A model generated the notes under the pieces. The model did not search any database and was not told the origin of the DNA. It worked only from the letters and a program-made list of their open reading frames with translations. Below are positions 1-64,000 of a DNA stretch of 64,000 nucleotides, piece after piece. Source of the stretch: Fidelibacterota bacterium. Its GTDB lineage: Bacteria > Pseudomonadota > Alphaproteobacteria > Rhodospirillales > Rhodospirillaceae. The translations under genes and the position numbers were made by a program. The first letter of the stretch is position 1; each line of letters opens with the position of its first letter. The stretch is taken from positions 1 to 64,000 of the forward strand of contig CANJPQ010000001.1 in NCBI GenBank assembly GCA_947476275.1, in the 5' to 3' direction.

Positions 1-359
1 ACGAATCTTGGCAATCGTCTCCACGACCAACATCCCCACATGTCCTCCGAGTTCATCGGAGGGCAGTCTGAACCCCTGCGTCTAAGGGGGGCCCTTTTGA
101 ATGCCGATCACCCCTTAAACGGGGTCCTTATTCCATGCCGAAACACACAGCGGATTACCTCTGTTGGCGTTCTGCCGCTTATTGCTGAAAGCGTCACGAT
201 TGTGCATGAAAGACCTGGCTTCCACTGGACTATGTCGGTTAATCCAAATGTGGTCATTGAAACCGCCCTAAAATTTGCAGTTCGCGGACTACTGTTCGGT
301 GGCTGAAACTGTGGCGGCGTCTGGCACCAGAAAGTCAAAGCAATCTCGATAACAGTCCA
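1..359. other. Island stretch with no convincing gene
   Basis: Short open frames exist on both strands, but none combines a good ribosome binding site, a recognisable domain and a plausible composition. The plus-strand frame beginning at 40 (88 codons) is the best candidate for a gene or gene remnant. I see no known motif in it. The stretch is inside the integrated element and may be decayed cargo. Confidence 0.5.
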
Positions 360-773
360 TTAGGGCAGCGGCAATTCGTGTGTCTTGATCCAGTCCAAAG
401 CGCGCTCGCGATGGACGGCCCACGTGCCGCTTCGCTTCCCGAGCGGAGAATAAAACAGATCATCCTCCGGCTTTGCGCCGTGGTTCTTCCAGACGGATGA
501 CTGTGCCGTGTGCTGATTTAGGGTCGATTGCACGGTCTTTGTGAAAGCCTTTGGTATGTTCAAGCCAGATGGCTCTCGGATATGCCAGAGCGCGCTCACA
601 AGATTAACCATTCGCATCCCTGATGACCCCACGCGATATCCCCATAACACACGAATAATATCGAAGGTCCAGGGACGTTCCTTGCGGAGCCTTCGCTTCG
701 CTAGGAGCGCGTCATATTCGGCAAAGAGTTTGTCGAGGTAGTCTTCGGTATCGGAGCTAATCGTTTCTGCCAT
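360..773 (-). CDS. Small protein with winged-helix-like C-terminal half, function unknown
   Basis: 137 residues, starting at an ATG with a clear GGAGG seven bases upstream, so it is probably translated. The N-terminal third is charged and helical (a leucine- and arginine-rich segment around residues 12-35). The C-terminal half, about residues 75-130, reads like a winged-helix unit: a helix with VQSTLNQH, then a basic/polar stretch, DDLFYSP, and a GTWAV strand followed by a helix. Such modules occur in DNA-modification and restriction-associated proteins, but this match is by eye only. It is island cargo and sits about 230 bases beyond the excisionase gene on the same strand. No enzymatic motif is visible. 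Confidence 0.6.
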   Translation of the reverse strand: MAETISSDTEDYLDKLFAEYDALLAKRRLRKERPWTFDIIRVLWGYRVGSSGMRMVNLVSALWHIREPSGLNIPKAFTKTVQSTLNQHTAQSSVWKNHGAKPEDDLFYSPLGKRSGTWAVHRERALDWIKTHELPLP

Positions 774-1001
774 CGGTGTGCCTCCGAGGATTGCCCAGTG
801 AGTTCCGAAGGGACCAACCGCGCATATGATAATCAGCTTCCTTGCGGCGACGGATAGGGCCTCTCCGTGGCGTTACGGTGGGCAACAGCGACCTAACCAG
901 ACTTCGCCCAATACCCGGCCAGCTTCGACAATACTAGGCTCGCATGATAGCGGTTGGCAGCCGGGCCACCTAGTGGAGGCGTTGGCTGCCAATCTCTATC
1001 T

Positions 1002-1214
1002 TTATCTGTGGGGCATGGCCTCATCAGCTAGACGTCGCACGAAGTCGTCAACGGCGTCACGAGTAATCCGTCGCGAGCGCCCTATTTTGACTGACTTGAT
1101 CTCACCAGTACGGATCAGGTGGAACGTGTTCGTGCGACATATCTGCAAGGCGTGGGCCACATCCTCGACCGTCAGAAGCAGAACTTCAGGCTTAATTCCA
1201 TTTGAACGCATCAT
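1002..1214 (-). CDS. AlpA/MerR-like helix-turn-helix protein, probable excisionase
   Basis: 70 residues or 69: two ATG codons in tandem (1214 and 1211) follow an AAGGAG, with better spacing to the second. The protein is a single small HTH domain of the excisionase type. The recognition region LTVEDVAHALQICRTNTFHLI at about residues 14-34 is followed by a wing-like IKSVKIGRSRRI and a short helix ending in DDFVRRL. Such proteins bind attachment sites and tip the integrase toward excision, or act as AlpA-type activators of the integrase gene. It lies 57 bases downstream of the integrase on the same strand, consistent with cotranscription. Excisionase versus transcriptional regulator cannot be separated from sequence. 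Confidence 0.75.
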   Translation of the reverse strand: MMRSNGIKPEVLLLTVEDVAHALQICRTNTFHLIRTGEIKSVKIGRSRRITRDAVDDFVRRLADEAMPHR

Positions 1215-1271
1215 TGGCTCCTTCTTCTATGCTGCGAAATGAGCAGCGTCGAGCAGGGTCGCATACGTCAC

Positions 1272-2522
1272 CTATTCGGCAGCATTTCCGATACTGACGA
1301 TCTCAGCATTTGCATCGACCTGTCCGGATCGAGGGATCGGGATCGCGCCTAGCGACGCTGCGACAGTCTTACCGATGGCGTCGATGGCCGAAAGCGCCGG
1401 ATTGATATCCACATGGGCGTAGCGTTGCGTGGTGCTGACTTGGGTGTGACCGAGCAATTTCCCGATAATCGGCAAAGTAAGGCCGCCATTCACTCCGATA
1501 CTTGCTGCCGTATGCCGCAGATCATGGAGGCGAGCACCCGAAATTCCAGCGCGGTTGGAGACGCGACGCCACACCTTTCGCAGATTGTCGAAGGGCCTGT
1601 CAGCCAGCCGCCCGCGAATGACGAACGGTTGGCCCTTTGACTTGGGCAATTCCGCCAAGCCACGGATCACCGCGACAGCAGGTTCGCTCAGGAAAAGCTG
1701 CTTCGCGCCGGTTTTGCTATCAGGGAGATTTATCACCCGCCGATCCAAATCGACCCATTCCCAGCGAGTGCCGAGAATTTCAGACACCCTCGCGCCCGTC
1801 AGCAACAGAAGTTGGATCGCCGCCGCCATGTAATGGTTCTCTTCCTGAAGGGCCAGGCCGTCACGAAGCGAATTTCCAAGAGCGGTGATTTCGTCGGCAC
1901 TGAGGTATCGCTGACGCTTGTTCTCGGGATTGCGCTCGACGTGTCGGCAGGGGTTTACCCCATCGACACGCAATTCCCATTTCTCCGCCATGTTGAAGAG
2001 CTTCGACAGCATCGCGACCAAGCGGTTGGCGGTGTATGGGGACCGCTTGGAAATCCGGAGGTGGACGGCAATGATTTCCTTCCGCGAAATGTCTTTGATC
2101 TTGCTGGTGCCGAACTCGGGCTGAATGTGGTTTTTCCACATCGCCCGGTAATCGTCGGCGGTGCTTGGCTTGCGCTTCGGAAGATGCTCGTTCTCGAACC
2201 GCTCCCAAAGATCCGTCATCGTGGTGGCGTCACGAAGAGTCTGCCGCTGTCGCTGTGGGTCATTGCCTTCGACGACTTCAGCCCGAAGGCACATGGCCTG
2301 CTTGCGAGCGTCCTCAAGTGTGATTGAGCCGTAGTGCCCGATCCTGAACCATCGCTGCTGCGCTCCGCGTCCTCCCTCAGTGGTTCGATACTTGAGGACG
2401 AAGGTCTTCTTTCCCGACGGAGAGACTTTGAGGCCGAAGCCAATCATGTGGGTGTCCCACACGTAGTATGGCTTTGAACGAGCGATCTGCTCGGCGATCA
2501 GGGCTTTCGTGAGTTTCGCCAT
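1272..2522 (-). CDS. int: Tyrosine site-specific integrase with N-terminal Arm-binding domain
   Basis: 416 residues from the ATG at 2522; the frame stays open upstream to 2603, but the family N-terminus (MAKLTKALIA) fits 2522. An N-terminal DUF4102-type Arm-binding domain spans about 1-90 (GFGLKVSPSGKKTFVLKYR). A SAM-like core-binding domain covers about 100-200, and the catalytic domain about 205-380. The tyrosine recombinase residues are present: R245 (TGARVSEIL), K272 as the probable beta-hairpin lysine, H333 and R336 (HDLRHTAA), H359 (LLGHTQ) and nucleophile Y368 (QRYAH). The enzyme is therefore predicted active. It is encoded about 230 bases from the tRNA-Lys fragment, its likely attachment site, and reads away from it into the element. 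Confidence 0.93.
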   Translation of the reverse strand: MAKLTKALIAEQIARSKPYYVWDTHMIGFGLKVSPSGKKTFVLKYRTTEGGRGAQQRWFRIGHYGSITLEDARKQAMCLRAEVVEGNDPQRQRQTLRDATTMTDLWERFENEHLPKRKPSTADDYRAMWKNHIQPEFGTSKIKDISRKEIIAVHLRISKRSPYTANRLVAMLSKLFNMAEKWELRVDGVNPCRHVERNPENKRQRYLSADEITALGNSLRDGLALQEENHYMAAAIQLLLLTGARVSEILGTRWEWVDLDRRVINLPDSKTGAKQLFLSEPAVAVIRGLAELPKSKGQPFVIRGRLADRPFDNLRKVWRRVSNRAGISGARLHDLRHTAASIGVNGGLTLPIIGKLLGHTQVSTTQRYAHVDINPALSAIDAIGKTVAASLGAIPIPRSGQVDANAEIVSIGNAAE

Positions 2523-2749
2523 CGCCACCGGGTCCAAAAGTCCGGTGGTTGCTAAGTGGGTTTTTTCCGATTTTGAACTGACGCCGTAGCAACCACCCAG
2601 CAACCACCATTCGAGGTACTCGAAGGGGCGGGCTTGTACGCCGTCGAAAACCCGAAGTCAATAAATACCGTTTATTATCAGATACTTATGGTGCTTGGTG
2701 GGGGTTGATCGGACACCCAGGTACTTCGTGGGAAAACGCCAAATTTCAG

Positions 2750-2794
2750 CTCTTAATCAGCGGGTCCCAGGTTCGAGTCCTGGTGCGCCCACCA
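2750..2794 (+). other. Attachment site: 3' fragment of tRNA-Lys (CTT)
   Basis: The bases form the 3' part of a tRNA: anticodon loop CTCTTAA with anticodon CTT, the 3' anticodon stem TCAGC, a T-arm with stem CCAGG/CCTGG around TTCGAGT, the 3' acceptor strand TGCGCCC, then A and an encoded CCA. The matching 5' acceptor strand GGGCGCA and the D-arm are missing upstream. The five bases before the loop (TTCAG) do not pair with TCAGC. It is thus a recombination copy of the tRNA end rather than a functional tRNA. Identity begins at about the anticodon loop, which would mark the crossover region. Confidence 0.85.
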
Positions 2795-2925
2795 TTTTTC
2801 CCATAGAGAAAAGTGGGATTCAGGTGAATCGGACATTTGGCTGGCGTTCTAGGCCTGCTCGAAACGCCCATTGACTATGCGCGGCGAGGATAACGTTCGC
2901 CGGCCCCCAGCGAAGGACGCGCCTT

Positions 2926-3831
2926 ATGCAACTCCGTCAGCCGCTCTCGCTCACACGCTTGCTCGCCGCGCTGTCCTTCGTATTTGCGTCCCACGCGGCA
3001 CATTCTGAAATGCCCAAAGCTTTGAAGACCGGTCAGGTGTTCAAGGAATGCCCAAATTGCCCCGAGATGGTGGTCATTCCGCCCGCAACATTCATGATGG
3101 GCTCGCCGGCGTCCGATCCCGAGCGGAAGGATCTGGAAGAGCCGCAGCATAAAGTCACCATCGCCAAGCCATTCGCGCTTGGCCGCTATCCGGTGACGCG
3201 CGCCGAGTACCAGGTGTTCGCGACTGAGAAGGGCATTGCCGGCACAGGCTGCAAAGTCTGGGACGGCAAGGAGTGGGTCAAGGAGCCCGACCCCAAACTC
3301 GATTGGCGCAACCCGGGCTTTGCGCAGAGCGACAAGGATGCCGTCACCTGTGTCAGTTGGGAGGACGCCAAGCAGTACGTCGCTTGGCTGAACGCACGCG
3401 TCAAATCGGCACGTCCCGATAGTCCCTACCGCTTGCCGACCGAGATCGAGTGGGAGCGTGCGGCGCGCGCCGACACCACCACGCGCTATTGGTGGGGCGA
3501 TGAGGTTGGCACCAATCGCGCCAACTGCGACGGCTGCGGCAGTCCGTGGGACGACAAGCGTACATCTCCGGTTGATGCCTTCCCGCCGAATCCTTTCGGG
3601 CTCTACGATGTCGCGGGCAACGTCTGGCAGTGGCTGGAAGATTGCTGGAACGTGAACTACGTCGGTGCGCCCACCGACGGGTCGGCGTGGCTGTCGGGCG
3701 ATTGCAAACTCCGCTCCGGACGTAGCGGCGCGTGGACCCGGCCGCCCCGCAGCGTGCGCGTTGCCAATCGCGACGGTCAGTCCGGGCACGCGGTCAATAT
3801 CGGATTTCGCGTTGCGCGCACCCTCGACTAG
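2926..3831 (+). CDS. Exported SUMF1/FGE-fold protein without the catalytic cysteines
   Basis: 301 residues. Residues 1-27 look like a Sec signal peptide (basic start, hydrophobic core, cleavage near SHAAHS). The rest is a formylglycine-generating-enzyme-sulfatase domain: MVVIPPATFMMGS near 47-59, ALGRYPVTRAEYQVF, YRLPTEIEWERAAR, NPFGLYDVAGNVWQW and a terminal NIGFRVART. In true formylglycine-generating enzymes a cysteine pair in the C-terminal region binds copper and oxidises sulfatase cysteines. The equivalent stretch here (RSGRSGAWTRPP onward) has no cysteine, so that activity is unlikely and a binding or structural role is more plausible. The gene overlaps the convergent glycosyltransferase gene by 4 bases. 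Confidence 0.85.
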   Translation: MQLRQPLSLTRLLAALSFVFASHAAHSEMPKALKTGQVFKECPNCPEMVVIPPATFMMGSPASDPERKDLEEPQHKVTIAKPFALGRYPVTRAEYQVFATEKGIAGTGCKVWDGKEWVKEPDPKLDWRNPGFAQSDKDAVTCVSWEDAKQYVAWLNARVKSARPDSPYRLPTEIEWERAARADTTTRYWWGDEVGTNRANCDGCGSPWDDKRTSPVDAFPPNPFGLYDVAGNVWQWLEDCWNVNYVGAPTDGSAWLSGDCKLRSGRSGAWTRPPRSVRVANRDGQSGHAVNIGFRVARTLD

Positions 3832-5636
3832 CCGATCGGCGTCGTGTGCGGCAGGCCCGCGCGGTGCCGTCGTGACATCTCCTGCAACACGTCTTCAAGC
3901 TGCCGCGTGAAGCGTGGGCTGTCGAACAAGATGGTTGTGCGCCGGCTTTCAACCAGGCGCGCGCGCAAAGCCGCGAGGTCCGCGGGATGCGTGGCCAGCG
4001 CAATCGCCCGGTCCCGGTAGGCTTCAAGGCTGGCGACGACAAGATCCGCCAGTCCAAGGGCCATGACCTGGCTGGCGCACATCCGCGACACATAGGTGTC
4101 GCCGGCGTAAGTTAGGATCGGCAGTCCCGCCCAGAGCGCATCGGCCGCCGTGGACCCCGCGCCGTAGGGGTGAGAATCGAGAAAAAGATCGGCATTGGCG
4201 AGACGCAGCAAATGCTCCTCGCGGCTCGACGTCGCACAGAACACCAGCCGTGCCGGATCGATGCCTTGCGCCACCGCTGCAGTCTGCATGCGCTTGGCTG
4301 AGGTCGGATAGTAGTCGCGGATCCACAGCACGCCGTGCGGAACCGCGCGCAGGATATCCATCCAAATCCGGAACAGGTGTGGCGTGAGTTTGGTGGTGTT
4401 GTTGAATGAACAGAAGACGAATGCGCCGGGCGGCAGGTGCCAGCGTCCGCGGTCAAGCTCACGCGCGGGATAAGCTGTCCCATGGTCCGCGTTGAACAAT
4501 GTCTCGGGCAGCCACGCGAACGTCTCGGAATAGTGCGACTGCATTTCGCTCGGAGAAATCGCCGGATCGGTAATGATGTAGTCATGAAAACGATGGCCAG
4601 TGGTTCCGCCGTTCCCCAGATATAACGCCTGAATCGGTGCGGCCCGCCGCGACGGCAGGCCGGGCCGCGTTCCCTCCGTGTACCCGCCGAGATCGACAAG
4701 GATCTCGACGTCGTCACCGCGAATCAACGCGGCCGCTTCGTCGTCCGTCGATGACCGCAAATCGACAAACCGTTGCGGCGCTGCCCGCAAGCGCTGCGTG
4801 ATCGTGTCGGTTTTATCGGGCGCCAGCGAATACGCGAAGATTTCGAATCGCGAACGGTCGTGGTTCTCCAGAATGCCGAGCATGTGCCGGCCGACCGGGT
4901 GGTCGTAGAAATCCGCCGAAAGGTATCCCACGCGAATCTTGCGCAGGGGGTCCCCCGTTGTGTTCGGCGGCGGCAAGGGGGGGCCGGCAAATCGACTGCC
5001 GTGCGCGTGCGCAATCTCCCGCTGCTCCATGGGCGTGAACCCGGGGATCGTCAGCGCGACGGCGGGATCAAGCCCGGAGTAGTTCACCGCCTTCAGCCCA
5101 CGCAACCACGCAATGCTTTGGTCGAACACCGACCAGTCGGCCATCATCTGGCGAAGGTGATAGCACAACGCTTCGGTCATGCCCGAGGCAGCGCCGTTGG
5201 CACGCGCGGCATCCAGCACGGCAATCGCGTCCGGATAGGCTTTTATCGCCTGGAGAGCGGCAGCCATCATCCGATAGGCATCCGACATCCCGGGCGAGAG
5301 TTGGATGGCGCGTTGGAGGCTGGGAATCGCCTTCTTGTATTGCGCCGATGCATGCAGCGCCGCGCCGAGATAGAAATGGCTGGGCGCATGATCGGGATCT
5401 TGAGCGAGCGCCGCATTGAGATTTGGAATGGCATCGCGATAGCGCCCGAGGCGGCACTGAACCTCGCCCAACGTCGCGCGGATCGAGCCATATTGACCCA
5501 TCGCGGGCAGTGCGCTCGTCAAAAGCGCGGCGGCGTCGGCATTGCGTCCCTGATTCACAAGCGCGCGTGCGCTCTTGATCGTTGCCAGCACCGCGGCCCC
5601 AGCGCCCGGTCCACCCATATTTCCTTGCGTGATCAT
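3828..5636 (-). CDS. TPR-containing O-GlcNAc-transferase-like (GT41) glycosyltransferase
   Basis: 602 residues from the ATG at 5636; the ATG at 5618 (596 residues) has a closer AAGGA and may be the real start. About three to four TPR helix pairs occupy residues 17-150 (for example DPDHAPSHFYLGAALHASAQ). The GT41 catalytic half covers about 233-590: GYLSADFYDHPVGRH with the expected H246, DLGGYTEGTRPG, FCSFNNTTKLTP and the UDP-sugar-binding stretch around HPYGAGSTAADALWAGLP. No signal peptide or membrane helix is seen, so it is probably cytoplasmic. Bacterial relatives are thought to glycosylate proteins with the TPRs choosing the target. No flagellin or adhesin substrate is encoded nearby, so the target is unknown. 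Confidence 0.9.
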   Translation of the reverse strand: MITQGNMGGPGAGAAVLATIKSARALVNQGRNADAAALLTSALPAMGQYGSIRATLGEVQCRLGRYRDAIPNLNAALAQDPDHAPSHFYLGAALHASAQYKKAIPSLQRAIQLSPGMSDAYRMMAAALQAIKAYPDAIAVLDAARANGAASGMTEALCYHLRQMMADWSVFDQSIAWLRGLKAVNYSGLDPAVALTIPGFTPMEQREIAHAHGSRFAGPPLPPPNTTGDPLRKIRVGYLSADFYDHPVGRHMLGILENHDRSRFEIFAYSLAPDKTDTITQRLRAAPQRFVDLRSSTDDEAAALIRGDDVEILVDLGGYTEGTRPGLPSRRAAPIQALYLGNGGTTGHRFHDYIITDPAISPSEMQSHYSETFAWLPETLFNADHGTAYPARELDRGRWHLPPGAFVFCSFNNTTKLTPHLFRIWMDILRAVPHGVLWIRDYYPTSAKRMQTAAVAQGIDPARLVFCATSSREEHLLRLANADLFLDSHPYGAGSTAADALWAGLPILTYAGDTYVSRMCASQVMALGLADLVVASLEAYRDRAIALATHPADLAALRARLVESRRTTILFDSPRFTRQLEDVLQEMSRRHRAGLPHTTPIG

Positions 5637-5972
5637 CGGATTGTCTTGCGCGGTTCATAAATTGGCGTTCGCAGGCAACATGCCTCATCCTGCCGGCGAG
5701 TGCATGCACACACCGTGAGCTTTAACGGTCCGCCGCCGTAGTGCTAATGTTCATGGATTGTTCCTTTCAAAAGGACGTTCCATGCGTCTCCCCCCGCCCG
5801 AAACGTTCGCGCGGAATTCGCGCGTAAATGCGCGCGGGCTGTCCTCCCGTTCGCGCACCACGACGGGCCGCCCGCTACCGCCCTGTCTGCGAGCCGTTAG
5901 GTTATTTGTGGGGCGAGCGGGCGCAGGTCTGACGCAGGATGTTTCCCGTCGCATCATCGGGAGGAGAGCCAC
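5637..5972. other. Intergenic region between divergent genes
   Basis: 336 bases separating the leftward glycosyltransferase and the rightward exported protein. It should hold both promoters. An interrupted palindrome TCCTTT-CA-AAAGGA lies around 5759-5774. An ATG at 5782 has a fair AAAAGGA upstream, but its frame has shadow-like composition and runs into the next gene, so I do not call it. No RNA gene or repeat is recognised. Confidence 0.5.
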
Positions 5973-6881
5973 ATGCAACGTCGAAATATCCTAAGCGGTT
6001 TCCTAGGCGCCAGCTTGCTGTCCTGGTCGTCCAAGAAGGTCATCGCTGCCACCGCGCCACAGGAAGCCCCGTTGCCGGAAGTGCCCTATGCGCCCAAGCC
6101 GGCATGGCAGGAAGGTGTATTGCCGCCGTTCATCTCCGCTGCGCCGGGCTCGAAAGTGAAAGCGCCCGTGCCCAACAAGACCGGCATGCGTCAACGTCGA
6201 TATACCGGCCGCGTCGATTATCTCGATTCCAAGCGCAAGGAGATCGGCCGCGAGTTCTTCACCGTCACCATCCAGCCGGACGGCAGCCGCACCCTGCGCG
6301 GTATGGCCGAGATGGACGACTTCCGGTTGCTGCGCGATGTGGTCGTCTCCGTCGATGGCGAATGGCGCGGGCAGGATTCCTATGTCCGCCTGCTTACCGA
6401 GGAGAATTTCATCGGTGCGTCGTGGAACTACTACACCGATCGCGGCGCGGAGTTGGAGGGCTACTCCTTCAAGGAAGGCCGCGTGAGCCAGCGTCACGAC
6501 ACGACGGAACGCCCCCGCGGCAGTGGCGCGCATCTGCTGCACGGCGATTCCTGGGGCATCATTGGGTGGCGCCAGCGCAACCACGGCCTCACGACGGGGC
6601 CGGGCTTCAGCACGTCGATCCAGTCGAACGGCGGCGGTGGCGTTCTTCAGAACCGGGGCCGCGGCAGCCGGTCGACCAATACCTACCTCGGCAAGGAGGT
6701 CAAGAAAACCGCCGCGGGAACGTTCAATGCCGAACACACCCGCACGCTTTTCAACGTCGGCGATCAGATGGATATCTGGGCGATGGGCGAGGATGCGATC
6801 CCCTGCTACCAGCAGCACACTTGGCCGGATGCGCCGATGAAGATCTTCGAATTGTCGGAGCTTGAGGGCGACTACAAATAG
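5973..6881 (+). CDS. Exported protein of unknown function with Tat-like leader
   Basis: 302 residues; GGAGGAG nine bases before the ATG fixes the start. The first 26 residues (MQRRNILSGFLGASLL then SWSSKKVIAA) resemble a twin-arginine leader. A proline-rich linker follows to about residue 60. The remainder is beta-rich, with features such as GRVDYLDSKRKEIGREFFTV, TLRGMAEMDDFRLLRDVVVS and a glycine-rich turn near SIQSNGGGGVLQNRGRG. No catalytic motif is recognised. The shape suggests a secreted beta-sandwich or lipocalin-like protein, but this is only an impression. It is followed by a hairpin that probably ends transcription against the convergent response-regulator gene. Confidence 0.7.
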   Translation: MQRRNILSGFLGASLLSWSSKKVIAATAPQEAPLPEVPYAPKPAWQEGVLPPFISAAPGSKVKAPVPNKTGMRQRRYTGRVDYLDSKRKEIGREFFTVTIQPDGSRTLRGMAEMDDFRLLRDVVVSVDGEWRGQDSYVRLLTEENFIGASWNYYTDRGAELEGYSFKEGRVSQRHDTTERPRGSGAHLLHGDSWGIIGWRQRNHGLTTGPGFSTSIQSNGGGGVLQNRGRGSRSTNTYLGKEVKKTAAGTFNAEHTRTLFNVGDQMDIWAMGEDAIPCYQQHTWPDAPMKIFELSELEGDYK

Positions 6882-6888
6882 CGATCAA

Positions 6889-6917
6889 GCCGGTTGTGGT
6901 GTGCAGCCACAGCCGGC
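6889..6917. terminator. Hairpin between convergent genes, probable bidirectional terminator
   Basis: An 11-base-pair stem (GCCGGTTGTGG with CCACAGCCGGC, one G-T pair) with a seven-base loop sits in the 41-base gap between two convergent stop codons. The downstream T-run is weak on either side (GCTTCTT on the plus strand), so termination strength is uncertain. Confidence 0.55.
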
Positions 6918-6922
6918 GCTTC

Positions 6923-7351
6923 TTACAGCCCTTGTGCCTGTGACGACCGGTCGAGGCTCTTGAGAACCAGGTCGATGCGCGTCTTCAGGTCCTTTACGGA
7001 AACCGGCTTCACGAGATACCCGTTGATATGGAATTCCTTTGCGAAGCTCACCGTGTCGGGGTTCGCGTCTGCGGTCAGGAAGATGATCGGAATGTTTTTC
7101 ACCCATTCCACCTTCACCGTGCGCACCATCTTCAGGAACTGGCGCCCGTCGACCGGCTGCATGTGCACATCGCACAGCACCAGCGTGGGCCGCGTCCGCG
7201 CGATCTCGTTCAGCCCGGCCTTGCCGTCCGCGGCCTCAGAGACTGTATGAATGCCGATTTGCCGCAGCTGGCTGCGAATGCTGGCCCGCGTCGTGGCTTC
7301 GTCCTCGACGATGAGGACGCTCACGCCTTTGTAGTCTTCCGCGTCGCTCAT
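6923..7351 (-). CDS. Single-domain response regulator (CheY-like)
   Basis: 142 residues, essentially one receiver domain. The acidic pocket E16/D17, phosphoacceptor D61 ([13 protein letters not shown]), T93 (FLTA) and K115 (LVKPV) are all present, so it should be phosphorylatable. There is no output domain, so it must act by protein contact or as a phosphorelay element. Its ATG overlaps the stop of the upstream hybrid histidine kinase gene in an ATGA, which makes translational coupling and a functional pair very likely. The kinase carries its own receiver and Hpt domains, and Hpt-to-D61 transfer is the obvious route. Confidence 0.92.
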
Positions 7352-10300
7352 CGGGTCGCCCTCTTGAGGAGAGGTTCAACGCATTGTGCCAATTCGTCCA
7401 CCGTCGTCTCGAGGCCACCGACGAACAAGCTTGCGGTGTCGGGATCGCCGCTGTCCAGGCCATCTTGGATTTCGGACGCCAGCTGACTCAGCCGCACGGC
7501 CCCCGCCGAACCGGCCGCCCCCTTCAACGCATGGGCGTGATGCCGTGCCTCTGCCCAGTCTTGCGCCTCCATGGCCGCGGTGACGGCGACGGACAAGGTG
7601 CGCGCACCGGCGACAAAGTCGGCAACAAACGTCCGCGCCTCTGGCGTCACCCCGCCGAACGTCTCCGCCAGGCGGGCGACGTCGAAGATCTGGGGGTCGA
7701 TCTCGAGCGCGGCGGACTTCTTCGCCGTCTGCCCGCCGGCCCGGCGCAAGGCGGCGGCTCCCGGCAGCCACTGCGCCAACACCGCTGTTAGCAGTTTTGA
7801 GTCGATCGGTTTCGTCAGATAGCCGTCCATCCCCGCATCGAGACAGCGCCGTTCCGTCCCCGGCAAGGCATCCGCGGTCAGCGCGACGATCGGCAATCGC
7901 GTATGCCCGCCCGCTTCGCGCTCGCGGATCTTCGCGGTGAGCGTGAAGCCGTCCATCTCCGGCATGTGAAAGTCCGTGAGCAGCAGGCCGTACGATGGAT
8001 TGGCCTCGATCTTCCGCAGCGCGTCCGCGCCGTTGTCCACGATCTCGGCGGCATAACCGCGCTGCGACAGCATGCGGCGGATGACGAGTTGATTGGTCGC
8101 ATTATCCTCCGCGACCAGGATCAGGACGCCGGCATTGCGCGCCTCTTCCACCGATGGCGGGCTGAAGCTTGCCGCAAGGTCAGATCCGCCCGATCGATCT
8201 TCAACGCTGGCGCGGCCCAGCGCCGCGGCGATCACTTGCGCCACGCGCGCGCGCCGCAACGGCAGGGTCACGGTGGCCAAGAATCCGGACCGGTCCGCCT
8301 CGGTCAACGTCGACGCCAAGCGGCGCGGCGCGGCCAAGATGCAGCGCACGCCGGGCGTGTCCGTTAGCGCTTGTCCCACCGCCAACGCAACGCCGTCGCC
8401 GCATTCGCCGGACAGGAAAACGATGCACGGTGCATCTGCATGGCTCTTGTCCCGCAAGGCCGGCATCAGGCCGTCATCAATGGTGCGGTGATCCGCCGGA
8501 GCGATGGCGTGCGCCGCAAGGATCGCGTCCATCGCCTCGCGCGTGTTGTCGTCGAATCCAACCAGGACCACTTTCGCATCGTCGATCTTCACGCCGGGCG
8601 GCGCGCTGTCGGTGCGGGCGTCGAATGCCAGTTCAAACCAGAAGCTCGACCCTTTGCCGCTCTCCGACGTCACGCCGATGGCGCCGTGCATCAATTCGCA
8701 CAGGCGCTGCGAGATTGAGAGGCCCAGCCCGGTGCCGCCGTACTTGCGCGACGTCGAGACGTCGGCCTGCGCGAAGGCCTTGAACAGGCGGCCCTGTTGT
8801 TCCGGCGTGAGTCCGATCCCGGTGTCCACCACGGCGAAATGAATCCGCGGTCTGGCAAGGGCCGATCCCGCGGCGAGGGACACGCGCACGGTCACAGAAC
8901 CCTCCTCGGTGAATTTCAGCGCATTGCCGGTGAGGTTGAGCAGGATTTGGCGCACACGTGCGGGATCGCCTACCAACAGGTCGGGAACCGCGGGGTCGAT
9001 CACGGTTGCCAACGTCACGCCCTTGTCGTCGGCGCGCTGGGCCAGCAATTCGCCCGCGCTCTCCACCACCTCCACCAGCGAGAATTCCGTCTTCTCGATG
9101 TCGAGCTTCCCGGCCTCGATCTTCGAGAAGTCGAGAATGTCGTTGATGATCGTGAGCAGCGCCGCGGCAGATCCGCGAATGACGGACGACATGCTGCGTT
9201 GATCCTCGCTCAAATCTGTCTGATCGAGCATCTCGGCCATCGACATCACACCGTTCATCGGCGTGCGGATTTCGTGGCTCATCATCGCCAGGAACGACGA
9301 CTTCGCGCGAGTGGCCTCCTCGGCTTGTTCCTTCGCTTCAAGCAATTGACCGGCGAGACGCCGGCGCCACTCCAGGAACGCCAAGAGGAACAGCACGACC
9401 AGGAAGATGATGATCTCGATGGTCGATCGTTTAACGACCTGCCGATAGATGTCCATCTTCGGCTCAGCCGCAATCAGCGCGAGCGGCAGGGCCTGAATCA
9501 TCTGCGCGGTGAGAAGCTGATCGTCTGTTTCGCCGAACAGGACGCTGCTGGATGAAATCGCATTTTCTGCAAGGTTTGCGATTTTCGGGTCCGTCGGAAG
9601 GCTCACCGCCTGCTCCGGGTTCGTCCGGCGCGAATACGCGATGACCTGCATTTTCTTGTCGACCAGATACGCCTCGCCGAATTGGTGCGGGAATTTCGCC
9701 AGCACGCCATCGAGTGTGCGCAAGGTGAAGTCCAGCCCGACGATGCCGGTGAAGCGGTCCCCGTCATAGACAGGGCGGCCCATGGTGATCATCAGGCCCT
9801 TGCCGAAGTCGTCTTCGTAAATGTCAGTTTGATAGGGCGTCCGCGTTGGATTGTTCTCGGGCATGCCGAGCTGGAAGTACTCCATCTTCAAGTCATTGTC
9901 CTTGTAGGCCGCCTGCGTCGACGGAACCCACGGATATACATGCTCGAAGCGGTTGCCGGAGACGTAGTAAACCCACGCGACGTTCGGCAGGTTCTTGACG
10001 ATCTTGCTGAAAGCCGACCGCAGCGAGAGCGCCACCTCAAGTTCCTTGCGGAAATAGTCGTCGCGATTCTTAAGTCCGCCGAAGCCGGTCAGATTGCCGA
10101 TGTCCGCCTTGCCGATTGCGGGAGGCAATTCATCTAAGGAGTAGACGCCCTCGGCGTTCGCTTTGAGCGCATTCAAGAGCAGCGACGGCGGTGCAACGGC
10201 GGGGCGAACTTCCAACTCGTTCTGCACGGACTTCTGCAGGAGTTCGACGTAGCCCTGCGCCGCCACCATCGAGAGCGACAGTTCTGTCCGTACCGCTTCG

Positions 10301-10530
10301 AGGGCTGCATTCCGCTCAGCGCGAAGTTCCATATCCGCATTGTCGAGCTTGGCGACGAGGAACCACCCCGCGACGCTCAACGCCGCGCCGTATGCCGTCA
10401 GAAGACCGAGGCGTCGGACGAAATAATTCACGAAGTACCACCCCTTGCTGCGCCGCCGCTTGCGCACCGCGCCAGCGTCCCTCTCTGGCTGCACAATACT
10501 TCCCCGTTCGCTCCGTGTCCCCGAAGTCAT
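7348..10530 (-). CDS. Membrane hybrid sensor histidine kinase with Cache-like sensor, REC and Hpt domains
   Basis: 1060 residues. A membrane helix at about 41-60 and another at about 370-388 bracket a large periplasmic Cache-like sensor domain. HisKA follows with H419 ([12 protein letters not shown]), then HATPase with the N box ([10 protein letters not shown], near 532-540) and G boxes ([16 protein letters not shown]). Residues about 652-770 look like a degenerate receiver without a clear phosphoacceptor. A complete receiver covers about 802-922 with D853 ([13 protein letters not shown]). The C-terminal Hpt domain carries H1000 (HALKGAAG). This is an unorthodox His-Asp-His relay of the BarA/TorS style. 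The partner regulator overlaps its stop codon. The ligand is unknown; the Cache fold suggests a small extracellular molecule. Confidence 0.93.
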
Positions 10531-10610
10531 AACCCCTTGCCGGGACGGGGGATGAAACTATCGTCGCTGCTTCCGCGTTGTGCCCTCATCGCAACCAGGA
10601 GAGACCTTCC

Positions 10611-11117
10611 ATGACCGACAAGCCATTGACGCCGGCGGAAGCCGAACAAGCCCTGTGGAAGACCCTTAAGGGCACCAATGTGACGGTGATGCTGGGCTTC
10701 AATGCGCCCGAGCAGCACACCCAGCCGATGACCGCCTTTGCCGAACCGGAGAACAATCAGATCTGGTTCTTCACCCGCACCGATGTCGACCTCGCGAAAG
10801 AAGCGGAAGCCTCGACTGAGGCGCGACTGATCCTCGCCTCGAAAGTTGATGACGTCTTCGCCGACATCCGCGGCACCCTGGTCGGGCGGTATGACCGCGC
10901 ACGGATCGAGAAGTATTGGGGGCCCGTCGTCGCGGCCTGGTACCCGGAGGGAAAGAATGATCCGCATCTGACCCTGCTCCGCTTCACGCCCGCGGAAGGG
11001 CAGGTCTGGGTCGCCAAGTCCGGTCTCGTCCGTTTTGCGTTCGAGATCGCGAAAGCCAATCTGACCGGGTCCCAGCCGGATGCCGGCGGCGTCGCGGAAG
11101 TCGACTTCCGGCGCTAA
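10611..11117 (+). CDS. GSP26-like pyridoxamine 5'-phosphate oxidase-fold protein
   Basis: 168 residues from the ATG at 10611, which has AGGAGA upstream. The protein is a split-barrel flavin-binding domain of the general-stress-protein-26 type: WKTLKGTNVTVMLGF, PMTAFAEPENNQIWFFT, a central EARLILAS strand, and EKYWGPVVAAWYPEGKNDPHLTLLRF, which is typical of this family. Such proteins bind FMN or F420-like cofactors and are linked to oxidative or general stress; the substrate is not known. It is divergent from the histidine kinase gene with about 80 bases between starts, so the two promoters may interact. Confidence 0.85.
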   Translation: MTDKPLTPAEAEQALWKTLKGTNVTVMLGFNAPEQHTQPMTAFAEPENNQIWFFTRTDVDLAKEAEASTEARLILASKVDDVFADIRGTLVGRYDRARIEKYWGPVVAAWYPEGKNDPHLTLLRFTPAEGQVWVAKSGLVRFAFEIAKANLTGSQPDAGGVAEVDFRR

Positions 11118-11218
11118 CCCGGTCGCCATCGGCGGCAAACAGGGTACCGTGAGTCGACTTTTAGCCGTATTCTGAGGCACTTGTCGAACACGGACCTCAG
11201 GACGTAGACCTGCCGCCG

Positions 11219-12667
11219 ATGGAAGACTTCGCGCGTTCAACGGAGGCCGCTTCGCCGCTGGTCGTGGACGTGGACGGGACGCTTTTGCGGACCGATCTGC
11301 TCTACGAAGGTGTGGCGGCGCTCCTATTTCGGAAACCGTGGCTGTTGCCGCTGCTGCCGGTTTGGCTGCTCGGCGGCAGAGCGGCTCTTAAGCGCAAGTT
11401 GAATGAGGCCGTCGAAGTCGAGGTCGCCGCGTTGCCGGTCAACGCGTCTTTGCTGGAATGGCTCCAGGCCGAGAAGGCGCGCGGACGCGCGCTGTATCTC
11501 GTGTCGGCATCCGACGAGACAGTCGTGCGGCGTCTGGCGGCCCGGTTCGGGAACCTGTTCAACGGCGCCTATGGAAGTGACGGCAAGTCGAACCTCGCCG
11601 GCGCCAAGAAACTCGCATTCATACTTGCGCAGATCGGCGCAGAGTTCTCCTACGCCGGCGATGAGCGCCGGGATCTCGCAATCTGGGAAGAGTGCCGCTC
11701 CGCCGTCCTCGCCGGCGCGGGCTGTGCCTTGCGCAAGGAGCTATCCCCGCATGTGAATGTAGCTGGTGAGTTTGCCTGCCCAATGGCGGGCGTGATGACC
11801 TGGGTCCGCGCCTTGCGCATGCAGCAGTGGGCCAAGAACCTGTTGCTGTTCGTGCCGCTGGTGCTCAGTGGCCACGCCTGGGACGCGCCGCGTGTCCTGC
11901 AGGTGATGATCGGCTTCGCCGCCTTCAGTCTCATGGCCTCGGCCACATACCTGCTTAATGATCTCTCCGACCTCGCTGCCGACCGGCAACACCGTTCCAA
12001 TTCTCAGCGGCCGTTGGCATCCGGCGAACTGCCGTTGCGCAGCGCGTTCCTGGCTCTGCCGCTGCTTGTGCTTGCGGTCGTCGGGCTGCTGACGCAATTG
12101 CCGACGATGTTCGGCGCGGTCGCGCTGCTCTATCTTGTCGTGACGCTCAGCTATTCTTTCGCCCTGAAGCGCCGGCCCATTCTCGATCTGTTGTGCCTCG
12201 CGATGCTGTATTCCGTGCGCATCGTGGCAGGCATGGTCGCCTCGGTCTCCGTGCTGTCGCCCTGGCTCTTGGTGTTCGCGATGTTCTTCTTCACCAGCCT
12301 TGCGGCCGTGAAGCGATATAGCGAATGCTTGGTTGCCGTGGCTGAAAACAAGGCCGATCTCGCCGGCCGCGGCTATCGCGCCGGTGACGGACCCGTCCTC
12401 ATGTCTATCGGCATCGCCAGCGGTTTCTGCGCAAGCCTGGTGTTCTTCCTCTACCTGGTCGATCCGGCGTCGCCCAGCAGCCAGTACCCGCATCCCCAGA
12501 CGCTGTGGTGCGTGTGCGTGATCCTTGCCTATTGGCTCGGGCGCGTGTGGCTACTGGCCGGGCGCGGCGAGATGCACGACGATCCGGTCGCCTTTGCCTT
12601 GCGCGATCGCACGTCGCTCTTCCTCGCCGCGGCCTGCGCGCTGCTCGCCGTGTCGGCCACGGCTTGA
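11219..12667 (+). CDS. HAD-UbiA fusion; decaprenyl-phosphate phosphoribosyltransferase-like
   Basis: 482 residues with two parts. Residues about 12-180 are a HAD phosphatase domain (VVDVDGTLL with D17 and D19; LVSASDE; YAGDERRD). Residues about 195-482 are a UbiA-type polytopic prenyltransferase with the Mg-binding motif N247-D248-x-x-D251-x-x-x-D255 (NDLSDLAADRQHRSNSQRP). Such fusions are read as DprP-like: the UbiA half joins phosphoribose from PRPP to polyprenyl phosphate, and the HAD half removes the 5-phosphate. The assignment depends on the next two genes, which match DprE1 and DprE2. The three form an operon (8-base gap, then ATGA overlap). The polyprenyl length and the final acceptor are not known. 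Confidence 0.88.
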   Translation: MEDFARSTEAASPLVVDVDGTLLRTDLLYEGVAALLFRKPWLLPLLPVWLLGGRAALKRKLNEAVEVEVAALPVNASLLEWLQAEKARGRALYLVSASDETVVRRLAARFGNLFNGAYGSDGKSNLAGAKKLAFILAQIGAEFSYAGDERRDLAIWEECRSAVLAGAGCALRKELSPHVNVAGEFACPMAGVMTWVRALRMQQWAKNLLLFVPLVLSGHAWDAPRVLQVMIGFAAFSLMASATYLLNDLSDLAADRQHRSNSQRPLASGELPLRSAFLALPLLVLAVVGLLTQLPTMFGAVALLYLVVTLSYSFALKRRPILDLLCLAMLYSVRIVAGMVASVSVLSPWLLVFAMFFFTSLAAVKRYSECLVAVAENKADLAGRGYRAGDGPVLMSIGIASGFCASLVFFLYLVDPASPSSQYPHPQTLWCVCVILAYWLGRVWLLAGRGEMHDDPVAFALRDRTSLFLAAACALLAVSATA

Positions 12668-12675
12668 GCGGCGCG

Positions 12676-14034
12676 ATGCAATCCTTCCATCCGCGGCAAG
12701 ACTATCTCGCCTGGGGCCGGGTCCACCGGTTCACGCATCATGTTGCCCGGCCCGCATTCGCCGACGAGCTGCCGGGCGTCCTGGCGGCGCGCGGCACCAT
12801 GTCGCTGCTCGGCTCTGGCGCCCGGCGCTCCTACGGCGACAGCGGGCTCAACGCCGACAACGCGCTGATCGACATGCGCGGGCTCGATCACGTCATCGCG
12901 TTCGATGCAGCCACCGGCGTCCTCGACGCTGAAGCGGGCGTCATTCTTGCCGACATCCTCCATCTGCTGGCGCGGCCTGCGAACGGGGCAGGGACATGGT
13001 TCCTGCCGGTAACCCCCGGCACCAAGTTCGTCAGCCTCGGCGGCGCCATCGCCAGCGACGTCCACGGCAAGAACCATCACGGCGCCGGCTGCATCGGCAA
13101 CCATCTGCTGTCGTTCCGGCTGCTGCGCTCCGATGGCGCGACGGTCACGTGTTCGCCGGATGAGAATGCTGACCTTTTCAAAGCCACCATCGGCGGGCTC
13201 GGTCTCACCGGTCTCATTGTGTCCGTGCGTGTCGCGCTCAAGCGCGTGCCCGGGCCATGGTTGGAGCACGAGGAGTTCCGCTATGGCGACCTTAATAGCT
13301 TCTATCGCCTGGCCGAAGAGTCGCTCGCGGATTGGGAGTACACCGTCGCCTGGATCGATTGCCTTGCGAGCGGCGCCGAGCTCGGCCGTGGAATCTTCGC
13401 ACGCTCCCGTCACGCTGACGCCAGCACGGCGAAGCCTGCCGTCGCCGCCGTGGCGCCGCGCATTGCATTGCCGGTCGATCTGCCGTCCTTTGCGCTCAAT
13501 AGCGCCACCGTAAAGGCCTACAACAACTGGCGCTGGCGCTCGCGGTCCGACGAACCGGTGCGGCATATCGTCCCGTTCGAGCCCGCGTTCTATCCCCTTG
13601 ACGCCATCGGCCAGTGGAACCGTCTCTATGGGTCGCGCGGATTCTTCCAATACCAGTTCGTTGTCCCGTCACCTCACGACAAGGACGCGATCCGCGCCGT
13701 GTTGACGGAGATTTCCCGCGCCGGCATGGGCTCGTTCCTGGCGGTGCTAAAAACCTTCGGCGACCGTCCGTCGCCGGGGATGATGTCCTTCCCGATGCCC
13801 GGCACAACGCTCGCCCTCGATTTCCCCAACACAGGCGCGCGCACTCATGCGCTGCTCGATCGATTGGATGACATCGTCATCGGCGCGGGCGGGCGCATCT
13901 ACGCCGCGAAAGATGGCCGCATGAGTGCGAAAGCGTTTCAGCAGGGCTACCCGATGTGGCAATCCTTTGCGCGTCAGGTGGACCCGCATTTCTCGTCCAG
14001 CTTCTGGCGACGTGTGACGGAAGGCGCGGGATGA
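12676..14034 (+). CDS. FAD-binding oxidoreductase, DprE1-like (decaprenylphosphoryl-ribose 2'-oxidase)
   Basis: 452 residues from the ATG at 12676, eight bases after the UbiA stop. It is a VAO/PCMH-fold flavoprotein. The family hallmarks of DprE1 are clear: GSGARRSYGDSGLN at about 46-59, TPGTKFVSLGGAIASDVHGKNHH at about 113-135 (H130), and IGGLGLTG in the FAD domain. In the mycobacterial pathway DprE1 oxidises the C2' hydroxyl of decaprenylphosphoryl ribose and DprE2 reduces the ketone to give the arabinose form. No signal peptide is visible. Neighbours on both sides support the pathway call. A generic alditol oxidase is a less likely alternative. Confidence 0.88.
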   Translation: MQSFHPRQDYLAWGRVHRFTHHVARPAFADELPGVLAARGTMSLLGSGARRSYGDSGLNADNALIDMRGLDHVIAFDAATGVLDAEAGVILADILHLLARPANGAGTWFLPVTPGTKFVSLGGAIASDVHGKNHHGAGCIGNHLLSFRLLRSDGATVTCSPDENADLFKATIGGLGLTGLIVSVRVALKRVPGPWLEHEEFRYGDLNSFYRLAEESLADWEYTVAWIDCLASGAELGRGIFARSRHADASTAKPAVAAVAPRIALPVDLPSFALNSATVKAYNNWRWRSRSDEPVRHIVPFEPAFYPLDAIGQWNRLYGSRGFFQYQFVVPSPHDKDAIRAVLTEISRAGMGSFLAVLKTFGDRPSPGMMSFPMPGTTLALDFPNTGARTHALLDRLDDIVIGAGGRIYAAKDGRMSAKAFQQGYPMWQSFARQVDPHFSSSFWRRVTEGAG

Positions 14035-14771
14035 CCGGCATTGCCATCTTCGGGGCCGCTTCGGCCATCGCCCAGGACGTCGCGCGGCTATATGCCGCGG
14101 AAGGGGCGACGTGCTTTCTCGTCGGCCGCAATGGCGCGCGCTTGGACACCATCGCCAGCGATCTCAAAGCGCGCGGCGCTGCCGCCGCCACCACGGCCGT
14201 GGCCGACCTTACCGACACCACGCAACATGCAGCCCTTGTCGCGCAGGCGAAGGCCGCCCTCGGGACCGTCGATCGGGTGCTGGTCGCCTACGGTACGCTC
14301 GGCGATCAGCGCGCGGGGGAGGCGGATACAACTGTCATGGTGCGCGAGTTAACAGTGAACTTCGTCAGCGCCGCATCGCTGCTCAATCTCTTGGCCGAAG
14401 CGATGATCCCGCAGAAGGCCGGAAAGATCGCCGTCATCGGCTCCGTCGCCGGTGACCGCGGCCGGCAAAGCAACTACATCTACGGCAGCGCCAAGGCCGG
14501 CCTTGGCGCATTTGCTCTCGGCTTGCGCCACCGGCTCGCCAAGGACGGCATTTCCGTCACTCTGGTAAAGCCCGGCTTCGTGGATACGCCGATGACGGCG
14601 GATATCCCCAAGGGCGGCCCGCTATGGGCCACACCGGCGCAAGTGGCGGGCGACATTCGTGCCGCCATGGAACGGGGCGCAGCCGTTCTCTACACACCAT
14701 GGTTCTGGCGCTGGATCATGCTGATCATCCGGTCGGTGCCTGATGTCGTCTTCCGCCGCACCCGCCTGTAA
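14031..14771 (+). CDS. Short-chain dehydrogenase, DprE2-like
   Basis: 246 residues. The ATG at 14031 overlaps the upstream stop (ATGA), which settles the start over longer upstream alternatives. It is a classical SDR with a relaxed nucleotide-binding motif (IAIFGAASAIAQ), a catalytic S138 (IGSVAGDRGR) and the Y151-x-x-x-K155 pair (YGSAK). The SVAGDRGRQSNYIYGSAKA stretch is characteristic of DprE2-type decaprenylphospho-2-keto-ribose reductases. It would complete the epimerisation started by the preceding oxidase. A further gene originally started in its stop codon (TAATG) but is now broken. Confidence 0.88.
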   Translation: MTGIAIFGAASAIAQDVARLYAAEGATCFLVGRNGARLDTIASDLKARGAAAATTAVADLTDTTQHAALVAQAKAALGTVDRVLVAYGTLGDQRAGEADTTVMVRELTVNFVSAASLLNLLAEAMIPQKAGKIAVIGSVAGDRGRQSNYIYGSAKAGLGAFALGLRHRLAKDGISVTLVKPGFVDTPMTADIPKGGPLWATPAQVAGDIRAAMERGAAVLYTPWFWRWIMLIIRSVPDVVFRRTRL

Positions 14772-14989
14772 TGAACCAGCCTCTCCCATAACGACAAGGA
14801 CGTGCTGGTCGGCCAGAATCTCGTCGTGCTCCTGAAGGAGAGCGGCTATTCGAATCTGCTGGTGATCGACAAACACGCCGCCAATGTCGAAGTGCTGCAC
14901 CGTCTGCATCCGAATGTGCCGGTCCTAGTCGCCGCCCCCACTTCACCAGCTATTTCGGTCACAAGTACTTCAGCTTCGCGCCGAAATAG
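14771..14989 (+). pseudogene. Remnant of an NAD-dependent epimerase fused to an unrelated C-terminal stub
   Basis: An ATG overlaps the reductase stop (TAATG at 14769-14773) but meets TAA after six codons. One frame over, from about 14790, the sequence reads NDKDVLV-GQNLVVLLKESG and continues to VIDKHAANVEVLHRLHPNVPVLVA. This is the first beta-alpha-beta unit of an NAD-dependent epimerase lacking the glycine-rich TGxxGxxG turn. It breaks off near 14932. From 14939 another frame gives HFTSYFGHKYFSFAPK and a stop at 14989, looking like the C-terminal end of a different protein that I cannot identify. The picture is a frameshift plus internal deletions, a scar of a once longer envelope-sugar operon. 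Confidence 0.6.
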
Positions 14990-15030
14990 GAATATCGCCG
15001 CGAGGGATTGACTCTCGAAGCCGATCCTCT

Positions 15031-15056
15031 AATACTTCACCACATGGTGAAGTATT
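15031..15056. promoter_or_regulatory. Perfect 12-base inverted repeat spanning an ArsR start codon (operator)
   Basis: AATACTTCACCA and TGGTGAAGTATT are exact reverse complements separated by CA. The ATG of the ArsR-type gene (15044-15046) lies at the centre and right arm, so the protein begins MVKYS from inside the palindrome. Autoregulation by the encoded repressor is the natural reading. The promoter must lie just upstream, and the transcript may have a very short leader. Confidence 0.8.
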
Positions 15057-15400
15057 CAGAACGCTTGGATCTTACTTTCGCGGCGCTCGCCGACCCAACG
15101 CGGCGCGCCATCCTTGCGCGGCTCGAGCGGGCGGAGGCAGGGGCGTCCATCACGGACCTCGCAGCCCCTTTTGAAATCAAACTTCCGGCGGTGATGAAGC
15201 ACCTGGACGTGCTCAACGACGCTGGTCTGATCACCCGCACCAAAGCCGGACGCACAGTCACGGTGCGGCTTTCTCCCGAACCCATGAGGGCTGCTACCGA
15301 ATGGCTTCACCGCTACGAGCGCTTCTGGTCCGCGAGCCTCGATCGCCTCGCGGCGTATGCGGAGCGCCGGGAAACTGAAGCGAGGAAGAAGCGCCGATGA
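15044..15400 (+). CDS. ArsR-family transcriptional repressor
   Basis: 118 residues. The ATG at 15044 sits within the palindrome; a start at 15008 would place a non-family extension before it. It has a winged helix-turn-helix: FAALADPTRRAILARL near residues 11-26, ITDLAAPFEIKLPAVMKHLDVLNDAGLI covering the recognition helix, and a TKAGRTVTVRL wing. There is no ELCVCD-type metal site. This is the ArsR subtype that accompanies AHSA1/SRPBCC proteins. It heads a three-gene operon with an AHSA1 protein (ATGA overlap) and a GST-like protein. It probably represses its own operon and is released by an unknown organic ligand or stress. Confidence 0.92.
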   Translation: MVKYSERLDLTFAALADPTRRAILARLERAEAGASITDLAAPFEIKLPAVMKHLDVLNDAGLITRTKAGRTVTVRLSPEPMRAATEWLHRYERFWSASLDRLAAYAERRETEARKKRR

Positions 15401-15840
15401 CCGGCGTCACGTTTGTTCGCAAGATCGCAGCGCGGCCGTCGATCGTCTTCGACGCACTGACAACGCCGGAGGGCTTGCGCAATTGGATGGGGCCGGATGC
15501 CGGGCCGGTGTTGATCGCTGAATCCGACGTGCGCGTTGGCGGCGCGTTTCGCGTTCGCTTCCGTATGCTCGACAACAGCGAACACGAATGCTTCGGAACC
15601 TACCTTGAAATAGCAAAGCCGGAGCGCCTCGTGATGACGTGGCACTGGAAAGATGGCGAAGATCCTGGTGAAAGCCGTGTCGAAGTCACGCTGCGGCCGA
15701 TCCCGAAGGGCACCGAACTCACGTTCACCCATGCCTTGCTCGCCAATGAAGGAACACGCGCGAGCCACGAACACGGCTGGACCGGCGCCCTCGACAAGCT
15801 GGAACGCCTCTTTGCTGGAGCATCTTCATGGGCGAACTGA
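15397..15840 (+). CDS. SRPBCC/AHSA1-domain protein
   Basis: 147 residues, a single START-like helix-grip domain. FVRKIAARPSIVFDALTTPEGLRNWMGP opens it, VGGAFRVRFRMLD and CFGTYLEIAKPERLVMTWHW form the central strands, and HEHGWTGALDKLERLF is the long C-terminal helix. This is the usual companion of ArsR repressors of the upstream type. The hydrophobic cavity of the fold binds small lipophilic molecules, so it may be a ligand sink or sensor partner, but no reaction can be assigned. It overlaps its upstream neighbour by 4 bases and its downstream neighbour by 13, indicating coupled translation. Confidence 0.9.
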   Translation: MTGVTFVRKIAARPSIVFDALTTPEGLRNWMGPDAGPVLIAESDVRVGGAFRVRFRMLDNSEHECFGTYLEIAKPERLVMTWHWKDGEDPGESRVEVTLRPIPKGTELTFTHALLANEGTRASHEHGWTGALDKLERLFAGASSWAN

Positions 15841-16481
15841 TCGTCACAACCTTCGACTGGGTTCCGGAACTCCCGCGGGGCTTTGTGCGTGACATACGCG
15901 TACGTTGGGCGCTGGAAGAGGCAGGATTGCCCTATCGCGTTCAAGGCGTGCCGTCTGACTCCCGAGATGCCGCGCATTTCGCTCATCAGCCGTTCGGCCA
16001 GGTGCCGTATTTGACCGACGGAGATCTATCGATCTTTGAGAGTGGCGCGATCCTGCTTCATCTCGGCCATCGCAGCGCCAAGCTGATGCCTGCCGATCCG
16101 CGCGGGCGCAGCAAAGTGCAGGAATGGGTGTTCGCCGCGCTCAATTCCGTCGAAATGGCGAGCTTGCCGTGGTCGCTATTTCAATTCATGGGTCAGGCGG
16201 GCGATACGCCGGGTTGGAAAATTTTGGACGGGTTCCTCAAGGACTCCCGACTCAAGCATTTGGACCCGGTGCTGGCGCAGCGCGAATGGTTGGCCGGCGC
16301 GTTCTCCATCGCCGACATCCTCATGGCGGACGTGCTACGCTTGGTCGATCGATTTGACGGTCTCGCGGACTTTCCTGCCTGCCGTGCCTATCTCAAACGT
16401 GCCACGGCCCGCCCGTCGTTCGTAAAGGCCTATGCCGACCAGATGGCGTATTTTGCCGCGGCAGGCCTCAAGCGCGGGTGA
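15828..16481 (+). CDS. Glutathione S-transferase family protein
   Basis: 217 residues. The N-terminal thioredoxin-like domain (about 1-80) has RWALEEAGLPYRVQ, the cis-proline strand FGQVPYLTDGD and the FESGAILLHL helix with the conserved E-S pair that contacts glutathione. The all-helical C-terminal domain (about 95-210) includes WLAGAFSIADILMADVLRLV, the N-capping box of GSTs. It probably conjugates glutathione to an electrophile or acts as a peroxidase. The operon context with ArsR and AHSA1 suggests induction by an organic toxicant. It overlaps the convergent metallophosphoesterase gene by 14 bases. Confidence 0.9.
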   Translation: MGELIVTTFDWVPELPRGFVRDIRVRWALEEAGLPYRVQGVPSDSRDAAHFAHQPFGQVPYLTDGDLSIFESGAILLHLGHRSAKLMPADPRGRSKVQEWVFAALNSVEMASLPWSLFQFMGQAGDTPGWKILDGFLKDSRLKHLDPVLAQREWLAGAFSIADILMADVLRLVDRFDGLADFPACRAYLKRATARPSFVKAYADQMAYFAAAGLKRG

Positions 16482-17628
16482 GCGTGATCAACGTGATCTC
16501 CGGCGCATTGGCCGTGCGCAACGGCGGGCCCCAATAGGCTGTGCCGCGGTTGACGTAGATCCACATATTTTCATGGCGGCTCAGCCCGCCCGTGTAGCGC
16601 TGGAACAGACCGATCAACAGCGTGAACGGGAAGTACTGCCCCGCATGGGTATGCCCGGAGAGTTGCAGGTCGAAACCTGCCGCGTGGGTGTCCTCGTAGC
16701 TCGCCGGCTGATGGGCGAGCATGATTTTGGTCAACCCTTCTGGCGCGCCTTCCAGCGCACGCGTTGCACTCGACGCATGGGCTCCGCGCGCGGATCGGGT
16801 GGAGTAGTCGGTCACGCCCGCCAGCAGGATGGCGTCCTCGTCACGGCGGATCACTTCGTGATCGTTGAGCAGCACCCGCGCGCCCAGCGTACGGAAGTGG
16901 TCGATCCAGCCTTGCGGATCCACGAAGTACTCGTGATTGCCGGTAATGAAGTACATGCCGTGCGGCGCCTTCAACTGGCCGATCGGCGCCATGTGCTCAG
17001 CGAGGTCTTCGACGCTGCCGTCGGAGAAGTCGCCGGTCAGCGCGATCATGTCCGCCTTCAGCGCCGCCACCTTGTCCACGACCGACTGCACAAAGCCGCG
17101 CCGGATGGTCGGGCCGACGTGAAGATCCGAAATCTGGGCAATGGTGAACCCCTCGAAGCGTGCCGGCAGATTGCGCAGCGGGATTTGGACCTGCTTCACC
17201 TGCAAGCCGATCCGCGCCTGCGCGACACCCAGCACCGTGGCGCCCAATGTCACCGCGCCCATGGTCAGCACCGTGCGGCGGTTGAAGTCCACCAGGTTCG
17301 CTGGCGGTGCGACCAGCTTCCAGACCCAGGTGGCAACGTCGGCAGCCACTGCCACCAGGATCAACGTCGAGACCGCGCCAAGGGTGATGTAGGAGATCCA
17401 GTCCAAGGCCTCGGCGAGGGCGCCCAAGCCCAGCTCCTCGCGCCAGCGCGGGAACCACAGACGGTCGCCAAAGGGCCCCATCAGTTGCAGCAGGAACACG
17501 ATCAGCACCACGCCATAGGCCAGCGTCGAATGCTGCGCCGCCCAGGGCCACCGGGCGATCACCCGCCAGCCGGCGTAAAGATTGCCGAGCGCCAGGATCG
17601 CCAGGAAGAACGTGATGAAGGCGGACAC
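16468..17628 (-). CDS. Membrane-anchored calcineurin-like metallophosphoesterase
   Basis: 386 residues from a GTG at 17628 with AGGAG eight bases upstream; a TTG at 17658 is possible but weaker. Three or so hydrophobic helices fill the first 105 residues, followed by another near a NRRTVLTMGAV segment. The C-terminal two thirds hold the two-metal phosphoesterase domain: ISDLHVG, LTGDFSDG, FITGNHEYF, LNDHE, LAHQP and LSGHTHAGQ. These are all the usual metal-binding blocks, and the order matches YkuE/YaeI-type enzymes, some of which cleave lipid-linked pyrophosphates such as UDP-diacylglucosamine. The catalytic domain is probably on the periplasmic side. The precise substrate is not identifiable. 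Confidence 0.88.
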   Translation of the reverse strand: MSAFITFFLAILALGNLYAGWRVIARWPWAAQHSTLAYGVVLIVFLLQLMGPFGDRLWFPRWREELGLGALAEALDWISYITLGAVSTLILVAVAADVATWVWKLVAPPANLVDFNRRTVLTMGAVTLGATVLGVAQARIGLQVKQVQIPLRNLPARFEGFTIAQISDLHVGPTIRRGFVQSVVDKVAALKADMIALTGDFSDGSVEDLAEHMAPIGQLKAPHGMYFITGNHEYFVDPQGWIDHFRTLGARVLLNDHEVIRRDEDAILLAGVTDYSTRSARGAHASSATRALEGAPEGLTKIMLAHQPASYEDTHAAGFDLQLSGHTHAGQYFPFTLLIGLFQRYTGGLSRHENMWIYVNRGTAYWGPPLRTANAPEITLITLTRA

Positions 17629-17771
17629 CCGCGCACTCCTCTTCTTAAGCTTCGGCAATAAACGAGGTGCCGCGGGGCTTGTCCACCCTCTTTGTCGTGA
17701 GGGATTGTGAAGCCTTGACGCTCGCGCGATCCTGACGAACCCTGCGCCCCTCGCGGATTTCCGGTGCCACC

Positions 17772-18920
17772 ATGACGCTCAATACCGACGACCAGATCAT
17801 CCTGGACTCCATCGCCAAATGGCTAGCGCGCGACGTCGCGCCCCACGCCATGCGCATGGAGCACGACGACACTTATCCCACCGACATGGTGGCGCAGATG
17901 AAGGACCTGGGCCTGTTCGGCGCGGTGATCGCGCCGGAATGGGGCGGGCTCGGGTTGTCCGCCAGCCTCTATGCCCGAATCGTCACCATGATCTCGGAGG
18001 AGTGGATGTCGCTCACGGGCATTTTCAACTCGCACTTGATGATGGCGATGTGCGTCGAGAAGTACGGTACCGAAGCGCAGAAGAAGCACTTCTTGCCGCG
18101 CTTCTGCACGGGCGAGTTGCGCGGCGGCGTTGGGCTCACGGAGCCGGACGCGGGCACCGACTTGCAGGGCATCCGCACCCGTGCAGTGAAAGACGGCGAC
18201 CACTACATCATCAACGGCACGAAGACCTGGATCACCAACGGCATCGAGGGCAATTGCTTCTCGCTGCTGGTGAAGACCGACCCGAGCGCAGATCCGCCGC
18301 GCCGCGGCATGAGCCTGTTCATCGTCGAGAAGGGGCCCGGCTTCACGGTCTCGCGCAAGCTCGAGAAGCTTGGCTACAAGGGCATCGATTCCGCCGAATT
18401 GGTGTTCGACAACTATCGCGTACCAGCGGCGAACCTGATCGGCGGCGTCGAGGGCAAGGGATTCCATCAGACCGTCGGCGGCTTGGAACTGGGGCGCATC
18501 AACGTCGCGGCCCGCGGCGTCGGCATCGCCAGCCGGGCGCTGAAAGAGTCCGTGCGCTACGCGCAGCAGCGCAAGACCTTCGGCAAGCCCATCGCGCAGC
18601 ATCAGGCGATCCAGCTGAAACTCGGCGAGATGGCGACGCGCACCGAAGCCGCGCGCTTGTTGGTGGAGAGTGCGGCACGCGCCTACGACGAAGGCCGCCG
18701 CTGCGACATGGAAGCCGGTATGGCGAAGTACTTCGCCTCCGAAGCGGCGGTGGAGAATTCCCTTGAGGCCATGCGCATCCATGGTGGCTACGGTTACTCG
18801 AAGGAATTCATCATCGAGCGCCTGTATCGCGATGCGCCGCTGATGACCATCGGCGAGGGCACCAATGAAATGCAGCGCATCATCATCGCGCGCCAACTGA
18901 TCGAGCGGAATCCGGCATGA
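17772..18920 (+). CDS. Acyl-CoA dehydrogenase
   Basis: 382 residues, the standard family length. FAD- and substrate-binding signatures are intact: GLTEPDAGTDLQGIRTRA, KTWITNG, FDNYRVP, QRKTFGKPIAQHQAI and the C-terminal GGYGYSKEFIIERLYRDA. The glutamate of IGEGTNEMQR is in the position of the catalytic base of short- and medium-chain members. The chain-length class cannot be stated with confidence. It is the first gene of an operon with two CoA-transferases (ATGA and TGATG overlaps). That suggests an acid is activated by CoA transfer and then dehydrogenated, rather than fatty-acid beta-oxidation. Confidence 0.93.
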   Translation: MTLNTDDQIILDSIAKWLARDVAPHAMRMEHDDTYPTDMVAQMKDLGLFGAVIAPEWGGLGLSASLYARIVTMISEEWMSLTGIFNSHLMMAMCVEKYGTEAQKKHFLPRFCTGELRGGVGLTEPDAGTDLQGIRTRAVKDGDHYIINGTKTWITNGIEGNCFSLLVKTDPSADPPRRGMSLFIVEKGPGFTVSRKLEKLGYKGIDSAELVFDNYRVPAANLIGGVEGKGFHQTVGGLELGRINVAARGVGIASRALKESVRYAQQRKTFGKPIAQHQAIQLKLGEMATRTEAARLLVESAARAYDEGRRCDMEAGMAKYFASEAAVENSLEAMRIHGGYGYSKEFIIERLYRDAPLMTIGEGTNEMQRIIIARQLIERNPA

Positions 18921-20116
18921 CTGCGCTGCCGCTCACCGGCATCCGGATCCTGACGTTCGAGGCTTTCGGGGCTGGCCCCTACGGCTCCATGTTCTTCGCC
19001 GATCTGGGCGCGGACGTGATCAAGATCGAGAACCCCGACGGCGGCGATTTCACGCGTCAAACCGGCCCGTATTTCCTGGGCGATGACGACAGTCAGTTCT
19101 ACCAGAGCCTCAACCTCAACAAGCGCAGTCTCGCGCTTGATATTAAGCAGCCCGAAGGCCGCGCGGTCCTCCATGATCTGGTCAAGGGCGCGCACGCGGT
19201 GCTGAATAACCTCCGCGGCAGCCAACCGGCGAAGCTCGGGATCGACTACGCGTCGTTGAAGGCGATCAATCCGCGGATTGTGTGCGCGCATCTGTCTGCC
19301 TACGGCCGCAACAACAGCCGCGGCGATTGGCCGGGCTACGACTATCTGATGCAGGCCGAAGCCGGCTTCCTCTCGCTCACCGGTGAGCCCGATGGACCGC
19401 CGGCACGCTTCGGCCTTTCCATGGTCGACTACATGACCGGCATGACCATGGCGTTTGGTCTGGTCTCGACCATTCTCGGCGTGAAGACCGGAACACTGCC
19501 GGAAGGCTGCGACGTGGACGTCAGCTTGATGGATACCGCGCTTCATCAACTGACTTATCCGGGCATCTGGTATCTGAACGAAGGGCTGGTGACCGGCCGC
19601 AATCCGCGCGGCGCGCATCCCTCGGTCACGCCCAGCCAACTCCAGAAGACCAAGGACGGATGGATTTTCGTCATGGCCCAGAACCCGAAGTTCTGGGACC
19701 TGCTGGTGAAGGCGATCGCGCGGACGGACCTCGCCGCCGATCCGCGCTTTGTCGATCTCGCGGCGCGCTTGGCCAACCGCGCTGAATTGACCAAGGAACT
19801 CGACTCGGCATTCTCCGCGCGCACCACGGCGGAGTGGATCGAAAAGTTGAAGGGCATCGTGCCGGTCGGGCCGGTTTACGACATGGCCCAGGCGCTCGAC
19901 AATCCGTTCCTGACGGAAACCGCCATGGTGAAGACCGTGCCGCATCCCGACCGCGCGGATATGCGCACGCTGGCCAATCCCATTAAGCTCGACGGCGAAC
20001 GGCTGCCGGCAAAACATGCCCCGAAACTCGGCGCGGACACAGCGGCGCTCCTGCGCGAGATCGGCCGCACGGAAGCGCAAATCGATGCCCTGCGCGCGGC
20101 AAAGGTGATCGTCTGA
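18917..20116 (+). CDS. CaiB/BaiF family (type III) CoA-transferase
   Basis: 399 residues. The N-terminal block LTGIRILTFEAFGAGPYGSMFFADLGADVIKIE and the LNKRSLALDI, NPRIVCAHLSAYG and GYDYLMQAEAGFLSLTGE stretches are diagnostic of the formyl-CoA transferase fold. A conserved aspartate in the SMVDYMTG stretch is the likely residue forming the aspartyl-CoA anhydride. The start overlaps the acyl-CoA dehydrogenase stop, and the stop overlaps the next CoA-transferase start. Donor and acceptor acids are not defined by sequence; a dicarboxylic or branched acid is a reasonable guess from the surrounding hydratase and dehydrogenase. Confidence 0.92.
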   Translation: MTALPLTGIRILTFEAFGAGPYGSMFFADLGADVIKIENPDGGDFTRQTGPYFLGDDDSQFYQSLNLNKRSLALDIKQPEGRAVLHDLVKGAHAVLNNLRGSQPAKLGIDYASLKAINPRIVCAHLSAYGRNNSRGDWPGYDYLMQAEAGFLSLTGEPDGPPARFGLSMVDYMTGMTMAFGLVSTILGVKTGTLPEGCDVDVSLMDTALHQLTYPGIWYLNEGLVTGRNPRGAHPSVTPSQLQKTKDGWIFVMAQNPKFWDLLVKAIARTDLAADPRFVDLAARLANRAELTKELDSAFSARTTAEWIEKLKGIVPVGPVYDMAQALDNPFLTETAMVKTVPHPDRADMRTLANPIKLDGERLPAKHAPKLGADTAALLREIGRTEAQIDALRAAKVIV

Positions 20117-21291
20117 TGAAACTCGAAGGCCTGCGCGTCATCGATCTGTCGATGTATCTGCCGGGGCCGCATCTCACCCTAATGATGGCGGACCACGGCG
20201 CCGAGGTGATCCGCGTCGAGGCCCCGGGCGGCGAACCCTCCCGTAAATATGGCCCCTTCGAACCCGACGACGCGGGTAATCCCCAGTCCGTCTGGTTTCG
20301 CAATTATCATCGCGGCAAGAAGAGCATCGTGCTCGACCTCAAGACGCCCGCGGGCAAGGAGATCCTGCTCAAGCTCGCCGAAACCGCCGACGTGTTCGTG
20401 GAAGCGTTTCGCCCCGGCGCGATGGATCGACTTGGGCTTGGCTATGCGCAACTGAAGGCGCGCAATCCACGGCTGATCTATTGTTCCGTGTCCGCCTTCG
20501 GTCATACCGGGCCGCTTTCCAGCAAGCCGACTCACGACATGGGCACGCAGGCGCTCGCCGGCACGTTGGCGCTGAACGACAACGGCGACGGCATGCCCGT
20601 AGTGCCGGGTCTGCCGGGCGCAGATATGGGGGCGGGCATGGCGGGCCTCATTGGCGTGCTTATGGCGCTCTACCGCCGCACCATCACGGGGCAGGGGGAG
20701 CATGTGGACGCGTCGATGTACGACATCCTGCTGTCCTTCACCGGCCATCTGAACGGCACGGTGCTGACGGAAGGCAAAGCACCGGAAACCCGCACCGGCC
20801 GCTCCATCGGCGGGGCGGCGTTCTACAATGTCTATGCCACGAAGGACGGGCGCCATATCGCCCTCACGGGCCGTGAACTGAAGTTCGCAGAGTCTCTGCT
20901 GGGCTATCTCGGCCGTCCCGATCTTGTGGCGCTGTGCGCCCAGGACGACTGCGTGGCGCAGGAGCCGGTGAAGGAATTTCTCCGCGCCGCCTTCAAGCAG
21001 CGCACCCAAGCCGAGTGGGTGGAAGCGCTCTCGAAACTGGAACTGGGCTGGGCCCCGGTTCTGAACATGGTGGAGGCCTTCGCCCATCCTCATATGGCCG
21101 CCCGCGGCATGCTGCTGACCGACGACCGCGGCCGCAAGCACATCGGCAATCCGGTCCGCTTCGTCGAGGAGCCGGCGCAGATCGGTTTCCACTCCCCCGC
21201 ATTGGGGGAAGATGCGACCGACCTTCTGGGTGAGCTAGGCTACACCGCCGCCCAGATCGCGGACCTGCGCCGCGACGGCGTGCTCGGTTAG
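20116..21291 (+). CDS. Second CaiB/BaiF family CoA-transferase
   Basis: 391 residues, homologous to the preceding protein but well diverged. LRVIDLSMYLPGPHLTLMMADHGAEVIRVE begins it; NYHRGKKSIVLDLKTPAGKE, LIYCSVSAFGHTGPL and PGADMGAGMAG (containing the probable catalytic aspartate) follow. Type III CoA-transferases usually work as homodimers of interlocked rings, so two adjacent paralogues could be separate enzymes or a heteromer. The one-base stop/start overlap (TGATG) argues for tightly balanced synthesis. Nine bases separate it from the following DUF72 gene. Confidence 0.92.
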   Translation: MKLEGLRVIDLSMYLPGPHLTLMMADHGAEVIRVEAPGGEPSRKYGPFEPDDAGNPQSVWFRNYHRGKKSIVLDLKTPAGKEILLKLAETADVFVEAFRPGAMDRLGLGYAQLKARNPRLIYCSVSAFGHTGPLSSKPTHDMGTQALAGTLALNDNGDGMPVVPGLPGADMGAGMAGLIGVLMALYRRTITGQGEHVDASMYDILLSFTGHLNGTVLTEGKAPETRTGRSIGGAAFYNVYATKDGRHIALTGRELKFAESLLGYLGRPDLVALCAQDDCVAQEPVKEFLRAAFKQRTQAEWVEALSKLELGWAPVLNMVEAFAHPHMAARGMLLTDDRGRKHIGNPVRFVEEPAQIGFHSPALGEDATDLLGELGYTAAQIADLRRDGVLG

Positions 21292-21299
21292 GAGCGTTT

Positions 21300-22040
21300 A
21301 TGCCCGGAAAGATTCGCGTCGGCATCGGCGGTTGGACCTATGAGCCTTGGCGCGGGGTGTTCTATCCGGACAAGCTGACCCAGAAGAAGGAGCTCAGCTA
21401 TGCCGCCGAGAAGCTCACCTCGATCGAGATCAACGGCACCTACTACTCCACCTTCAAGCCGGACAGCTGGATCAGATGGCGCGAAGAAACGCCCAAGGGC
21501 TTCGTGTTCGCCGTGAAAGCGTCGCGCTATTGCACCAACCGGCGCGTACTTTCTGAAGGCGGCGAGTCGATCGATCGCTTCATCACTCAAGGCCTCTCGG
21601 AACTCGGCGACCGGTTGGGCCCGATCAACTGGCAATTCATGGCGACCAAGAAATTTGATCCGAAGGATTTCGAAGGCTTCCTGAAGCTGCTCCCGAAGGA
21701 AGTGGGCGGCGTGCGTTTGCGTCACGCGCTTGAAGTGCGCAGCCCCACGTTCCAGACCGTGCAGTTTTACGACCTCGCCGCCAAGTACAAGGCAGCCATT
21801 GTCTATGCCGAGGGCGACGACGTGCCCACCATCGCGGAAGACACGGCAGGCTTCAAATACGCACGCCTAATGGGTACCAAGGATGACATCGACACCGGTT
21901 ACCCCAAGAAGGATCTCGACCGGTTCGCCAAGATGTCGAAGGACTGGGCGAAAAAGGGAGATGCCTTCGTTTACTTCATCTCCGGCGCCAAGGTGCGCGA
22001 TCCGGCGGCGGCGATGGCGCTGATCGAGAAAGTGAAGTAG
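21300..22040 (+). CDS. DUF72 domain protein
   Basis: 246 residues, a TIM-barrel-like DUF72 protein. RVGIGGWTYEPWRGVFYP opens it, followed by LTSIEINGTYYS, FKPDSWIRWREETPKGFVFAVKASRY and the late GDAFVYFISGAKVRDPAAAMALI. No biochemical role is established for the family that I can state with confidence. It is transcribed with the CoA-transferases (9-base gap) but nothing connects it mechanistically. Its stop abuts the stop of the convergent hydratase small-subunit gene with no spacer, inside a 14-base perfect palindrome (22034-22047). Confidence 0.88.
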   Translation: MPGKIRVGIGGWTYEPWRGVFYPDKLTQKKELSYAAEKLTSIEINGTYYSTFKPDSWIRWREETPKGFVFAVKASRYCTNRRVLSEGGESIDRFITQGLSELGDRLGPINWQFMATKKFDPKDFEGFLKLLPKEVGGVRLRHALEVRSPTFQTVQFYDLAAKYKAAIVYAEGDDVPTIAEDTAGFKYARLMGTKDDIDTGYPKKDLDRFAKMSKDWAKKGDAFVYFISGAKVRDPAAAMALIEKVK

Positions 22041-22550
22041 CTACTTCGCCTTCGTCGCTTTGGGCGCGATCAGGCCGTCGCGTTCCAGGGACGGGAAGAT
22101 ACCCCCTTCCAACATCAGCTTGAGCAGCGCCGGCGGTACCGGTTCGCAGGCAAGCGTCGCACCGGTCTGTACGTTGCGCACGCGCCACTCCGCCACCGAA
22201 ACTTCCGCCGTCTGACCTTCGGTGAACGCCGTGCTCACACCCGGGCAGCGCAGCGCCAGGAAGCCGAAGTTCACGGCGTTGCGGAAGAACAACCCGTTGA
22301 GCGATTCCGCCAGCAGGCAGGCGACTCCCAACGTGCGCAAGGATCGCGCACCCGGTCGGCTTGAGCCCATGCCGAAGTTCTGCCCGCCGACGATGATATC
22401 GCCCGGTTTCACTTCGTCGACCCACCCGGGCCGGTTGGCGGAGAACACCGCGCGCGCCTGCTCCGCCGGTGTGGCGTAAACCACAGGTCCCGGCACCATC
22501 AGGTCCGAGTTGATGTTGTCGCCGAAGCACCACGTCCGCCCGCTGATCAT
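22041..22550 (-). CDS. Aconitase-family hydratase small subunit (LeuD-like)
   Basis: 169 residues, the swivel domain of two-subunit isopropylmalate/homoaconitate-type isomerases. WCFGDNINSDLMVPG starts the domain, GGQNFGMGSSRPGARSLRTLGV carries the conserved GSSR substrate-binding loop, and FFRNAVNFGFLAL follows. The ATG at 22550 overlaps the large-subunit stop (22547) in an ATGA. No leucine-pathway partners (LeuB, LeuA) are adjacent. With acyl-CoA genes beside it, a catabolic hydratase of a methylated malate or related acid is as likely as leucine synthesis. Confidence 0.88.
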   Translation of the reverse strand: MISGRTWCFGDNINSDLMVPGPVVYATPAEQARAVFSANRPGWVDEVKPGDIIVGGQNFGMGSSRPGARSLRTLGVACLLAESLNGLFFRNAVNFGFLALRCPGVSTAFTEGQTAEVSVAEWRVRNVQTGATLACEPVPPALLKLMLEGGIFPSLERDGLIAPKATKAK

Positions 22551-23803
22551 GCGCGCACCATATTGCCTGGATGCACAATCGTCCCGGCGATCGCCGACGC
22601 CGCGACGGTGGCCGAAGAACCCATGTATATCCGCGCCGTCGGGTCGCCCATGCGGCCCTTGAAGTTCCGCGTGCTGGAGGTGATGCAGGTCTCGTTCGGA
22701 CCCAGCACGCCCATGTGGCCGCCGAAGCAGGCTCCGCAGGTTGCGGCCGTTACCACGGCGCCTGCGTCCATCAGGATCTGCACATATCCGGCCTCCAGCG
22801 CCTGGCGATAGATCGCTTGCGACGCGGGCGTAATGATGAAACGCACGCCGTTCGCCACCTTGCGCCCCTTTACGATCCGCGCGGCCTCGGCAATGTCCTC
22901 GATCGTGCCGTTGGCGCAGGAACCGATGAACGCCTGATTGATCGCAACGCCTGCCGCCTGGCTCACGGGCACGGAGTTCTTGATTACCGAATCTGGCCTT
23001 GCCACCAATGGCTCCAGCGCGCTCAGATCGATCGTGCGGCGCGCGACATAGATTGCGTCCGCATCCGGCGCTTGCGCTTCGAACGGCGCGGACGTGCGCG
23101 CGCGGATGTAGTCGATCAGGATATCGTCCGCCTCGAAAGTCGCGAACTCCGCACTCAATTCCGCACCCATCGTGGTCATGGTGCGGCGCGCGTCGATCGA
23201 CAGGCTCGCCATGCCGCCGCCGCCGAATTCCACATTCTGATTGGCGTGATCGCCATAGGTGCCGGAGATGTGCAGGAACAGGTCCTTGGCGAACACGCCG
23301 GGCTGCAGCTTGCCCGTCAGGTCGTAGCGCACGGTCTCGCCCACCTTGAACCACGCCTTGCCGGTGGTGACGGCATAGACCAGGTCCGGATAGCCGACAC
23401 CGCGGGCCGCGCAGTTGAGCGCGCCGGCTGCGCAGGCATGGGAGTCCGAACACACCAGCGTCGTGCCGGGCAGGGCATACGCGCGTTCCGACGCGATCAC
23501 ATGGCTGATGCCCTGGTCCCGGCCGATATCGTGCAGCCGCGCGACGCCGAACTGTTTGGCGAAGGCGCGGCCGGTCGCTTGCGCATCGGCCGAGGCGCGA
23601 TCCGGCGGCGGCACGAAGTGGTCGAAGACCATCACGATCTTCTCCGCATCGTGCACCTTCAGGATCTCGCGGCGGATATCCGGCATGAAATTCGTGTCGA
23701 GCATCAGCACGGTGTCGACTGCCACCACTGCCAAGTCGCCGGGCGCGATCTTCGCCTGGCCGCTGGCGCGGGCGAGGATTTTCTCGACGATAGTCATGCC
23801 CAT
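22547..23803 (-). CDS. Aconitase-family hydratase large subunit (LeuC-like)
   Basis: 418 residues from the ATG at 23803, which has AGGAGG seven bases upstream. The 4Fe-4S cluster cysteines are C296 (GSCANGT), C356 and C359 (CGACFGG). TIVEKILARASG, VFDHFVP, GISHVIASERAY and CSDSHACAAGAL are family signatures. At about 420 residues it is the short archaeal/HacA-like type rather than the roughly 470-residue LeuC of enteric leucine synthesis. Together with the overlapping small subunit it makes a complete enzyme. Candidate substrates include 3-isopropylmalate, homocitrate, citramalate and dimethylmalate; the sequence does not decide among them. Confidence 0.9.
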   Translation of the reverse strand: MGMTIVEKILARASGQAKIAPGDLAVVAVDTVLMLDTNFMPDIRREILKVHDAEKIVMVFDHFVPPPDRASADAQATGRAFAKQFGVARLHDIGRDQGISHVIASERAYALPGTTLVCSDSHACAAGALNCAARGVGYPDLVYAVTTGKAWFKVGETVRYDLTGKLQPGVFAKDLFLHISGTYGDHANQNVEFGGGGMASLSIDARRTMTTMGAELSAEFATFEADDILIDYIRARTSAPFEAQAPDADAIYVARRTIDLSALEPLVARPDSVIKNSVPVSQAAGVAINQAFIGSCANGTIEDIAEAARIVKGRKVANGVRFIITPASQAIYRQALEAGYVQILMDAGAVVTAATCGACFGGHMGVLGPNETCITSSTRNFKGRMGDPTARIYMGSSATVAASAIAGTIVHPGNMVRA

Positions 23804-23924
23804 GATGGGACCTCCTGCGACCCAAACTTTGCGCGTCCACTTGGTCTGCGCAAGAGGCGCAAACGCGAAGGGCGGACGCCGCACGGCGCCCGCCCTCATT
23901 TGCGAGCCTAGAGTATGTTTAGGA

Positions 23925-25505
23925 TTAGGCGTTCTTGAGCTTCAGAATTTTCTGGCCCAGCAGGCGGCCCAGGGTCAGCGCCGGCGTGACGCTCATGCCG
24001 CCGCAAACCGAGTTGCCCATCATCTGGCCCATGCCGAGCAGTTCGCCCGCGGCGTACAGATTGCCGATCGGCTTCCCGTCCTGCTTGATCACTTCCAAGT
24101 TCTCGTTCACCGCGATCCCGGCGTAGGACGTCAGGCCCCAGCTGCGGATCTCCACGGCATAGAAGGGTGCCTTGGCGATCGGCAACGGCATGTGCTTGCG
24201 ACCGAGCGCGTCCGGGCCCTTGCCGGCCTGCGCCTTGTTGTAGGCATCCACCGTCTCTTGAAGGCCCGCGACGTTCACCTTCATCTTCTCGGCCAGGTCT
24301 TTCACGCTATCGGCCTTGAAGAAGTGGCCGGCACCCTCATCAAACATCTGTCTGACCTTCTCTTTCGCTTTCTCCGGCCCGCCGCCGGGCCCGCCGCCGA
24401 AGCCGCTCTGCGCCCGCACGAACAGCGGCGCCTTGTCGAAAATCTCCGCATCCCACACGGCCCAGCAACGCTCGTCGGGCTGCGCCTTCAAGCCTTGCTC
24501 ATAGGCATCGTGGCTCAGGATGTCTTCCTGGAGGAAGCGCTTGCCCTCGGCATTGACGATGATCTCCCAAGGCGGACGGTCGCCCGGGAAGTGGCGCGCC
24601 ATGCCACTCGTCTCGCTCGGGAAATCTTCGCTCGGATAGATGGCGCCGAACAGCGGGGTGTGATTCTGGCCGCCGCGAATATAGCCGCCCACGGCGGTCG
24701 CCAACTTATAGCCTGCGCCCAAATTGTACTGCCAGGTCATCGCCGAATAGATCGGCGCGTTTTCCATCTGTTTGAACATTTCCGGGTTGTACATATAGCC
24801 GCCGCAGGTGAGCACGACGCTCTTACCCATTTGGCGCGAGGTGCCCTTGTCGTCTTTGCAGACCACGCCGGTGATGGCGCCGTTCTTGTCGGTGATCAGC
24901 TCGACCACTTCGGTGCTGGTCATCAGCGTCACCTTCTTGCTGTCCACCAGCGGCTGCAGCTGCTTGTTGAGGACTTCCAGGATCGACCTGCCGCCGTCCT
25001 TGCCCCAAGCATAGCGGGCGTGGCTGTATGGCTCGTGCGTTGTGCCGGTCACCGGGTGACCTTCGCGCACGGTGAAACCGTTGTCGGTCAACCAATCGAA
25101 GGTGGCCGCGGCATTGAACGTCGCCATCTTCAGCAATGTCGGGTCGGCGGTGTTCTTGCTGATGCGCATCACATCGTCGTAGTGGGACTGGGCGGTGTCC
25201 TCGATGCCCTTGGAAAGCTGCAGCTTGGTGCCCGCGGCGCTCATCTGGCCGGAAGACAGGAACAGTGTGCCGCCCACCACGTCGGCGGCTTCGACCACCA
25301 ACACTTTCGCGCCGCGTTGTCCGGCGAAGATCGCCGCCGGCAGGCCGGAGTTGCCGCCGCCGACCACGATCACGTCATAGCCTGCTTCGGCCTGCGAGCA
25401 GCCCGAAAGGCCCAGGGCGCCGACGCCGGCACTCAATCCCGCGAGCTTCAGAACGTCGCGTTTGGAAACGGTGCGCGTCATGCGCGAATCCTTCGATTTG
25501 GCCAT
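23925..25505 (-). CDS. Exported FAD-dependent oxidoreductase of fumarate reductase flavoprotein type
   Basis: 526 residues, with AGGGAGG five bases before the ATG. A Tat-like leader (TVSKRDVLKLAGLSAG, with KR in place of RR) ends in a lipobox LSGC (C36), so it may be a lipoprotein. The FAD-binding motif GGGNSG is at 49-54 with the VVEAADVVGGT partner strand. The C-terminal GNLYAAGELLGMGQMMGNSVCGG segment is the second FAD contact. A glycine/proline-rich insert lies near GFGGGPGGGPEK. Relatives include fumarate, urocanate and ketosteroid reductases or dehydrogenases. No haem domain is present, so a separate electron carrier is needed. The substrate is unknown. Confidence 0.88.
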   Translation of the reverse strand: MAKSKDSRMTRTVSKRDVLKLAGLSAGVGALGLSGCSQAEAGYDVIVVGGGNSGLPAAIFAGQRGAKVLVVEAADVVGGTLFLSSGQMSAAGTKLQLSKGIEDTAQSHYDDVMRISKNTADPTLLKMATFNAAATFDWLTDNGFTVREGHPVTGTTHEPYSHARYAWGKDGGRSILEVLNKQLQPLVDSKKVTLMTSTEVVELITDKNGAITGVVCKDDKGTSRQMGKSVVLTCGGYMYNPEMFKQMENAPIYSAMTWQYNLGAGYKLATAVGGYIRGGQNHTPLFGAIYPSEDFPSETSGMARHFPGDRPPWEIIVNAEGKRFLQEDILSHDAYEQGLKAQPDERCWAVWDAEIFDKAPLFVRAQSGFGGGPGGGPEKAKEKVRQMFDEGAGHFFKADSVKDLAEKMKVNVAGLQETVDAYNKAQAGKGPDALGRKHMPLPIAKAPFYAVEIRSWGLTSYAGIAVNENLEVIKQDGKPIGNLYAAGELLGMGQMMGNSVCGGMSVTPALTLGRLLGQKILKLKNA

Positions 25506-25690
25506 TTTGCCCTCCCTAAAATCTAGCCGCCGAGCCCAAATACGGACGCCCTCACGGGGTCGAAGTCAAGGGTCGGCGGTGCAGGGTGCGCCGACCCCAT
25601 GGCGACGGAAGAAGCTGCGGTCCGACTCCGCCGTGCTATCCTGAATTCGGGGCTTTTGCCTCAATGAGTGGTCAAGTCGGGGGAGAGTCC

Positions 25691-26635
25691 ATGTCCGTTT
25701 CACGTCGCACGTTCGTGTCCACAGCGGCCATCGCTGCCGCCGCGGACCTGCCGCAGGCGCACGCCGCCGTACCCGCGCCGATGCCCACACCGCCGACAGA
25801 TGTGGACCGGGGTTTTGTGCGCCTGCGCGAGGGGTTGGTGCACTACCGCTCCGTCGGCCAACTCGGCAAGAAGCGCAGCACCAAGGCCCTGCCGCTGTAC
25901 CTCGCCCATGCCGGTCCCGGCTCGTCGTCCGGCTACCCGCCGATGCTATTGCGCCTGGCGGGTCAACGGTCATGCATCGCACCGGATTCGCTCGGCGCCG
26001 GCGATTCTGCAAAGCCCGAAGTCGCGCAGCCGGATGTCGCTTATTACGCCGATAGCGTCCTGCGCATCCTCGACGCCCTTGGGATCGAGCAGATCGATTA
26101 CTGCGGCGCACACACCGGCGCCCATATCGGCACGGAACTCGCCCTGCGCGCGCCGGGCCGCGTGCGGCGCCTGATCCTCGATGGCGTCACGCTGTTCTCG
26201 GACGACTTGAAGAAAGAGCTGCTGGTGAAATACGCGCCGCCGAAGGTGGCCGATGACGCCGGCGGCCACTTCCCGTGGGCCTGGCAGTTCATTCGCGACA
26301 TGGGCCTGTTCTTTCCGCACTACGCCCGAGACGATGCGCACCGCATGCACAATGCGGTCCCACCGCCCGAATCCACCCACCGCGGTGCGGTGGAGGTCCT
26401 CAAGAATCTCACCACCTATCACATGGGCTACCATGCGGTGTTCCGTCACGATATTCGCCCGCTCTTGCCGCGCCTCAAGCTTCCGGTGCTGTGCATGGCG
26501 TCCGAGTCCGATCCAGTAAGCCAATACCTGGATGAGTCGGCCGCCCTCGTCCCCGGCGCAAAGAAGGTGCTCATTCCGAGGGCCGGTGGCCTCGAGGCCA
26601 AGGCGGCGGCGATCGAGGCGTTCCTGAACGCTTAA
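25691..26635 (+). CDS. Exported alpha/beta-hydrolase-fold protein with His at the nucleophile position
   Basis: 314 residues from the ATG at 25691 (GGGGGAG upstream). Residues 1-26 form a Tat-type leader (SRRTFVSTAAIAAA). The alpha/beta hydrolase core is clear: HAGPGSS oxyanion region near 73-79, APDSLGAGDSAKP, and the nucleophile elbow at G139-A-H141-T-G143, where the usual serine is replaced by histidine. An acid is kept in SESDPVSQYLDE, but the terminal catalytic histidine is absent (VLIPRAGG). It is a paralogue of 56220-57068, sharing HTGAHIG and LTTYH. Classical Ser-hydrolase chemistry looks impossible; binding, lyase or other chemistry is open. Confidence 0.85.
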   Translation: MSVSRRTFVSTAAIAAAADLPQAHAAVPAPMPTPPTDVDRGFVRLREGLVHYRSVGQLGKKRSTKALPLYLAHAGPGSSSGYPPMLLRLAGQRSCIAPDSLGAGDSAKPEVAQPDVAYYADSVLRILDALGIEQIDYCGAHTGAHIGTELALRAPGRVRRLILDGVTLFSDDLKKELLVKYAPPKVADDAGGHFPWAWQFIRDMGLFFPHYARDDAHRMHNAVPPPESTHRGAVEVLKNLTTYHMGYHAVFRHDIRPLLPRLKLPVLCMASESDPVSQYLDESAALVPGAKKVLIPRAGGLEAKAAAIEAFLNA

Positions 26636-26654
26636 CGCCGGTATTTACCGGCGT
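26635..26654. terminator. Hairpin after the alpha/beta-hydrolase-fold gene
   Basis: ACGCCGGTA and TACCGGCGT are exact inverted repeats separated by TT, beginning at the last base of the stop codon. The stem is strong but no T-run follows, so this is a probable transcription attenuator or 3' stabiliser rather than a certain intrinsic terminator. Confidence 0.5.
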
Positions 26655-26700
26655 CGGTCGATAGGCGCAGACTGGCCTATAGATATTGGGGGAGTGCACT

Positions 26701-28089
26701 ATGGAACGCCGCGATCTTCTCGGGGGCTTGGCGCTGGGATCTTTGGCCGCGGGGGCGACGGCCTTCGGCCCTTCGTCGGCGGAAGCCAATTGGGGCATGG
26801 TCGCGCCGGGCCCCGTCCCGGGGGCGGATTTCGACAAGCGCCTCCTTGTCAACAAGGCGCGCGCTTATGAAATCATGGACCGGGAAGGGGTCGACGCCAT
26901 CGTCGCCCTGAATCCGGTGAACGTCTTCTATCTCGGCAACTACTTCTCCTATGAACTCCAGAAGCTGCGCGCGATCCCGAGCTTCGCCGTTATGCCGCGC
27001 AACGAGAAGATGCCGACGTTCTTGATCGTCGCCGGCACCGATCTCGAATTCATCGCCAACCGCGACCGCGACTATCCGGAAGTGATTCCCTACACCTCGG
27101 CCGTGGATTGGCACCCCTACGCCGACAAGGCCAATTGGGGCAAGGAACCGGCCGCGACGGAAATCCGCGCCGCTGCGTACCCGGACAGCCTGACAGTGCG
27201 CGAACAGCATTGGGACGACCTTGTGAAGAAGGTCAGCACCCGTCGCGCCGCGACGCCGGAGTGGGGCCTGGTCAAGGCGCTGCAGGAATGCGGCCTCACC
27301 AAGGGCAAGATCGCGGTCGACGATTTCCGCATCTACGACATCTTGAAAATGCTCGGCCAGAACGACGTCAAGTGCGTTCCCGGCGACAACACCTTCCGCA
27401 AGATCCGCCTGATCAAGTCGGAGGTGGAACTTCAGCACATGCGCACCATCGCCCGCATCAACCAGGATGCCTGCATGGCGATGTTGAAGCAGGTGCACAC
27501 CGGCACGACCAAGGCCGACGTCGACAGCATCTTCATGAAAGAGGCCGCGGCTCGCGGCGCCAAGGCCATGTGGATCGCGTCGGGCTCGACCGGCGGCTTC
27601 CCTGAGGACGTCGCCAAACCGGGCCGGGCGATGATGGTGGACGCGGTCTGCCAGCGGAATTTCTATCACGGCGACTTCGGTCGCACCTTCGTGTTGGGCG
27701 AGCCGTCGAAGGAGATCGTGGAGCGCATGCGCATCCTCAAGCTCGGCCGCGACACCGCCTTCAGCACCATCAAGCCGGGCATGAAGTATTCCGAGCTGAC
27801 CAAGACCGTGTCCGATGCGATGCAGAAGTCCTACCGCGGCGGCACCAAGGTGCGCTTCGGCGTCGGCCCGCACTCCGTCGGCTTGCAGCACACCGACCAG
27901 CCCTACCGCGACGGCCTGCCGTTCGTGGTGCCGGACGATCTCACCTTCGAGGTCGGCATGACGCTCACGGTCGATCTGCCGACGCCCGAAATCGGCTGGG
28001 GTGCGATCCACTTCGAGGATCTGATCACGGTGACCAAGACCGGCGTCGAGCCGCTCGCCAGCTTGAGCGATCCATTGATCGTCATCTAG
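26701..28089 (+). CDS. Exported M24 family metallopeptidase-fold protein (Xaa-Pro dipeptidase-like)
   Basis: 462 residues, with GGGGGAG before the ATG at 26701. The leader ERRDLLGGLALGSLAAGATA is Tat-like. A creatinase-type N-terminal domain spans about 45-235 and a pita-bread domain about 240-455. Metal ligands expected in M24 enzymes are found at D314 and D325 (DAVCQRNFYHGD), H391 (GPHSVGL) and E439 (HFEDLITV). The other glutamate is aspartate (TVDLP, D425). Members of this fold include aminopeptidase P, prolidase, creatinase and the DMSP lyase DddP, so peptide cleavage is not guaranteed. The exported location is unusual for prolidases. It lies just before greB. Confidence 0.85.
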   Translation: MERRDLLGGLALGSLAAGATAFGPSSAEANWGMVAPGPVPGADFDKRLLVNKARAYEIMDREGVDAIVALNPVNVFYLGNYFSYELQKLRAIPSFAVMPRNEKMPTFLIVAGTDLEFIANRDRDYPEVIPYTSAVDWHPYADKANWGKEPAATEIRAAAYPDSLTVREQHWDDLVKKVSTRRAATPEWGLVKALQECGLTKGKIAVDDFRIYDILKMLGQNDVKCVPGDNTFRKIRLIKSEVELQHMRTIARINQDACMAMLKQVHTGTTKADVDSIFMKEAAARGAKAMWIASGSTGGFPEDVAKPGRAMMVDAVCQRNFYHGDFGRTFVLGEPSKEIVERMRILKLGRDTAFSTIKPGMKYSELTKTVSDAMQKSYRGGTKVRFGVGPHSVGLQHTDQPYRDGLPFVVPDDLTFEVGMTLTVDLPTPEIGWGAIHFEDLITVTKTGVEPLASLSDPLIVI

Positions 28090-28101
28090 CGTTACGGCTT
28101 C

Positions 28102-28701
28102 ATGAGCAAAGCTTTCACCCGCGAACCGGACGGCGACGCGGACACCGATGGTATGGCTGATGACGAGGCCGATACGTCGGCCCCCTTGCCGAAGAACTAT
28201 GTCACGCCGCGCGGCCACAAATTGCTGATGGACGAACTCCTCAACCTGCGCCGGGTGGAGCGTCCGAAGGTTGTGGAGATCGTCTCCTGGGCCGCCGGCA
28301 ACGGCGACCGCTCGGAGAACGGCGATTACATCTACGGCAAGAAGCGGCTACGGGAGATCGACCGGCGCACCCGCTACCTTGGCAAACGCCTCGATGCCGC
28401 CGAGATCGTCGACCCGGCACAGCAGAAAATCCGCGACAAGGTGTTCTTCGGCGCCACCGTCACCTATGCGGATAGCAAGGACAAGGAACACACCATCACC
28501 ATCGTCGGCGTTGACGAGGCGGACCTTGAGAACGGCCTGGTGAGTTGGATCGCGCCCATCGCCAAAGCCCTGATGAAAGCCGAAGTGGGCGACACGGTGT
28601 CCATTCGTACTCCCGGCGGCGCGGATGAGATCGAAGTGGTGGCGATCGCCTACGACGAGCGTTTGGACGGCACCAGCAAGAAGAGCGACTCATCGATCTG
28701 A
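28102..28701 (+). CDS. greB: Transcription elongation factor GreB
   Basis: 199 residues. After an acidic, low-complexity N-terminal extension of about 30 residues comes the Gre coiled coil, NYVTPRGHKLLMDELLNLRRVERPKVVE, with the acidic tip region near GDRSENGDYIYGKKRLREIDRRTRYL. This is the GreB-type tip. The C-terminal FKBP-like domain follows from about residue 110 (VFFGATVTYADSKDKE through RTPGGADEIEVVAI). It rescues backtracked RNA polymerase by stimulating transcript cleavage. The extension is longer than in E. coli GreB. The gene overlaps the convergent surface-polysaccharide gene by 52 bases, the largest overlap in the window. Confidence 0.93.
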   Translation: MSKAFTREPDGDADTDGMADDEADTSAPLPKNYVTPRGHKLLMDELLNLRRVERPKVVEIVSWAAGNGDRSENGDYIYGKKRLREIDRRTRYLGKRLDAAEIVDPAQQKIRDKVFFGATVTYADSKDKEHTITIVGVDEADLENGLVSWIAPIAKALMKAEVGDTVSIRTPGGADEIEVVAIAYDERLDGTSKKSDSSI

Positions 28702-29858
28702 TGAACCGTCGCGCCCGTCGGCTTGATATGCGGACTCTCCGCCACCTCTGCCTTCGCGACCGTGATTTTCTGCTTCAATACATCCGGCCGATCGACCGGC
28801 TGCCACCGAAAATCGCCGCCAAGTGGCTTGGCCTCCCGCGCTCGCAGCAAACCCAGAATCGCGTCCGCCGTGCGCTGCGCGCCGCCTACGGGGTACATGT
28901 CGGCGACGGTCTGCGCTGGTGGCGGCAGCGTGCCGGTGGTGCTGAAGGCGGACAGCGCCGCGATTGCCGCATCGGCGGATATCACGGTCGTGTTGATCAA
29001 GCGCATCACGAACTTCGCGCCCCAGTCCGGTTCGGTGCTGACGTTCAATACTGGCCGCCCCATCACCGCGGCTTCGAGGCCGGTGGTGCTGTCGGTGTGG
29101 ACGACCAGACGCGCGCCCGCCAACCAGGGGCCGGGGCTTTCGCCGATCACCACCCGCACGTTTGCAGTCCGCGCGGCGAAGCTTTGCCAGAGGCCTGCGT
29201 TCTCCGCCGGATGCGGACGTATGACGATCTCGTCGGCTAGGTTCGCGCACATCCACGCCAGCACCGGCATGAACTTTTCGCGGCGGGCGCTCTCCCATGC
29301 CACCCGCTGCGCCGCATCCGTCAGGCCGCCGGTGTTGAGCTGGGCCTGCGCATCGGCGGCGCTGCCCCACACACTGTTGGTGAGGGGGAAGTTGGTGTTC
29401 ACCAGCACATAGGGCGTTGCCGTCGTGCGCGCTGCGGCACCTTGCGCCGCGCACAGGTCGATGCGTGCGCTTCCGGTCACCGTGATGGTCGAGCCGGGGA
29501 ACGCGGCGGAAACCGTGCGGGCATGGAGATCGCTGTGGGCGAAGAACACCGCGCGCTGCAGGCTCTCCGGCGCCAGGATTTCCAGCATCGCCGGACCGGC
29601 CAGTGCCAAGGCTTCCTCATCCGCCGCGGCGATGATGTGCCCGCCTTGAGCCACAGTGGCCATGGTCGCCGCTTGGATCGCATTGGCGGTTGGGAACAGA
29701 TAGCAGCCTTGCGGCGCGGTCGGGCCGTTGTAGGCCATGCTCCAACGCTGGCCGACCACCACCGCGCAGCCCGCTTTCAGCAAGGCTGCCGCAATCAAAA
29801 GGCGCGGCTCGAAGTCCCGCGCCTTGAGTTCACACAGAAGATAGGCAATGCGCTGCAT
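28650..29858 (-). CDS. Surface polysaccharide biosynthesis protein (TIGR04396-like)
   Basis: 402 residues from the ATG at 29858 (MQRIAYLLCELKARDFEPRLLIA). The fold resembles glycosyltransferase-B or capsule-type transferases: EIVIRPHPAENAGLW is the hallmark stretch, followed by VIGESPGPWLAGARLVVHTDSTTGLEAAVMGRPVLNV, which matches the nucleotide-sugar-binding half. No signal peptide or membrane helix is seen. It probably acts in the cytoplasm on surface carbohydrate precursors, but neither donor nor acceptor can be given. No other polysaccharide genes are adjacent, so it may be an orphan enzyme or part of a dispersed pathway with the Dpr-like genes. Confidence 0.8.
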   Translation of the reverse strand: MQRIAYLLCELKARDFEPRLLIAAALLKAGCAVVVGQRWSMAYNGPTAPQGCYLFPTANAIQAATMATVAQGGHIIAAADEEALALAGPAMLEILAPESLQRAVFFAHSDLHARTVSAAFPGSTITVTGSARIDLCAAQGAAARTTATPYVLVNTNFPLTNSVWGSAADAQAQLNTGGLTDAAQRVAWESARREKFMPVLAWMCANLADEIVIRPHPAENAGLWQSFAARTANVRVVIGESPGPWLAGARLVVHTDSTTGLEAAVMGRPVLNVSTEPDWGAKFVMRLINTTVISADAAIAALSAFSTTGTLPPPAQTVADMYPVGGAQRTADAILGLLRAREAKPLGGDFRWQPVDRPDVLKQKITVAKAEVAESPHIKPTGATVHQIDESLFLLVPSKRSS

Positions 29859-29917
29859 GGCCGGAACGATACGCGAGGGCTTCCGACGCGGCAAATCGGC
29901 TCTCGCCGTATGACATA

Positions 29918-29938
29918 GCTCAAACTTTTCGTTTGAGC
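29918..29938. promoter_or_regulatory. Perfect inverted repeat in a divergent promoter region
   Basis: GCTCAAAC and GTTTGAGC are exact inverted repeats around TTTTC, between the leftward polysaccharide gene (start 29858) and the rightward lipoprotein gene (start 29990). The position suits an operator or a 5' leader hairpin affecting either gene. No regulator gene is next to it. Confidence 0.45.
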
Positions 29939-29989
29939 CCGCGGGTGCGCCCGGCATAGCGTCTCTGCGGATTTCGGGAGGGTACTCAC

Positions 29990-31033
29990 ATGCGTGCAGC
30001 GCTGGCGGTCGTGGGCTGTCTGGTCTTGGCTGGTTGCGGCCAGGCCGTTCAACTGCCCACATGCGTGGCGGGCGCGGATGTGATCTGCGACATCGTCAAG
30101 CCCGAGGACATCGAGGCCATCCCCAATAGCCGCTGGCTGCTGGTGAGCGAACTCGGCAATGGCGCCGACAAGCCTGGGCGCATTGTCCTGGTCGATCCGG
30201 ACACAAAAGAGAAGCGCACGCTGATCGAAGGCCCGCAACAGGTCGCCGAAGGTGCGGCGGAACAAACCTGCGGCGCGCCGCCGGAGAAGTTGACCCCGCG
30301 CGGCTTCCACCTCAGCACCCGCGACGACGGCAGCTTGCGGCTTCTGGTGATCAGCGGTACGCGCGTTGAACGGTTCCACATTAAGGTCGACGGCGACGAG
30401 TTCACCAGCGCCTGGATCAACTGCGTCAGCATCGCACCGGAGATTTCCGCCAACGACGTTGCCGCGCTCGACGATGACGGCATTGTCGTCAGCCATATGT
30501 TCGCCCCGCCGCGCACGGCGATGATGGACTGGAAATTCATGCTCGGCATGAATACCGGTGCAGTCTACGCCTGGCGCAAGGACGGTGGCTGGACGCGCAT
30601 TCCCAACAGCGACGTGTCCTTCGGCAACGGCATTCAGGTCGATCCGAAAACCGGGCGCATCTACGTGGCGTCGATGTATGCCCAGCGCATTGTCGCCCTC
30701 GACAAAGATGGCGCGAACCGCCAGGAAACCCCACGGCTCCCGATCCAGAACGACAACATCTCCTGGTCGTCGGACGGCAAGCTGATCGGCGTGGGTCACA
30801 GCGGCTTCCCGGTGCGCGGCACCGCCAGATGTCGCGAGCTGGGCGGCGCGCCGTGCGGCTTCCCGTTCACCGTCGTGCAGATCGATCCGAAGACATTGGC
30901 GTTCGAGACGCTGTTCGAGAACAAGGTCCCGACGATCCCCGGCGCCTCCGTGGCGCTCCGCCGCGGCAATGCGCTTTACCTCGGCACGGCCTTCGGCGAC
31001 CGCATCACCAAAGTAACCGTGCAAGCGAAGTGA
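29990..31033 (+). CDS. Lipoprotein with beta-propeller-like (SMP-30-like) domain
   Basis: 347 residues, with GGGAGGG upstream of the ATG. The signal ends in a lipobox LAGC with C16 as the lipid-bearing residue. The mature protein has repeated strand blocks typical of a propeller: RWLLVSELGNG, GRIVLVDPDTKEKRTLIEG, NGIQVDPKTGRIYVASMYAQRIVALDKDG, and NDNISWSSDGKLIGVGHSG near the end. These look like gluconolactonase/SMP-30 or strictosidine-synthase type propellers, but lactonase metal ligands cannot be confirmed by eye. It is translationally coupled to a downstream glycosidase-like gene (GTGA overlap), hinting at work on an external sugar. Confidence 0.8.
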   Translation: MRAALAVVGCLVLAGCGQAVQLPTCVAGADVICDIVKPEDIEAIPNSRWLLVSELGNGADKPGRIVLVDPDTKEKRTLIEGPQQVAEGAAEQTCGAPPEKLTPRGFHLSTRDDGSLRLLVISGTRVERFHIKVDGDEFTSAWINCVSIAPEISANDVAALDDDGIVVSHMFAPPRTAMMDWKFMLGMNTGAVYAWRKDGGWTRIPNSDVSFGNGIQVDPKTGRIYVASMYAQRIVALDKDGANRQETPRLPIQNDNISWSSDGKLIGVGHSGFPVRGTARCRELGGAPCGFPFTVVQIDPKTLAFETLFENKVPTIPGASVALRRGNALYLGTAFGDRITKVTVQAK

Positions 31034-32055
31034 ACACCGCAGGTCTCGTTCTCGCGCCGGGCCCCGCCGGCCGCTGCGACGATTTCCGCGTCGGCGGCGC
31101 GGTGGTGCATGCCGGCGCCGATAGCCAATGGCGCATGTGGTACTACTGCCGCGACCGCGCCTTCGACCGCGATGCCCCGCCCACCTTGGGGAGCGGGCGC
31201 GTGGCCCTTGCGACGTCGCACGACGGAGTTCATTGGCAGCGCGTGGACGGACCCGCGACGGCCGGTGCGGTGCTCGATCCCAATCCCGATCCGGCAGCGT
31301 TCGATTCGCTGCACGTTGGCCTGACGGATGTCACGCGCCACGACGGCGCCTGGTGGATGTGGTGCTTCGGCGGCGACCGCACCGTCAGCACCACCGAAGC
31401 GCCGGCCTTCGCGGGCGTGAAGGGGCTCGCCATGCGCAGCGGCCTCGCGCGCAGTACCGACGGCGTGCAATGGACCCGTGTCGGCGGCGCGCTTTTCGAC
31501 ATCGATGCCGACGCGGTCTATGCCGCCTGGCCCAATGCCGTGCATGACGGCGCGCAGTGGGTGCTGCAGTACACGGCCCCGTCGCGCGATATGAAGCACG
31601 CCCGCACGCGTATCGCTGTCTCGGCCGACGGGCGCACCTGGACGAAACGCGGCGACATGATCTGGGCGGATGGTGCGCCGGATCATGCGATCACCGGAAT
31701 TATCACCCGCCACGTGCTGGCAAATCCGCTTCAAGGCGGGCGGCGGTGGCTGATGGTCTATACCGGCACGGACGCGGCCCACCGCCGGGCGATTGGTGCC
31801 GCTGAGTCCGACGATCTCATCACATGGCATCCGGCCGCGCCCGGTCCGATCTTTCGCATCGGCGCACCGGGCGCGTGGGACGATTTCGGCGTGGCGGCGA
31901 CACGTCTCGTGCCGCACCAGGGCAAGCTCTATCTCTACTACTATGGGTTTCAGTCGCTCGGAGACGAGAACAAGGCCCGCGGCATCGGCCTGGCGGTCAG
32001 TGCAGACGGCACGCTCGCGAATTTCGAACGTGCATTGGCCGATTCAATAGAATAG
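31030..32055 (+). CDS. Five-bladed beta-propeller protein resembling GH43/GH32 glycosidases
   Basis: 341 residues from the GTG at 31030, which overlaps the lipoprotein stop. Repeating blade signatures are visible: ALATSHDGVHWQRVDGP, ARSTDGVQWTRVGGALF, AVSADGRTWTKRGDMI, GAAESDDLITWHPAAPGPIF and LYLYYYGFQS. Each ends with the S-x-D-x-x-x-W turn that marks GH43/GH32/GH68-like propellers. Catalytic acids cannot be assigned confidently, and many propellers of this look are non-catalytic or act as phosphorylases. There is no signal peptide, unlike its lipoprotein partner. The stop codon lies in the arm of a palindromic repeat (32053-32105). Confidence 0.75.
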   Translation: MNTAGLVLAPGPAGRCDDFRVGGAVVHAGADSQWRMWYYCRDRAFDRDAPPTLGSGRVALATSHDGVHWQRVDGPATAGAVLDPNPDPAAFDSLHVGLTDVTRHDGAWWMWCFGGDRTVSTTEAPAFAGVKGLAMRSGLARSTDGVQWTRVGGALFDIDADAVYAAWPNAVHDGAQWVLQYTAPSRDMKHARTRIAVSADGRTWTKRGDMIWADGAPDHAITGIITRHVLANPLQGGRRWLMVYTGTDAAHRRAIGAAESDDLITWHPAAPGPIFRIGAPGAWDDFGVAATRLVPHQGKLYLYYYGFQSLGDENKARGIGLAVSADGTLANFERALADSIE

Positions 32056-32105
32056 CGCGCGATGACCGGGAAAAACCGGTGCCCACTTTTCCCTATCGCG
32101 CGCTA
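32053..32105. repeat. Palindromic repeat between convergent genes, likely bidirectional terminator
   Basis: Outer arms TAGCGCGCGAT (32053-32063) and ATCGCGCGCTA (32095-32105) are exact reverse complements and contain the stop codons of both flanking genes. Inside, GGGAAAA pairs with TTTTCCC, and a smaller ACCGG/CCGGT hairpin competes. The inner text resembles a palindromic element scattered through many Rhizobiales genomes (GGAAAA...ACCGGT...CCCACTTTTCC). Only this copy was noticed in the window. Confidence 0.75.
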
Positions 32106-33128
32106 GATCAGCTTGCGCGCGTATAGCTCTTCCTTGAGGTAGGCGTAATAGATCGGCGCGGCCACCAGGCCCGGCACGCCAAACGCCGCTTCCATCGCCA
32201 TCATCGCGATCAGCAATTCCCACGCCCGTGCATTGATGCGTCCACCGATGATGCGGGCGTTCAGGAAGTACTCGAGCTTGTGGATGATGATCAGATAAGC
32301 GAGCGCCGCGATCGCGACCGCAGGCGACAGGCTCAGGCTGACGATGAAGATCACCGTGTTCGAAATCAGATTGCCCAGCACCGGCAGCAGGCCGGCGAAG
32401 AACGTCACCGCGATCATGGTTTTCACCAGCGGCAAGTGCACGTCGAACAGCGGCAACACCACGGCCAGGTAAAGCGCCGTGAACATCGTGTTCAGGGCCG
32501 AGATGCGGATCTGCGAGAACACGATGTTGTGGAAACCGATGCTCAGGAACGCGGCGCGGCGCATCAACGCCTGGGCAAGGGGGCCGGGTATCGGGCGATT
32601 GGCCGATTCCTGGATGGCAATCAGCCCGCCGATCACGATACCGATGACTAGGTAGAACACGAACCGGCCCGCGCCGACGCCCATGGTGCCCAACTCGCTG
32701 GCATGGCCGCGCAGCCACCCGGACACGGCTGTCTGCATATCGGCGGTGTTCTCCGGCAAATAGCCCAGAACCCAGGCGGGTAAACGTCCCTTGGCGGTTT
32801 CGATCACCTCGGCCATGCGCTTCAACAACTCGACGATGCCGTCGAGTCCTGCGTTGAAGGTGGTCGTCAGTTTGACGATTCCCAGGGCGAGCAGCAGGGT
32901 GATCAAGGCCACCAGAATGCTCAGGGCCACCATTTTACGCATGGGTTTTGTGACGCCCATGTTGCCCAGGGCCGGGCTCACCAGATGGACCAGGTGATAG
33001 ATCAGCAACCCCGCCAGAAGTGCGGTCAGAAGCCCGAGTTTCAGCAGCGTCAGCAGGGCAACAAGGGTCAGAACGAGGGAAACAAGTTCCAGGCGCGTGT
33101 CGGCGATCTCGTCGGTGGTCCGGTACAT
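32103..33128 (-). CDS. AI-2E family transporter (copy 1 of 3)
   Basis: 341 residues from the ATG at 33128 (GAGGGG upstream). Seven or so hydrophobic helices are visible in the AI-2E/PerM pattern: a paired N-terminal set near LVSLVLTLVALLTLLKLGLL, a soluble middle around 140-200 with WVLGYLPENTADMQ, and a C-terminal set containing LLPVLGNLISNTVIFIVSLSL. Family members include the AI-2 exporter TqsA, PerM and Na+/H+ antiporter-like proteins, so the substrate cannot be assumed. Two further members of this family are in this window (41830-42990 and 50362-51471); this one is the most divergent. Confidence 0.85.
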   Translation of the reverse strand: MYRTTDEIADTRLELVSLVLTLVALLTLLKLGLLTALLAGLLIYHLVHLVSPALGNMGVTKPMRKMVALSILVALITLLLALGIVKLTTTFNAGLDGIVELLKRMAEVIETAKGRLPAWVLGYLPENTADMQTAVSGWLRGHASELGTMGVGAGRFVFYLVIGIVIGGLIAIQESANRPIPGPLAQALMRRAAFLSIGFHNIVFSQIRISALNTMFTALYLAVVLPLFDVHLPLVKTMIAVTFFAGLLPVLGNLISNTVIFIVSLSLSPAVAIAALAYLIIIHKLEYFLNARIIGGRINARAWELLIAMMAMEAAFGVPGLVAAPIYYAYLKEELYARKLI

Positions 33129-33317
33129 CTGTGCCCCTCGCAAGCCGGCAGCCTTATAGCAAGTCCCACCATTGGATTGTGAACAACCGCGCCGGTGTGA
33201 AAAAAACTTAATGCTCGCTCCGCTCGGACCGATTGTGGGCAATCCCCACCGCGCCGCTTGCGTTTCACGGGCAGGGGGGGCGAATATTCAGAAACGGGGG
33301 GACGACGGCCAAAGGTC

Positions 33318-34355
33318 ATGACGCGGGCAGCCCTCTACAGCAGATCCAGACGGCCCCCAGGTCGGCAGGCCCATGCGCCGCCGCCGCCGGAGCCCGGATT
33401 CTGGGCGCAGCGCAGCGCCGCCCTCAAGCGTTTCGGCCAGCGTTTTGAAAAGCCGCTTCTGCTCGCCGGCGGCGTGCTCGGCGCGCTGGTCGCCTTCGCC
33501 ATCTTCGCCGCCTTCACGCCGACGCCGCGGGAATACACCCAGACCGACATCGATGCGGCGGTCCTGCATACCCTGAAGACCCGCCCGCCCGAACCCTCCA
33601 AGGCCTCGGTGGCCACCGACGTGATCGGTCCGTCGGTCGTGTTGGTCCGCCGGCTCGGCAAGGAAGGCGAGGAAGAAGCCAAGGAGAAAGATAAACCGGA
33701 TCCCAAGGGCCTGCCGCCGACCCCGGGCAAGGGCGACAAGCCGCAGAAACTTCTCCCGCGTCCCAAGGATCAGGCCAACAAAGATGCGCCGCCTTCGAAG
33801 GAGAAGGAGCGCGGCGGCATGAAGGGACTCGGCACCGGCGTGGCGATCTCCGAGGAAGGTCTGGTGATTACCTGCCTACACGTCATCGCCGGCGCCGATC
33901 GCATCGGCCTCGTGTTCGCCGATGGCACCGAAACCGACGCCGACGTGGTGTCCGTGCAGCCGGAGAACGATCTCGCGGTGCTCAAAGCCAAGACCGTGCC
34001 AGATGATTTCGTGCCGGCCACCTTGCGTTCGACCAAGGGTTTGCGGGTCGGCGACGAAGTTGTCGCGGTCGGTTTCCCCTTCGGCCTCGGCCCGTCGACC
34101 ACCTTCGGTGTGGTGTCCGGCTTGCGGCGCGAACACGAATCCCAGGAAGGCCGGCGCAAGCTGATCGACCTGATCCAGTTCGACGCGGCCGCGAACCCCG
34201 GCAATTCCGGCGGCCCGCTCGTCACCACCGATGGCGATGTGGTCGGGATTGTCACCTCCATCCTCAATCCCACCGACAAGGGCTTCTTCGTTGGTATTGC
34301 TTTCGCCGTGCCGATCGAGAATGCCGCCACAGCTGCAGGACTTTCACCCTTCTGA
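33318..34355 (+). CDS. Membrane-anchored trypsin-like (HtrA/S1C) protease with charged insert
   Basis: 345 residues from the ATG at 33318. A proline-rich cytoplasmic tail precedes one membrane helix (about 47-66). The protease domain has the triad H188 (TCLHVIAG), D218 (ENDLAVLK) and S297 (GNSGGPL). Between the first strands (VVLVRRLG, ending near 114) and GLGTGVAIS (near 170) lies an insertion of about 50 residues rich in Lys, Glu, Asp and Pro, which is unusual. There is no PDZ domain after the protease fold. It is followed 14 bases later by moxR, so it is probably the first gene of the MoxR-DUF58-VWA operon and might process a partner of that complex. Confidence 0.85.
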   Translation: MTRAALYSRSRRPPGRQAHAPPPPEPGFWAQRSAALKRFGQRFEKPLLLAGGVLGALVAFAIFAAFTPTPREYTQTDIDAAVLHTLKTRPPEPSKASVATDVIGPSVVLVRRLGKEGEEEAKEKDKPDPKGLPPTPGKGDKPQKLLPRPKDQANKDAPPSKEKERGGMKGLGTGVAISEEGLVITCLHVIAGADRIGLVFADGTETDADVVSVQPENDLAVLKAKTVPDDFVPATLRSTKGLRVGDEVVAVGFPFGLGPSTTFGVVSGLRREHESQEGRRKLIDLIQFDAAANPGNSGGPLVTTDGDVVGIVTSILNPTDKGFFVGIAFAVPIENAATAAGLSPF

Positions 34356-34369
34356 CCTGAGGAAGCCGT

Positions 34370-35377
34370 ATGGCCAATGACGCCGCCGAAGTCACCACGC
34401 TGATGCAGCGGGTGCTGTATGAAGTGAAGAAGGTGGTGGTCGGTCAGGACCACTTCCTCGAGCGAGTCATGGTCGCGATCCTGGCGCAAGGGCACTTGCT
34501 GGTGGAAGGCGTGCCGGGGCTGGCCAAGACGCTTACCGTGAAAACGCTCGCCCGTTCGATCACCGGCAGCTTCAAGCGCATCCAGTTCACGCCCGATCTG
34601 GTGCCCGCCGATCTGGTCGGCACGCGCATCTACAATCAAAAGACCGGCGACTTCACGGTGTCCTTGGGTCCGGTGTTCGCGAACCTGCTGCTCGCCGACG
34701 AAATCAACCGCGCGCCGGCAAAGGTGCAGAGCGCGCTGCTCGAAGTGATGCAGGAGTACCAGGTCACCATCGCCGGTGAGACCTACAAGGTGCCGCAGCC
34801 CTTCCTGGTGATGGCGACGCAGAACCCGATCGAAAGCGAAGGCACCTATCCGCTGCCGGAAGCACAGGTCGACCGCTTCATGATGAAGGTGCTGGTGGGG
34901 TATCCCACGCCGGAAGAGGAATTCGTCATTGTCGAGCGCGTCACCGGCGTCGCGGCGGCCATGTCCGCGGTCGCCACTACGGAGCAGTTGGCCGCGCTGC
35001 AGGCGCAGTGTCGCAATGTGTACGTCGATCCGGCGCTGATCCAATACGTCGTCAAACTGGTCAGCGCGACCCGCGATCCCGAGAAGCAGGGCATCAAAGA
35101 TATGGCGCGCTACATCACCTATGGCGCCAGCCCGCGTGCATCCATCAACTTGATCGAAGGCGGCCGCGCGCTCGCCTTCCTGCGGGGCCGCGATTACGTG
35201 CTGCCGGAAGACGTGGCCGATCTGGCGCCGGACGTCCTGCGCCACCGCATCGTGCTGTCCTACGAAGCGCTCTCCGACGGCCAGTCGCCCGATCAGATTG
35301 TCAGCCGCTTGATGAAGCACATCCCGCCGCCGGCAAAGCCCTTGGAGAGCCATGTCCGTCTCGCCGCAAACGCCTGA
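34370..35377 (+). CDS. moxR: MoxR family AAA+ ATPase
   Basis: 335 residues. The MoxR-type Walker A GVPGLAKT (preceded by GHLLVE), Walker B LLADEINRAPAKVQSALLEVMQE, sensor 1 ATQNPIESEGTYPLPEAQVDRF and arginine-finger region are complete. The C-terminal lid follows after residue 230. MoxR ATPases act as chaperones that insert cofactors or mature VWA-domain partners. The next three genes encode DUF58 and two VWA proteins, the classic gene set. The gene overlaps the DUF58 gene by 26 bases, which implies coupled translation. Confidence 0.93.
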   Translation: MANDAAEVTTLMQRVLYEVKKVVVGQDHFLERVMVAILAQGHLLVEGVPGLAKTLTVKTLARSITGSFKRIQFTPDLVPADLVGTRIYNQKTGDFTVSLGPVFANLLLADEINRAPAKVQSALLEVMQEYQVTIAGETYKVPQPFLVMATQNPIESEGTYPLPEAQVDRFMMKVLVGYPTPEEEFVIVERVTGVAAAMSAVATTEQLAALQAQCRNVYVDPALIQYVVKLVSATRDPEKQGIKDMARYITYGASPRASINLIEGGRALAFLRGRDYVLPEDVADLAPDVLRHRIVLSYEALSDGQSPDQIVSRLMKHIPPPAKPLESHVRLAANA

Positions 35378-36281
35378 TACGGTCCTGCGCCGGCTGGAGT
35401 GGACGGTCCTTCGCCGCCTCGACGGCCTATTGCACGGCAGCTATCGCACCCTGTTCCGCGGGCAGGGGCTCGATCTCGCGGACTTACGCGAGTATCAGCT
35501 TCATGACGACGTGCGCCACATCGACTGGAACGTGACCGCGCGTCTGCAGGAACCCTACGTCCGCCAGTTCAACGAGGATCGCGACGTCACCGCCTGGTTC
35601 CTTCTCGACACCAGCCCGTCGGTGGCGTTCGGTTCCGGCGCGACCAAGCTCTCGGTATTGGCGGGTTTCGTCACGGTGCTCACCCGTGTGCTCACGCGCC
35701 ACGGCAACCCGGTCGGCGCGATCTTCTACAGCGATGGTGTGGAACTCGTGATTCCGCCGCGCACCGGCCGGCCGCATGTGTTGCACATGCTCGACACCCT
35801 GATGAACTTCAAGTCGCGGTCGAAAACTTCAGCCACGGATTTGAGCGAATTCCTGCAGTCTGCGACGGCAATTCTTTCGCGCCGCTCGCTGGTGTTCCTG
35901 GTGTCGGATTTCATCAGCACGCCCGGCTGGGGCAAGCCCTTGTCGCAGCTCGCACGACGTCATGAGACCATCGCCGTACGTCTGTCCGATCCGGCCGAGC
36001 AGGAGCTGCCGGAGATCGGCCTTGCCGTGGTGCAGGATGCGGAAACCGGCGAGCAGATGTTCATCGACACCGGCGACCGTGGTGTGCGCAAGCGCTTTGC
36101 GCTGGCCGCCGAGCGCCGCGAGCAGGAGCTGCACACGGCGCTGACGAAGGCCCAGGTCGACTGCCTCGAGCTCTGGACCGATGACGATCTGATGGATTCG
36201 CTGCTGCGCTTTGCGGAGCTGCGCAAGCGCCGCGCCTTCACCTCCACCAACCTGCCGCCGCATCTGGAGGTCGTGTCGTGA
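35352..36281 (+). CDS. DUF58 domain protein, MoxR partner
   Basis: 309 residues. The DUF58 signature YQLHDDVRHIDWNVTARLQEPYVRQFNEDRD is at about 47-77 and is followed by a degenerate VWA-like fold with LLDTSPSVAFG (a DxSxS metal site). No membrane helices are apparent; many DUF58 proteins have two at the N-terminus, so this is the soluble form. It presumably bridges the MoxR ATPase and the membrane VWA proteins encoded next. The stop overlaps the GTG start of the following gene. Confidence 0.9.
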   Translation: MSVSPQTPDTVLRRLEWTVLRRLDGLLHGSYRTLFRGQGLDLADLREYQLHDDVRHIDWNVTARLQEPYVRQFNEDRDVTAWFLLDTSPSVAFGSGATKLSVLAGFVTVLTRVLTRHGNPVGAIFYSDGVELVIPPRTGRPHVLHMLDTLMNFKSRSKTSATDLSEFLQSATAILSRRSLVFLVSDFISTPGWGKPLSQLARRHETIAVRLSDPAEQELPEIGLAVVQDAETGEQMFIDTGDRGVRKRFALAAERREQELHTALTKAQVDCLELWTDDDLMDSLLRFAELRKRRAFTSTNLPPHLEVVS

Positions 36282-37306
36282 TCTTCGTCTGGCCGATGGT
36301 GCTGTGGGCCTTGGCGGTCGTTCCACTGCTGATCGCGGGATACCTCTTTCTCGTCAACCGTAAACGCCGCACGGCGGCGCGCTACGCTGCGTGGATGCCA
36401 AATCGGGACGATGCGCCGCGCGCCAATCGCATCGCCGAGCATGTGCCGGCGGTCCTCCTGCTGCTCTCGATCGTCGCGCTGATCGGCGCCATGGCGCGCC
36501 CCAATGCGGTGCTGACGCTGCCGTCGCGGCGTGACGTGGTGATCCTCGCGATCGACGTGTCCGGCAGCATGAAGGCGACCGACATGGCGCCCACGCGCCT
36601 CGCCGCCGCGCAGGCCGCCGCCAAGGACTTCATCAACCGCCAGCCCAAAGACACCCAGATCGGCATCGTCGCCTTCGCCAACACTGCCCTGGTCGTGCAG
36701 CGGCCGACGCTCAGCCGCGAGGATTTGCTGGAGGCCGTCGGCCGCCTGCAGCCGCAGGACGGCACGACCGTCGGCGGCGCCATTATCGTCAGCCTGCAGA
36801 CCCTGTTCCCGAAGGAAGAGATCGAACTGCTCGATCCCCGCGACAAGAAAGAGCGCGATCAGGTGATGGGCCCGCCGAAGGACCCGCCGAAGGCGCCCGT
36901 GGCCCCCGGGTCCGAGCAATCCGCCGCCATCGTGCTGCTCACCGACGGCCAAGCCACCGCCGCGCCGGATCCGCTCGAGGCGGCGAAGCTTGCGGCGGAA
37001 CACGGCGTGCGGGTGTTCACCGTCGGGCTCGGCACCACCAAAGGCGAGGTTGTGAAGGAACACGGCATTTCGATGCGCGTGCAGCTCGACGAGGACACGC
37101 TCAAGAAGATCGCCGACATCACCCGCGCACGATATTTCCTCGCCAGCACAGAGACCGACCTGCGCCAGATCTATCGCGATCTGAACGCACGCCTGGTGAC
37201 GGAGACCAAGGAGATCGAGGTCAGCGCGTTCTTCGTCGCCTTCGCCGCCGTGAGCGCCCTGTTGGGTGCGGCGCTATCGCTGCTGTGGTTCCACCGGATC
37301 GCATAG
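36278..37306 (+). CDS. Membrane VWA-domain protein (BatA-like)
   Basis: 342 residues, starting at GTG 36278 that overlaps the DUF58 stop. One N-terminal helix (about 3-25) and one near 58-75 flank a short loop; a C-terminal helix near 318-338 closes the protein. The VWA domain has the MIDAS motif DVSGSM with T and D contributions from later strands (VQRPTLSRED, LLTDGQAT). The helix-VWA-helix arrangement is that of the Bacteroides aerotolerance protein BatA. A proline-rich insert (PPKDPPKAPVAP) separates strands. It probably works with MoxR and DUF58 in the cell envelope, possibly in stress tolerance. Confidence 0.9.
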   Translation: MIFVWPMVLWALAVVPLLIAGYLFLVNRKRRTAARYAAWMPNRDDAPRANRIAEHVPAVLLLLSIVALIGAMARPNAVLTLPSRRDVVILAIDVSGSMKATDMAPTRLAAAQAAAKDFINRQPKDTQIGIVAFANTALVVQRPTLSREDLLEAVGRLQPQDGTTVGGAIIVSLQTLFPKEEIELLDPRDKKERDQVMGPPKDPPKAPVAPGSEQSAAIVLLTDGQATAAPDPLEAAKLAAEHGVRVFTVGLGTTKGEVVKEHGISMRVQLDEDTLKKIADITRARYFLASTETDLRQIYRDLNARLVTETKEIEVSAFFVAFAAVSALLGAALSLLWFHRIA

Positions 37307-37329
37307 GGAAGGGGGGGGGCGTGGGACTC

Positions 37330-38379
37330 ATGTCGTTCTTCTGGCCCGAAGCCCTGGTCTTGTTTGCGCTACTCGCGCTGCTGCCGCCGCTGTATTTCTG
37401 GCTGCTGCGCCGGCCCAAAGTCGGCCTCAAGTACGCCGATATCGCGCTGATCAAGGCGGCGGTCGCCGGCAAACCCAGCCTTCGCCGCCATGTGCCGCCG
37501 GTGCTGTTCTTCCTGGCGCTCGCATTGATGGTCCTTGCTGTGGCCCGTCCGGCGGCGGTGATCACGTTGCCGTCCGAACGCGCCACCATCATGATGGCGA
37601 TCGACGTGTCCGCCAGTATGCGGGCGCAAGATGTGCAGCCGAGCCGCATGGCCGCGGCCCAGGCCGCTGCACGCTCGTTCGTCGCCGATCAGCCGCGCAG
37701 CGTGCGCATCGGTCTGGTGGCGTTCTCCTCCAACGCGATGATCGCCCAAGCGCCGACTCTCAGCCGCGACGATCTCTACGCCGCCATCGACCGCCTGCGC
37801 CCGCAGCGCTACACGGCAGTTGGCAGCGGCATCGTGGCGTCTCTGCAGGGCATCTTCCCCGAGTCCGAAGCGGACTTCGCCCTGGCCACTGCGACGCCCA
37901 CCATCAAGTTCCGTGGCGGCGGCCGCGTGCTTGAAAAGCCCCCGGAGCCCAAGACACCGCCGCCGGCGCCGGTGCCGCCGGGCAGTTATGCGTCCGCGGT
38001 TATCATTCTGCTCACGGACGGTCAGACCAATGCCGGCGTGAACCCCATGGACGCGGCGCGCATCGCCGCGGACCGGGGCGTGCGTGTCTTCACGGTCGGC
38101 TTTGGGTCGCCTCAAGGCGGTCTGGTGGACTTCGGCGGCGGCACCATGCGAGTGCAACTCGACGAAGAGACGCTGAAGGGCATCGCGGAGATGACCCAGG
38201 CGCGCTACTACCACGCCGTCAGCGAGAACGAGCTGAAGGAAATCTACAAGGCGCTCACCGCCCAGTTCGTCGCCGAGACCAAGCGCACGGAACTCACTGC
38301 CATGATCGCGGCCCCGGCCATGGTCCTGCTGCTGCTAGCGGTGGTGCTGTCGCTGATCTGGTCGAACCGGATGCGCTAG
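37330..38379 (+). CDS. Second membrane VWA-domain protein (BatA/BatB-like)
   Basis: 349 residues from the ATG at 37330; a GTG at 37321 is also in frame. It is a close paralogue of the preceding protein: N-terminal helix, RRPKVGLKYADIAL, a second helix, then VWA with DVSASM as MIDAS, FSSNAMIAQAPTLSRDDL, LLTDGQTNAG and a C-terminal helix. The pair probably arose by tandem duplication. The translation-initiation region contains a run of nine G (37311-37319), which replaces an ordinary ribosome binding site. The last codons overlap the convergent glycosylase gene by 4 bases. Confidence 0.9.
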   Translation: MSFFWPEALVLFALLALLPPLYFWLLRRPKVGLKYADIALIKAAVAGKPSLRRHVPPVLFFLALALMVLAVARPAAVITLPSERATIMMAIDVSASMRAQDVQPSRMAAAQAAARSFVADQPRSVRIGLVAFSSNAMIAQAPTLSRDDLYAAIDRLRPQRYTAVGSGIVASLQGIFPESEADFALATATPTIKFRGGGRVLEKPPEPKTPPPAPVPPGSYASAVIILLTDGQTNAGVNPMDAARIAADRGVRVFTVGFGSPQGGLVDFGGGTMRVQLDEETLKGIAEMTQARYYHAVSENELKEIYKALTAQFVAETKRTELTAMIAAPAMVLLLLAVVLSLIWSNRMR

Positions 38380-38954
38380 GTGTTGAGGCGCCGCGGCCCG
38401 CTCACGAACGGGCTGCCTTTCAGATAGAAGCGGAAATGCGGCGCGGCGTTCTTGGTGATGCCGATGCGCGGGCTCATGCCGATGTCGCCGATAGGCGCGC
38501 GATCGTTGGCGAGGAACAGCGCGCCCGGCGCACACAGATCGACGCCGTCGAGGGTGAGGTCGATGTCAAATGCCTGCGCCAACCGCCCCGGTCCGCGCGT
38601 CAGGTCACGCAGTTTCTCGGTGCCGCGGCGTTGCGCCATCAGCGCGATCCCGCCCAACGGTTCAAGCGCGCGAATCAACACGCCCGCGCCATGGCCCGCG
38701 GTTTCGCTCGACACATTGAGCATGTAGGACGTTCCGTAGGCGATGTAGACGTAGGCGTGCCCGCGCCGCAGAAAGAGCGAGCGGTTGCGCTTGGTCTCAC
38801 CGATGAAGCTGTGCGCCGCCGCGTCGTCGCGCAAGTAGGCCTCGGTCTCGACGATGCGGCCGACGGTCTTCCCGCGCACGACGATCTTGCCGATCAGCCA
38901 GCGCGCAAGCGTCAGCGTGTCGGCGGGCAGCGACTTGCGAGAGACGGGCTTCAC
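38376..38954 (-). CDS. mpg: 3-methyladenine DNA glycosylase, MPG/AAG family
   Basis: 192 residues from a probable GTG at 38954, 11 bases after the stop of the upstream class II aldolase gene. The start is not certain. The AAG fold is recognisable: IVETEAYLRDDAAAHSF with the catalytic glutamate region, the HAYVYIAYGTSYMLNV strand containing the YGxxxxxN pattern, GAGVLIRALEP, GPGRLAQAF and SPRIGITK. It removes alkylated or deaminated purines such as 3-methyladenine and hypoxanthine in base-excision repair. Sharing a transcript with an aldolase looks fortuitous. Confidence 0.88.
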   Translation of the reverse strand: MKPVSRKSLPADTLTLARWLIGKIVVRGKTVGRIVETEAYLRDDAAAHSFIGETKRNRSLFLRRGHAYVYIAYGTSYMLNVSSETAGHGAGVLIRALEPLGGIALMAQRRGTEKLRDLTRGPGRLAQAFDIDLTLDGVDLCAPGALFLANDRAPIGDIGMSPRIGITKNAAPHFRFYLKGSPFVSGPRRLNT

Positions 38955-38965
38955 GCCGCCAGCGC

Positions 38966-39748
38966 TCAGTCCTTGTAGGACGTGTCGAGTTTGTCGAGAC
39001 GCCGCAGGTACGCCGCCCAAGCCTTGTTCGCGGTTGCCATGCGGCCGGCCGGCCGACCCTGGCCGGTCACGCGCTGCTGCATGCCGACGCTCAGCGGCGC
39101 CAAGTCGGCATTGCCGCCGGCTTGCGCCGCGACCTGGATTTCACACACCCGGTTCAGCGCATATATCCGCGCGAACGCCTGACCGACCGTTTCGCCCACA
39201 GTCAACAGGCCGTGGTTTTTCAAGATCATGTTGTTCTTGTAGCCCAGGTTCTTGATCAAGCGCTCCCGTTCGTCCAGGTCCAGGGCGATGCCTTCGTAGT
39301 CGTGGTAGGTAAGATCGGCGCTGATCATCAGGGAGCCCTGCTGCAGCGGCAGTAAGCCGTCCTTCTGGCAGGACACGGCGACACCGGCGACGGTGTGCAG
39401 GTGGATCACGCAATGCGCATCGGCGCGGCCTTCGTGCACGGCGCCGTGGATGGTGAAGCCGCCGGGATTGTAGCCCATGCTCAGTTCGTCTTCGAGGATC
39501 GTGCCGTCGGCGGCGATCTTCACCAGGTTCGATGCGGTCACCTCGTCGAACAGCAAGCCATAGGGATTGATAAGATAGTGCCCGTCGCTGCCCGGAACGC
39601 GCGCGGACATGTGGGTGAAGATAAGGTCTTCCCAGCCCTGGAGATTGCACAGCCGGTAACAGGCGGCCAGGTCCACCCGCATCTGCCATTCTTCGGCGGT
39701 GACCCGCTCACGGACGCGCGAGGGTTTCGGCGCAAGGGAAAGAGCCAT
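38966..39748 (-). CDS. Class II aldolase/adducin family protein
   Basis: 260 residues from the ATG at 39748, with AGGAG upstream. The fold is shown by LAACYRLCNLQGWEDLIFTHMSARVPG, GYLLINPYG-like text (HYLINPYGLLFDEVTASNLVKI), the metal-binding HLHT and the later KNHGLLTVGETVGQAFARI with the third histidine. An acid in EGRADAHCVIH may complete the Zn site. Family reactions include fuculose-1-phosphate and ribulose-5-phosphate aldol or epimerase chemistry and aldol-like decarboxylations. The adducin-like subgroup, to which this length fits, often has no known substrate. The reaction is therefore unassigned. Confidence 0.9.
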   Translation of the reverse strand: MALSLAPKPSRVRERVTAEEWQMRVDLAACYRLCNLQGWEDLIFTHMSARVPGSDGHYLINPYGLLFDEVTASNLVKIAADGTILEDELSMGYNPGGFTIHGAVHEGRADAHCVIHLHTVAGVAVSCQKDGLLPLQQGSLMISADLTYHDYEGIALDLDERERLIKNLGYKNNMILKNHGLLTVGETVGQAFARIYALNRVCEIQVAAQAGGNADLAPLSVGMQQRVTGQGRPAGRMATANKAWAAYLRRLDKLDTSYKD

Positions 39749-39888
39749 GATTTGTCTCCTGAATAGCTGACAATATACCGCAGACCCCCCTGTTCGGTCC
39801 AACGGCCCCCCGAAAAAGCCATACAAAGCTTGATAATTGGACCTCCGGCAGACACTCTCGCGCTCTCACTCGCAATGACAGGTTGACC

Positions 39889-40521
39889 ATGATCGCCGCG
39901 TTCGCCCGTACCGCCGTCCTGATGGCCCTGTGCTGGGGCGGCGCCGCCGTCGCGGCCGACGCACCCGCCGCGAAGGCGGCGGATGAAAAAGGCTATCGCG
40001 AATTCGTCATCGGCAGTGCCAAGGCGAAGGTCACGATCATCGAATATGCCTCCCTAAGCTGTCCGCATTGCGCGCACTTCCAGGCCGAGACTTATCCCAA
40101 GCTCAAGAAGGATTACATCGACACCGGCAAAGTGCGGCTGCTCTACCGCGACTTCCCGCTCGATACCCGCGCGCTCGCCGGCGCCGTGATCACGCGCTGT
40201 GTTGCGCCGGACAAGGGTCATAAATTGGTCGAGATCCTGTTCGCCAAGCAGCAGGATTGGGCCGCGGCGCAGAACCCGCTTGAGCCGTTGCGCGCGCTCG
40301 CGAAGAGTGTCGGCATCCCCGAAGAAGAAGTCGACAAGTGCCTCGACAAAAAGGAACTCGTCAGCAGCATCATGGACGAGCGCGAGCGGTCGGTGAAAAC
40401 CTATCAGATCGACGCCACGCCCGCGTTTTTCATCGGTGATCAGAACCTCCAGGGCGATGCTCCCTACGAAGAGTTTCAGAAGATCATCGACGCCCAGTTG
40501 AAGGCGCCGGCGAAGAAGTAG
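39889..40521 (+). CDS. Exported DsbA-family thiol-disulfide protein
   Basis: 210 residues from the ATG at 39889. A Sec signal covers about residues 1-23. The thioredoxin fold has C58-P-H-C61 (SLSCPHCAHF), the DsbA-type dithiol, and the cis-proline loop DATPAFFIG. The helical insert between them (RALAKSVGIPEEEVDKCLDKKE) is typical of the DsbA/BdbD-like proteins of alphaproteobacteria. It probably oxidises or handles thiols in periplasmic proteins. There is no DsbB gene adjacent. An extra cysteine sits in the insert (EVDKCLDK) and another in ITRCVAPD. Confidence 0.9.
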   Translation: MIAAFARTAVLMALCWGGAAVAADAPAAKAADEKGYREFVIGSAKAKVTIIEYASLSCPHCAHFQAETYPKLKKDYIDTGKVRLLYRDFPLDTRALAGAVITRCVAPDKGHKLVEILFAKQQDWAAAQNPLEPLRALAKSVGIPEEEVDKCLDKKELVSSIMDERERSVKTYQIDATPAFFIGDQNLQGDAPYEEFQKIIDAQLKAPAKK

Positions 40522-40563
40522 ACGTCCGGGAACACAACGGGCGAACCGTCCGTTAGGCCGTCC

Positions 40564-41862
40564 ATGACCCTTCCGGATGCGCCACGGATCACACCGGTGA
40601 TCTCTGACATCGACGCCCGCCGCGCCCGGCTGCGGCGCGCCAAGGCGGGGGCCGCGGCGCTGCTGGTCGCGGCGCTGCTGGTCCTCATTGCCGCGCGCCT
40701 TTATCCGGAGCCGTCGTTTGCCGCCGCCTTGGCCCGCGCCGCCGCGGAAGCCGCCATCGTCGGCGGGCTGGCGGACTGGTTCGCCGTCACCGCGCTGTTC
40801 CGCCGTCCGCTCGGCCTGCCTATTCCGCACACGGCCTTGATCCCCGCGCGGAAAGACGAGATCGGACGCTCCCTCGGTCACTTCGTCAGCGAGCAGTTCC
40901 TAGCGCCCGAACTTCTGTTGGCCCGGCTGCGCCAGAAGAACCGTGCGCTCCAAGTCGCCCAGTGGCTGGAACGGCCGGCGATCGCCGCGTTCATCGGCGC
41001 GCGCCTCGCCGGCCTCGTGCCCGCAGCCGTCGGCGGCGCAAACGATGCCGATCTGCGCCGCTTCTTTGCAAAGGTGGCGCAAGAGGGGCTGCAACGCATC
41101 GACCTGCGTCCGACTCTCGATACCATCGTCGATGCGCTCTTGCGCCAAGGCCGCCATATGACGGTGGCCGACGCGGTGATCGAACTCCTCGACCCCATCA
41201 TCGCCGGTTTGCGCGAGCCATTGATCGCGCGCATCGGCGCGCGCACCGGACGCCTCTTCCCGCGCTACTTCGACCGCAAGATCGGCGCGGAGCTCGTCCA
41301 GGGCTTCTCCATCTGGCTGCAGGACGCCAAGCAGCCGGGCAGCGACGAGCGCAAGCACCTGGAAGCCTGGCTGTTGACCTGGATCGCCGAGATGCGCGCC
41401 GCCCCCGACTATGCGGCGCTGATTGGGCGTGCGCAGGCCGCTTTGGTCAATCATCCCGCGCTCGCAAAATCCCTCGGTGCGATCTGGGATGAACTGAAAG
41501 CCGAGCTATTGACCGATGCGGCGCGGCCCACGCCAAAGCTGGCCTCGCTCGCCGAACAACTGGTGTGCACGGTCGGCCGCTTGTTGGCAGACTCCCCGGC
41601 GGTGCAACAGCACTTCAACGCGGCGCTCGAAACCGCGTTGATCGGCGCCATCACGCCGTGGCGGGCAAGTATCGGCGGCTATATCGCCGACATCGTCGCG
41701 AGCTGGGACGGCCACAAGGTTGCCGAGGTGATCGAGCTTCAGGTGGGCCGCGATCTGCAATACATCCGCGTCAACGGCACCATCGTCGGCGCGTTGATCG
41801 GCAGCGCCCTGTTCCTGATCGGCAGCGCGCTACCCCTTTTGCGCCATGCTTTGCTGAAATAG
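40564..41862 (+). CDS. DUF445 family membrane protein (YjiN-like)
   Basis: 432 residues. An N-terminal helix pair (about 35-55 and the AAEAAIVGGLADWFAVTALFRRPLGLPIPHTALIP block) is the DUF445 hallmark. A long helical domain fills the middle with no further motifs, and a C-terminal helix (about 408-428) closes the protein. The family is widespread in Gram-negative bacteria without an assigned role. It overlaps the convergent AI-2E transporter gene by 33 bases. Confidence 0.88.
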   Translation: MTLPDAPRITPVISDIDARRARLRRAKAGAAALLVAALLVLIAARLYPEPSFAAALARAAAEAAIVGGLADWFAVTALFRRPLGLPIPHTALIPARKDEIGRSLGHFVSEQFLAPELLLARLRQKNRALQVAQWLERPAIAAFIGARLAGLVPAAVGGANDADLRRFFAKVAQEGLQRIDLRPTLDTIVDALLRQGRHMTVADAVIELLDPIIAGLREPLIARIGARTGRLFPRYFDRKIGAELVQGFSIWLQDAKQPGSDERKHLEAWLLTWIAEMRAAPDYAALIGRAQAALVNHPALAKSLGAIWDELKAELLTDAARPTPKLASLAEQLVCTVGRLLADSPAVQQHFNAALETALIGAITPWRASIGGYIADIVASWDGHKVAEVIELQVGRDLQYIRVNGTIVGALIGSALFLIGSALPLLRHALLK

Positions 41863-42990
41863 CTCGGCAGGGGTTGCGCGGCCGTTGCCCAGCAGTCGGC
41901 CGATCGGCGTCAACGGCTCCACGTGGTCGCAGATCACGCGCACCATGGCGAGAATTGGCACCGCTAGCAGCATGCCCGGAATGCCCCAGATGAAGGCGAA
42001 CACCATCAAGCCCACGAACACGCACACCGCATTGATCTGCAAGCGGTGCGACAGCAGCAGCGGCGTCAGCAGATTGCCCTCGATCAGCGTACACGCGGCA
42101 TAGATCGTCGGCGCGATCGCCGCGTCGCTGAGATTGGGGAACGTCATCAGGCTAACGAAGGACAGGATCGCCACAGTGGTGAGCGCGCCGAGATAGGGGA
42201 TGTAGTTTAGCAATCCCGCCAGCACGCCCCACAGCAGCGGATCAGGCAGGCCGGCTTTCCAGGCGACGAGGGTACACAGCGCCCCCATCACGATATTGAT
42301 GGCGGTAATGGCGACGAGATAGAGCGAGATGTCGTGCTCCACAGTGCGCGCCACCTCCACTGCGTGCTTCTTGTCGCTGAAGCGCGGCAAGCCTTCGACC
42401 ACGCGCCTGAGGAAGTGATCGCCGCTCGCCAGAAGTGCGAACAGCAACAACAGAATCGTCGCCGTCACCGTCAGGAAGTTGCGCGTGCCGGAAAACAGGT
42501 ATTCGCTTAAGCCGGGCTCTTTCACCACCACGGTGGTGGTGCTCGGCGGCTGGGTGGATTGCGTAACCTCTTCCACCTTGCGCGTCGCTTGCTGCATCTG
42601 CTGGATGGGGTTGAGCACATCCTTCAGTCGGTTGCGCATCTTCGGCAGTTCCTTTGGGATGCGCGAGACCCATTTTTCCGCCGGCGCTTCCACCGTGTAG
42701 ACCACGCCGCCGACACCGCCCACGAGCAGCACGATGGTCATAAGGGCAGCAATGGTTTGGGGGATGCGCATGCGCTGAAGCAGCCGCATGACCGGCGCCA
42801 GCAGCAGCTTCAACAACACCGCCAGGAAGAGCGGAATGAAGATATCGCGGGCGAAATAGAACGTGTACCCGGTGGCGAGAATTGCCAAATAAGCCAGCAA
42901 GCCGGCCTGTGCTTTGCCGGCGGGCTCCTGCAATTGCTTACCGACCGTCTGCGGCGGCGACTCGTCTCGATTTTCGATCAGGGAATCCAT
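41830..42990 (-). CDS. AI-2E family transporter (copy 2 of 3)
   Basis: 386 residues. It has the full family layout: an N-terminal helix cluster around AYLAILATGYTFYFARDIFIPLFLAVLLKLLLAP, a soluble segment with a putative coiled region (IQQMQQATRKVEEVTQ, near 132-147), and C-terminal helices with YIPYLGALTTVAILSFVSLM and FVGLMVFAFIWGIPGMLLAVPIL. The terminal GIPG and PxxA features are typical of AI-2E/PerM proteins. The substrate is unknown and the AI-2 name is a family label. Its start is 77 bases beyond the stop of the upstream NRAMP-type gene, on the same strand. Confidence 0.88.
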   Translation of the reverse strand: MDSLIENRDESPPQTVGKQLQEPAGKAQAGLLAYLAILATGYTFYFARDIFIPLFLAVLLKLLLAPVMRLLQRMRIPQTIAALMTIVLLVGGVGGVVYTVEAPAEKWVSRIPKELPKMRNRLKDVLNPIQQMQQATRKVEEVTQSTQPPSTTTVVVKEPGLSEYLFSGTRNFLTVTATILLLLFALLASGDHFLRRVVEGLPRFSDKKHAVEVARTVEHDISLYLVAITAINIVMGALCTLVAWKAGLPDPLLWGVLAGLLNYIPYLGALTTVAILSFVSLMTFPNLSDAAIAPTIYAACTLIEGNLLTPLLLSHRLQINAVCVFVGLMVFAFIWGIPGMLLAVPILAMVRVICDHVEPLTPIGRLLGNGRATPAELFQQSMAQKG

Positions 42991-43067
42991 CGCCCGCCAT
43001 TACACAAGTAGCCAACACAGAACAATGCCGTTCTACACGCGAAAGTTCACGTCGGCATGATCCTGCT

Positions 43068-44360
43068 TTAGAGGACGGTGAGGCCGATCACGGCCGCGCC
43101 CATAACCGCTGTCGCGATCCAGCCGACCACCCGCAGGTACCCTTTGAGCTTGAACTGCCCCATCACTTTGGTCCGGCTCGCGATTATCATGGTCATCGCC
43201 ATGACCGGCACGGCCACAATGCCGTTGACGACGGCAGCCCAGACCAGGGCTTTCATCGGGTCGATGGTGGTGAGGTTGAGAACCGCGCCCGCCAGGGTGG
43301 CCACGGCAATCGTCGCGTAGAACGCCTTGGCGCGGCCTGGCTTGTTGGCGAGGCCCACGCGCCATTTGAATGCCTCGCCTACCGCAACCGCGGCCGAGCC
43401 CGCCAGCACCGGCAGCGCGAGCATGCCCGTCCCGACGATGCCCAAAGCAAATAAGGCAAAGGCGAATTCGCCCGCCAGGGGCCGCAGCGCTTCCGCGGCC
43501 TGTCCGGCGCTGCCAATGTCTGTAATGCCTTTCGGGTGCAGGGTCGCCGCGGCCGTCAGCAGGATGAACAGCGCGATGATGTTGGAGAACGCCATGCCGA
43601 CGTCCGTGTCGAGCCTGATGCGGGCCATTTCCGCCGGCGCCTGGTCGGGCGCCTGTTTGAGCGGCTTCGCGTCGGGGTTCTCGCGTTCCTCTTCCACTTC
43701 CTGGCTTGCCTGCCAGAAGAACAGGTAGGGGCTTATGGTGGTGCCGAGCAGGCCAACGATGGCCAGCATGTACGCGCGCGTCCACTGGATCTGCGGCACG
43801 ACCAAGTGATGCGCCACCTCGCCCCACGGTACGCGCACCACCAACACCGTCGCCACATAGGCGAACAGCGAGAGCGTCAGCCACTTCAGCACGCTGACGT
43901 AGCGGCTGTAACGCATGAACACTTCCAGCAGCACCGAGATCAGGGCGAACAGCATCACATAGGCGATCTGCGGCCCGCCGATCAGCAGCCGCAAGGCTTC
44001 CGCCATCGCGCCGAGGTCGGCGCCGAGATTGATGATGTTGGCGAACAGCAACAATGCCACCAGTGTCAAGAGCACGGGCTTGGGGAAATGTTGGCGCAAA
44101 TTCCCGGCCAGGCCGCGGCCGGTGACGCGGCCGATGCGAGCGCTGATCTGCTGGATGGCCGACATCAGCGGGTAACTGAAGATTAGCGTCCAGCCCAAGT
44201 CGTAGCCGAACTGCGCACCTGCCTGGGAGTAGGTGGCGATGCCCGAGGGATCGTCGTCGGAAGCGCCGGTGATAGGCCCGGGCCCCATGATCTGGATCAG
44301 CTTGGGCCGTTCCGGCTGTTTAACGTCCGCGGGCGTGTTTGATGGCTTTTCGTCCGACAC
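43068..44360 (-). CDS. NRAMP-family divalent cation transporter with atypical metal site
   Basis: 430 residues, about eleven helices. The first helix carries DPSGIATYSQAGAQFGYDLGW where canonical NRAMP proteins have DPGN: the aspartate is present, the metal-binding asparagine is glycine. The sixth-helix motif (canonical MPH) reads SPYLFFWQASQ, so the methionine that favours Mn/Fe over Ca/Mg is serine. Such changes are known from NRAMP-related transporters with altered selectivity. A long charged cytoplasmic loop (SQEVEEERENPDAKPLKQAPDQAP) follows. It lies 56 bases downstream of the RND pump gene on the same strand and might share its transcript. Confidence 0.85.
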   Translation of the reverse strand: MSDEKPSNTPADVKQPERPKLIQIMGPGPITGASDDDPSGIATYSQAGAQFGYDLGWTLIFSYPLMSAIQQISARIGRVTGRGLAGNLRQHFPKPVLLTLVALLLFANIINLGADLGAMAEALRLLIGGPQIAYVMLFALISVLLEVFMRYSRYVSVLKWLTLSLFAYVATVLVVRVPWGEVAHHLVVPQIQWTRAYMLAIVGLLGTTISPYLFFWQASQEVEEERENPDAKPLKQAPDQAPAEMARIRLDTDVGMAFSNIIALFILLTAAATLHPKGITDIGSAGQAAEALRPLAGEFAFALFALGIVGTGMLALPVLAGSAAVAVGEAFKWRVGLANKPGRAKAFYATIAVATLAGAVLNLTTIDPMKALVWAAVVNGIVAVPVMAMTMIIASRTKVMGQFKLKGYLRVVGWIATAVMGAAVIGLTVL

Positions 44361-44416
44361 CCGTCACCGTCGCGTTGCAAAGACCTCGCGACTACAACGC
44401 GGTTTCGGCCGACCAG

Positions 44417-47400
44417 TTACTCCGCAGGCTGGGCAACCTCGCGCATCCGCGCCTTGCGCTCCCGTTCGCGGTGATCGGTCGCCAGGAACACGTAAACCCC
44501 CGGCAGCACGAACAGCGTGAAAATCGTGCCGATCGACATGCCCGACACCACCACCAGTCCAAGGGCGAAGCGGCTGGCCGCACCGGCGCCGGAGGCGAAC
44601 AGAAGCGGCAGCAGGCCCGCCACCATCGCCGCGGTCGTCATCAGGATCGGGCGCAGGCGCACGCGGGCGGCGTGTTCGATCGCGGTCCGGCGGTCGGACC
44701 CTTCGGTGATCTGCATATCGCGTGCGAACGACACCATCAGGATGCCGTGCTTGGTGATCAGGCCGATCAGCGTGATCAATCCGATCTGGGTGTAGATGTT
44801 CAGGGTCGCCAGCCCGAAGAACAGCGGCAACAGCGCGCCGCACACCGACATCGGCACGCTCACCAGGATCACCAGCGGATCGCGCAAACTCTCGAACTGT
44901 GCAGCCAGCACCAGGAAGATGATCACCAGCGCGAACACGAATGTGTACATCAGCTGGTTGCCTTCCTCGACGTATTGGCGGCTGTCGGATTGGAAGGCGG
45001 TGCTGAAGCTGCGCGGCAGCTGTTTGGCTTGCTCGCGCAGGAAGTCGACCGCCTCGCCCATGGAGACGCCCGGCATCGCCATGGCGTTCAGGGTCGCGGC
45101 GTTCAGCTGGTTGTAGCGGGTCAGCGCATTGGGCTCGACCGACGTCGAAATCGACACGATCGTCGATAGCGGGATCTGCTGTCCGCTCGCCGTGCGCACA
45201 TAGTACTTGGTAAGTTCCTCCGCGGAGACGCGCAGCGACCGCGGCACCTGCGTGATCACCTCATATGCACGGCCTTCCAGGCTGAAGCGATTGATATAGT
45301 TCTCGCCCACCAGTGTCGCCAACGTATCGCCGACGACCTGCATGGAGATGCCGAGATCGCGCGCCTTGTCGCGATCCACGTTCACTTTGATGACGGGATT
45401 GTTGAACGTCAGGTCGCTGTCGATCACCAAGAACCGCCCGCTATTGCGTGCGGACGCCTTCAGCTTCTCCATGTTCTCATACACGGACTGATAGTCGCCG
45501 GGACTCGTGATCGCCATCGAAATCGGCAGGGTGCCGAAGGAGCCTGGCAGCGACGGTAGGGTGAACGCGAAGCCGCTCACGCCGTCGAGCTTACCCAGTT
45601 CTTTCTGCATTTCCGGAATGAGCTGCGCGACGGACCGTTTGCGCTCCGACCAGGGCTTCAATTGGATCGCCGCCATGCCCATATTGATGCCGCCGCGCCC
45701 GCTCATCGTGAAGCTCATGTCTTTTTCCGGATACTTGCTGACGATCTCGGCAAGTTTCGTGACATAGGCGTTGGTGTAGTCGAGGTTGGCTGTTTGCGGC
45801 GCCTTGACCATCGAAAGCACGACGCCCTGGTCCTCCGCCGGCGCGAGCTCGGACCGGACGTGCAGGAACAGGAAGGCCACGACCGCGAGCACGCCGACGA
45901 TGAATACCCCCATCGCAGCAGGGAAATCGAGGGTGCGAGACAGGCGTCGGCCGTACCAATCGGTTGCGCGTGCGAACACCCGGTCCACCGCCTGCGCGAA
46001 CTTGCTCTCGTTCATGTGCGAGTTCAGCAGAACGGACGCCATCATCGGCGACAGCGTCAACGCGATAACGCCGGAGATGACCACCGCGCCCGCGAGCGTG
46101 AAGGCGAATTCCTTGAACAGGGCGCCCGTCAGGCCGCCGAGGAAGCCGATCGGCGCATACACTGCGGCGAGCGTGATGGTCATGGCGATGACGGGGCCGA
46201 CGATTTCGCGCGCGCCGGTAATGGCCGCCTGGAAGGCGCTCATGCCTTCCTCGATGTGGCGATAGACGTTCTCCACCACCACGATTGCGTCGTCGACCAC
46301 CAGGCCAATCGCCAGCACCAGGGCCAAAAGAGTCAAAAGGTTCAGGCTGAATCCCATGGCCAACATCACCATCGCCACGCCCACCATCGACAGGGGAATG
46401 GTGACGACCGGGATGATCACGGACCGGATCGTGCCGAGGAAAAGGAAGATGACGATGATGACGATGATCACCGCTTCGCTAAGCGTCGTGATCACTTCAC
46501 GAATGGCGGAGACGATGAATTCGGAGGCGTCGTAAGCGATATCCATCTTGATACCGGCCGGCATGCCGCGCTCGAGCTCCGGCTGTAGGGCGCGGACGCC
46601 TTTGGCGATATTGATCGGATTGCCGCCGGGAGTGGGTTGAATGCCGATGATGGCGGCGATCTTGCCGTTCATCGCCGCGGTGCTGTTGTAGTTCTCGCCG
46701 CCGAGTTGCACTTCCGCCACGTCGCGCATGCGCACAAGCGCCCCGTCGGCGGCTTTGACCACCAGGTCCTTGAATTGCTCCACGTCCGTCAGGCTGGTGT
46801 TGGCGGTCACGTTGGTGACGACGAACTGGCTTTTGGCCTGGCCCGGCGCGGACTGGAAGTTGTTCGCGCGGATCGCCGTGGCAATGTCGTCGGCGGTGAC
46901 GCCGCGCGCCGCCATGCGGTTGGGGTCGAGCCAAAGGCGCATGGCGAACGATTGCCCGCCGATGATCTCCGCTTCGCCGACGCCCTCCACAGTCATCAGC
47001 ATGGGCTTGGCGACCCGGTTGATGTAGTCGGTCGTTGCCGCGGCCGAAAGCGTGTCGCTGGTGAACGCGATGTACATGATGCCGATCTGTTGACCGGTTG
47101 TTTTGGTCACGATCGGGTCGTTGGCTTCCTTGGGCAGCTGGTATTTGACCTGCTGCACCTTGGCCATGACTTCGGTCATGGCGTCGCCAGGATTGGTGTT
47201 CAGTTTGAGATTGATCGTCACCGTGCTCGAGCTTTGCACGGAGCTGGAGGTGACGAAGTCGATGCCGTCGACGCTCGCGATAGCCTGCTCGATCGGTGTT
47301 GTGATGAAGCCCTGCATCAATTCCGCCGGCGCGCCGGGGTACACCGTCGACACGGTGATCACCGTGTTCGTGACGAGCGGATATTGGCGCAACGGCAGGT

Positions 47401-47491
47401 CGAACACCGCCCGCAGGCCAATCAACAAGATCAATAGGCTCACGACCACCGCCAGGATCGGGCGGCGGATGAAAAGGTCCGTGAATTTCAT
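44417..47491 (-). CDS. RND-family multidrug efflux permease (HAE1/AcrB type)
   Basis: 1024 residues, full length for the family. Helix 1 is RRPILAVVVSLLILLIGLRA. The proton-relay aspartates are in GLVVDDAIVVVENVYRH of helix 4, and the porter and funnel domains follow the AcrB/MexB order. Two large periplasmic loops lie after helices 1 and 7. With the MFP gene 12 bases upstream and a TetR gene beyond it, this is a regulated tripartite efflux system of the inner membrane. No outer membrane TolC-type gene is nearby, so it must use one encoded elsewhere. Substrate range cannot be predicted. Confidence 0.95.
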   Translation of the reverse strand: MKFTDLFIRRPILAVVVSLLILLIGLRAVFDLPLRQYPLVTNTVITVSTVYPGAPAELMQGFITTPIEQAIASVDGIDFVTSSSVQSSSTVTINLKLNTNPGDAMTEVMAKVQQVKYQLPKEANDPIVTKTTGQQIGIMYIAFTSDTLSAAATTDYINRVAKPMLMTVEGVGEAEIIGGQSFAMRLWLDPNRMAARGVTADDIATAIRANNFQSAPGQAKSQFVVTNVTANTSLTDVEQFKDLVVKAADGALVRMRDVAEVQLGGENYNSTAAMNGKIAAIIGIQPTPGGNPINIAKGVRALQPELERGMPAGIKMDIAYDASEFIVSAIREVITTLSEAVIIVIIVIFLFLGTIRSVIIPVVTIPLSMVGVAMVMLAMGFSLNLLTLLALVLAIGLVVDDAIVVVENVYRHIEEGMSAFQAAITGAREIVGPVIAMTITLAAVYAPIGFLGGLTGALFKEFAFTLAGAVVISGVIALTLSPMMASVLLNSHMNESKFAQAVDRVFARATDWYGRRLSRTLDFPAAMGVFIVGVLAVVAFLFLHVRSELAPAEDQGVVLSMVKAPQTANLDYTNAYVTKLAEIVSKYPEKDMSFTMSGRGGINMGMAAIQLKPWSERKRSVAQLIPEMQKELGKLDGVSGFAFTLPSLPGSFGTLPISMAITSPGDYQSVYENMEKLKASARNSGRFLVIDSDLTFNNPVIKVNVDRDKARDLGISMQVVGDTLATLVGENYINRFSLEGRAYEVITQVPRSLRVSAEELTKYYVRTASGQQIPLSTIVSISTSVEPNALTRYNQLNAATLNAMAMPGVSMGEAVDFLREQAKQLPRSFSTAFQSDSRQYVEEGNQLMYTFVFALVIIFLVLAAQFESLRDPLVILVSVPMSVCGALLPLFFGLATLNIYTQIGLITLIGLITKHGILMVSFARDMQITEGSDRRTAIEHAARVRLRPILMTTAAMVAGLLPLLFASGAGAASRFALGLVVVSGMSIGTIFTLFVLPGVYVFLATDHRERERKARMREVAQPAE

Positions 47492-47503
47492 CGTCCTGCC
47501 TTC

Positions 47504-48694
47504 TTACTCGCGAGGTAGCGTGGTCGGCGCAACCAGCACGGGCTCGGTGCTCAGCGTGACGGTAGCGCCTTCGGTCAGCTTCACCTGTCCGGCAGTGACG
47601 ACGCGGTCGCCCGCCTTCAGGCCGGTCACCGCCACGCGTGCGTTCTCACGTTGGCCGGCGGTGATGGGTGCGCGCACGGCCTTGAGAGTCGGTTTGCCGT
47701 CCGCGCCCGCGTCGCCCGGCTTCACGACATACACGGAGTCACCATAGATGGTGTGATCGATCGCGATCTCCGCTACCGTCAGCACATCCGGCTTCGCCGG
47801 CAATTCGACCTTCACGTTGGCGAACATCCCCGGCATGAGTTTGTTGTCGCGGTTCTGCACGATCGCCTGCAGCTTCACCGCCCGGGTATCCGGCGAGATC
47901 TGCGGATCGATCACGTAAATGCGGCCGGCGAAGGTCTCACCAGGATATGCATCCACGGTGATGTTCAAATCCTGCTCCATGCGCAGGTGCGGTCGCGCCG
48001 TCTCAGGTACGGTGAAGTCCACGTACAGGAACGACGTATCGGTCAGGTGCACCATGGCAGCGCCTGCCTGGAGATACTGACCCACCTCGATCAAGCGCAC
48101 GCCCAGCGTGCCGTCGAACGGTGCGCGCACGCGCTTCTGGGCGATCAAAGCTTCATTGCGCGCAATGGTCGCGCTCACGGAATCGAACTGGCTCTTCGCC
48201 TGATCCAGCTGCGACTGCGAGACGAAGCCCCTGGCGATCAGGGATTGGGCGCGGTCCAAACTGACCTTCGTCAAGCGCTGCTGCGCACGCGCCGCGAGCA
48301 AGTCCGCCTGCTCGGTGGAATCGTTCAGTTGAACGAGGACGTCCCCCTTTTTCACCGGCTGACCGGCGACGAATAGAAGCTTGGAGACCTGACCGCCGAT
48401 TTCGGCGGAGATTGTGACTTGGTGCACGGCCGCGACCGAGCCGATGGCGGTCATGGACTGCGCCATCGTCATCGGCTGTACGACTTCGGTGCTCACAGCC
48501 AGCGGCGGCGGCTTATTGTTGGCGAAGAACTTCTTCATCATGATTCCGGTGAAGACGTTCCAGCCCACCAAAATGGCGAGCACGGCGCCCACAGAAGCGG
48601 CGGTAATGATGAAGACCTTGCGTCGCTGTCCCGTCGTCAGCTGGCGTGAGGCCGGCGTGATGGAGCCCTGGGTCGGTCGATCCTGAAAATTCAT
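47504..48694 (-). CDS. RND efflux periplasmic adaptor (membrane fusion protein)
   Basis: 396 residues from the ATG at 48694, with AAGGA seven bases upstream. A short cytoplasmic start is followed by a single helix (about 30-50). The adaptor domains then follow: lipoyl halves (SVAAVHQVTISAEIGGQVSKLLFVAGQPVKKGDVLVQLN and VRAPFDGTLGVRLIEVGQYL), a coiled-coil hairpin of about 60 residues between them, a beta-barrel (TVPETARPHLRMEQ) and a membrane-proximal domain near VTGLKAGDRVVTAGQVKL. It connects the permease to an outer-membrane channel. The gene is the middle of the TetR-MFP-RND operon. Confidence 0.93.
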   Translation of the reverse strand: MNFQDRPTQGSITPASRQLTTGQRRKVFIITAASVGAVLAILVGWNVFTGIMMKKFFANNKPPPLAVSTEVVQPMTMAQSMTAIGSVAAVHQVTISAEIGGQVSKLLFVAGQPVKKGDVLVQLNDSTEQADLLAARAQQRLTKVSLDRAQSLIARGFVSQSQLDQAKSQFDSVSATIARNEALIAQKRVRAPFDGTLGVRLIEVGQYLQAGAAMVHLTDTSFLYVDFTVPETARPHLRMEQDLNITVDAYPGETFAGRIYVIDPQISPDTRAVKLQAIVQNRDNKLMPGMFANVKVELPAKPDVLTVAEIAIDHTIYGDSVYVVKPGDAGADGKPTLKAVRAPITAGQRENARVAVTGLKAGDRVVTAGQVKLTEGATVTLSTEPVLVAPTTLPRE

Positions 48695-48710
48695 GTGCAA
48701 GTCCTTCGAA

Positions 48711-49373
48711 TCATTCGGCGGCCACCGCCGGCGCCGTCGCCGTCGGTAGCTCAGGCATGCGCGCGATCAATTCGTCGCGCAGGCCGATCGCACGCAACAT
48801 GGCGTGCACGTTGGAGTTCGGCGTTGCCGCCATTTCAGAGCCGACGCCGGCCAGCGTGAGCGAGCCGATCATCAATTGCATTTGCGCCACCACCCAGAAC
48901 GCCTTCTCGGCGGTGGAGGTCGAAACCACATCGCCGCTCACCCGGGCGGCGTCGTAAGACGCGCCGAACACCGGCAGCACACATCCTGCGAACGCCTGCA
49001 AGGCAATGCGGGCGAATTCGCCGTCCTCAAGCAAGCTGCGCAGGAACAGGCGGTGCCGCGCGCGGCTGCCTTCGTCCGGCATGGCGGCGAAATAGGAGGT
49101 CACGCTCCACACGATCTCGATCAGCGTGTCCGTCGACGGTCGCAGGTGCTCCAGGCGCTCGAGTTCCGGGTCCGGGGCCTCGCACGATTCCAGGATCGCG
49201 TCATATAGCGCCGTCTTGGTGGCGAAGTGCTTGAACACCAGCGCCTCGGACACGCCGGCGGCTTCGGCGATCTCGCGCGTGGTCGTGCCCGCGAAACCTT
49301 TGCGGGCGAACAGGGGGACGGCGGCGGCGACAATCGAGTCCCGACGCGCAGCGGGGGGGAGGCGCGGTGACAT
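48711..49373 (-). CDS. TetR/AcrR family repressor of the efflux operon
   Basis: 220 residues from the ATG at 49373; a GTG at 49400 would add nine residues but lies inside the operator. The DNA-binding domain is RRDSIVAAAVPLFARKGFAGTTTREIAEAAGVSEALVFKHFATKTALYDAIL. The C-terminal helical domain is the ligand-binding part. It is separated by 16 bases from the adaptor gene and is transcribed with it, so the repressor probably represses itself and the pump, and drugs that the pump exports may release it. An imperfect palindrome just upstream is the likely binding site. Confidence 0.93.
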   Translation of the reverse strand: MSPRLPPAARRDSIVAAAVPLFARKGFAGTTTREIAEAAGVSEALVFKHFATKTALYDAILESCEAPDPELERLEHLRPSTDTLIEIVWSVTSYFAAMPDEGSRARHRLFLRSLLEDGEFARIALQAFAGCVLPVFGASYDAARVSGDVVSTSTAEKAFWVVAQMQLMIGSLTLAGVGSEMAATPNSNVHAMLRAIGLRDELIARMPELPTATAPAVAAE

Positions 49374-49384
49374 GGCCGGCGGAA

Positions 49385-49410
49385 GTAAGTGTTCACTCAC
49401 CAGCTGTCAA
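49385..49410 (-). promoter_or_regulatory. Promoter and operator of the TetR-efflux operon
   Basis: On the minus strand TTGACA (49410-49405) stands 17 bases from TACTTC (49387-49382), a plausible sigma-70 promoter. Between them is GTGAGTGAACACTTAC (49400-49385), two seven-base arms around AA with one mismatch, the shape of a TetR operator. Transcription would start near 49375, almost at the ATG, so the message may be leaderless. Confidence 0.6.
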
Positions 49411-49533
49411 GCGACTTTCCGGTGAATGTACAACCGCAGCGATGGGTATTTCGGCTTGCGGCAGCGCAGATTGCGGATTCATCATGCTGCGTCCGCGGCA
49501 GCCCGGCGGAGCAACTAACACACTGAATCAACT

Positions 49534-50298
49534 GTGTATTGTGACGAAGCCGATGTCTCGAACGAGTCCGATCTCGCGGCCATCCCCGGCGATGCGCGCG
49601 CGGTGCTCGACCCCCAGGGACAGGTTCTGGCCTGGGACGGCAATCGGGGTATCACGGGCTACGGGCCTGCGGAAATCCTCGGCCAGCCCGTCGCGCGGCT
49701 CTACACGCCGGAGGATTCGGCCATCGGGAAGCCCGAGTCCGATCTCGCCGCCGCTCTCCGCATGGGCCGATTCGAGGAAACCGGATTTCGCGTCCGCAAA
49801 GACGGCACGCGGTTCCGGGCGTTGGTCAATCTCGCGCCGTTGCAAGACGGGCACGGGCGTCTGATGGGCTTCGTACAGGTTCTGCGCGACCTCTCCCGCT
49901 CCATCGAAGCGGAAGAACACCTACAGGCGCACGAGGCGCAGCACCGCTCACTTGTGGATTCATTGGTCACCACAGTGAGCGATGCGGTCGTCACGTTAAC
50001 GGACGGCAGTTCGATCCGGTCGGTCAACACCGCGTTCGAGACCCTTTTCGGGCGCGACGCTCAGGCCGTGCTCGGCACGAACATCAAGACCCTGATCGCG
50101 TCCGACTTCCACGGCCACATCGAGCGCGATTTGCGCGACGCGTGGGCGGCAGGCACGGCGCGTCCTGTCGCAGGCTTGCACACCGACGGATCGCATTTTC
50201 CCATTGAAATCGCGTTTGGCCAGGCGACCGTTGGCGGCGCGACGACATTTGTCGGCGTGATTCGCGCCGTCGGCGACCCAGCGCGCTCGCGCGGCTAG
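49534..50298 (+). CDS. PAS-domain protein with no output domain
   Basis: 254 residues from a GTG at 49534; the start is uncertain because no strong ribosome binding site is seen. Two PAS domains follow each other. The first spans about 20-115 (AVLDPQGQVLAWDGNRGITGYGPAEILGQPVARLY ... PLQDGHGRLMGFVQVLRDLS). The second covers about 140-248 (DAVVTLTDGSSIRSVNTAFETLFGRDAQAVLGTNIKTLI ... FPIEIAFGQATV). There is no kinase, cyclase, GGDEF or HTH domain. It may be a stand-alone sensor or protein-interaction module acting on a separately encoded partner. The bound ligand is unknown. Neighbours do not suggest a partner. Confidence 0.75.
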   Translation: MYCDEADVSNESDLAAIPGDARAVLDPQGQVLAWDGNRGITGYGPAEILGQPVARLYTPEDSAIGKPESDLAAALRMGRFEETGFRVRKDGTRFRALVNLAPLQDGHGRLMGFVQVLRDLSRSIEAEEHLQAHEAQHRSLVDSLVTTVSDAVVTLTDGSSIRSVNTAFETLFGRDAQAVLGTNIKTLIASDFHGHIERDLRDAWAAGTARPVAGLHTDGSHFPIEIAFGQATVGGATTFVGVIRAVGDPARSRG

Positions 50299-50361
50299 CC
50301 GCAGGTAACTTATTCGCGTATTGGTGGACCCTTCCGCGTCCGGCGACGTTTGTCTGGTGCT

Positions 50362-51471
50362 GTGACAGACAAAACCTCGCCCAAGCCACTGCTGGTCGTG
50401 AATAGCATCGCTGCGCCTTTGCTGATCGTCGGTGCCATTCTGCTGGCTGGGATCATCTGGCTGGCCGGCGATGTCTTCTCGCTGTTTTTGACTACCTTCT
50501 TCCTGGCCTACGTGCTCGATTCCCCGGCATCACGGCTTGTGCGCCGCGGCCTGCCGCGGTGGCTTGCTGCGGCGCTGATCACCACAGTGCTGGTTGTCAT
50601 CGTCGCTGGCACCGTTTCATTGGTCGGCCCGCTTCTCTATGACCAGGGGAAGGGGATGCTCCAGAGCTTGCAGGGTGTTGCGGGTTCCTTCGCCACCCGA
50701 GTCGATACAGCCCTCGCGCCCTATTTCCCCGCGTTGAAGGACAACGGCCTTGCCGCCCTGGTCCAGCGGCCCGGCCAGCAGGTCGGCAACGTCGCCGGCC
50801 CGATCGCGGCTCGCGTTTTCTCCGGCGGCGTGGCGTTCGCGAGCTTCCTTGGCCTTGCGCTGCTCGGGCCGATGATCTTGTTCTATCTGCTGAAGGACTG
50901 GCCGGCGATGACCGCGCGGGCCTTCGATCTCGTGCCGCCGCGCCGCCGCGCAGATATGCGCGCGCTCACGGACGAAATGCACAAGGTGCTGTCGGCCTTT
51001 CTCCATGGGCAGGCGTGGGTTTGCGCGATCGACGCAGTCCTGTATTCGACCGGCTTGATGATCGCCGGCGTGCAGTACGCCATCCTCATCGGCATCGTCG
51101 CCGGCGCGCTGAAGTTTCTGCCCTATGTCGGCGCCGTGATCGGACTGGCGCTGACCATGGGCTTGGCGCTGGGCCAGTCCGGCTGGGACGGCTGGCAGAT
51201 GGCCGGTGTGGCGCTGACATTCGTGGTGGTGGAAATCGTCGAGAACGTCACCTATCCCCGCATCGTCGGCGACCAGGTCAAGCTGCCGCCGGTGCTTGTC
51301 ATCTTCGCCGTTCTGATCGGCGGGAAGCTCATGGGCGTGCTCGGTGTGTTCATTGCCGTGCCGCTCTTCGCCGTCGCCCGCGTGGCGGTGCGTTTCTGGC
51401 TCCATGGCGCAGTATCCCCCGACTCGGACGGCGAACCCGCCGCCTTGCCCCGCCGCCGGCGCACCCTCTGA
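50362..51471 (+). CDS. AI-2E family transporter (copy 3 of 3)
   Basis: 369 residues from the GTG at 50362; a TTG at 50350 is the alternative and neither has a strong ribosome binding site. Family signatures include PLLIVGAILLAGIIWLAGDVFSLFLTTFFLAYVLDSPASRLVRRGLPRWLAAALI near the start and ILIGIVAGALKFLPYVGAVIGLALTMGLALG and VLVIFAVLIGGKLMGVLGVFIAVPLFAVARV near the end. The FLPYVG and GVLGVFIAVP elements are typical of AI-2E/PerM transporters. It is followed by two small membrane-protein genes after 165 bases. The substrate is unknown. Confidence 0.87.
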   Translation: MTDKTSPKPLLVVNSIAAPLLIVGAILLAGIIWLAGDVFSLFLTTFFLAYVLDSPASRLVRRGLPRWLAAALITTVLVVIVAGTVSLVGPLLYDQGKGMLQSLQGVAGSFATRVDTALAPYFPALKDNGLAALVQRPGQQVGNVAGPIAARVFSGGVAFASFLGLALLGPMILFYLLKDWPAMTARAFDLVPPRRRADMRALTDEMHKVLSAFLHGQAWVCAIDAVLYSTGLMIAGVQYAILIGIVAGALKFLPYVGAVIGLALTMGLALGQSGWDGWQMAGVALTFVVVEIVENVTYPRIVGDQVKLPPVLVIFAVLIGGKLMGVLGVFIAVPLFAVARVAVRFWLHGAVSPDSDGEPAALPRRRRTL

Positions 51472-51636
51472 CCCCGGTTTTCCTGCCCCAGGCGTGACCC
51501 GGCCGCAAAGAGCGTGTAATTCGTGGAACAATTACCCGTCCCGGTCGGTTCTATCCCCGACGGTCGCGACCCGAGAGCGCACACCTACGCGCGCGCCGGT
51601 TCAGTCACTGCGTTCCGCAACACCAGGAGGCCCGAG

Positions 51637-51921
51637 ATGGCTGACACACTGACCCAAAAGGACATCGACGCGATCAAGGAAGATATGGCGGCGCTCAAGC
51701 GCGATCTCGCCGCGGCTATCTCAGACCTGCGCGATGCGCGCGGTGCTGTCTCCGGTATCGCCCAGCAGCTCGGCGACGAGGCCAGCGCGCTCTATCGCGA
51801 AGTCGCTGACCGCGGCGCCAAGGCGACGGATGCGATCGGCGCAAAGGTCGAGGAGCAGCCGCTGACCTCGGTGCTGCTCGCGTTCTGCGTCGGCTACATC
51901 GTCAGCCGCATCACCCGCTGA
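51637..51921 (+). CDS. DUF883 (ElaB/YqjD-like) membrane-anchored protein
   Basis: 94 residues, starting at the ATG at 51637 with AGGAGG seven bases before it. The N-terminal two thirds is an amphipathic helix with coiled-coil character (DIDAIKEDMAALKRDLAAAISDLRDARGAV). The C-terminal helix PLTSVLLAFCVGYIVSRITR is a membrane anchor with a glycine. ElaB/YqjD proteins of E. coli are inner-membrane proteins that bind ribosomes in stationary phase. The neighbour is a membrane protein like YqjE, the usual companion. Confidence 0.85.
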   Translation: MADTLTQKDIDAIKEDMAALKRDLAAAISDLRDARGAVSGIAQQLGDEASALYREVADRGAKATDAIGAKVEEQPLTSVLLAFCVGYIVSRITR

Positions 51922-51931
51922 TCGCAATTCC

Positions 51932-52375
51932 ATGGAAAGCATGGTCCGCCTGCTGCTCCTGGGCTTGAGTGTACTGCGGCCCGCCGAGCGCTTGAGCGCA
52001 GCGGCGAGCCGCTTCACGACGACGGCCCTGTTCACGGTGGCGGCGGTCGTGGCGCTTGTCATCGGCTTCGCTTGCCTGATCACGGCGGCGTGGATCGCTT
52101 TGATTCCGCTGGTCGGCGCGGTCAGCGCCGCACTGATCGCAGGGGCGTGCTTTTTCATCCTGGCGGCAATTCTCTGGCTGATGGCGCGCGCGCACATCAC
52201 CGAGACCCACGATCACGAAAAACACGCCCACGATCCGCTCGAAGCCATTTCCGAGCTTCTCGGCAGCGGTCAAGGTGCAGATCTCAAGCGGCTGCTCGCC
52301 GAGAACAAATTGCCGATTATCTTGGCCGCGATCGTCGCCGGGCTGATGCTCGGTGGCAACGGCCGCCGCCGCTAG
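51932..52375 (+). CDS. Small membrane protein, holin superfamily III/YqjE-like
   Basis: 147 residues. Two long hydrophobic helices (about 33-58 and 62-86) are joined by a short turn; the C-terminal part is polar, with a histidine cluster (HITETHDHEKHAHD, about 88-101) and a final hydrophobic helix ending GGNGRRR. The layout and the position after a DUF883 gene match the YqjE/phage-holin-III family often found with YqjD. It is probably an inner-membrane protein of stress physiology rather than a lysis protein. The histidine cluster could bind metal. It overlaps the convergent alpha/beta hydrolase gene by 4 bases. Confidence 0.75.
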   Translation: MESMVRLLLLGLSVLRPAERLSAAASRFTTTALFTVAAVVALVIGFACLITAAWIALIPLVGAVSAALIAGACFFILAAILWLMARAHITETHDHEKHAHDPLEAISELLGSGQGADLKRLLAENKLPIILAAIVAGLMLGGNGRRR

Positions 52376-53304
52376 GTCAGCGGGTCCACCCGCCGCAGGA
52401 ACGTGCGCACGGTGCCGGTGACCAATGCCGGGTCCTCGATCTGCGCGTGATGCGACAATCCAGCGAAGATCTTCAGCTGTGGCCGCGGAATGCCGTGCGC
52501 CATTGCGCGCGCTACCGCCGGCCCGTTGATGTCGTGTGCGCCGCACGTGACCAGCGTCGGCGCCGCGATCTCCCGCAAGCGCCGCTGCACGTCGAAGGAT
52601 GCCCACGCGCCCTCGATGCGGAATCGATCCGGACCCACCATGATGCGATGGGCGCGATTGATCTGTGCGGCTTGCTCCAGCGGCGCCAGCCACTCCGGCG
52701 CTTCCGGCAAGCGGCACAAGTGCGTCTTGAAATATGCATCCGGTCCCGCCCCGGCGAGCGCCTTTAGGTTTGCACGCTCGGATGCGACCTGCACCTCCGC
52801 CGACGGGCTGCTACCGCACAGCACCAGCCCGGCGACGCGGGTTGGATTGCGCAGGGTGTGATTGAGTGCGGTCCAGCCGCCGGTGCCGTGTCCGATCAGA
52901 ACCACCCGCGGTAAACCCAGCTTGGTCTGCAGCGCTTCGAGATCGTCGCGGGCGCGGTCGAGGGAATAGTGCTCCGGCGCATCCGGCGCCTCGGACTTGC
53001 CGCAGCCTAGTGCGTCGTAAAACACCACCACCCGCTCGTCGCTCAGCGCGCCGAAAGGGAACAGCGCCCGGCTGGTGGCAGCGGGTCCGCCGTGTACCAC
53101 GATCACCGGAAGGCCGTTGCCCGATCCTGTGGCGCGATACCAAATTTTGCCGCCCACGGTGGTCGCGATGTCCTCGCGATCCGGCGCGATGCGGGGGACC
53201 CACAAGTTGGGCTGTGCCACGAGCGAACGGGTTTGCGGTGCGCAGGCGGCGAGACCCGCGGCGCTAAGGCCGAGGAGCGCGGAGCGGCGGGGAAGGGAGG
53301 CCAT
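52372..53304 (-). CDS. Alpha/beta-hydrolase-fold lipoprotein with Gly at the nucleophile position
   Basis: 310 residues from the ATG at 53304 (TGGAGAC upstream). The leader has RR and a lipobox LAAC (C21). The core is of proline-iminopeptidase type: VVHGGPAATSRALFPFGAL, VVVFYDALGCGKSEAP, then the elbow IGHGTGGWTALN, G138-H-G140-T-G142, in which the catalytic serine is glycine. Acid and histidine positions are retained (CGAHDINGP and GLSHHAQ). The fold is intact, so this may be a binding protein or an enzyme with other chemistry rather than a normal serine hydrolase. It is one of four such cases in the window. Confidence 0.83.
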   Translation of the reverse strand: MASLPRRSALLGLSAAGLAACAPQTRSLVAQPNLWVPRIAPDREDIATTVGGKIWYRATGSGNGLPVIVVHGGPAATSRALFPFGALSDERVVVFYDALGCGKSEAPDAPEHYSLDRARDDLEALQTKLGLPRVVLIGHGTGGWTALNHTLRNPTRVAGLVLCGSSPSAEVQVASERANLKALAGAGPDAYFKTHLCRLPEAPEWLAPLEQAAQINRAHRIMVGPDRFRIEGAWASFDVQRRLREIAAPTLVTCGAHDINGPAVARAMAHGIPRPQLKIFAGLSHHAQIEDPALVTGTVRTFLRRVDPLT

Positions 53305-53389
53305 GGTGTCTCCAGACGCGTTATAGGCGCGGGTCGTGGGGACACCGGCAGGAGCATAACGTCCGAACGGGACGGATGATCCCTCCGTG

Positions 53390-54139
53390 TCACTCCGGCC
53401 GCACCGCATACCAGATCTGGCCCAGCCCCTCGTACAACGCGACGTAGCTCGTCGCCAGCGCCGACATGCGCGGGATCAAATCGCGGGGCGTGTAGCTGCC
53501 GACGCTGTTGTAGTCGGTCCCCGCCGTGATTACCTCAAGCCCGGTGGCGCGGAATAAGGCGGCCGACCGCGGCACATGGGAGGCGTGGGTGATCAGCACG
53601 ATCTTCTGCACGCCCGCGGCTTTCAGGATTGCCGCGCTTTCGCTGGCGTTCTCGCGCGTGTCGCGGGATTTTTCCTCGATCCACTGCACCGGCACGCCGA
53701 AGTCCTGCTCCAGGGCGGCTTTCATCGCGGCGGAATAGGTGGTGTTGGTGTCGCGCACCGGCCCGCCGCTCGCCAGGATCGGCAAGTTGAGCAGGCGATA
53801 CAGATGCGCCGCATAGCGTATGCGCACTAACGAGTATTCATCGAGCCGCACGCCACCGTATTCCACCGCCCCCGGCGATGCGCCGGCCGACAAGACGACG
53901 ATGGCTTGCGCCAGTTTGGCCTTCTCGAGGTCCACGAGCGGCGGCTCGGTCTCCACCCAACTTGCCAAGCGGTTGGCGAAGTACGGCGCGCTGGCGCAAT
54001 AGAACGCAATCGTCACAAGCCAGAGCACGAAGTATCCGGTCCAGCGTCGCCACAGACTCAGGATGAGCCCGAGCGTAAGGCCCACCACCAGAATTGCCGG
54101 AAGTAGGGCGAGGCCTTTGATCGTCTCGTATGCCGTCAT
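53390..54139 (-). CDS. YdcF family (DUF218) membrane protein
   Basis: 249 residues. Two N-terminal helices (about 10-30 and 35-52) anchor a DUF218 domain: AQAIVVLSAGA, LVRIRYAAHLYRLLNLPILASGG, DFGVPVQWIEEKSRDTRENASESAAILKAAGVQKIVLITHASHVPRS and a terminal ATGLEVITAGTDY. The alternation of SGG, the E-x-x-S/T-x-x-T region and THASH is the family pattern. ElyC/SanA/YdcF proteins are tied to envelope integrity and may handle lipid carriers, but their reaction is not settled. The catalytic side is probably periplasmic. Its 5' end faces the divergent exonuclease-fold gene across about 58 bases. Confidence 0.87.
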   Translation of the reverse strand: MTAYETIKGLALLPAILVVGLTLGLILSLWRRWTGYFVLWLVTIAFYCASAPYFANRLASWVETEPPLVDLEKAKLAQAIVVLSAGASPGAVEYGGVRLDEYSLVRIRYAAHLYRLLNLPILASGGPVRDTNTTYSAAMKAALEQDFGVPVQWIEEKSRDTRENASESAAILKAAGVQKIVLITHASHVPRSAALFRATGLEVITAGTDYNSVGSYTPRDLIPRMSALATSYVALYEGLGQIWYAVRPE

Positions 54140-54197
54140 GCGGATAAGGTCATTGGGTCGTTCTCATTCTTCTGGACGCCAGCGTATAGTGATCCGT

Positions 54198-54980
54198 ATG
54201 GCGTTCGAGTCTTATCGTCGGTTCACCAGCCCGCAAGTCTACCGCACCTTGCCCGATGCGCAGGCCCTTAAGCTGGGCACCGCAAGCGTGGCGGTCCTGG
54301 GCGACCGGCTGCGCGTGATCTGCTGGAATGTGTTCAAGGTCACGCGCGCCGGCGCGCTTGCAGATCTTGCCGCGCTTACCGCCGATGCGGACCTCGTGCT
54401 GCTGCAAGAAGCCGTGCTGCACGGCGCGCAGCCTCATGCCATGCACCTGACCAGCGGGCTCGAGTGGGTCATGGCGCAAACGGCGGGCCACGCCTATCGC
54501 GCGATCACCACCGGCCCAAAGACCGGCTGCCGCGCACCGGCGCTTGAGATGATTTCGCTGCGCACCCTGGATCACGAGCCGATTGTCCGTACGCCAAAGG
54601 CGTCGTTGCTCACGCGTTACCCGACCGCCACCGGCACACTTGCGGTCGTGAACGTGCACGCGATGAATTTCGTGCCGCTCGCCAAGTTCGCGCGCCAGAT
54701 CGCGCAGATCAGTCAGATGATGGAGGCGGAAAAGGGACCGATGCTGGTCGGCGGCGATTTCAATACCTGGAATCCGTCGCGCGTGCGTCTCGTCATGAGT
54801 GCGATGGACAAAGCCGGGATGACCCGCGTGCCCGTCACCGTCCCGCGCCGCTGGCGCCACCTCGGCCAGCAGCTCGATCACGTCTTTACCCGGGGCCTGA
54901 AACTGATCGAAGCCCGCCCGCTCCCCCACGTGGTGAGTTCGGACCACATCCCCCTGCGCATGGAATTCGAGTGGGAGTGA
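54198..54980 (+). CDS. Endonuclease/exonuclease/phosphatase family protein
   Basis: 260 residues from the ATG at 54198; longer frames upstream have no family features. The metal-dependent fold has VICWNVFKV, LVLLQEAVLHG with the metal-binding glutamate, VVNVHAMNF with the histidine, VGGDFNTWNP with aspartate and asparagine, and the terminal SSDHIPLRMEF. These are all the blocks of the DNase I/exonuclease III superfamily. There is no signal peptide. Both nuclease and phosphatase reactions are known in the superfamily, so the substrate stays open. The stop is one base from the stop of the convergent cytochrome gene. Confidence 0.87.
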   Translation: MAFESYRRFTSPQVYRTLPDAQALKLGTASVAVLGDRLRVICWNVFKVTRAGALADLAALTADADLVLLQEAVLHGAQPHAMHLTSGLEWVMAQTAGHAYRAITTGPKTGCRAPALEMISLRTLDHEPIVRTPKASLLTRYPTATGTLAVVNVHAMNFVPLAKFARQIAQISQMMEAEKGPMLVGGDFNTWNPSRVRLVMSAMDKAGMTRVPVTVPRRWRHLGQQLDHVFTRGLKLIEARPLPHVVSSDHIPLRMEFEWE

Positions 54981-54981
54981 G

Positions 54982-55320
54982 CTACTTCGCTTTCTTGCCA
55001 TCCAAGAAGGTCATGACGGCGCGCATCTCGGTGTCGGAAAGATAGTCGAAGGCTGGCATCAGCTGGCCGGTCTTGGTCTTACGGTCCGCGGCGGCGCGTC
55101 CGACCTTCAAGAACTCCATGAACTCCGCGTCCGGTCCCTTGAGGAACGTCGACTTCGTGAGATCGACGCCTGCGCCTTTGACGCCCTTGGCATCCGGGCC
55201 GTGGCATTCGACGCAATTGTCCATGTAGGTCTGCGTCGGATCGGCCGTCTCCGCGGCATCGGCGGCAGCGCCTGCGAAACTTATCGCGGCGAGAGAAAGG
55301 GCAACAAGACGTGTTTTCAT
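54982..55320 (-). CDS. Class I cytochrome c, periplasmic
   Basis: 112 residues. A signal peptide spans about 1-22 (ALSLAAISFAGAAADA). Haem attachment is C36-V-E-C39-H40, and M88 in TGQLMPAFDYLSD is the likely sixth ligand. The small size and the ending LSDTEMRAVMTFL are typical of monohaem class I cytochromes. It could carry electrons for a periplasmic dehydrogenase. The nearby exported flavoproteins are not close enough to argue for a specific partner. It is followed, 6 bases away, by an upstream alpha/beta hydrolase gene on the same strand. Confidence 0.92.
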   Translation of the reverse strand: MKTRLVALSLAAISFAGAAADAAETADPTQTYMDNCVECHGPDAKGVKGAGVDLTKSTFLKGPDAEFMEFLKVGRAAADRKTKTGQLMPAFDYLSDTEMRAVMTFLDGKKAK

Positions 55321-55326
55321 GATCGC

Positions 55327-56157
55327 TCAGCTATTCAGGAATTGGCGCACAAGGGCTGCGGTCTCCGCGGTCTTGGCATCGAGGAAGCCGTGGTTCCAGC
55401 CGGGCAAGTCATGCCCGCGGCCGTTCTTGAGATACGGCGCGATGCGCGGCGTGTAAGTCCACAGATCGTCTTCCGGGTTGAGCACCAGGATCGGCTGCGT
55501 GATCTGCGGCAACACCGGTTCCAGGGCGTAGTTGAACGCGGCGCGATGGCCCCACGGCGCGACATCCGGATTGCGCCGGCTCTCAAGGAAGATATTGGCG
55601 CGCCGCGCCGCATTGGGCTCCATGGGCCAGAACGCATCGCGGAAGATTGGCCAGGCCTCGCTCATGCCGCCGATGCGGTTGTCGATCGTGTGTCCGGAAT
55701 ACTGTTTGCGGAATGCGTCACGCTCTTCGGGCGTGAAGATGGTGGCGGAGATCATGACGATCTTGCGCACCGCATGGGGCTGTTGACGCGCCATCTCAAT
55801 CGCGGTCAATGAGCCGGTGTGATAGCCCATCACATCCACCAGGCCGAAGCCCAGGGTGGCGATCAGATTGTGCATCTCCGCGGCATAGTCGGCGATCTCC
55901 GGCGGCGTTTGCGGCGGATCGGACAGGCCGAAGCCCGGCGTATCCGGCGCCACAACCGCGCGATCGCGGCCCATCTCCGCCGCGAAGTTCTCGAACACGT
56001 AGCTGGAAAGCGGGCTGGGGTGCAGCAGCAGAAGCGGGCTGGTGCCGCCGGCGGGCCCGGCGCGACGGAAATGAATCTGGCCGAACCGGCCCATGGCATA
56101 GGCGCGCCGCACTGTCGCGCGGTCTGGCGCGTGGTCACCGCTTGGATTGATGTTCAT
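55327..56157 (-). CDS. Alpha/beta-hydrolase-fold protein with His at the nucleophile position
   Basis: 276 residues from the ATG at 56157; an in-frame GTG at 56178 is possible. LLLLHPSPLSSYVFENFAAEM gives the oxyanion turn and VVAPDTPGFGLSDPP the family core. The elbow is MGYHTGSLTAIEMA, G111-Y-H113-T-G115, so histidine stands where serine or aspartate normally acts. The later acid (LNPEDDLW) and the terminal histidine (GWNHGFLDA) are retained. This subgroup differs from 25691-26635 and 56220-57068 in keeping the last histidine. No signal peptide is seen. It lies 6 bases upstream of the cytochrome c gene on the same strand and may be cotranscribed with it. Confidence 0.85.
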   Translation of the reverse strand: MNINPSGDHAPDRATVRRAYAMGRFGQIHFRRAGPAGGTSPLLLLHPSPLSSYVFENFAAEMGRDRAVVAPDTPGFGLSDPPQTPPEIADYAAEMHNLIATLGFGLVDVMGYHTGSLTAIEMARQQPHAVRKIVMISATIFTPEERDAFRKQYSGHTIDNRIGGMSEAWPIFRDAFWPMEPNAARRANIFLESRRNPDVAPWGHRAAFNYALEPVLPQITQPILVLNPEDDLWTYTPRIAPYLKNGRGHDLPGWNHGFLDAKTAETAALVRQFLNS

Positions 56158-56219
56158 GGCGTCCCATCGGAATATCACCGCACTTTAGCGCGGCCACACG
56201 GACAAGGTAAGCTTGCACC

Positions 56220-57068
56220 ATGGATGTGACGCAAATCGATCGCGGCTTCGTACGCGTGGCGGAAGGGTTGGTGCACTATCGCCACGCCGGTGTCGGCGGC
56301 GCGGGCAAGCTGCCGCTCTATATGGTGCATGCTGGTCCAGGCTCGTCCGCCGGCCTCGCGCCGTTGATCGCCGCCCTGGCGGACACGCGCCGCGTGATCG
56401 CCCCCGACACGTTGGGCAACGGCGATTCGGCGGCACCTGCGCCACCGGAGCCGGACCTGATCTATTATGCCGACAGCGTCATCCGAGTCATGGACGCGCT
56501 CGGCCTGGAGCAGGTCGATTATTTCGGCACCCACACCGGCGCTCATATCGGCATCGAGCTGCTGATCAAATACCCAAGCCGCATCCGCCGCGCAATCTTC
56601 GACGGCATCGGTATATTTCCGGACGATCTCAAACGCGAGATGTTCGAACGCTATGCCCCGGCGGTGCAGCCGGATGAATTCGGCCGCCACCTGATCTGGG
56701 CTTTCCAATTCGTGCGCGACCAGATGGTGCACTTCCCCTATTTCAAGCGCGAACCGAAGTACCGCATGCCGACCAACAGCATGCCGTCGCCGGCGTATCT
56801 GCACGGCTGGGCGCTCGAAGTGCTGAAGGGGCTGACGACCTATCACAACGGCTATCGCGCCGTGTTCAAGCACGACACCAAGGGCCGTTTGCCCTTGGTG
56901 AAGCTGCGGCCGTTGATGTTCATGGCGGCGGAGCCGGATCCCCTCACGCAGTATCTCGACGAAGCTGCGGCCCTCGCGCCGGGCGCTGAAAAGGTGCTCA
57001 TCAAGCAGGGCGATCCGCCGGGCACTCGCGTCCGCGCGATCGACGCGTTTCTCAGTCGGGCACTCTGA
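56220..57068 (+). CDS. Alpha/beta-hydrolase-fold protein with His at the nucleophile position, cytoplasmic paralogue
   Basis: 282 residues, with no leader peptide. It is homologous over its whole length to the exported 25691-26635 protein: DRGFVRVAEGLVHYR, HAGPGSS, APDTLGNGDSA, YADSVIRVMDALGLEQVDYFGTHTGAHIG, LTTYHNGY and YLDEAAALAPGA. The elbow is G103-T-H105-T-G107. The acid EPDP is present, but the terminal histidine is not (IKQGDPPGT). Histidines at the HAGPGSS, HTGAH and TTYH positions are conserved in the two paralogues and could form a different site. Divergent from 55327-56157 with only 62 bases between starts. The function is unknown. Confidence 0.85.
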   Translation: MDVTQIDRGFVRVAEGLVHYRHAGVGGAGKLPLYMVHAGPGSSAGLAPLIAALADTRRVIAPDTLGNGDSAAPAPPEPDLIYYADSVIRVMDALGLEQVDYFGTHTGAHIGIELLIKYPSRIRRAIFDGIGIFPDDLKREMFERYAPAVQPDEFGRHLIWAFQFVRDQMVHFPYFKREPKYRMPTNSMPSPAYLHGWALEVLKGLTTYHNGYRAVFKHDTKGRLPLVKLRPLMFMAAEPDPLTQYLDEAAALAPGAEKVLIKQGDPPGTRVRAIDAFLSRAL

Positions 57069-58233
57069 ACACCCAGCGTTTGTCGGGCGTGCGGGCCAGA
57101 TAAGCACTCAGCGTTTTCTCCGCCCCGGGAGTCGCTGCGCCAATCACGACAAAGGCCGCGGCTTCCAAGCCGCCGGTCGGCGTGCAAACTGTGCCGATAC
57201 ACTCCGCCACCGCGTTGCCTTGCGCCGACAGTACCGCGCCGCGGGCAGCCAGGCGCGCAGCACGGGTCACCGCCGTGCCCGTGTCGGCGAAGAACGTCAC
57301 CCGCGCGCTCACAGCAGCTTCGGCGGGCGCGCGTTTAGCCAGCGCATCGTCCACGGCAATCGATGCGGCACGGTAGGCTGCGGCGACCGGTTTCACCGCC
57401 GCCGTGGCCTTTTCGTAGCCATCGACGGCCATCGCCAGCGTCTCCTCCGCATGGCTGGTGATCTGCGGCCTGAAATAGGCGTCGAACAGCTCCGTCAATG
57501 CGGTTTCCCACGGCCCCAGCACCGGGCCGAAGGCGGGGCGCCGTGCGCTCAGGGCGTCCTGCGCAATCTTGGCGGACTCCGTTGCTGTTTGGAGGTCGGC
57601 GCGCAAGCGCCTCATGATCGCCCGTGTCGGCAGATCGGGCGGCAACAGCGTCATTTCCGCTGCCGCGTCGGTCGGCCAATCCGCCGCCGTCGTGCCGGGG
57701 GCAATGGCGCCGATGGCGATCATCGCCGCCTGCTCACGAGCGCCGATGGGCGCGCACTCGTCGGCGAGGCAGGCGCTGCGTTCGGGTTTCCGCCGCACGG
57801 ATTCGCCCGCGTCGGCGCGGCGCGCGGCCTGCACCAGCGCCTCGCCTTCCGCGGTCCAGCCGTTCGCCGCGTCGGTCAGGGCCTGACGCGCAGCCCGGGC
57901 GGCCGCATCGGCTTGAACGCTCGTGATCGTCGCCGCGCGCTCGCGCGCGAGCGCCCCGTCATAGGCGGCCTTCGCCTTGGCCAAGGCGTCCATCGCGGCG
58001 GAGAGTTTCTTGGTGTCGAGACCTTGCGGGCCGTGCGCCCGAGCCAACAAAGCCTCGCCGGCCTCGATGTCGCGATAGCGGTCCACCACGGCCTGACGCG
58101 CTGCTTCCCGTGCGGTGGCAAGTGCTGTGCCAGCGCCGGAGGCGCGCGCCGCCTCCGCTTGCAGGCTGCGCAGGGGCGTGCCGGCCTCGGCGACGCCGGT
58201 CAGAAGCAACGCCGCCGCGAGTGTGGCAATCAT
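57052..58233 (-). CDS. Exported helical protein of unknown function
   Basis: 393 residues. The first 18 form a Sec signal peptide (MIATLAAALLLTGVAEAG). The mature protein is rich in alanine and arginine and mostly helical, with likely coiled-coil parts around 20-60 and 80-140. Two cysteine pairs (CLADEC and CIGTVC) may form disulfides. No catalytic motif is recognised. It is followed on the same strand, with a 4-base overlap, by its upstream neighbour, the DUF3089 gene, so the two are likely translated together. It overlaps the convergent alpha/beta hydrolase by 17 bases. Its antisense frame is also long, but this frame has the better leader and codon pattern. Confidence 0.7.
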   Translation of the reverse strand: MIATLAAALLLTGVAEAGTPLRSLQAEAARASGAGTALATAREAARQAVVDRYRDIEAGEALLARAHGPQGLDTKKLSAAMDALAKAKAAYDGALARERAATITSVQADAAARAARQALTDAANGWTAEGEALVQAARRADAGESVRRKPERSACLADECAPIGAREQAAMIAIGAIAPGTTAADWPTDAAAEMTLLPPDLPTRAIMRRLRADLQTATESAKIAQDALSARRPAFGPVLGPWETALTELFDAYFRPQITSHAEETLAMAVDGYEKATAAVKPVAAAYRAASIAVDDALAKRAPAEAAVSARVTFFADTGTAVTRAARLAARGAVLSAQGNAVAECIGTVCTPTGGLEAAAFVVIGAATPGAEKTLSAYLARTPDKRWVFRVPD

Positions 58234-59408
58234 CCCGGGGTTTGCGCTGGCGCGTGCGCCTTCGTCCAGGCTTCCGTGCGCAGCACCGCGTTGGCGCGGA
58301 TGTTCTGGAAGAACAGGTCCATGTCGTGCATGTGCAGCACTTCGCCCGGCAGCACGTTCAGCACGAAGTCCGGATCGGTCGGAATATCCGCATACAGTGC
58401 GCCGTCGCGGCAGGTCGCGCCGACGATCCCCGGCTTCACCGCGGGCAGCGGCTCATCGCTGGCGATGCCGGGCAGGGAGCCGAGGTTGCTGGTCTTCGGC
58501 GCATCGGGCTGTGCGATGTCGAAGGTCAGTGGATTGATGCACATCACTTGCTTGCCGTCCTCGGTGTTGTACTTGGCGACATAGCGGTCTTCGTTGCGCT
58601 TATTGCCGGCGGTCGCATTGCCGTTGCGGCCAAAGGTGTTCCACGACACGACGCAACCGGTCTGGTCGGGCTTCTCGCAGGCGACCACGTTCTTGAACTG
58701 ATGCCCGAAGCTGCCGAACGGCACGCCGATCCCGATCGCATAGCCCGCGACGAAGCGGTCCTTCAGTTCGGTCTGATCGATCATCTGTTCCAGCAGCGGC
58801 AGCAGGTGGAACGTGCCCTGGCTGTGGCCCACGAGAATGAAAGGCCGGCCCTTGTTCTCATGCTCGATGTAATAGGCGAACGCGCGCTTCACGTCTTCGA
58901 GGGCGAAGGCATAAGCCTTCGGGCCGTTCGGCGACGGGCCGGTGGAGCCGAAACTCGCCTGGCGATAGCGCGGCGCGAACACGCGGCAGCAAGCGTTGAA
59001 GATCGCGGCCTGGCGGGCGATCACGCTCGCGTCGGTCCAATCGTTGACGTTCTTGTCGGCGACGTCCTGCACCCAGTCGGTGTTATTCCTGAACGTGGTC
59101 GGATGAATGTAGAAGACGTCGAACGCCGCCTTGTCCTGCGCATCCGGGAACGGATTGTTGGCGGGCACGAGATCGGCAAGGTCCTTGCGTCCCGGCCATG
59201 CGGCCCATGACTCTGCCTTGGCGTAGTCCGGTGCTGGCGGTTTCGGTTGGCTATCGAAATCCGCTGTTGGGCCGGGCCCCGACATCTCCGGGCCGCGCAG
59301 TGCGGTCTTCTTTGCGCCCGGCAACTGCGGCGGCGCCTTCAACAGGATTGCCCCAGCGACAACGGCCAACGCGACGGCAAGTGCGACCAATATGGTATTG
59401 CGGCCCAT
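58230..59408 (-). CDS. DUF3089 family alpha/beta-hydrolase-fold lipase-like protein
   Basis: 392 residues, with an N-terminal hydrophobic segment (about 5-24) that is a signal or anchor. The DUF3089 domain holds DVFYIHPTTFRNNTDW, then VGHSQGTFHLLPLLEQMI with an intact GxSxG, and IGIGVPFGSFGHQF. The catalytic serine is therefore present here, in contrast to the four other alpha/beta-fold proteins of the window. An aspartate and histidine are expected in the C-terminal part; HMHD at the end is a candidate. It is probably an exported esterase or lipase of unknown substrate. The stop overlaps the start of the downstream unknown gene (ATGA). Confidence 0.83.
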   Translation of the reverse strand: MGRNTILVALAVALAVVAGAILLKAPPQLPGAKKTALRGPEMSGPGPTADFDSQPKPPAPDYAKAESWAAWPGRKDLADLVPANNPFPDAQDKAAFDVFYIHPTTFRNNTDWVQDVADKNVNDWTDASVIARQAAIFNACCRVFAPRYRQASFGSTGPSPNGPKAYAFALEDVKRAFAYYIEHENKGRPFILVGHSQGTFHLLPLLEQMIDQTELKDRFVAGYAIGIGVPFGSFGHQFKNVVACEKPDQTGCVVSWNTFGRNGNATAGNKRNEDRYVAKYNTEDGKQVMCINPLTFDIAQPDAPKTSNLGSLPGIASDEPLPAVKPGIVGATCRDGALYADIPTDPDFVLNVLPGEVLHMHDMDLFFQNIRANAVLRTEAWTKAHAPAQTPG

Positions 59409-59502
59409 CGATAGGTCCTCCCAAAAACTGCCGGCGCAGTATGGCCGAGGGCCGGGCGGCTTCCTAGGCCTGCAAGGCCATTCCGGCAGCGCGTGTTAGC
59501 TT

Positions 59503-60690
59503 ATGCCCATGACGCGCACACGGCTCCTTCAAACCGGATTGCTCGGCCTCCTCGTGGCAACCGCCGCCTACCTGGCGTGGGATTGGCAATTCTGGGTGCG
59601 GCATTTCCGCAGTCCCGGCGACGACACGCTGCTTTACGATATCGACTGGTACACACCCCGCGCCCGCATCGCCGAGGGCATGGGGCGCGACATCCCGCGC
59701 GCCACCGCCGAACAGTCGCGCTTCGATCCCCAGACGCTTGCCGCCGTGGTGGACTACGCGAAGTCCAAGGACTCTTACGCGTTCATCGTGCTCGCCAACG
59801 GCCGCATCGAAGCGGAGATCTACAAGGACGGCTTCGGTCCGGAGACATTGTTCGACAGTCAGTCGATGCACAAAGGCCTGTTCGGCCTTGCCTTCGGCAC
59901 CTTGGTGGACGACGGCACGATCCCGTCCATCGATGTGCCCGCCGCAACCTATCTGCCCGAGTGGCGCAACGATCCCCGCGCCGCCATTACCATCCGCGAT
60001 CTCCTCGCCAACGCCAGCGGCCTGGCCGAGCCGCCGTTCTCCGAAAAGCCGTGGTCGGATGCCTACCGCATGTTCATGGGCTCGCACATTGATCGTCTGG
60101 TGCTGGGCGTGCCCGCCGTCGAACCGCCGCGCACGCGCTACGCCTTCAATCACGTCAACAGCCAGATCCTGCACGTGATCCTGACGCGCGCGACCGGCAA
60201 GACCTATGTCGAGTTCATTCGCAACCGGATCTGGACGCCGCTCGGCAACGGCGCCGCGCAAGTGCGGCTCGACCGCGAGGGCGGCTCCGCGCGCGTCATT
60301 TGCTGCATGCAGACGCAACCCCGCTCCTGGGCGCGCATCGCGCAGATGCTGCTCGATGGCGGCAAGGTCGGCGAGGCGCAGGTGCTCTCGCCGGCATGGA
60401 TCGCCCAAGCCACCGCGCCCGGCGCGCTCAATCCCAATGCCGGCTTCCATGTGCAGATCGGCCAGCCGGCCCCGCGGCGCAGCACAACATCCCGCGCGCA
60501 GCAGACACGCGCGACCGAACCGTTCGCCGTGCCGGATGTGTTTTACCTGGAAGGCCGCGGCGGACAGCGCACCCTGTGGATCCCCTCGCAGCAGATCGCC
60601 GTGATCCGCTTCGGCAAGATCGACTTCACCTGGGACGACGCGAAGGTCGTCAACCCGCTGGTTACGGGGCTGAAGCCGACACCGCCGTAG
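59503..60690 (+). CDS. Membrane-anchored serine hydrolase, class C beta-lactamase fold
   Basis: 395 residues from the ATG at 59503 (or 59509). An N-terminal helix (about 8-26) is a signal anchor. The catalytic S-x-x-K is SMHK in DSQSMHKGLFGLAFG. The region FNHVNSQIL stands where the Y-x-N motif normally sits and lacks the plain tyrosine arrangement. IRDLLANASGL is the usual conserved block. The fold covers esterases, D-aminopeptidases and beta-lactamases, so drug resistance should not be inferred. The C-terminal part ends with TLWIPSQQIAVIRFG. It overlaps the convergent MFS gene by 29 bases. Confidence 0.86.
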   Translation: MPMTRTRLLQTGLLGLLVATAAYLAWDWQFWVRHFRSPGDDTLLYDIDWYTPRARIAEGMGRDIPRATAEQSRFDPQTLAAVVDYAKSKDSYAFIVLANGRIEAEIYKDGFGPETLFDSQSMHKGLFGLAFGTLVDDGTIPSIDVPAATYLPEWRNDPRAAITIRDLLANASGLAEPPFSEKPWSDAYRMFMGSHIDRLVLGVPAVEPPRTRYAFNHVNSQILHVILTRATGKTYVEFIRNRIWTPLGNGAAQVRLDREGGSARVICCMQTQPRSWARIAQMLLDGGKVGEAQVLSPAWIAQATAPGALNPNAGFHVQIGQPAPRRSTTSRAQQTRATEPFAVPDVFYLEGRGGQRTLWIPSQQIAVIRFGKIDFTWDDAKVVNPLVTGLKPTPP

Positions 60691-61897
60691 CAGGCGCCGG
60701 CGCTTTCGCGCGCACCACCAGCACCAACATCGCCGCCACCAACATCGCCCCGATGCCGTACAGGAACGGGCCCGGCAGCAAGAAGGTGATGAGGAATCCC
60801 GAAAACAGCGGTCCGATGGCGCGGCCCAGACTGCCGACGGATTGGTACAGGCCCATCACCATGCCGCGTTCGGTGTCCGCGGCTTCCTTGGACACCAGGC
60901 TCGACACACTCGGGTTGAACGTCGCCAGTCCCATCGGCAGGAAAATCTGCGCGATGAACAGCCCGATCGGCGCGGTGATCACGCCGGGGATGGTAACCGT
61001 GGGCGTGGCAAGGCTGGTCACCACCAGCGCAAGGCCCAGGGCATAAAGGGCGCAGCCGGCGATGGTCATCTTCAATTCGCCGAAGCGCTTGGCCAGACGT
61101 CCGACCACGAACATCTGCATGAGCACCATCACCACGGCGGCGAAACCCAGCATGGTGCCGACCTGCCGGGGGCCGAAGTCGAGGGTGTGCATGGTCCACA
61201 GGGCGAAGGTGGATTCGAACACCACGCCGCCGGTGGTGAACACCATGGCGGCGACGAACAAGAGCAACAAACCGCGGCGTGCCCGCACGGAGCCGAACTG
61301 CTCCCAGCGCGATCTGCTCGGGCGGTTCTTGATCTTCTCGCGCGCTTCCGGGGTGAGGGATTCCGGCAGGAAGAACACGGTGCCCATCAGCGCTAGGAAA
61401 TTCATGCCGGCGCAAAACAGCGCGATCAACTCGAAGTTCGCGTGGGTCTTGTCGCTGCCCGCGAGCCAGCCACCCACCAGGGGCCCGATGATGAAGCCGA
61501 GCGAAAGTGCAGCACCCACCATGCCCATGCCCTTGGTGCGGTTCTGCGGCGTGGTCACGTCGGTGATGTAGGCGAAGGCCGCGCCCAAGTTCCCGGCGAA
61601 CAGGCCGCCGATGAATCGCACCACCGCCAGCAGCACGAGGTCGGTGGTGAAGGCGATGACGATCCACGCGGTCACGGCGCCGACCTGGCTGACGATCAGA
61701 ACCGGACGGCGCCCCCACTTGTCGCTCAGGCGGCCCCACACCGGCGCCATGATGAAGGACCCCAGCGCATAAAGTGCTGCGATGATCGTCACCATCGAAT
61801 CCGGCGCGCCGAGGGATTTGGTGAAGTAGGGGAAAACCGGGTTGAAAATCCCCACGCCCATCAAGTCGAGCAGGATGACGATGAACAAGATCCGCAT
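60662..61897 (-). CDS. MFS transporter, drug:H+ antiporter-like (TetA type)
   Basis: 411 residues from the ATG at 61897 (GAGGGG upstream). Twelve helices are expected. The motif A loop is GRLSDKWGRRPVL, between helices 2 and 3, and a second copy is weak at GRLAKRFG. ILLDLMGVGIFNPVFPYF in helix 1 and GAAFAYITDVTTPQNRTKGMGMVGAALSLGFIIGPLVGGWLA match the TetA/Bcr group, including the motif C-like GFIIGPLVGG. Substrate unknown. It overlaps the serine hydrolase by 29 bases at the 3' end and starts about 156 bases from the divergent racemase-fold gene. Confidence 0.9.
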   Translation of the reverse strand: MRILFIVILLDLMGVGIFNPVFPYFTKSLGAPDSMVTIIAALYALGSFIMAPVWGRLSDKWGRRPVLIVSQVGAVTAWIVIAFTTDLVLLAVVRFIGGLFAGNLGAAFAYITDVTTPQNRTKGMGMVGAALSLGFIIGPLVGGWLAGSDKTHANFELIALFCAGMNFLALMGTVFFLPESLTPEAREKIKNRPSRSRWEQFGSVRARRGLLLLFVAAMVFTTGGVVFESTFALWTMHTLDFGPRQVGTMLGFAAVVMVLMQMFVVGRLAKRFGELKMTIAGCALYALGLALVVTSLATPTVTIPGVITAPIGLFIAQIFLPMGLATFNPSVSSLVSKEAADTERGMVMGLYQSVGSLGRAIGPLFSGFLITFLLPGPFLYGIGAMLVAAMLVLVVRAKAPAPATAVSASAP

Positions 61898-62053
61898 GCG
61901 TACCCCTCGCCGGAACCGTCGGGTCGCGGCCCCGTGGATGGAGCCGCACGATAGGCGATGCACGCCTGGTGTGCTGGCTTCCAGTCAAAGATTGACCACC
62001 GCGCGGATGGGCGCTGACAATGCGCGGCAGTCAAAGCGCAAGTGAGGGACCAC

Positions 62054-62803
62054 ATGTCACGCGAGTATGGAAGCAAGGGGCGCATCGGCGTGTGCACGCC
62101 GCAGGCCAATCCCACAGTAGAGCCGGAAATGTCCATCTGCCTTCCCGAAGGCGTCACCATGCTCACGGCGCGGCTCACGAGTTCGTCCCCGGATCCCCGC
62201 CAGCGCATGCAGGACTACTACGACCGCCTGGATGAAACCTTGAACGCCTACGACACCCTGCCTCTGGATGCCGTCGCGTTCGCCTGCACCGCGTCGTCCT
62301 ATCTCGTGGGGATTGATCGCGAGAACACCGAAATCGCCGCCCTGTCAAAAAAGCGCGGCTATCCCATTGTCACCGGCGGCCAGGCGATCATCGCCGCCCT
62401 GCGTGCGCTGAAGGTGAAACGTCTCGCCGTCGGCGCGCCGTACCCGGCCTCGGTGCTGGATGCCGCCCGCGCCTATTACACCTCTGCCGGATTCGAGATC
62501 GTGGCGATGAAGCAGATCGTCACCCGCACCACCGACACTCGCACGATCTACGAACTCAGCAGCGACGACGCCATCGCGGCCGCCGCCGAACTCGATCTCA
62601 CGAACGCGGACTGTGTGTTGTTCACCGGCAGCGGCATGCCCGGCCTGCGCGCGATCAAGGCCGTGGGCGCCCGCACTGGCCTGCCGACACTCGGGACCAA
62701 CCTTTGCCTTGCCTGGCAGATCAGCGAAATCCTGAAGCTGCCCGGGAGCCCAGGCCCCCACCCCTTGTTCAACGGCTGGCAAGACCGCATTGCGCGCCTG
62801 TGA
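62054..62803 (+). CDS. Asp/Glu racemase-fold protein (maleate isomerase/AMDase-like) with one catalytic Cys
   Basis: 249 residues from the ATG at 62054 with AGGGA upstream; a GTG at 62042 is also in frame. The pattern RIGVCTPQANPTVEPEM and LDAVAFACTASSYLVG (C78) marks the family. The second catalytic cysteine, at VLFTGSGMPGLRAI, is glycine (about position 192). Glutamate racemases and maleate isomerases use both; arylmalonate decarboxylase uses only the second. Having only the first suggests a one-base enzyme of opposite handedness, such as a decarboxylase or isomerase of a substituted malonate or maleate. The nearby genes give no pathway. Confidence 0.85.
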   Translation: MSREYGSKGRIGVCTPQANPTVEPEMSICLPEGVTMLTARLTSSSPDPRQRMQDYYDRLDETLNAYDTLPLDAVAFACTASSYLVGIDRENTEIAALSKKRGYPIVTGGQAIIAALRALKVKRLAVGAPYPASVLDAARAYYTSAGFEIVAMKQIVTRTTDTRTIYELSSDDAIAAAAELDLTNADCVLFTGSGMPGLRAIKAVGARTGLPTLGTNLCLAWQISEILKLPGSPGPHPLFNGWQDRIARL

Positions 62804-62926
62804 CAGCGGATGGCCGGGCACGCCACGCCCGGCGATTCGGCCCAATCCGCGGCGGCGCCGGAACCTTTCAACCGTCCGCTACGTTTCTAGGCGTCAGCTG
62901 TTGACCTTGTGGGAGAGTGGGGCCTC

Positions 62927-63331
62927 GTGTCGGGCGTCGAAGTCGGGAAGCCGCGCATTCTGGTGATCGAGGACGAGGCCATGATCCGGCTCGACCTTGT
63001 CGACAGCCTTCAGCACTTGGGTTTCGAGGTGATCGCGGCCTTTTCTCTCGGCGATGCCCACCGCCACCTCGCCGACGGGGCGGCGGATTTCTCGGCCATT
63101 GTCACGGATATCGGCCTGCCGGACGGACGCGGCGATGCTTTTGCGGTCCAGATCCGCGCCCAACGGCCGGATGTGCCGGTGATTCTCGCCACCGGCTACG
63201 CCGTTGCGGAGCTGCGCGAGCAGTTCCGCAGCGACCCGAAGGTGGCGGTGGTCACGAAACCCTACTCCGCCGAACAGATCGTTGCGAACCTGCGCAAGCT
63301 CGGGATGCGGGACCTTAGTTCGCGGGCGTAG
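62927..63331 (+). CDS. Stand-alone response regulator receiver protein
   Basis: 134 residues from a GTG at 62927, with GGGAGAG nine bases upstream; a GTG at 62909 lies inside that ribosome site. One receiver domain: E15/D16 (LVIEDEAMIRLDL), phosphoacceptor D61 (AIVTDIGLPDGRGD), and KPYS as the lysine loop. GLPDGRGDAFAVQIRAQRPDVPVILATGYA is typical of alphaproteobacterial single-domain regulators. No kinase gene is adjacent. It may be a phosphate sink or a diffusible relay component. It overlaps the convergent peroxiredoxin gene by 17 bases. Confidence 0.9.
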   Translation: MSGVEVGKPRILVIEDEAMIRLDLVDSLQHLGFEVIAAFSLGDAHRHLADGAADFSAIVTDIGLPDGRGDAFAVQIRAQRPDVPVILATGYAVAELREQFRSDPKVAVVTKPYSAEQIVANLRKLGMRDLSSRA

Positions 63332-63887
63332 CGGCCGGTTCCGCCGCCGGCATCGGATGCGCCTCTCGCCACTGCTTCACCGCCGCCAATGTGTTGTCGA
63401 CATGGCCGTTCGGGTCCATGGCCGAGTAGGCGTAGAGGATCTTGTTGTCCGGCGTGATCACATACGAGGTGCGGTCCGCCATCGGCAGGAATCCGAACAG
63501 CACCGCGTCATAGGCCTTCATCACCTTCTTCTCGCCGTCGGCCGCGACTGCGAACTTGTTGCGGCATTCGCTGACGGAGAACTTGTGCAGCGTATCGATC
63601 TTATCGTTCGATACGCCGATCACCGTGGCGCCCATGGCGCTGAAGGTATCCGTGGCCTCGGCGAAGTTGTGGGCCTCGGCCGTGCAGCCTTTGGTGAAGG
63701 CGGCGGGGTAGAAGTACAGCACCACCGGGCCCTTCTTCAGCGCCTCTTTCAGCGAGAAGGTGAACTCCTTGCCGCCGAGCGAGGCCTGCGTGTTGAAGTC
63801 CGGCGCCGATGCGCCCGGCTTCAACATCGCCCAGGCGGGCGAAGCCATCAGAGCTGCGGCGGCAATCAGCGTGAACAGGCGTGTCAT
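63315..63887 (-). CDS. Exported peroxiredoxin, BCP/PrxQ-like
   Basis: 190 residues from the ATG at 63887 (AAGGGA upstream). A signal peptide of about 20 residues makes it periplasmic. The thioredoxin-like core has VLYFYPAAFTKGCTAEAHNFAE with peroxidatic C68. The PrxQ resolving cysteine, five residues later, is histidine. Another cysteine (SECRNKF, C107) could take over, or the enzyme is one-Cys. ADRTSYVITPDNKILYAYSAMDP is the family C-terminal block. It probably reduces hydrogen or organic peroxides using periplasmic thiols. The nearby DsbA-like protein (39889) is too distant to be a certain partner. Confidence 0.9.
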   Translation of the reverse strand: MTRLFTLIAAAALMASPAWAMLKPGASAPDFNTQASLGGKEFTFSLKEALKKGPVVLYFYPAAFTKGCTAEAHNFAEATDTFSAMGATVIGVSNDKIDTLHKFSVSECRNKFAVAADGEKKVMKAYDAVLFGFLPMADRTSYVITPDNKILYAYSAMDPNGHVDNTLAAVKQWREAHPMPAAEPAATPAN

Positions 63888-64000
63888 GGCGGTGTCCCTT
63901 CTCAAGTGTGCCGACACATTATCGCAGCGGCCCGCGCGATGCGACCGTTCCCTGCCTTCCAGGGCCTGACCGAGGCACGGTCGCGCCGCTCACGACGTAT
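63888..64000. other. Right edge of the window, no gene called
   Basis: The bases beyond the peroxiredoxin start hold its promoter region. I see no convincing coding frame in what remains of the window. Confidence 0.6.

Follow-up and report, generated by a model that had tools for sequence, protein, structure and literature searches.

The polyprenyl-phosphate pathway to arabinose donors is already known and widespread, and an operon for such a donor is in itself ordinary. In Citrobacter, a study from 2024 established a HAD-UbiA fusion as a polyprenyl phosphoribose synthase, and the available text of that study describes the Citrobacter youngae O1 and O2 systems as combining this entry enzyme with an SMR/MATE-like flippase, a GT-C transferase of family GT136 and one epimerase for Xylf (PMC11127046). 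In the mycobacterial pathway (Rv3806c, Rv3807c, DprE1 and DprE2), the M. tuberculosis phosphatase Rv3807c is, according to the same text, a separate protein unrelated to the HAD type. A further Gram-negative operon, noeCHOP of Azorhizobium caulinodans, is described in the available passages as supplying genes for three of the four steps towards decaprenylphosphoryl arabinose, together with a transferase (PMC5080398, PMC2443382). It differs from the locus studied here in serving Nod factors with its own transferase, noeP.

The locus in the window (the whole stretch of 64,000 nucleotides that was analysed) resembles the Citrobacter systems in its entry enzyme, a HAD (PRP)-UbiA fusion with identical catalytic residues. 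Aligned over 472 residues that cover both halves, the fusion protein and the C. youngae homologue in locus L116 are 37% identical; no ORF12 was found in the part of L116 examined. Unlike Citrobacter O1 and O2, the window has DprE1-like and DprE2-like genes whereas the flippase and the GT-C are gone. The predicted chemistry equals that of mycobacteria, which also supply the best solved relatives for all three proteins. However, the phosphatase of the window is fused and belongs to a different family, and Cys387 of mycobacterial DprE1, the benzothiazinone target, aligns with alanine. The original prediction had taken the fusion as a match to mycobacteria and the pathway as unusual for a Gram-negative genome; the fusion is instead of the Citrobacter ORF15 type, the Citrobacter and noeCHOP operons are Gram-negative precedents, and the family is a common one. 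With a probability of roughly 0.6, we consider the locus to be what is left of an ordinary pentofuranose-donor operon: the front half remains, the genes for export and transfer have been lost, and the pathway is probably unproductive by now.

The three genes of the predicted donor operon

Three complete and tightly spaced reading frames, all beginning with ATG, were found on the forward strand, forming the operon-like unit that had been predicted at 11219-14771. The first gene (11219-12667) encodes the HAD phosphatase (PRP)-UbiA fusion of 482 aa, a predicted polyprenyl-phosphate phosphoribosyltransferase/phosphatase. Profiles and solved relatives identify the second (12676-14034; 452 aa) as a DprE1-like FAD oxidase, predicted to be a polyprenyl-P-ribose 2'-oxidase, and the third (14031-14771; 246 aa) as a DprE2-like short-chain reductase, predicted to be a 2'-keto reductase. 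The start of the DprE1-like gene was set at 12676; the longest listed reading frame, from 12505, runs into the HAD-UbiA gene. The DprE2-like gene overlaps the DprE1-like gene by 4 bases. A scan of 11060-15060 was uninformative, with one promoter-like site against 0.7 expected and six terminator-like sites against 2.7 expected, all six of the latter lying within the three genes.

The family assignments of all three proteins are far beyond chance. The fusion protein scores above the cut-off for UbiA (PF01040, 76.3 bits) and for NF006088 (563.8 bits; cut-off 351), whereas its HAD domain (PF12710) falls slightly under the cut-off of 27 with 24.3 bits, and its top solved relative is the M. tuberculosis decaprenyl-phosphate phosphoribosyltransferase (8j8j, E 1.3e-25). 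DprE1 chains are the top solved relatives of the DprE1-like protein (4aut, E 1.5e-69), which scores 349.7 bits against the DprE1 model NF053785, under the equivalog cut-off of 500. The DprE2-like protein finds its top solved relative in DprE2 of 21gq (E 5.7e-31); the DprE2 model NF053786 gives 179.6 bits, under its cut-off of 250, and the SDR family model NF005489 is above its cut-off. The predicted polyprenyl-P pentose pathway is supported in that the relatives of the three proteins make polyprenyl-P-ribose or polyprenyl-P-arabinose.

Given the breadth of the UbiA superfamily and the presence of two further UbiA genes in the genome, the UbiA half might instead make quinone, haem or another prenylated product while the oxidoreductases act on something unrelated. 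We regard this as extremely improbable. The best solved relative is a phosphoribosyltransferase. The quinone and haem O models reach 18-31 bits and the three decaprenyl-P phosphoribosyltransferase models 102-137, each of these scores being under its cut-off. The fused HAD phosphatase retains the DxD nucleophile (D17/D19), and the UbiA half retains N247, D248, D251, D255, R366 and E369 at the same positions as in Citrobacter ORF15, where these residues were probed by mutation (PMC11127046, available text). DprE1 and DprE2 accompany the UbiA gene here, as in 48 of 80 relatives. A quinone or haem role for the UbiA half in particular was rejected on the model scores and residues.

A probable deletion scar and the layout in relatives

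Operon remains which the first reading of the sequence had missed were found at 14771-14989, directly after the DprE2-like gene. The first, on the forward strand at 14771-14933, is a remnant of an NAD-dependent epimerase gene whose recognisable part (14805-14933) corresponds to residues 13-55 of 310. It matches the epimerase of a relative with 63% identity (E 2e-12) and 59.3 bits, compared with at most 22.3 bits in 500 dinucleotide shuffles, and its start is not in frame, runs into a premature stop codon and has a truncated glycine-rich motif. Directly abutting it in a different frame, also on the forward strand, is what remains of a GtrA-family flippase gene, its 3' end (14936-14986; residues 122-138 of 139). 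This second remnant shows 87.5% identity over 14936-14983 (E 2e-5) and 82% over 14936-14986, and scores 35.0 bits, the highest of 500 shuffles reaching 20.8. With regard to the three-component pentofuranosylation system, the donor synthase is present by homology, with the caveat of Asn261 described below, whereas a dedicated flippase gene (GtrA or SMR) is absent at the locus, GtrA residues 122-138 being all that is left.

The missing pieces are seen in the nearest relatives, which carry six-gene loci (e.g., L028, L079, L124 from Xanthomonas codiaei and L022 from a Rhizobium plasmid), and of which the window operon appears as a truncated copy without epimerase, FAD oxidoreductase, GtrA and GT-C. 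L028, from the same family, carries UbiA-DprE1-DprE2-epimerase-FAD oxidoreductase-GtrA in that order, together with a divergent GT-C gene. L057 has the full set of L028 and L058 the same set except for an intact GtrA, and in all three a GT-C gene belonging to a single family lies close by. In one genome scan, each of the best 80 matches extends over the HAD and UbiA domains alike. The gene content of 80 genome loci was counted with bit-score thresholds chosen by hand; in other counts of matches, several cover the UbiA half only or lie on short contigs. The epimerase and the FAD oxidoreductase occur together in 21 of the 80 loci and never one alone, always with DprE1, DprE2 and GtrA; adding the window and three relatives brings the epimerase count to 24 of 84. 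Synteny at the insertion site was limited, as the upstream neighbour was found in two of five chosen relatives (in G080 on a different contig from the operon), and none of the five showed the downstream neighbour.

In the ancestral operon, the UbiA half would have transferred phosphoribose from PRPP onto polyprenyl phosphate and the HAD half would have removed the 5'-phosphate to give polyprenyl-P-ribofuranose, which the DprE1-like and DprE2-like enzymes would oxidise at C2 and re-reduce to polyprenyl-P-arabinofuranose. The lipid was probably processed further by the epimerase and the FAD oxidoreductase, after which GtrA would flip it and the GT-C transferase would spend the pentose on an envelope glycan. 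A single large deletion then probably took the whole FAD oxidoreductase gene, along with the greater part of the epimerase and almost the entire GtrA gene. This deletion looks recent because the fragment in the scar is as close to L028 (27 of 43 epimerase residues identical) as the intact orthologs are over the same residues (27 in L057, 28 in L058 and 29 in each of L060, L079 and L080).

The assembly is a draft of 77 contigs and the junction is known from it alone, which leaves room for the scar being an artefact and the living strain having a complete operon. We consider this very unlikely, as the junction lies inside a contig of 284,880 bases, the start of the epimerase remnant carries additional lesions, and searches of the other contigs gave no ortholog for the missing pieces or the GT-C.

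Missing partners and the entry enzyme

No orthologs of the epimerase, the FAD oxidoreductase, GtrA or the GT-C of the relatives were found in the genome of the organism. Beyond the scar, the best match to the epimerase is on contig C71; with 26% identity, and 64 bits against the epimerase profile compared with 556-621 for true orthologs, it was rejected as a hidden partner. The 22 matches to the FAD oxidoreductase were likewise rejected, being weak (best E 1.6e-5) and mostly confined to short stretches at the start. Only two GtrA domains are above the cut-off, on C67 and C22, and these were set aside as hidden flippases since they are fused or adjacent to apparent GT2 synthases, judged by reading the sequence. 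An SMR protein above the cut-off was found on C31.

The noted absence of an arabinosyltransferase nearby is borne out for the relatives' kind of transferase, as the window matches their GT-C (P0004) no better than by chance (E 0.09 or worse). The suggested genome-wide search for GT-C transferases had a mixed outcome: GT-C-like PMT_2 matches exist on C32, C9, C8 and C6 (one on C67 is under the cut-off), whereas P0004 gave no match at E up to 1, an empty result that carries little weight without a positive control, and the relatives' GT-C profile had no match in six longer stretches and four short loci of the genome. Of 13 GT-C matches, two were left out of the set of sequences used (L146, with the chosen start before a stop, and L083, with no clean start). 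Since more of the operon survives in L028, L057 and L058, which also have a GT-C nearby, while the window keeps a scar, the absence of the transferase is likely due to loss. A model of the GT-C gave weak matches with Foldseek alone (best E 9.3e-4), whereas VIA-align ranked oligosaccharyltransferases and ArnT at the top (Z about 16) and placed AftA, AftB, AftD and Emb chains at Z about 10-13. Since a Z under about 13 can reflect no more than an arrangement shared among helical proteins, we do not take this as evidence of a particular relationship with the mycobacterial enzymes.

Position 261 of the UbiA half is asparagine in the window and lysine in all 97 other homologues of the alignment, in which 98 of 99 rows were kept and rows of up to 400 aa were left out. 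This residue aligns with Lys87 of Rv3806c, which binds the PRPP pyrophosphate, and the available text on that enzyme gives an 82% loss of activity for K87A (PMC10994848). The protein is by sequence a homologue by descent of PRP-UbiA synthases, its activity being doubtful given Asn261. At least one unique departure from an otherwise invariant column occurs in 13 of the 98 rows, the window's row included, and L095 has a lysine-to-asparagine change at a different lysine of the PRPP cluster. The DprE1-like (73 members) and DprE2-like (65 members) proteins show no unique departures at otherwise invariant columns. In the UbiA tree, the window clusters with L028, L057 and L058 (SH-aLRT 99), and its branch of 0.43 is about equal to that of L028 (0.35 plus 0.065). 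Some of these observations count against a remnant: the genes are intact, the UbiA branch is similar in length to that of L028, the invariant residues of DprE1 and DprE2 are kept, unique departures are not rare, and L058, though its set is complete in other respects, has no intact GtrA either.

It is possible, though less likely, that the genes still function and make polyprenyl-P-arabinofuranose, which an unlinked flippase (the SMR on C31 or the GtrA on C22 or C67) and a remaining GT-C would export and transfer; losing the epimerase and FAD oxidoreductase would then have altered only the pentofuranose added. The three reading frames are open with normal conservation, and further GT-C-like and SMR genes are present in the genome. 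A flippase that is unlinked or of another kind is conceivable given that 21 of the 80 loci have UbiA, DprE1 and DprE2 without GtrA in the stretch examined, five of these 21 being in stretches of less than 12 kb. Citrobacter O1 offers a parallel in the available text, as it retains remnants of a lost epimerase while ribose is still added, and the loss of orf13 is thought to have changed the pentofuranose added (PMC11127046). However, no cognate GtrA or GT-C ortholog was found in the genome, the PRPP-binding lysine is replaced by Asn261, and the other GtrA domains sit with apparent GT2 synthases of their own. The deletion, the absence of a GT-C ortholog and the loss of this lysine together make it most likely that the pathway is broken or nearly so, in line with the front half of a decaying operon. 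Selection against a pathway without export would also be expected, as trapping of the carrier lipid is harmful in Corynebacterineae according to the available part of PMC3937683.

Implications for pentofuranose operons

The six-gene layout may make a pentofuranose other than plain arabinofuranose, with DprE1 and DprE2 inverting C2 and the epimerase and FAD oxidoreductase inverting a further position. The product could be lyxofuranose, or an oxidised or deoxy derivative, although we consider this proposal unlikely. Lyxofuranose is present in no solved carbohydrate structure according to the available text of PMC11127046, which also notes that Xanthomonas and Bacillus have 'more elaborate systems'. 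If the proposal holds, the deletion in the window would amount to a natural experiment on the loss of the second half. The scar in any case leads to a conserved epimerase and FAD oxidoreductase pair that often travels with arabinose genes, and Asn261 provides a natural test of the PRPP-binding lysine of the entry enzyme. More generally, the scar suggests that accessory glycan-decoration operons can decay through loss of their export and transfer half.

Three intact genes and their predicted chemistry

Three complete genes with little space between them run in the same direction on the forward strand at 11219-14771, namely a HAD-UbiA fusion gene (11219-12667), a DprE1-like FAD oxidase gene (12676-14034) and a DprE2-like reductase gene (14031-14771). 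The fusion matches PF01040 and NF006088 (563.8 bits, over the cut-off) while its HAD match (PF12710) lies slightly under the cut-off. Enzymes of the mycobacterial decaprenyl-P-arabinose pathway were found to be the best solved-structure relatives of all three proteins, which score under the NCBIfam equivalog cut-offs (decaprenyl-P phosphoribosyltransferase, DprE1 and DprE2). In the DprE1-like protein an alanine aligns with Cys387 of mycobacterial DprE1, the residue attacked by benzothiazinones (PMC3937683). A TPR protein carrying a GT41 domain (O-GlcNAc transferase type; PF13844, 279 bits) is also encoded in the window (3828-5636, reverse strand).

Kelly et al. 2024 (PMC11127046) showed that a fusion of this type is a polyprenyl phosphoribose synthase in which the HAD half takes off the 5'-phosphate. 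The Citrobacter youngae CCUG 30791 homologue is 37% identical to the window protein, the residues tested in Citrobacter (N247, D248, D251, D255, R366 and E369; listed in PMC11127046) are kept with identical numbering, and the HAD aspartates D17 and D19 are present. The same text ties DprE1/E2 homologues to arabinofuranose-containing glycans in other bacteria. The original prediction counted the fusion itself as a match to the mycobacterial pathway, which is wrong because M. tuberculosis has its phosphatase as a stand-alone protein from a different family. The pathway, the HAD-UbiA fusion and its occurrence in Gram-negatives are already in print, with the rhizobial noeCHOP genes as an older Gram-negative precedent (PMC5080398, PMC2443382).

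The scar behind the DprE2-like gene

A close relative in the same family (L028), whose UbiA is 59% identical to that of the window, has the operon order UbiA, DprE1, DprE2, epimerase, FAD oxidoreductase (PRK07233 type) and GtrA; a GT-C-like gene lies at the operon start in divergent orientation. The same six genes occur in two further relatives, L057, where the GT-C gene is about 5 kb off, and L058, likewise from this family, where GtrA is truncated and the GT-C gene is about 2.6 kb off. Only the first ~34 GtrA residues are left in L058 (1539-1640, reverse strand) before unrelated DNA begins, and this truncation may be either real decay or a draft-assembly join.

Directly 3' of DprE2 in the window lies an epimerase remnant at 14805-14933 (residues 13-55, 63% identity, E 2e-12), followed in another frame by a GtrA remnant at 14936-14986 (residues 122-138; 87.5% identity and E 2e-5 over 14936-14983, residues 122-137). 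These remnants score 59.3 and 35.0 bits respectively, against maxima of 22.3 and 20.8 bits in 500 dinucleotide shuffles of the scar stretch. The start of the epimerase remnant is damaged as well, and about 2.4 kb is absent relative to L028, as computed from the match coordinates.

The UbiA tree places the window with L028, L057 and L058 (SH-aLRT 99), so that the ancestor most likely had all six genes. Judged from sequence identity, the deletion looks recent because the scar fragment is as close to L028 (27 of 43 residues identical) as are the intact orthologs of its nearest kin (27-29 of 43). Open reading frames that have outlasted such a recent-looking deletion are thus no strong argument for function.

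Distribution of the six-gene layout and its GT-C

Matches at E 1e-20 or better were found in 16 of 248 genomes of the order (some to the UbiA half only) and nine of 73 of the family, the window's own genome being counted in both, and in neither of the two other genomes of the genus. Among plasmid records, the UbiA protein has a match in 83 and the oxidase in 63. In a scan of named genomes, relatives turned up in at least 537 stretches at a tblastn E value of 1e-3 or better, and the best 80 of these, every one spanning both domains, were profiled. Among these best 80, DprE1 was found in 54, DprE2 in 48 and GtrA in 31; the NAD-dependent epimerase and FAD oxidoreductase occur together in 21, all of which have DprE1, DprE2 and GtrA, and a further 21 have UbiA, DprE1 and DprE2 without GtrA in the stretch examined.

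When the window and its three relatives are included, 24 of 84 loci carry the epimerase and FAD oxidoreductase with the fusion, DprE1 and DprE2 (L028, L057, L058, L079, L080, L083, L093, L096, L102, L104, L106-L109, L114, L117, L122, L124, L127, L134, L139, L141, L146 and L148); neither gene was found alone, and GtrA is present in 23 of the 24. The UbiA tree nests two loci, L130 and L138, within six-gene relatives; both lack the epimerase and FAD oxidoreductase in the stretch examined, L130 lacking GtrA too, and are possible independent losses. Complete six-gene sets on plasmids of Rhizobium tumorigenes (L022) and Agrobacterium salinitolerans (L027, predicted conjugative) suggest horizontal spread. 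Our literature search found no paper on this layout beyond a remark on 'more elaborate systems' in the main text of PMC11127046, the part of that source covered.

Of the best 80 loci of at least 537, 14 have a homologue of the L028 GT-C, and 13 of these belong to the 21 six-gene loci. We aligned eleven of the sequences and built a structural model of one (mean pLDDT 85.8). The relatives' GT-C has no PDB sequence match at E up to 1, and six candidates scanned matched no Pfam family at E 0.01. The fold of the model matches GT-C enzymes, with VIA-align Z of about 16 for oligosaccharyltransferase and ArnT and of 10-13 for the arabinosyltransferases AftA, AftB, AftD and Emb. This modelled fold supports, rather than shows, transfer of the pentose outside the membrane by the ancestral system.

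Remaining partners and the entry enzyme

We read the locus as an accessory polyprenyl-P-arabinofuranose operon minus its export and transfer half. When its own genome was searched with a relative's epimerase, FAD oxidoreductase, GtrA and GT-C, no ortholog was found for any of the four; against the epimerase profile, the best other epimerase match, on contig C71, scores 64 bits compared with 556-621 for true orthologs. The GT-C search of the rest of the genome that the original prediction proposed was negative for an ortholog of the relatives' GT-C, whose profile matched none of six longer stretches, and positive for five GT-C-like PMT_2 matches, four over the cut-off. Two GtrA domains exceed the Pfam cut-off, fused or adjacent to apparent GT2 synthases as read from sequence, on contigs C67 (L047, 274-3637, with GT-C-like proteins alongside) and C22 (L048, 2009-3157); these are likely separate polyprenyl-P-hexose systems. 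One SMR protein, on contig C31, is over its cut-off. Such proteins might in principle serve donor use, so the genome is not proven incapable of using the donor, and we consider it rather unlikely that the operon is kept alive by unlinked partners.

Among the 97 other UbiA rows, 55 columns are at least 97% conserved, and the entry enzyme of the half-pathway deviates at one of them, having Asn261 where all 97 have lysine. By alignment (anchor Asn247 = Asn73) this position is Lys87 of Rv3806c, a residue reported to bind the beta-phosphate of PRPP; its replacement by alanine cost 82% of activity (PMC10994848). Taken alone, Asn261 is only suggestive: a unique departure at an otherwise invariant column occurs in 13 of the 98 UbiA rows, and in L095 a different lysine of the same cluster is replaced by Asn. 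Neither DprE1 (73 rows) nor DprE2 (65 rows) of the window has such a departure. Gln135, a ribose contact in Rv3806c, aligns with Thr309, a difference that is a family trait since Thr309 is invariant in the six aligned fusions.

An operon reduced to its donor-making half should face pressure towards silencing, since a trapped carrier lipid is reported to be harmful in Corynebacterineae (PMC3937683). The Asn261 change fits this expected silencing of the half-pathway.
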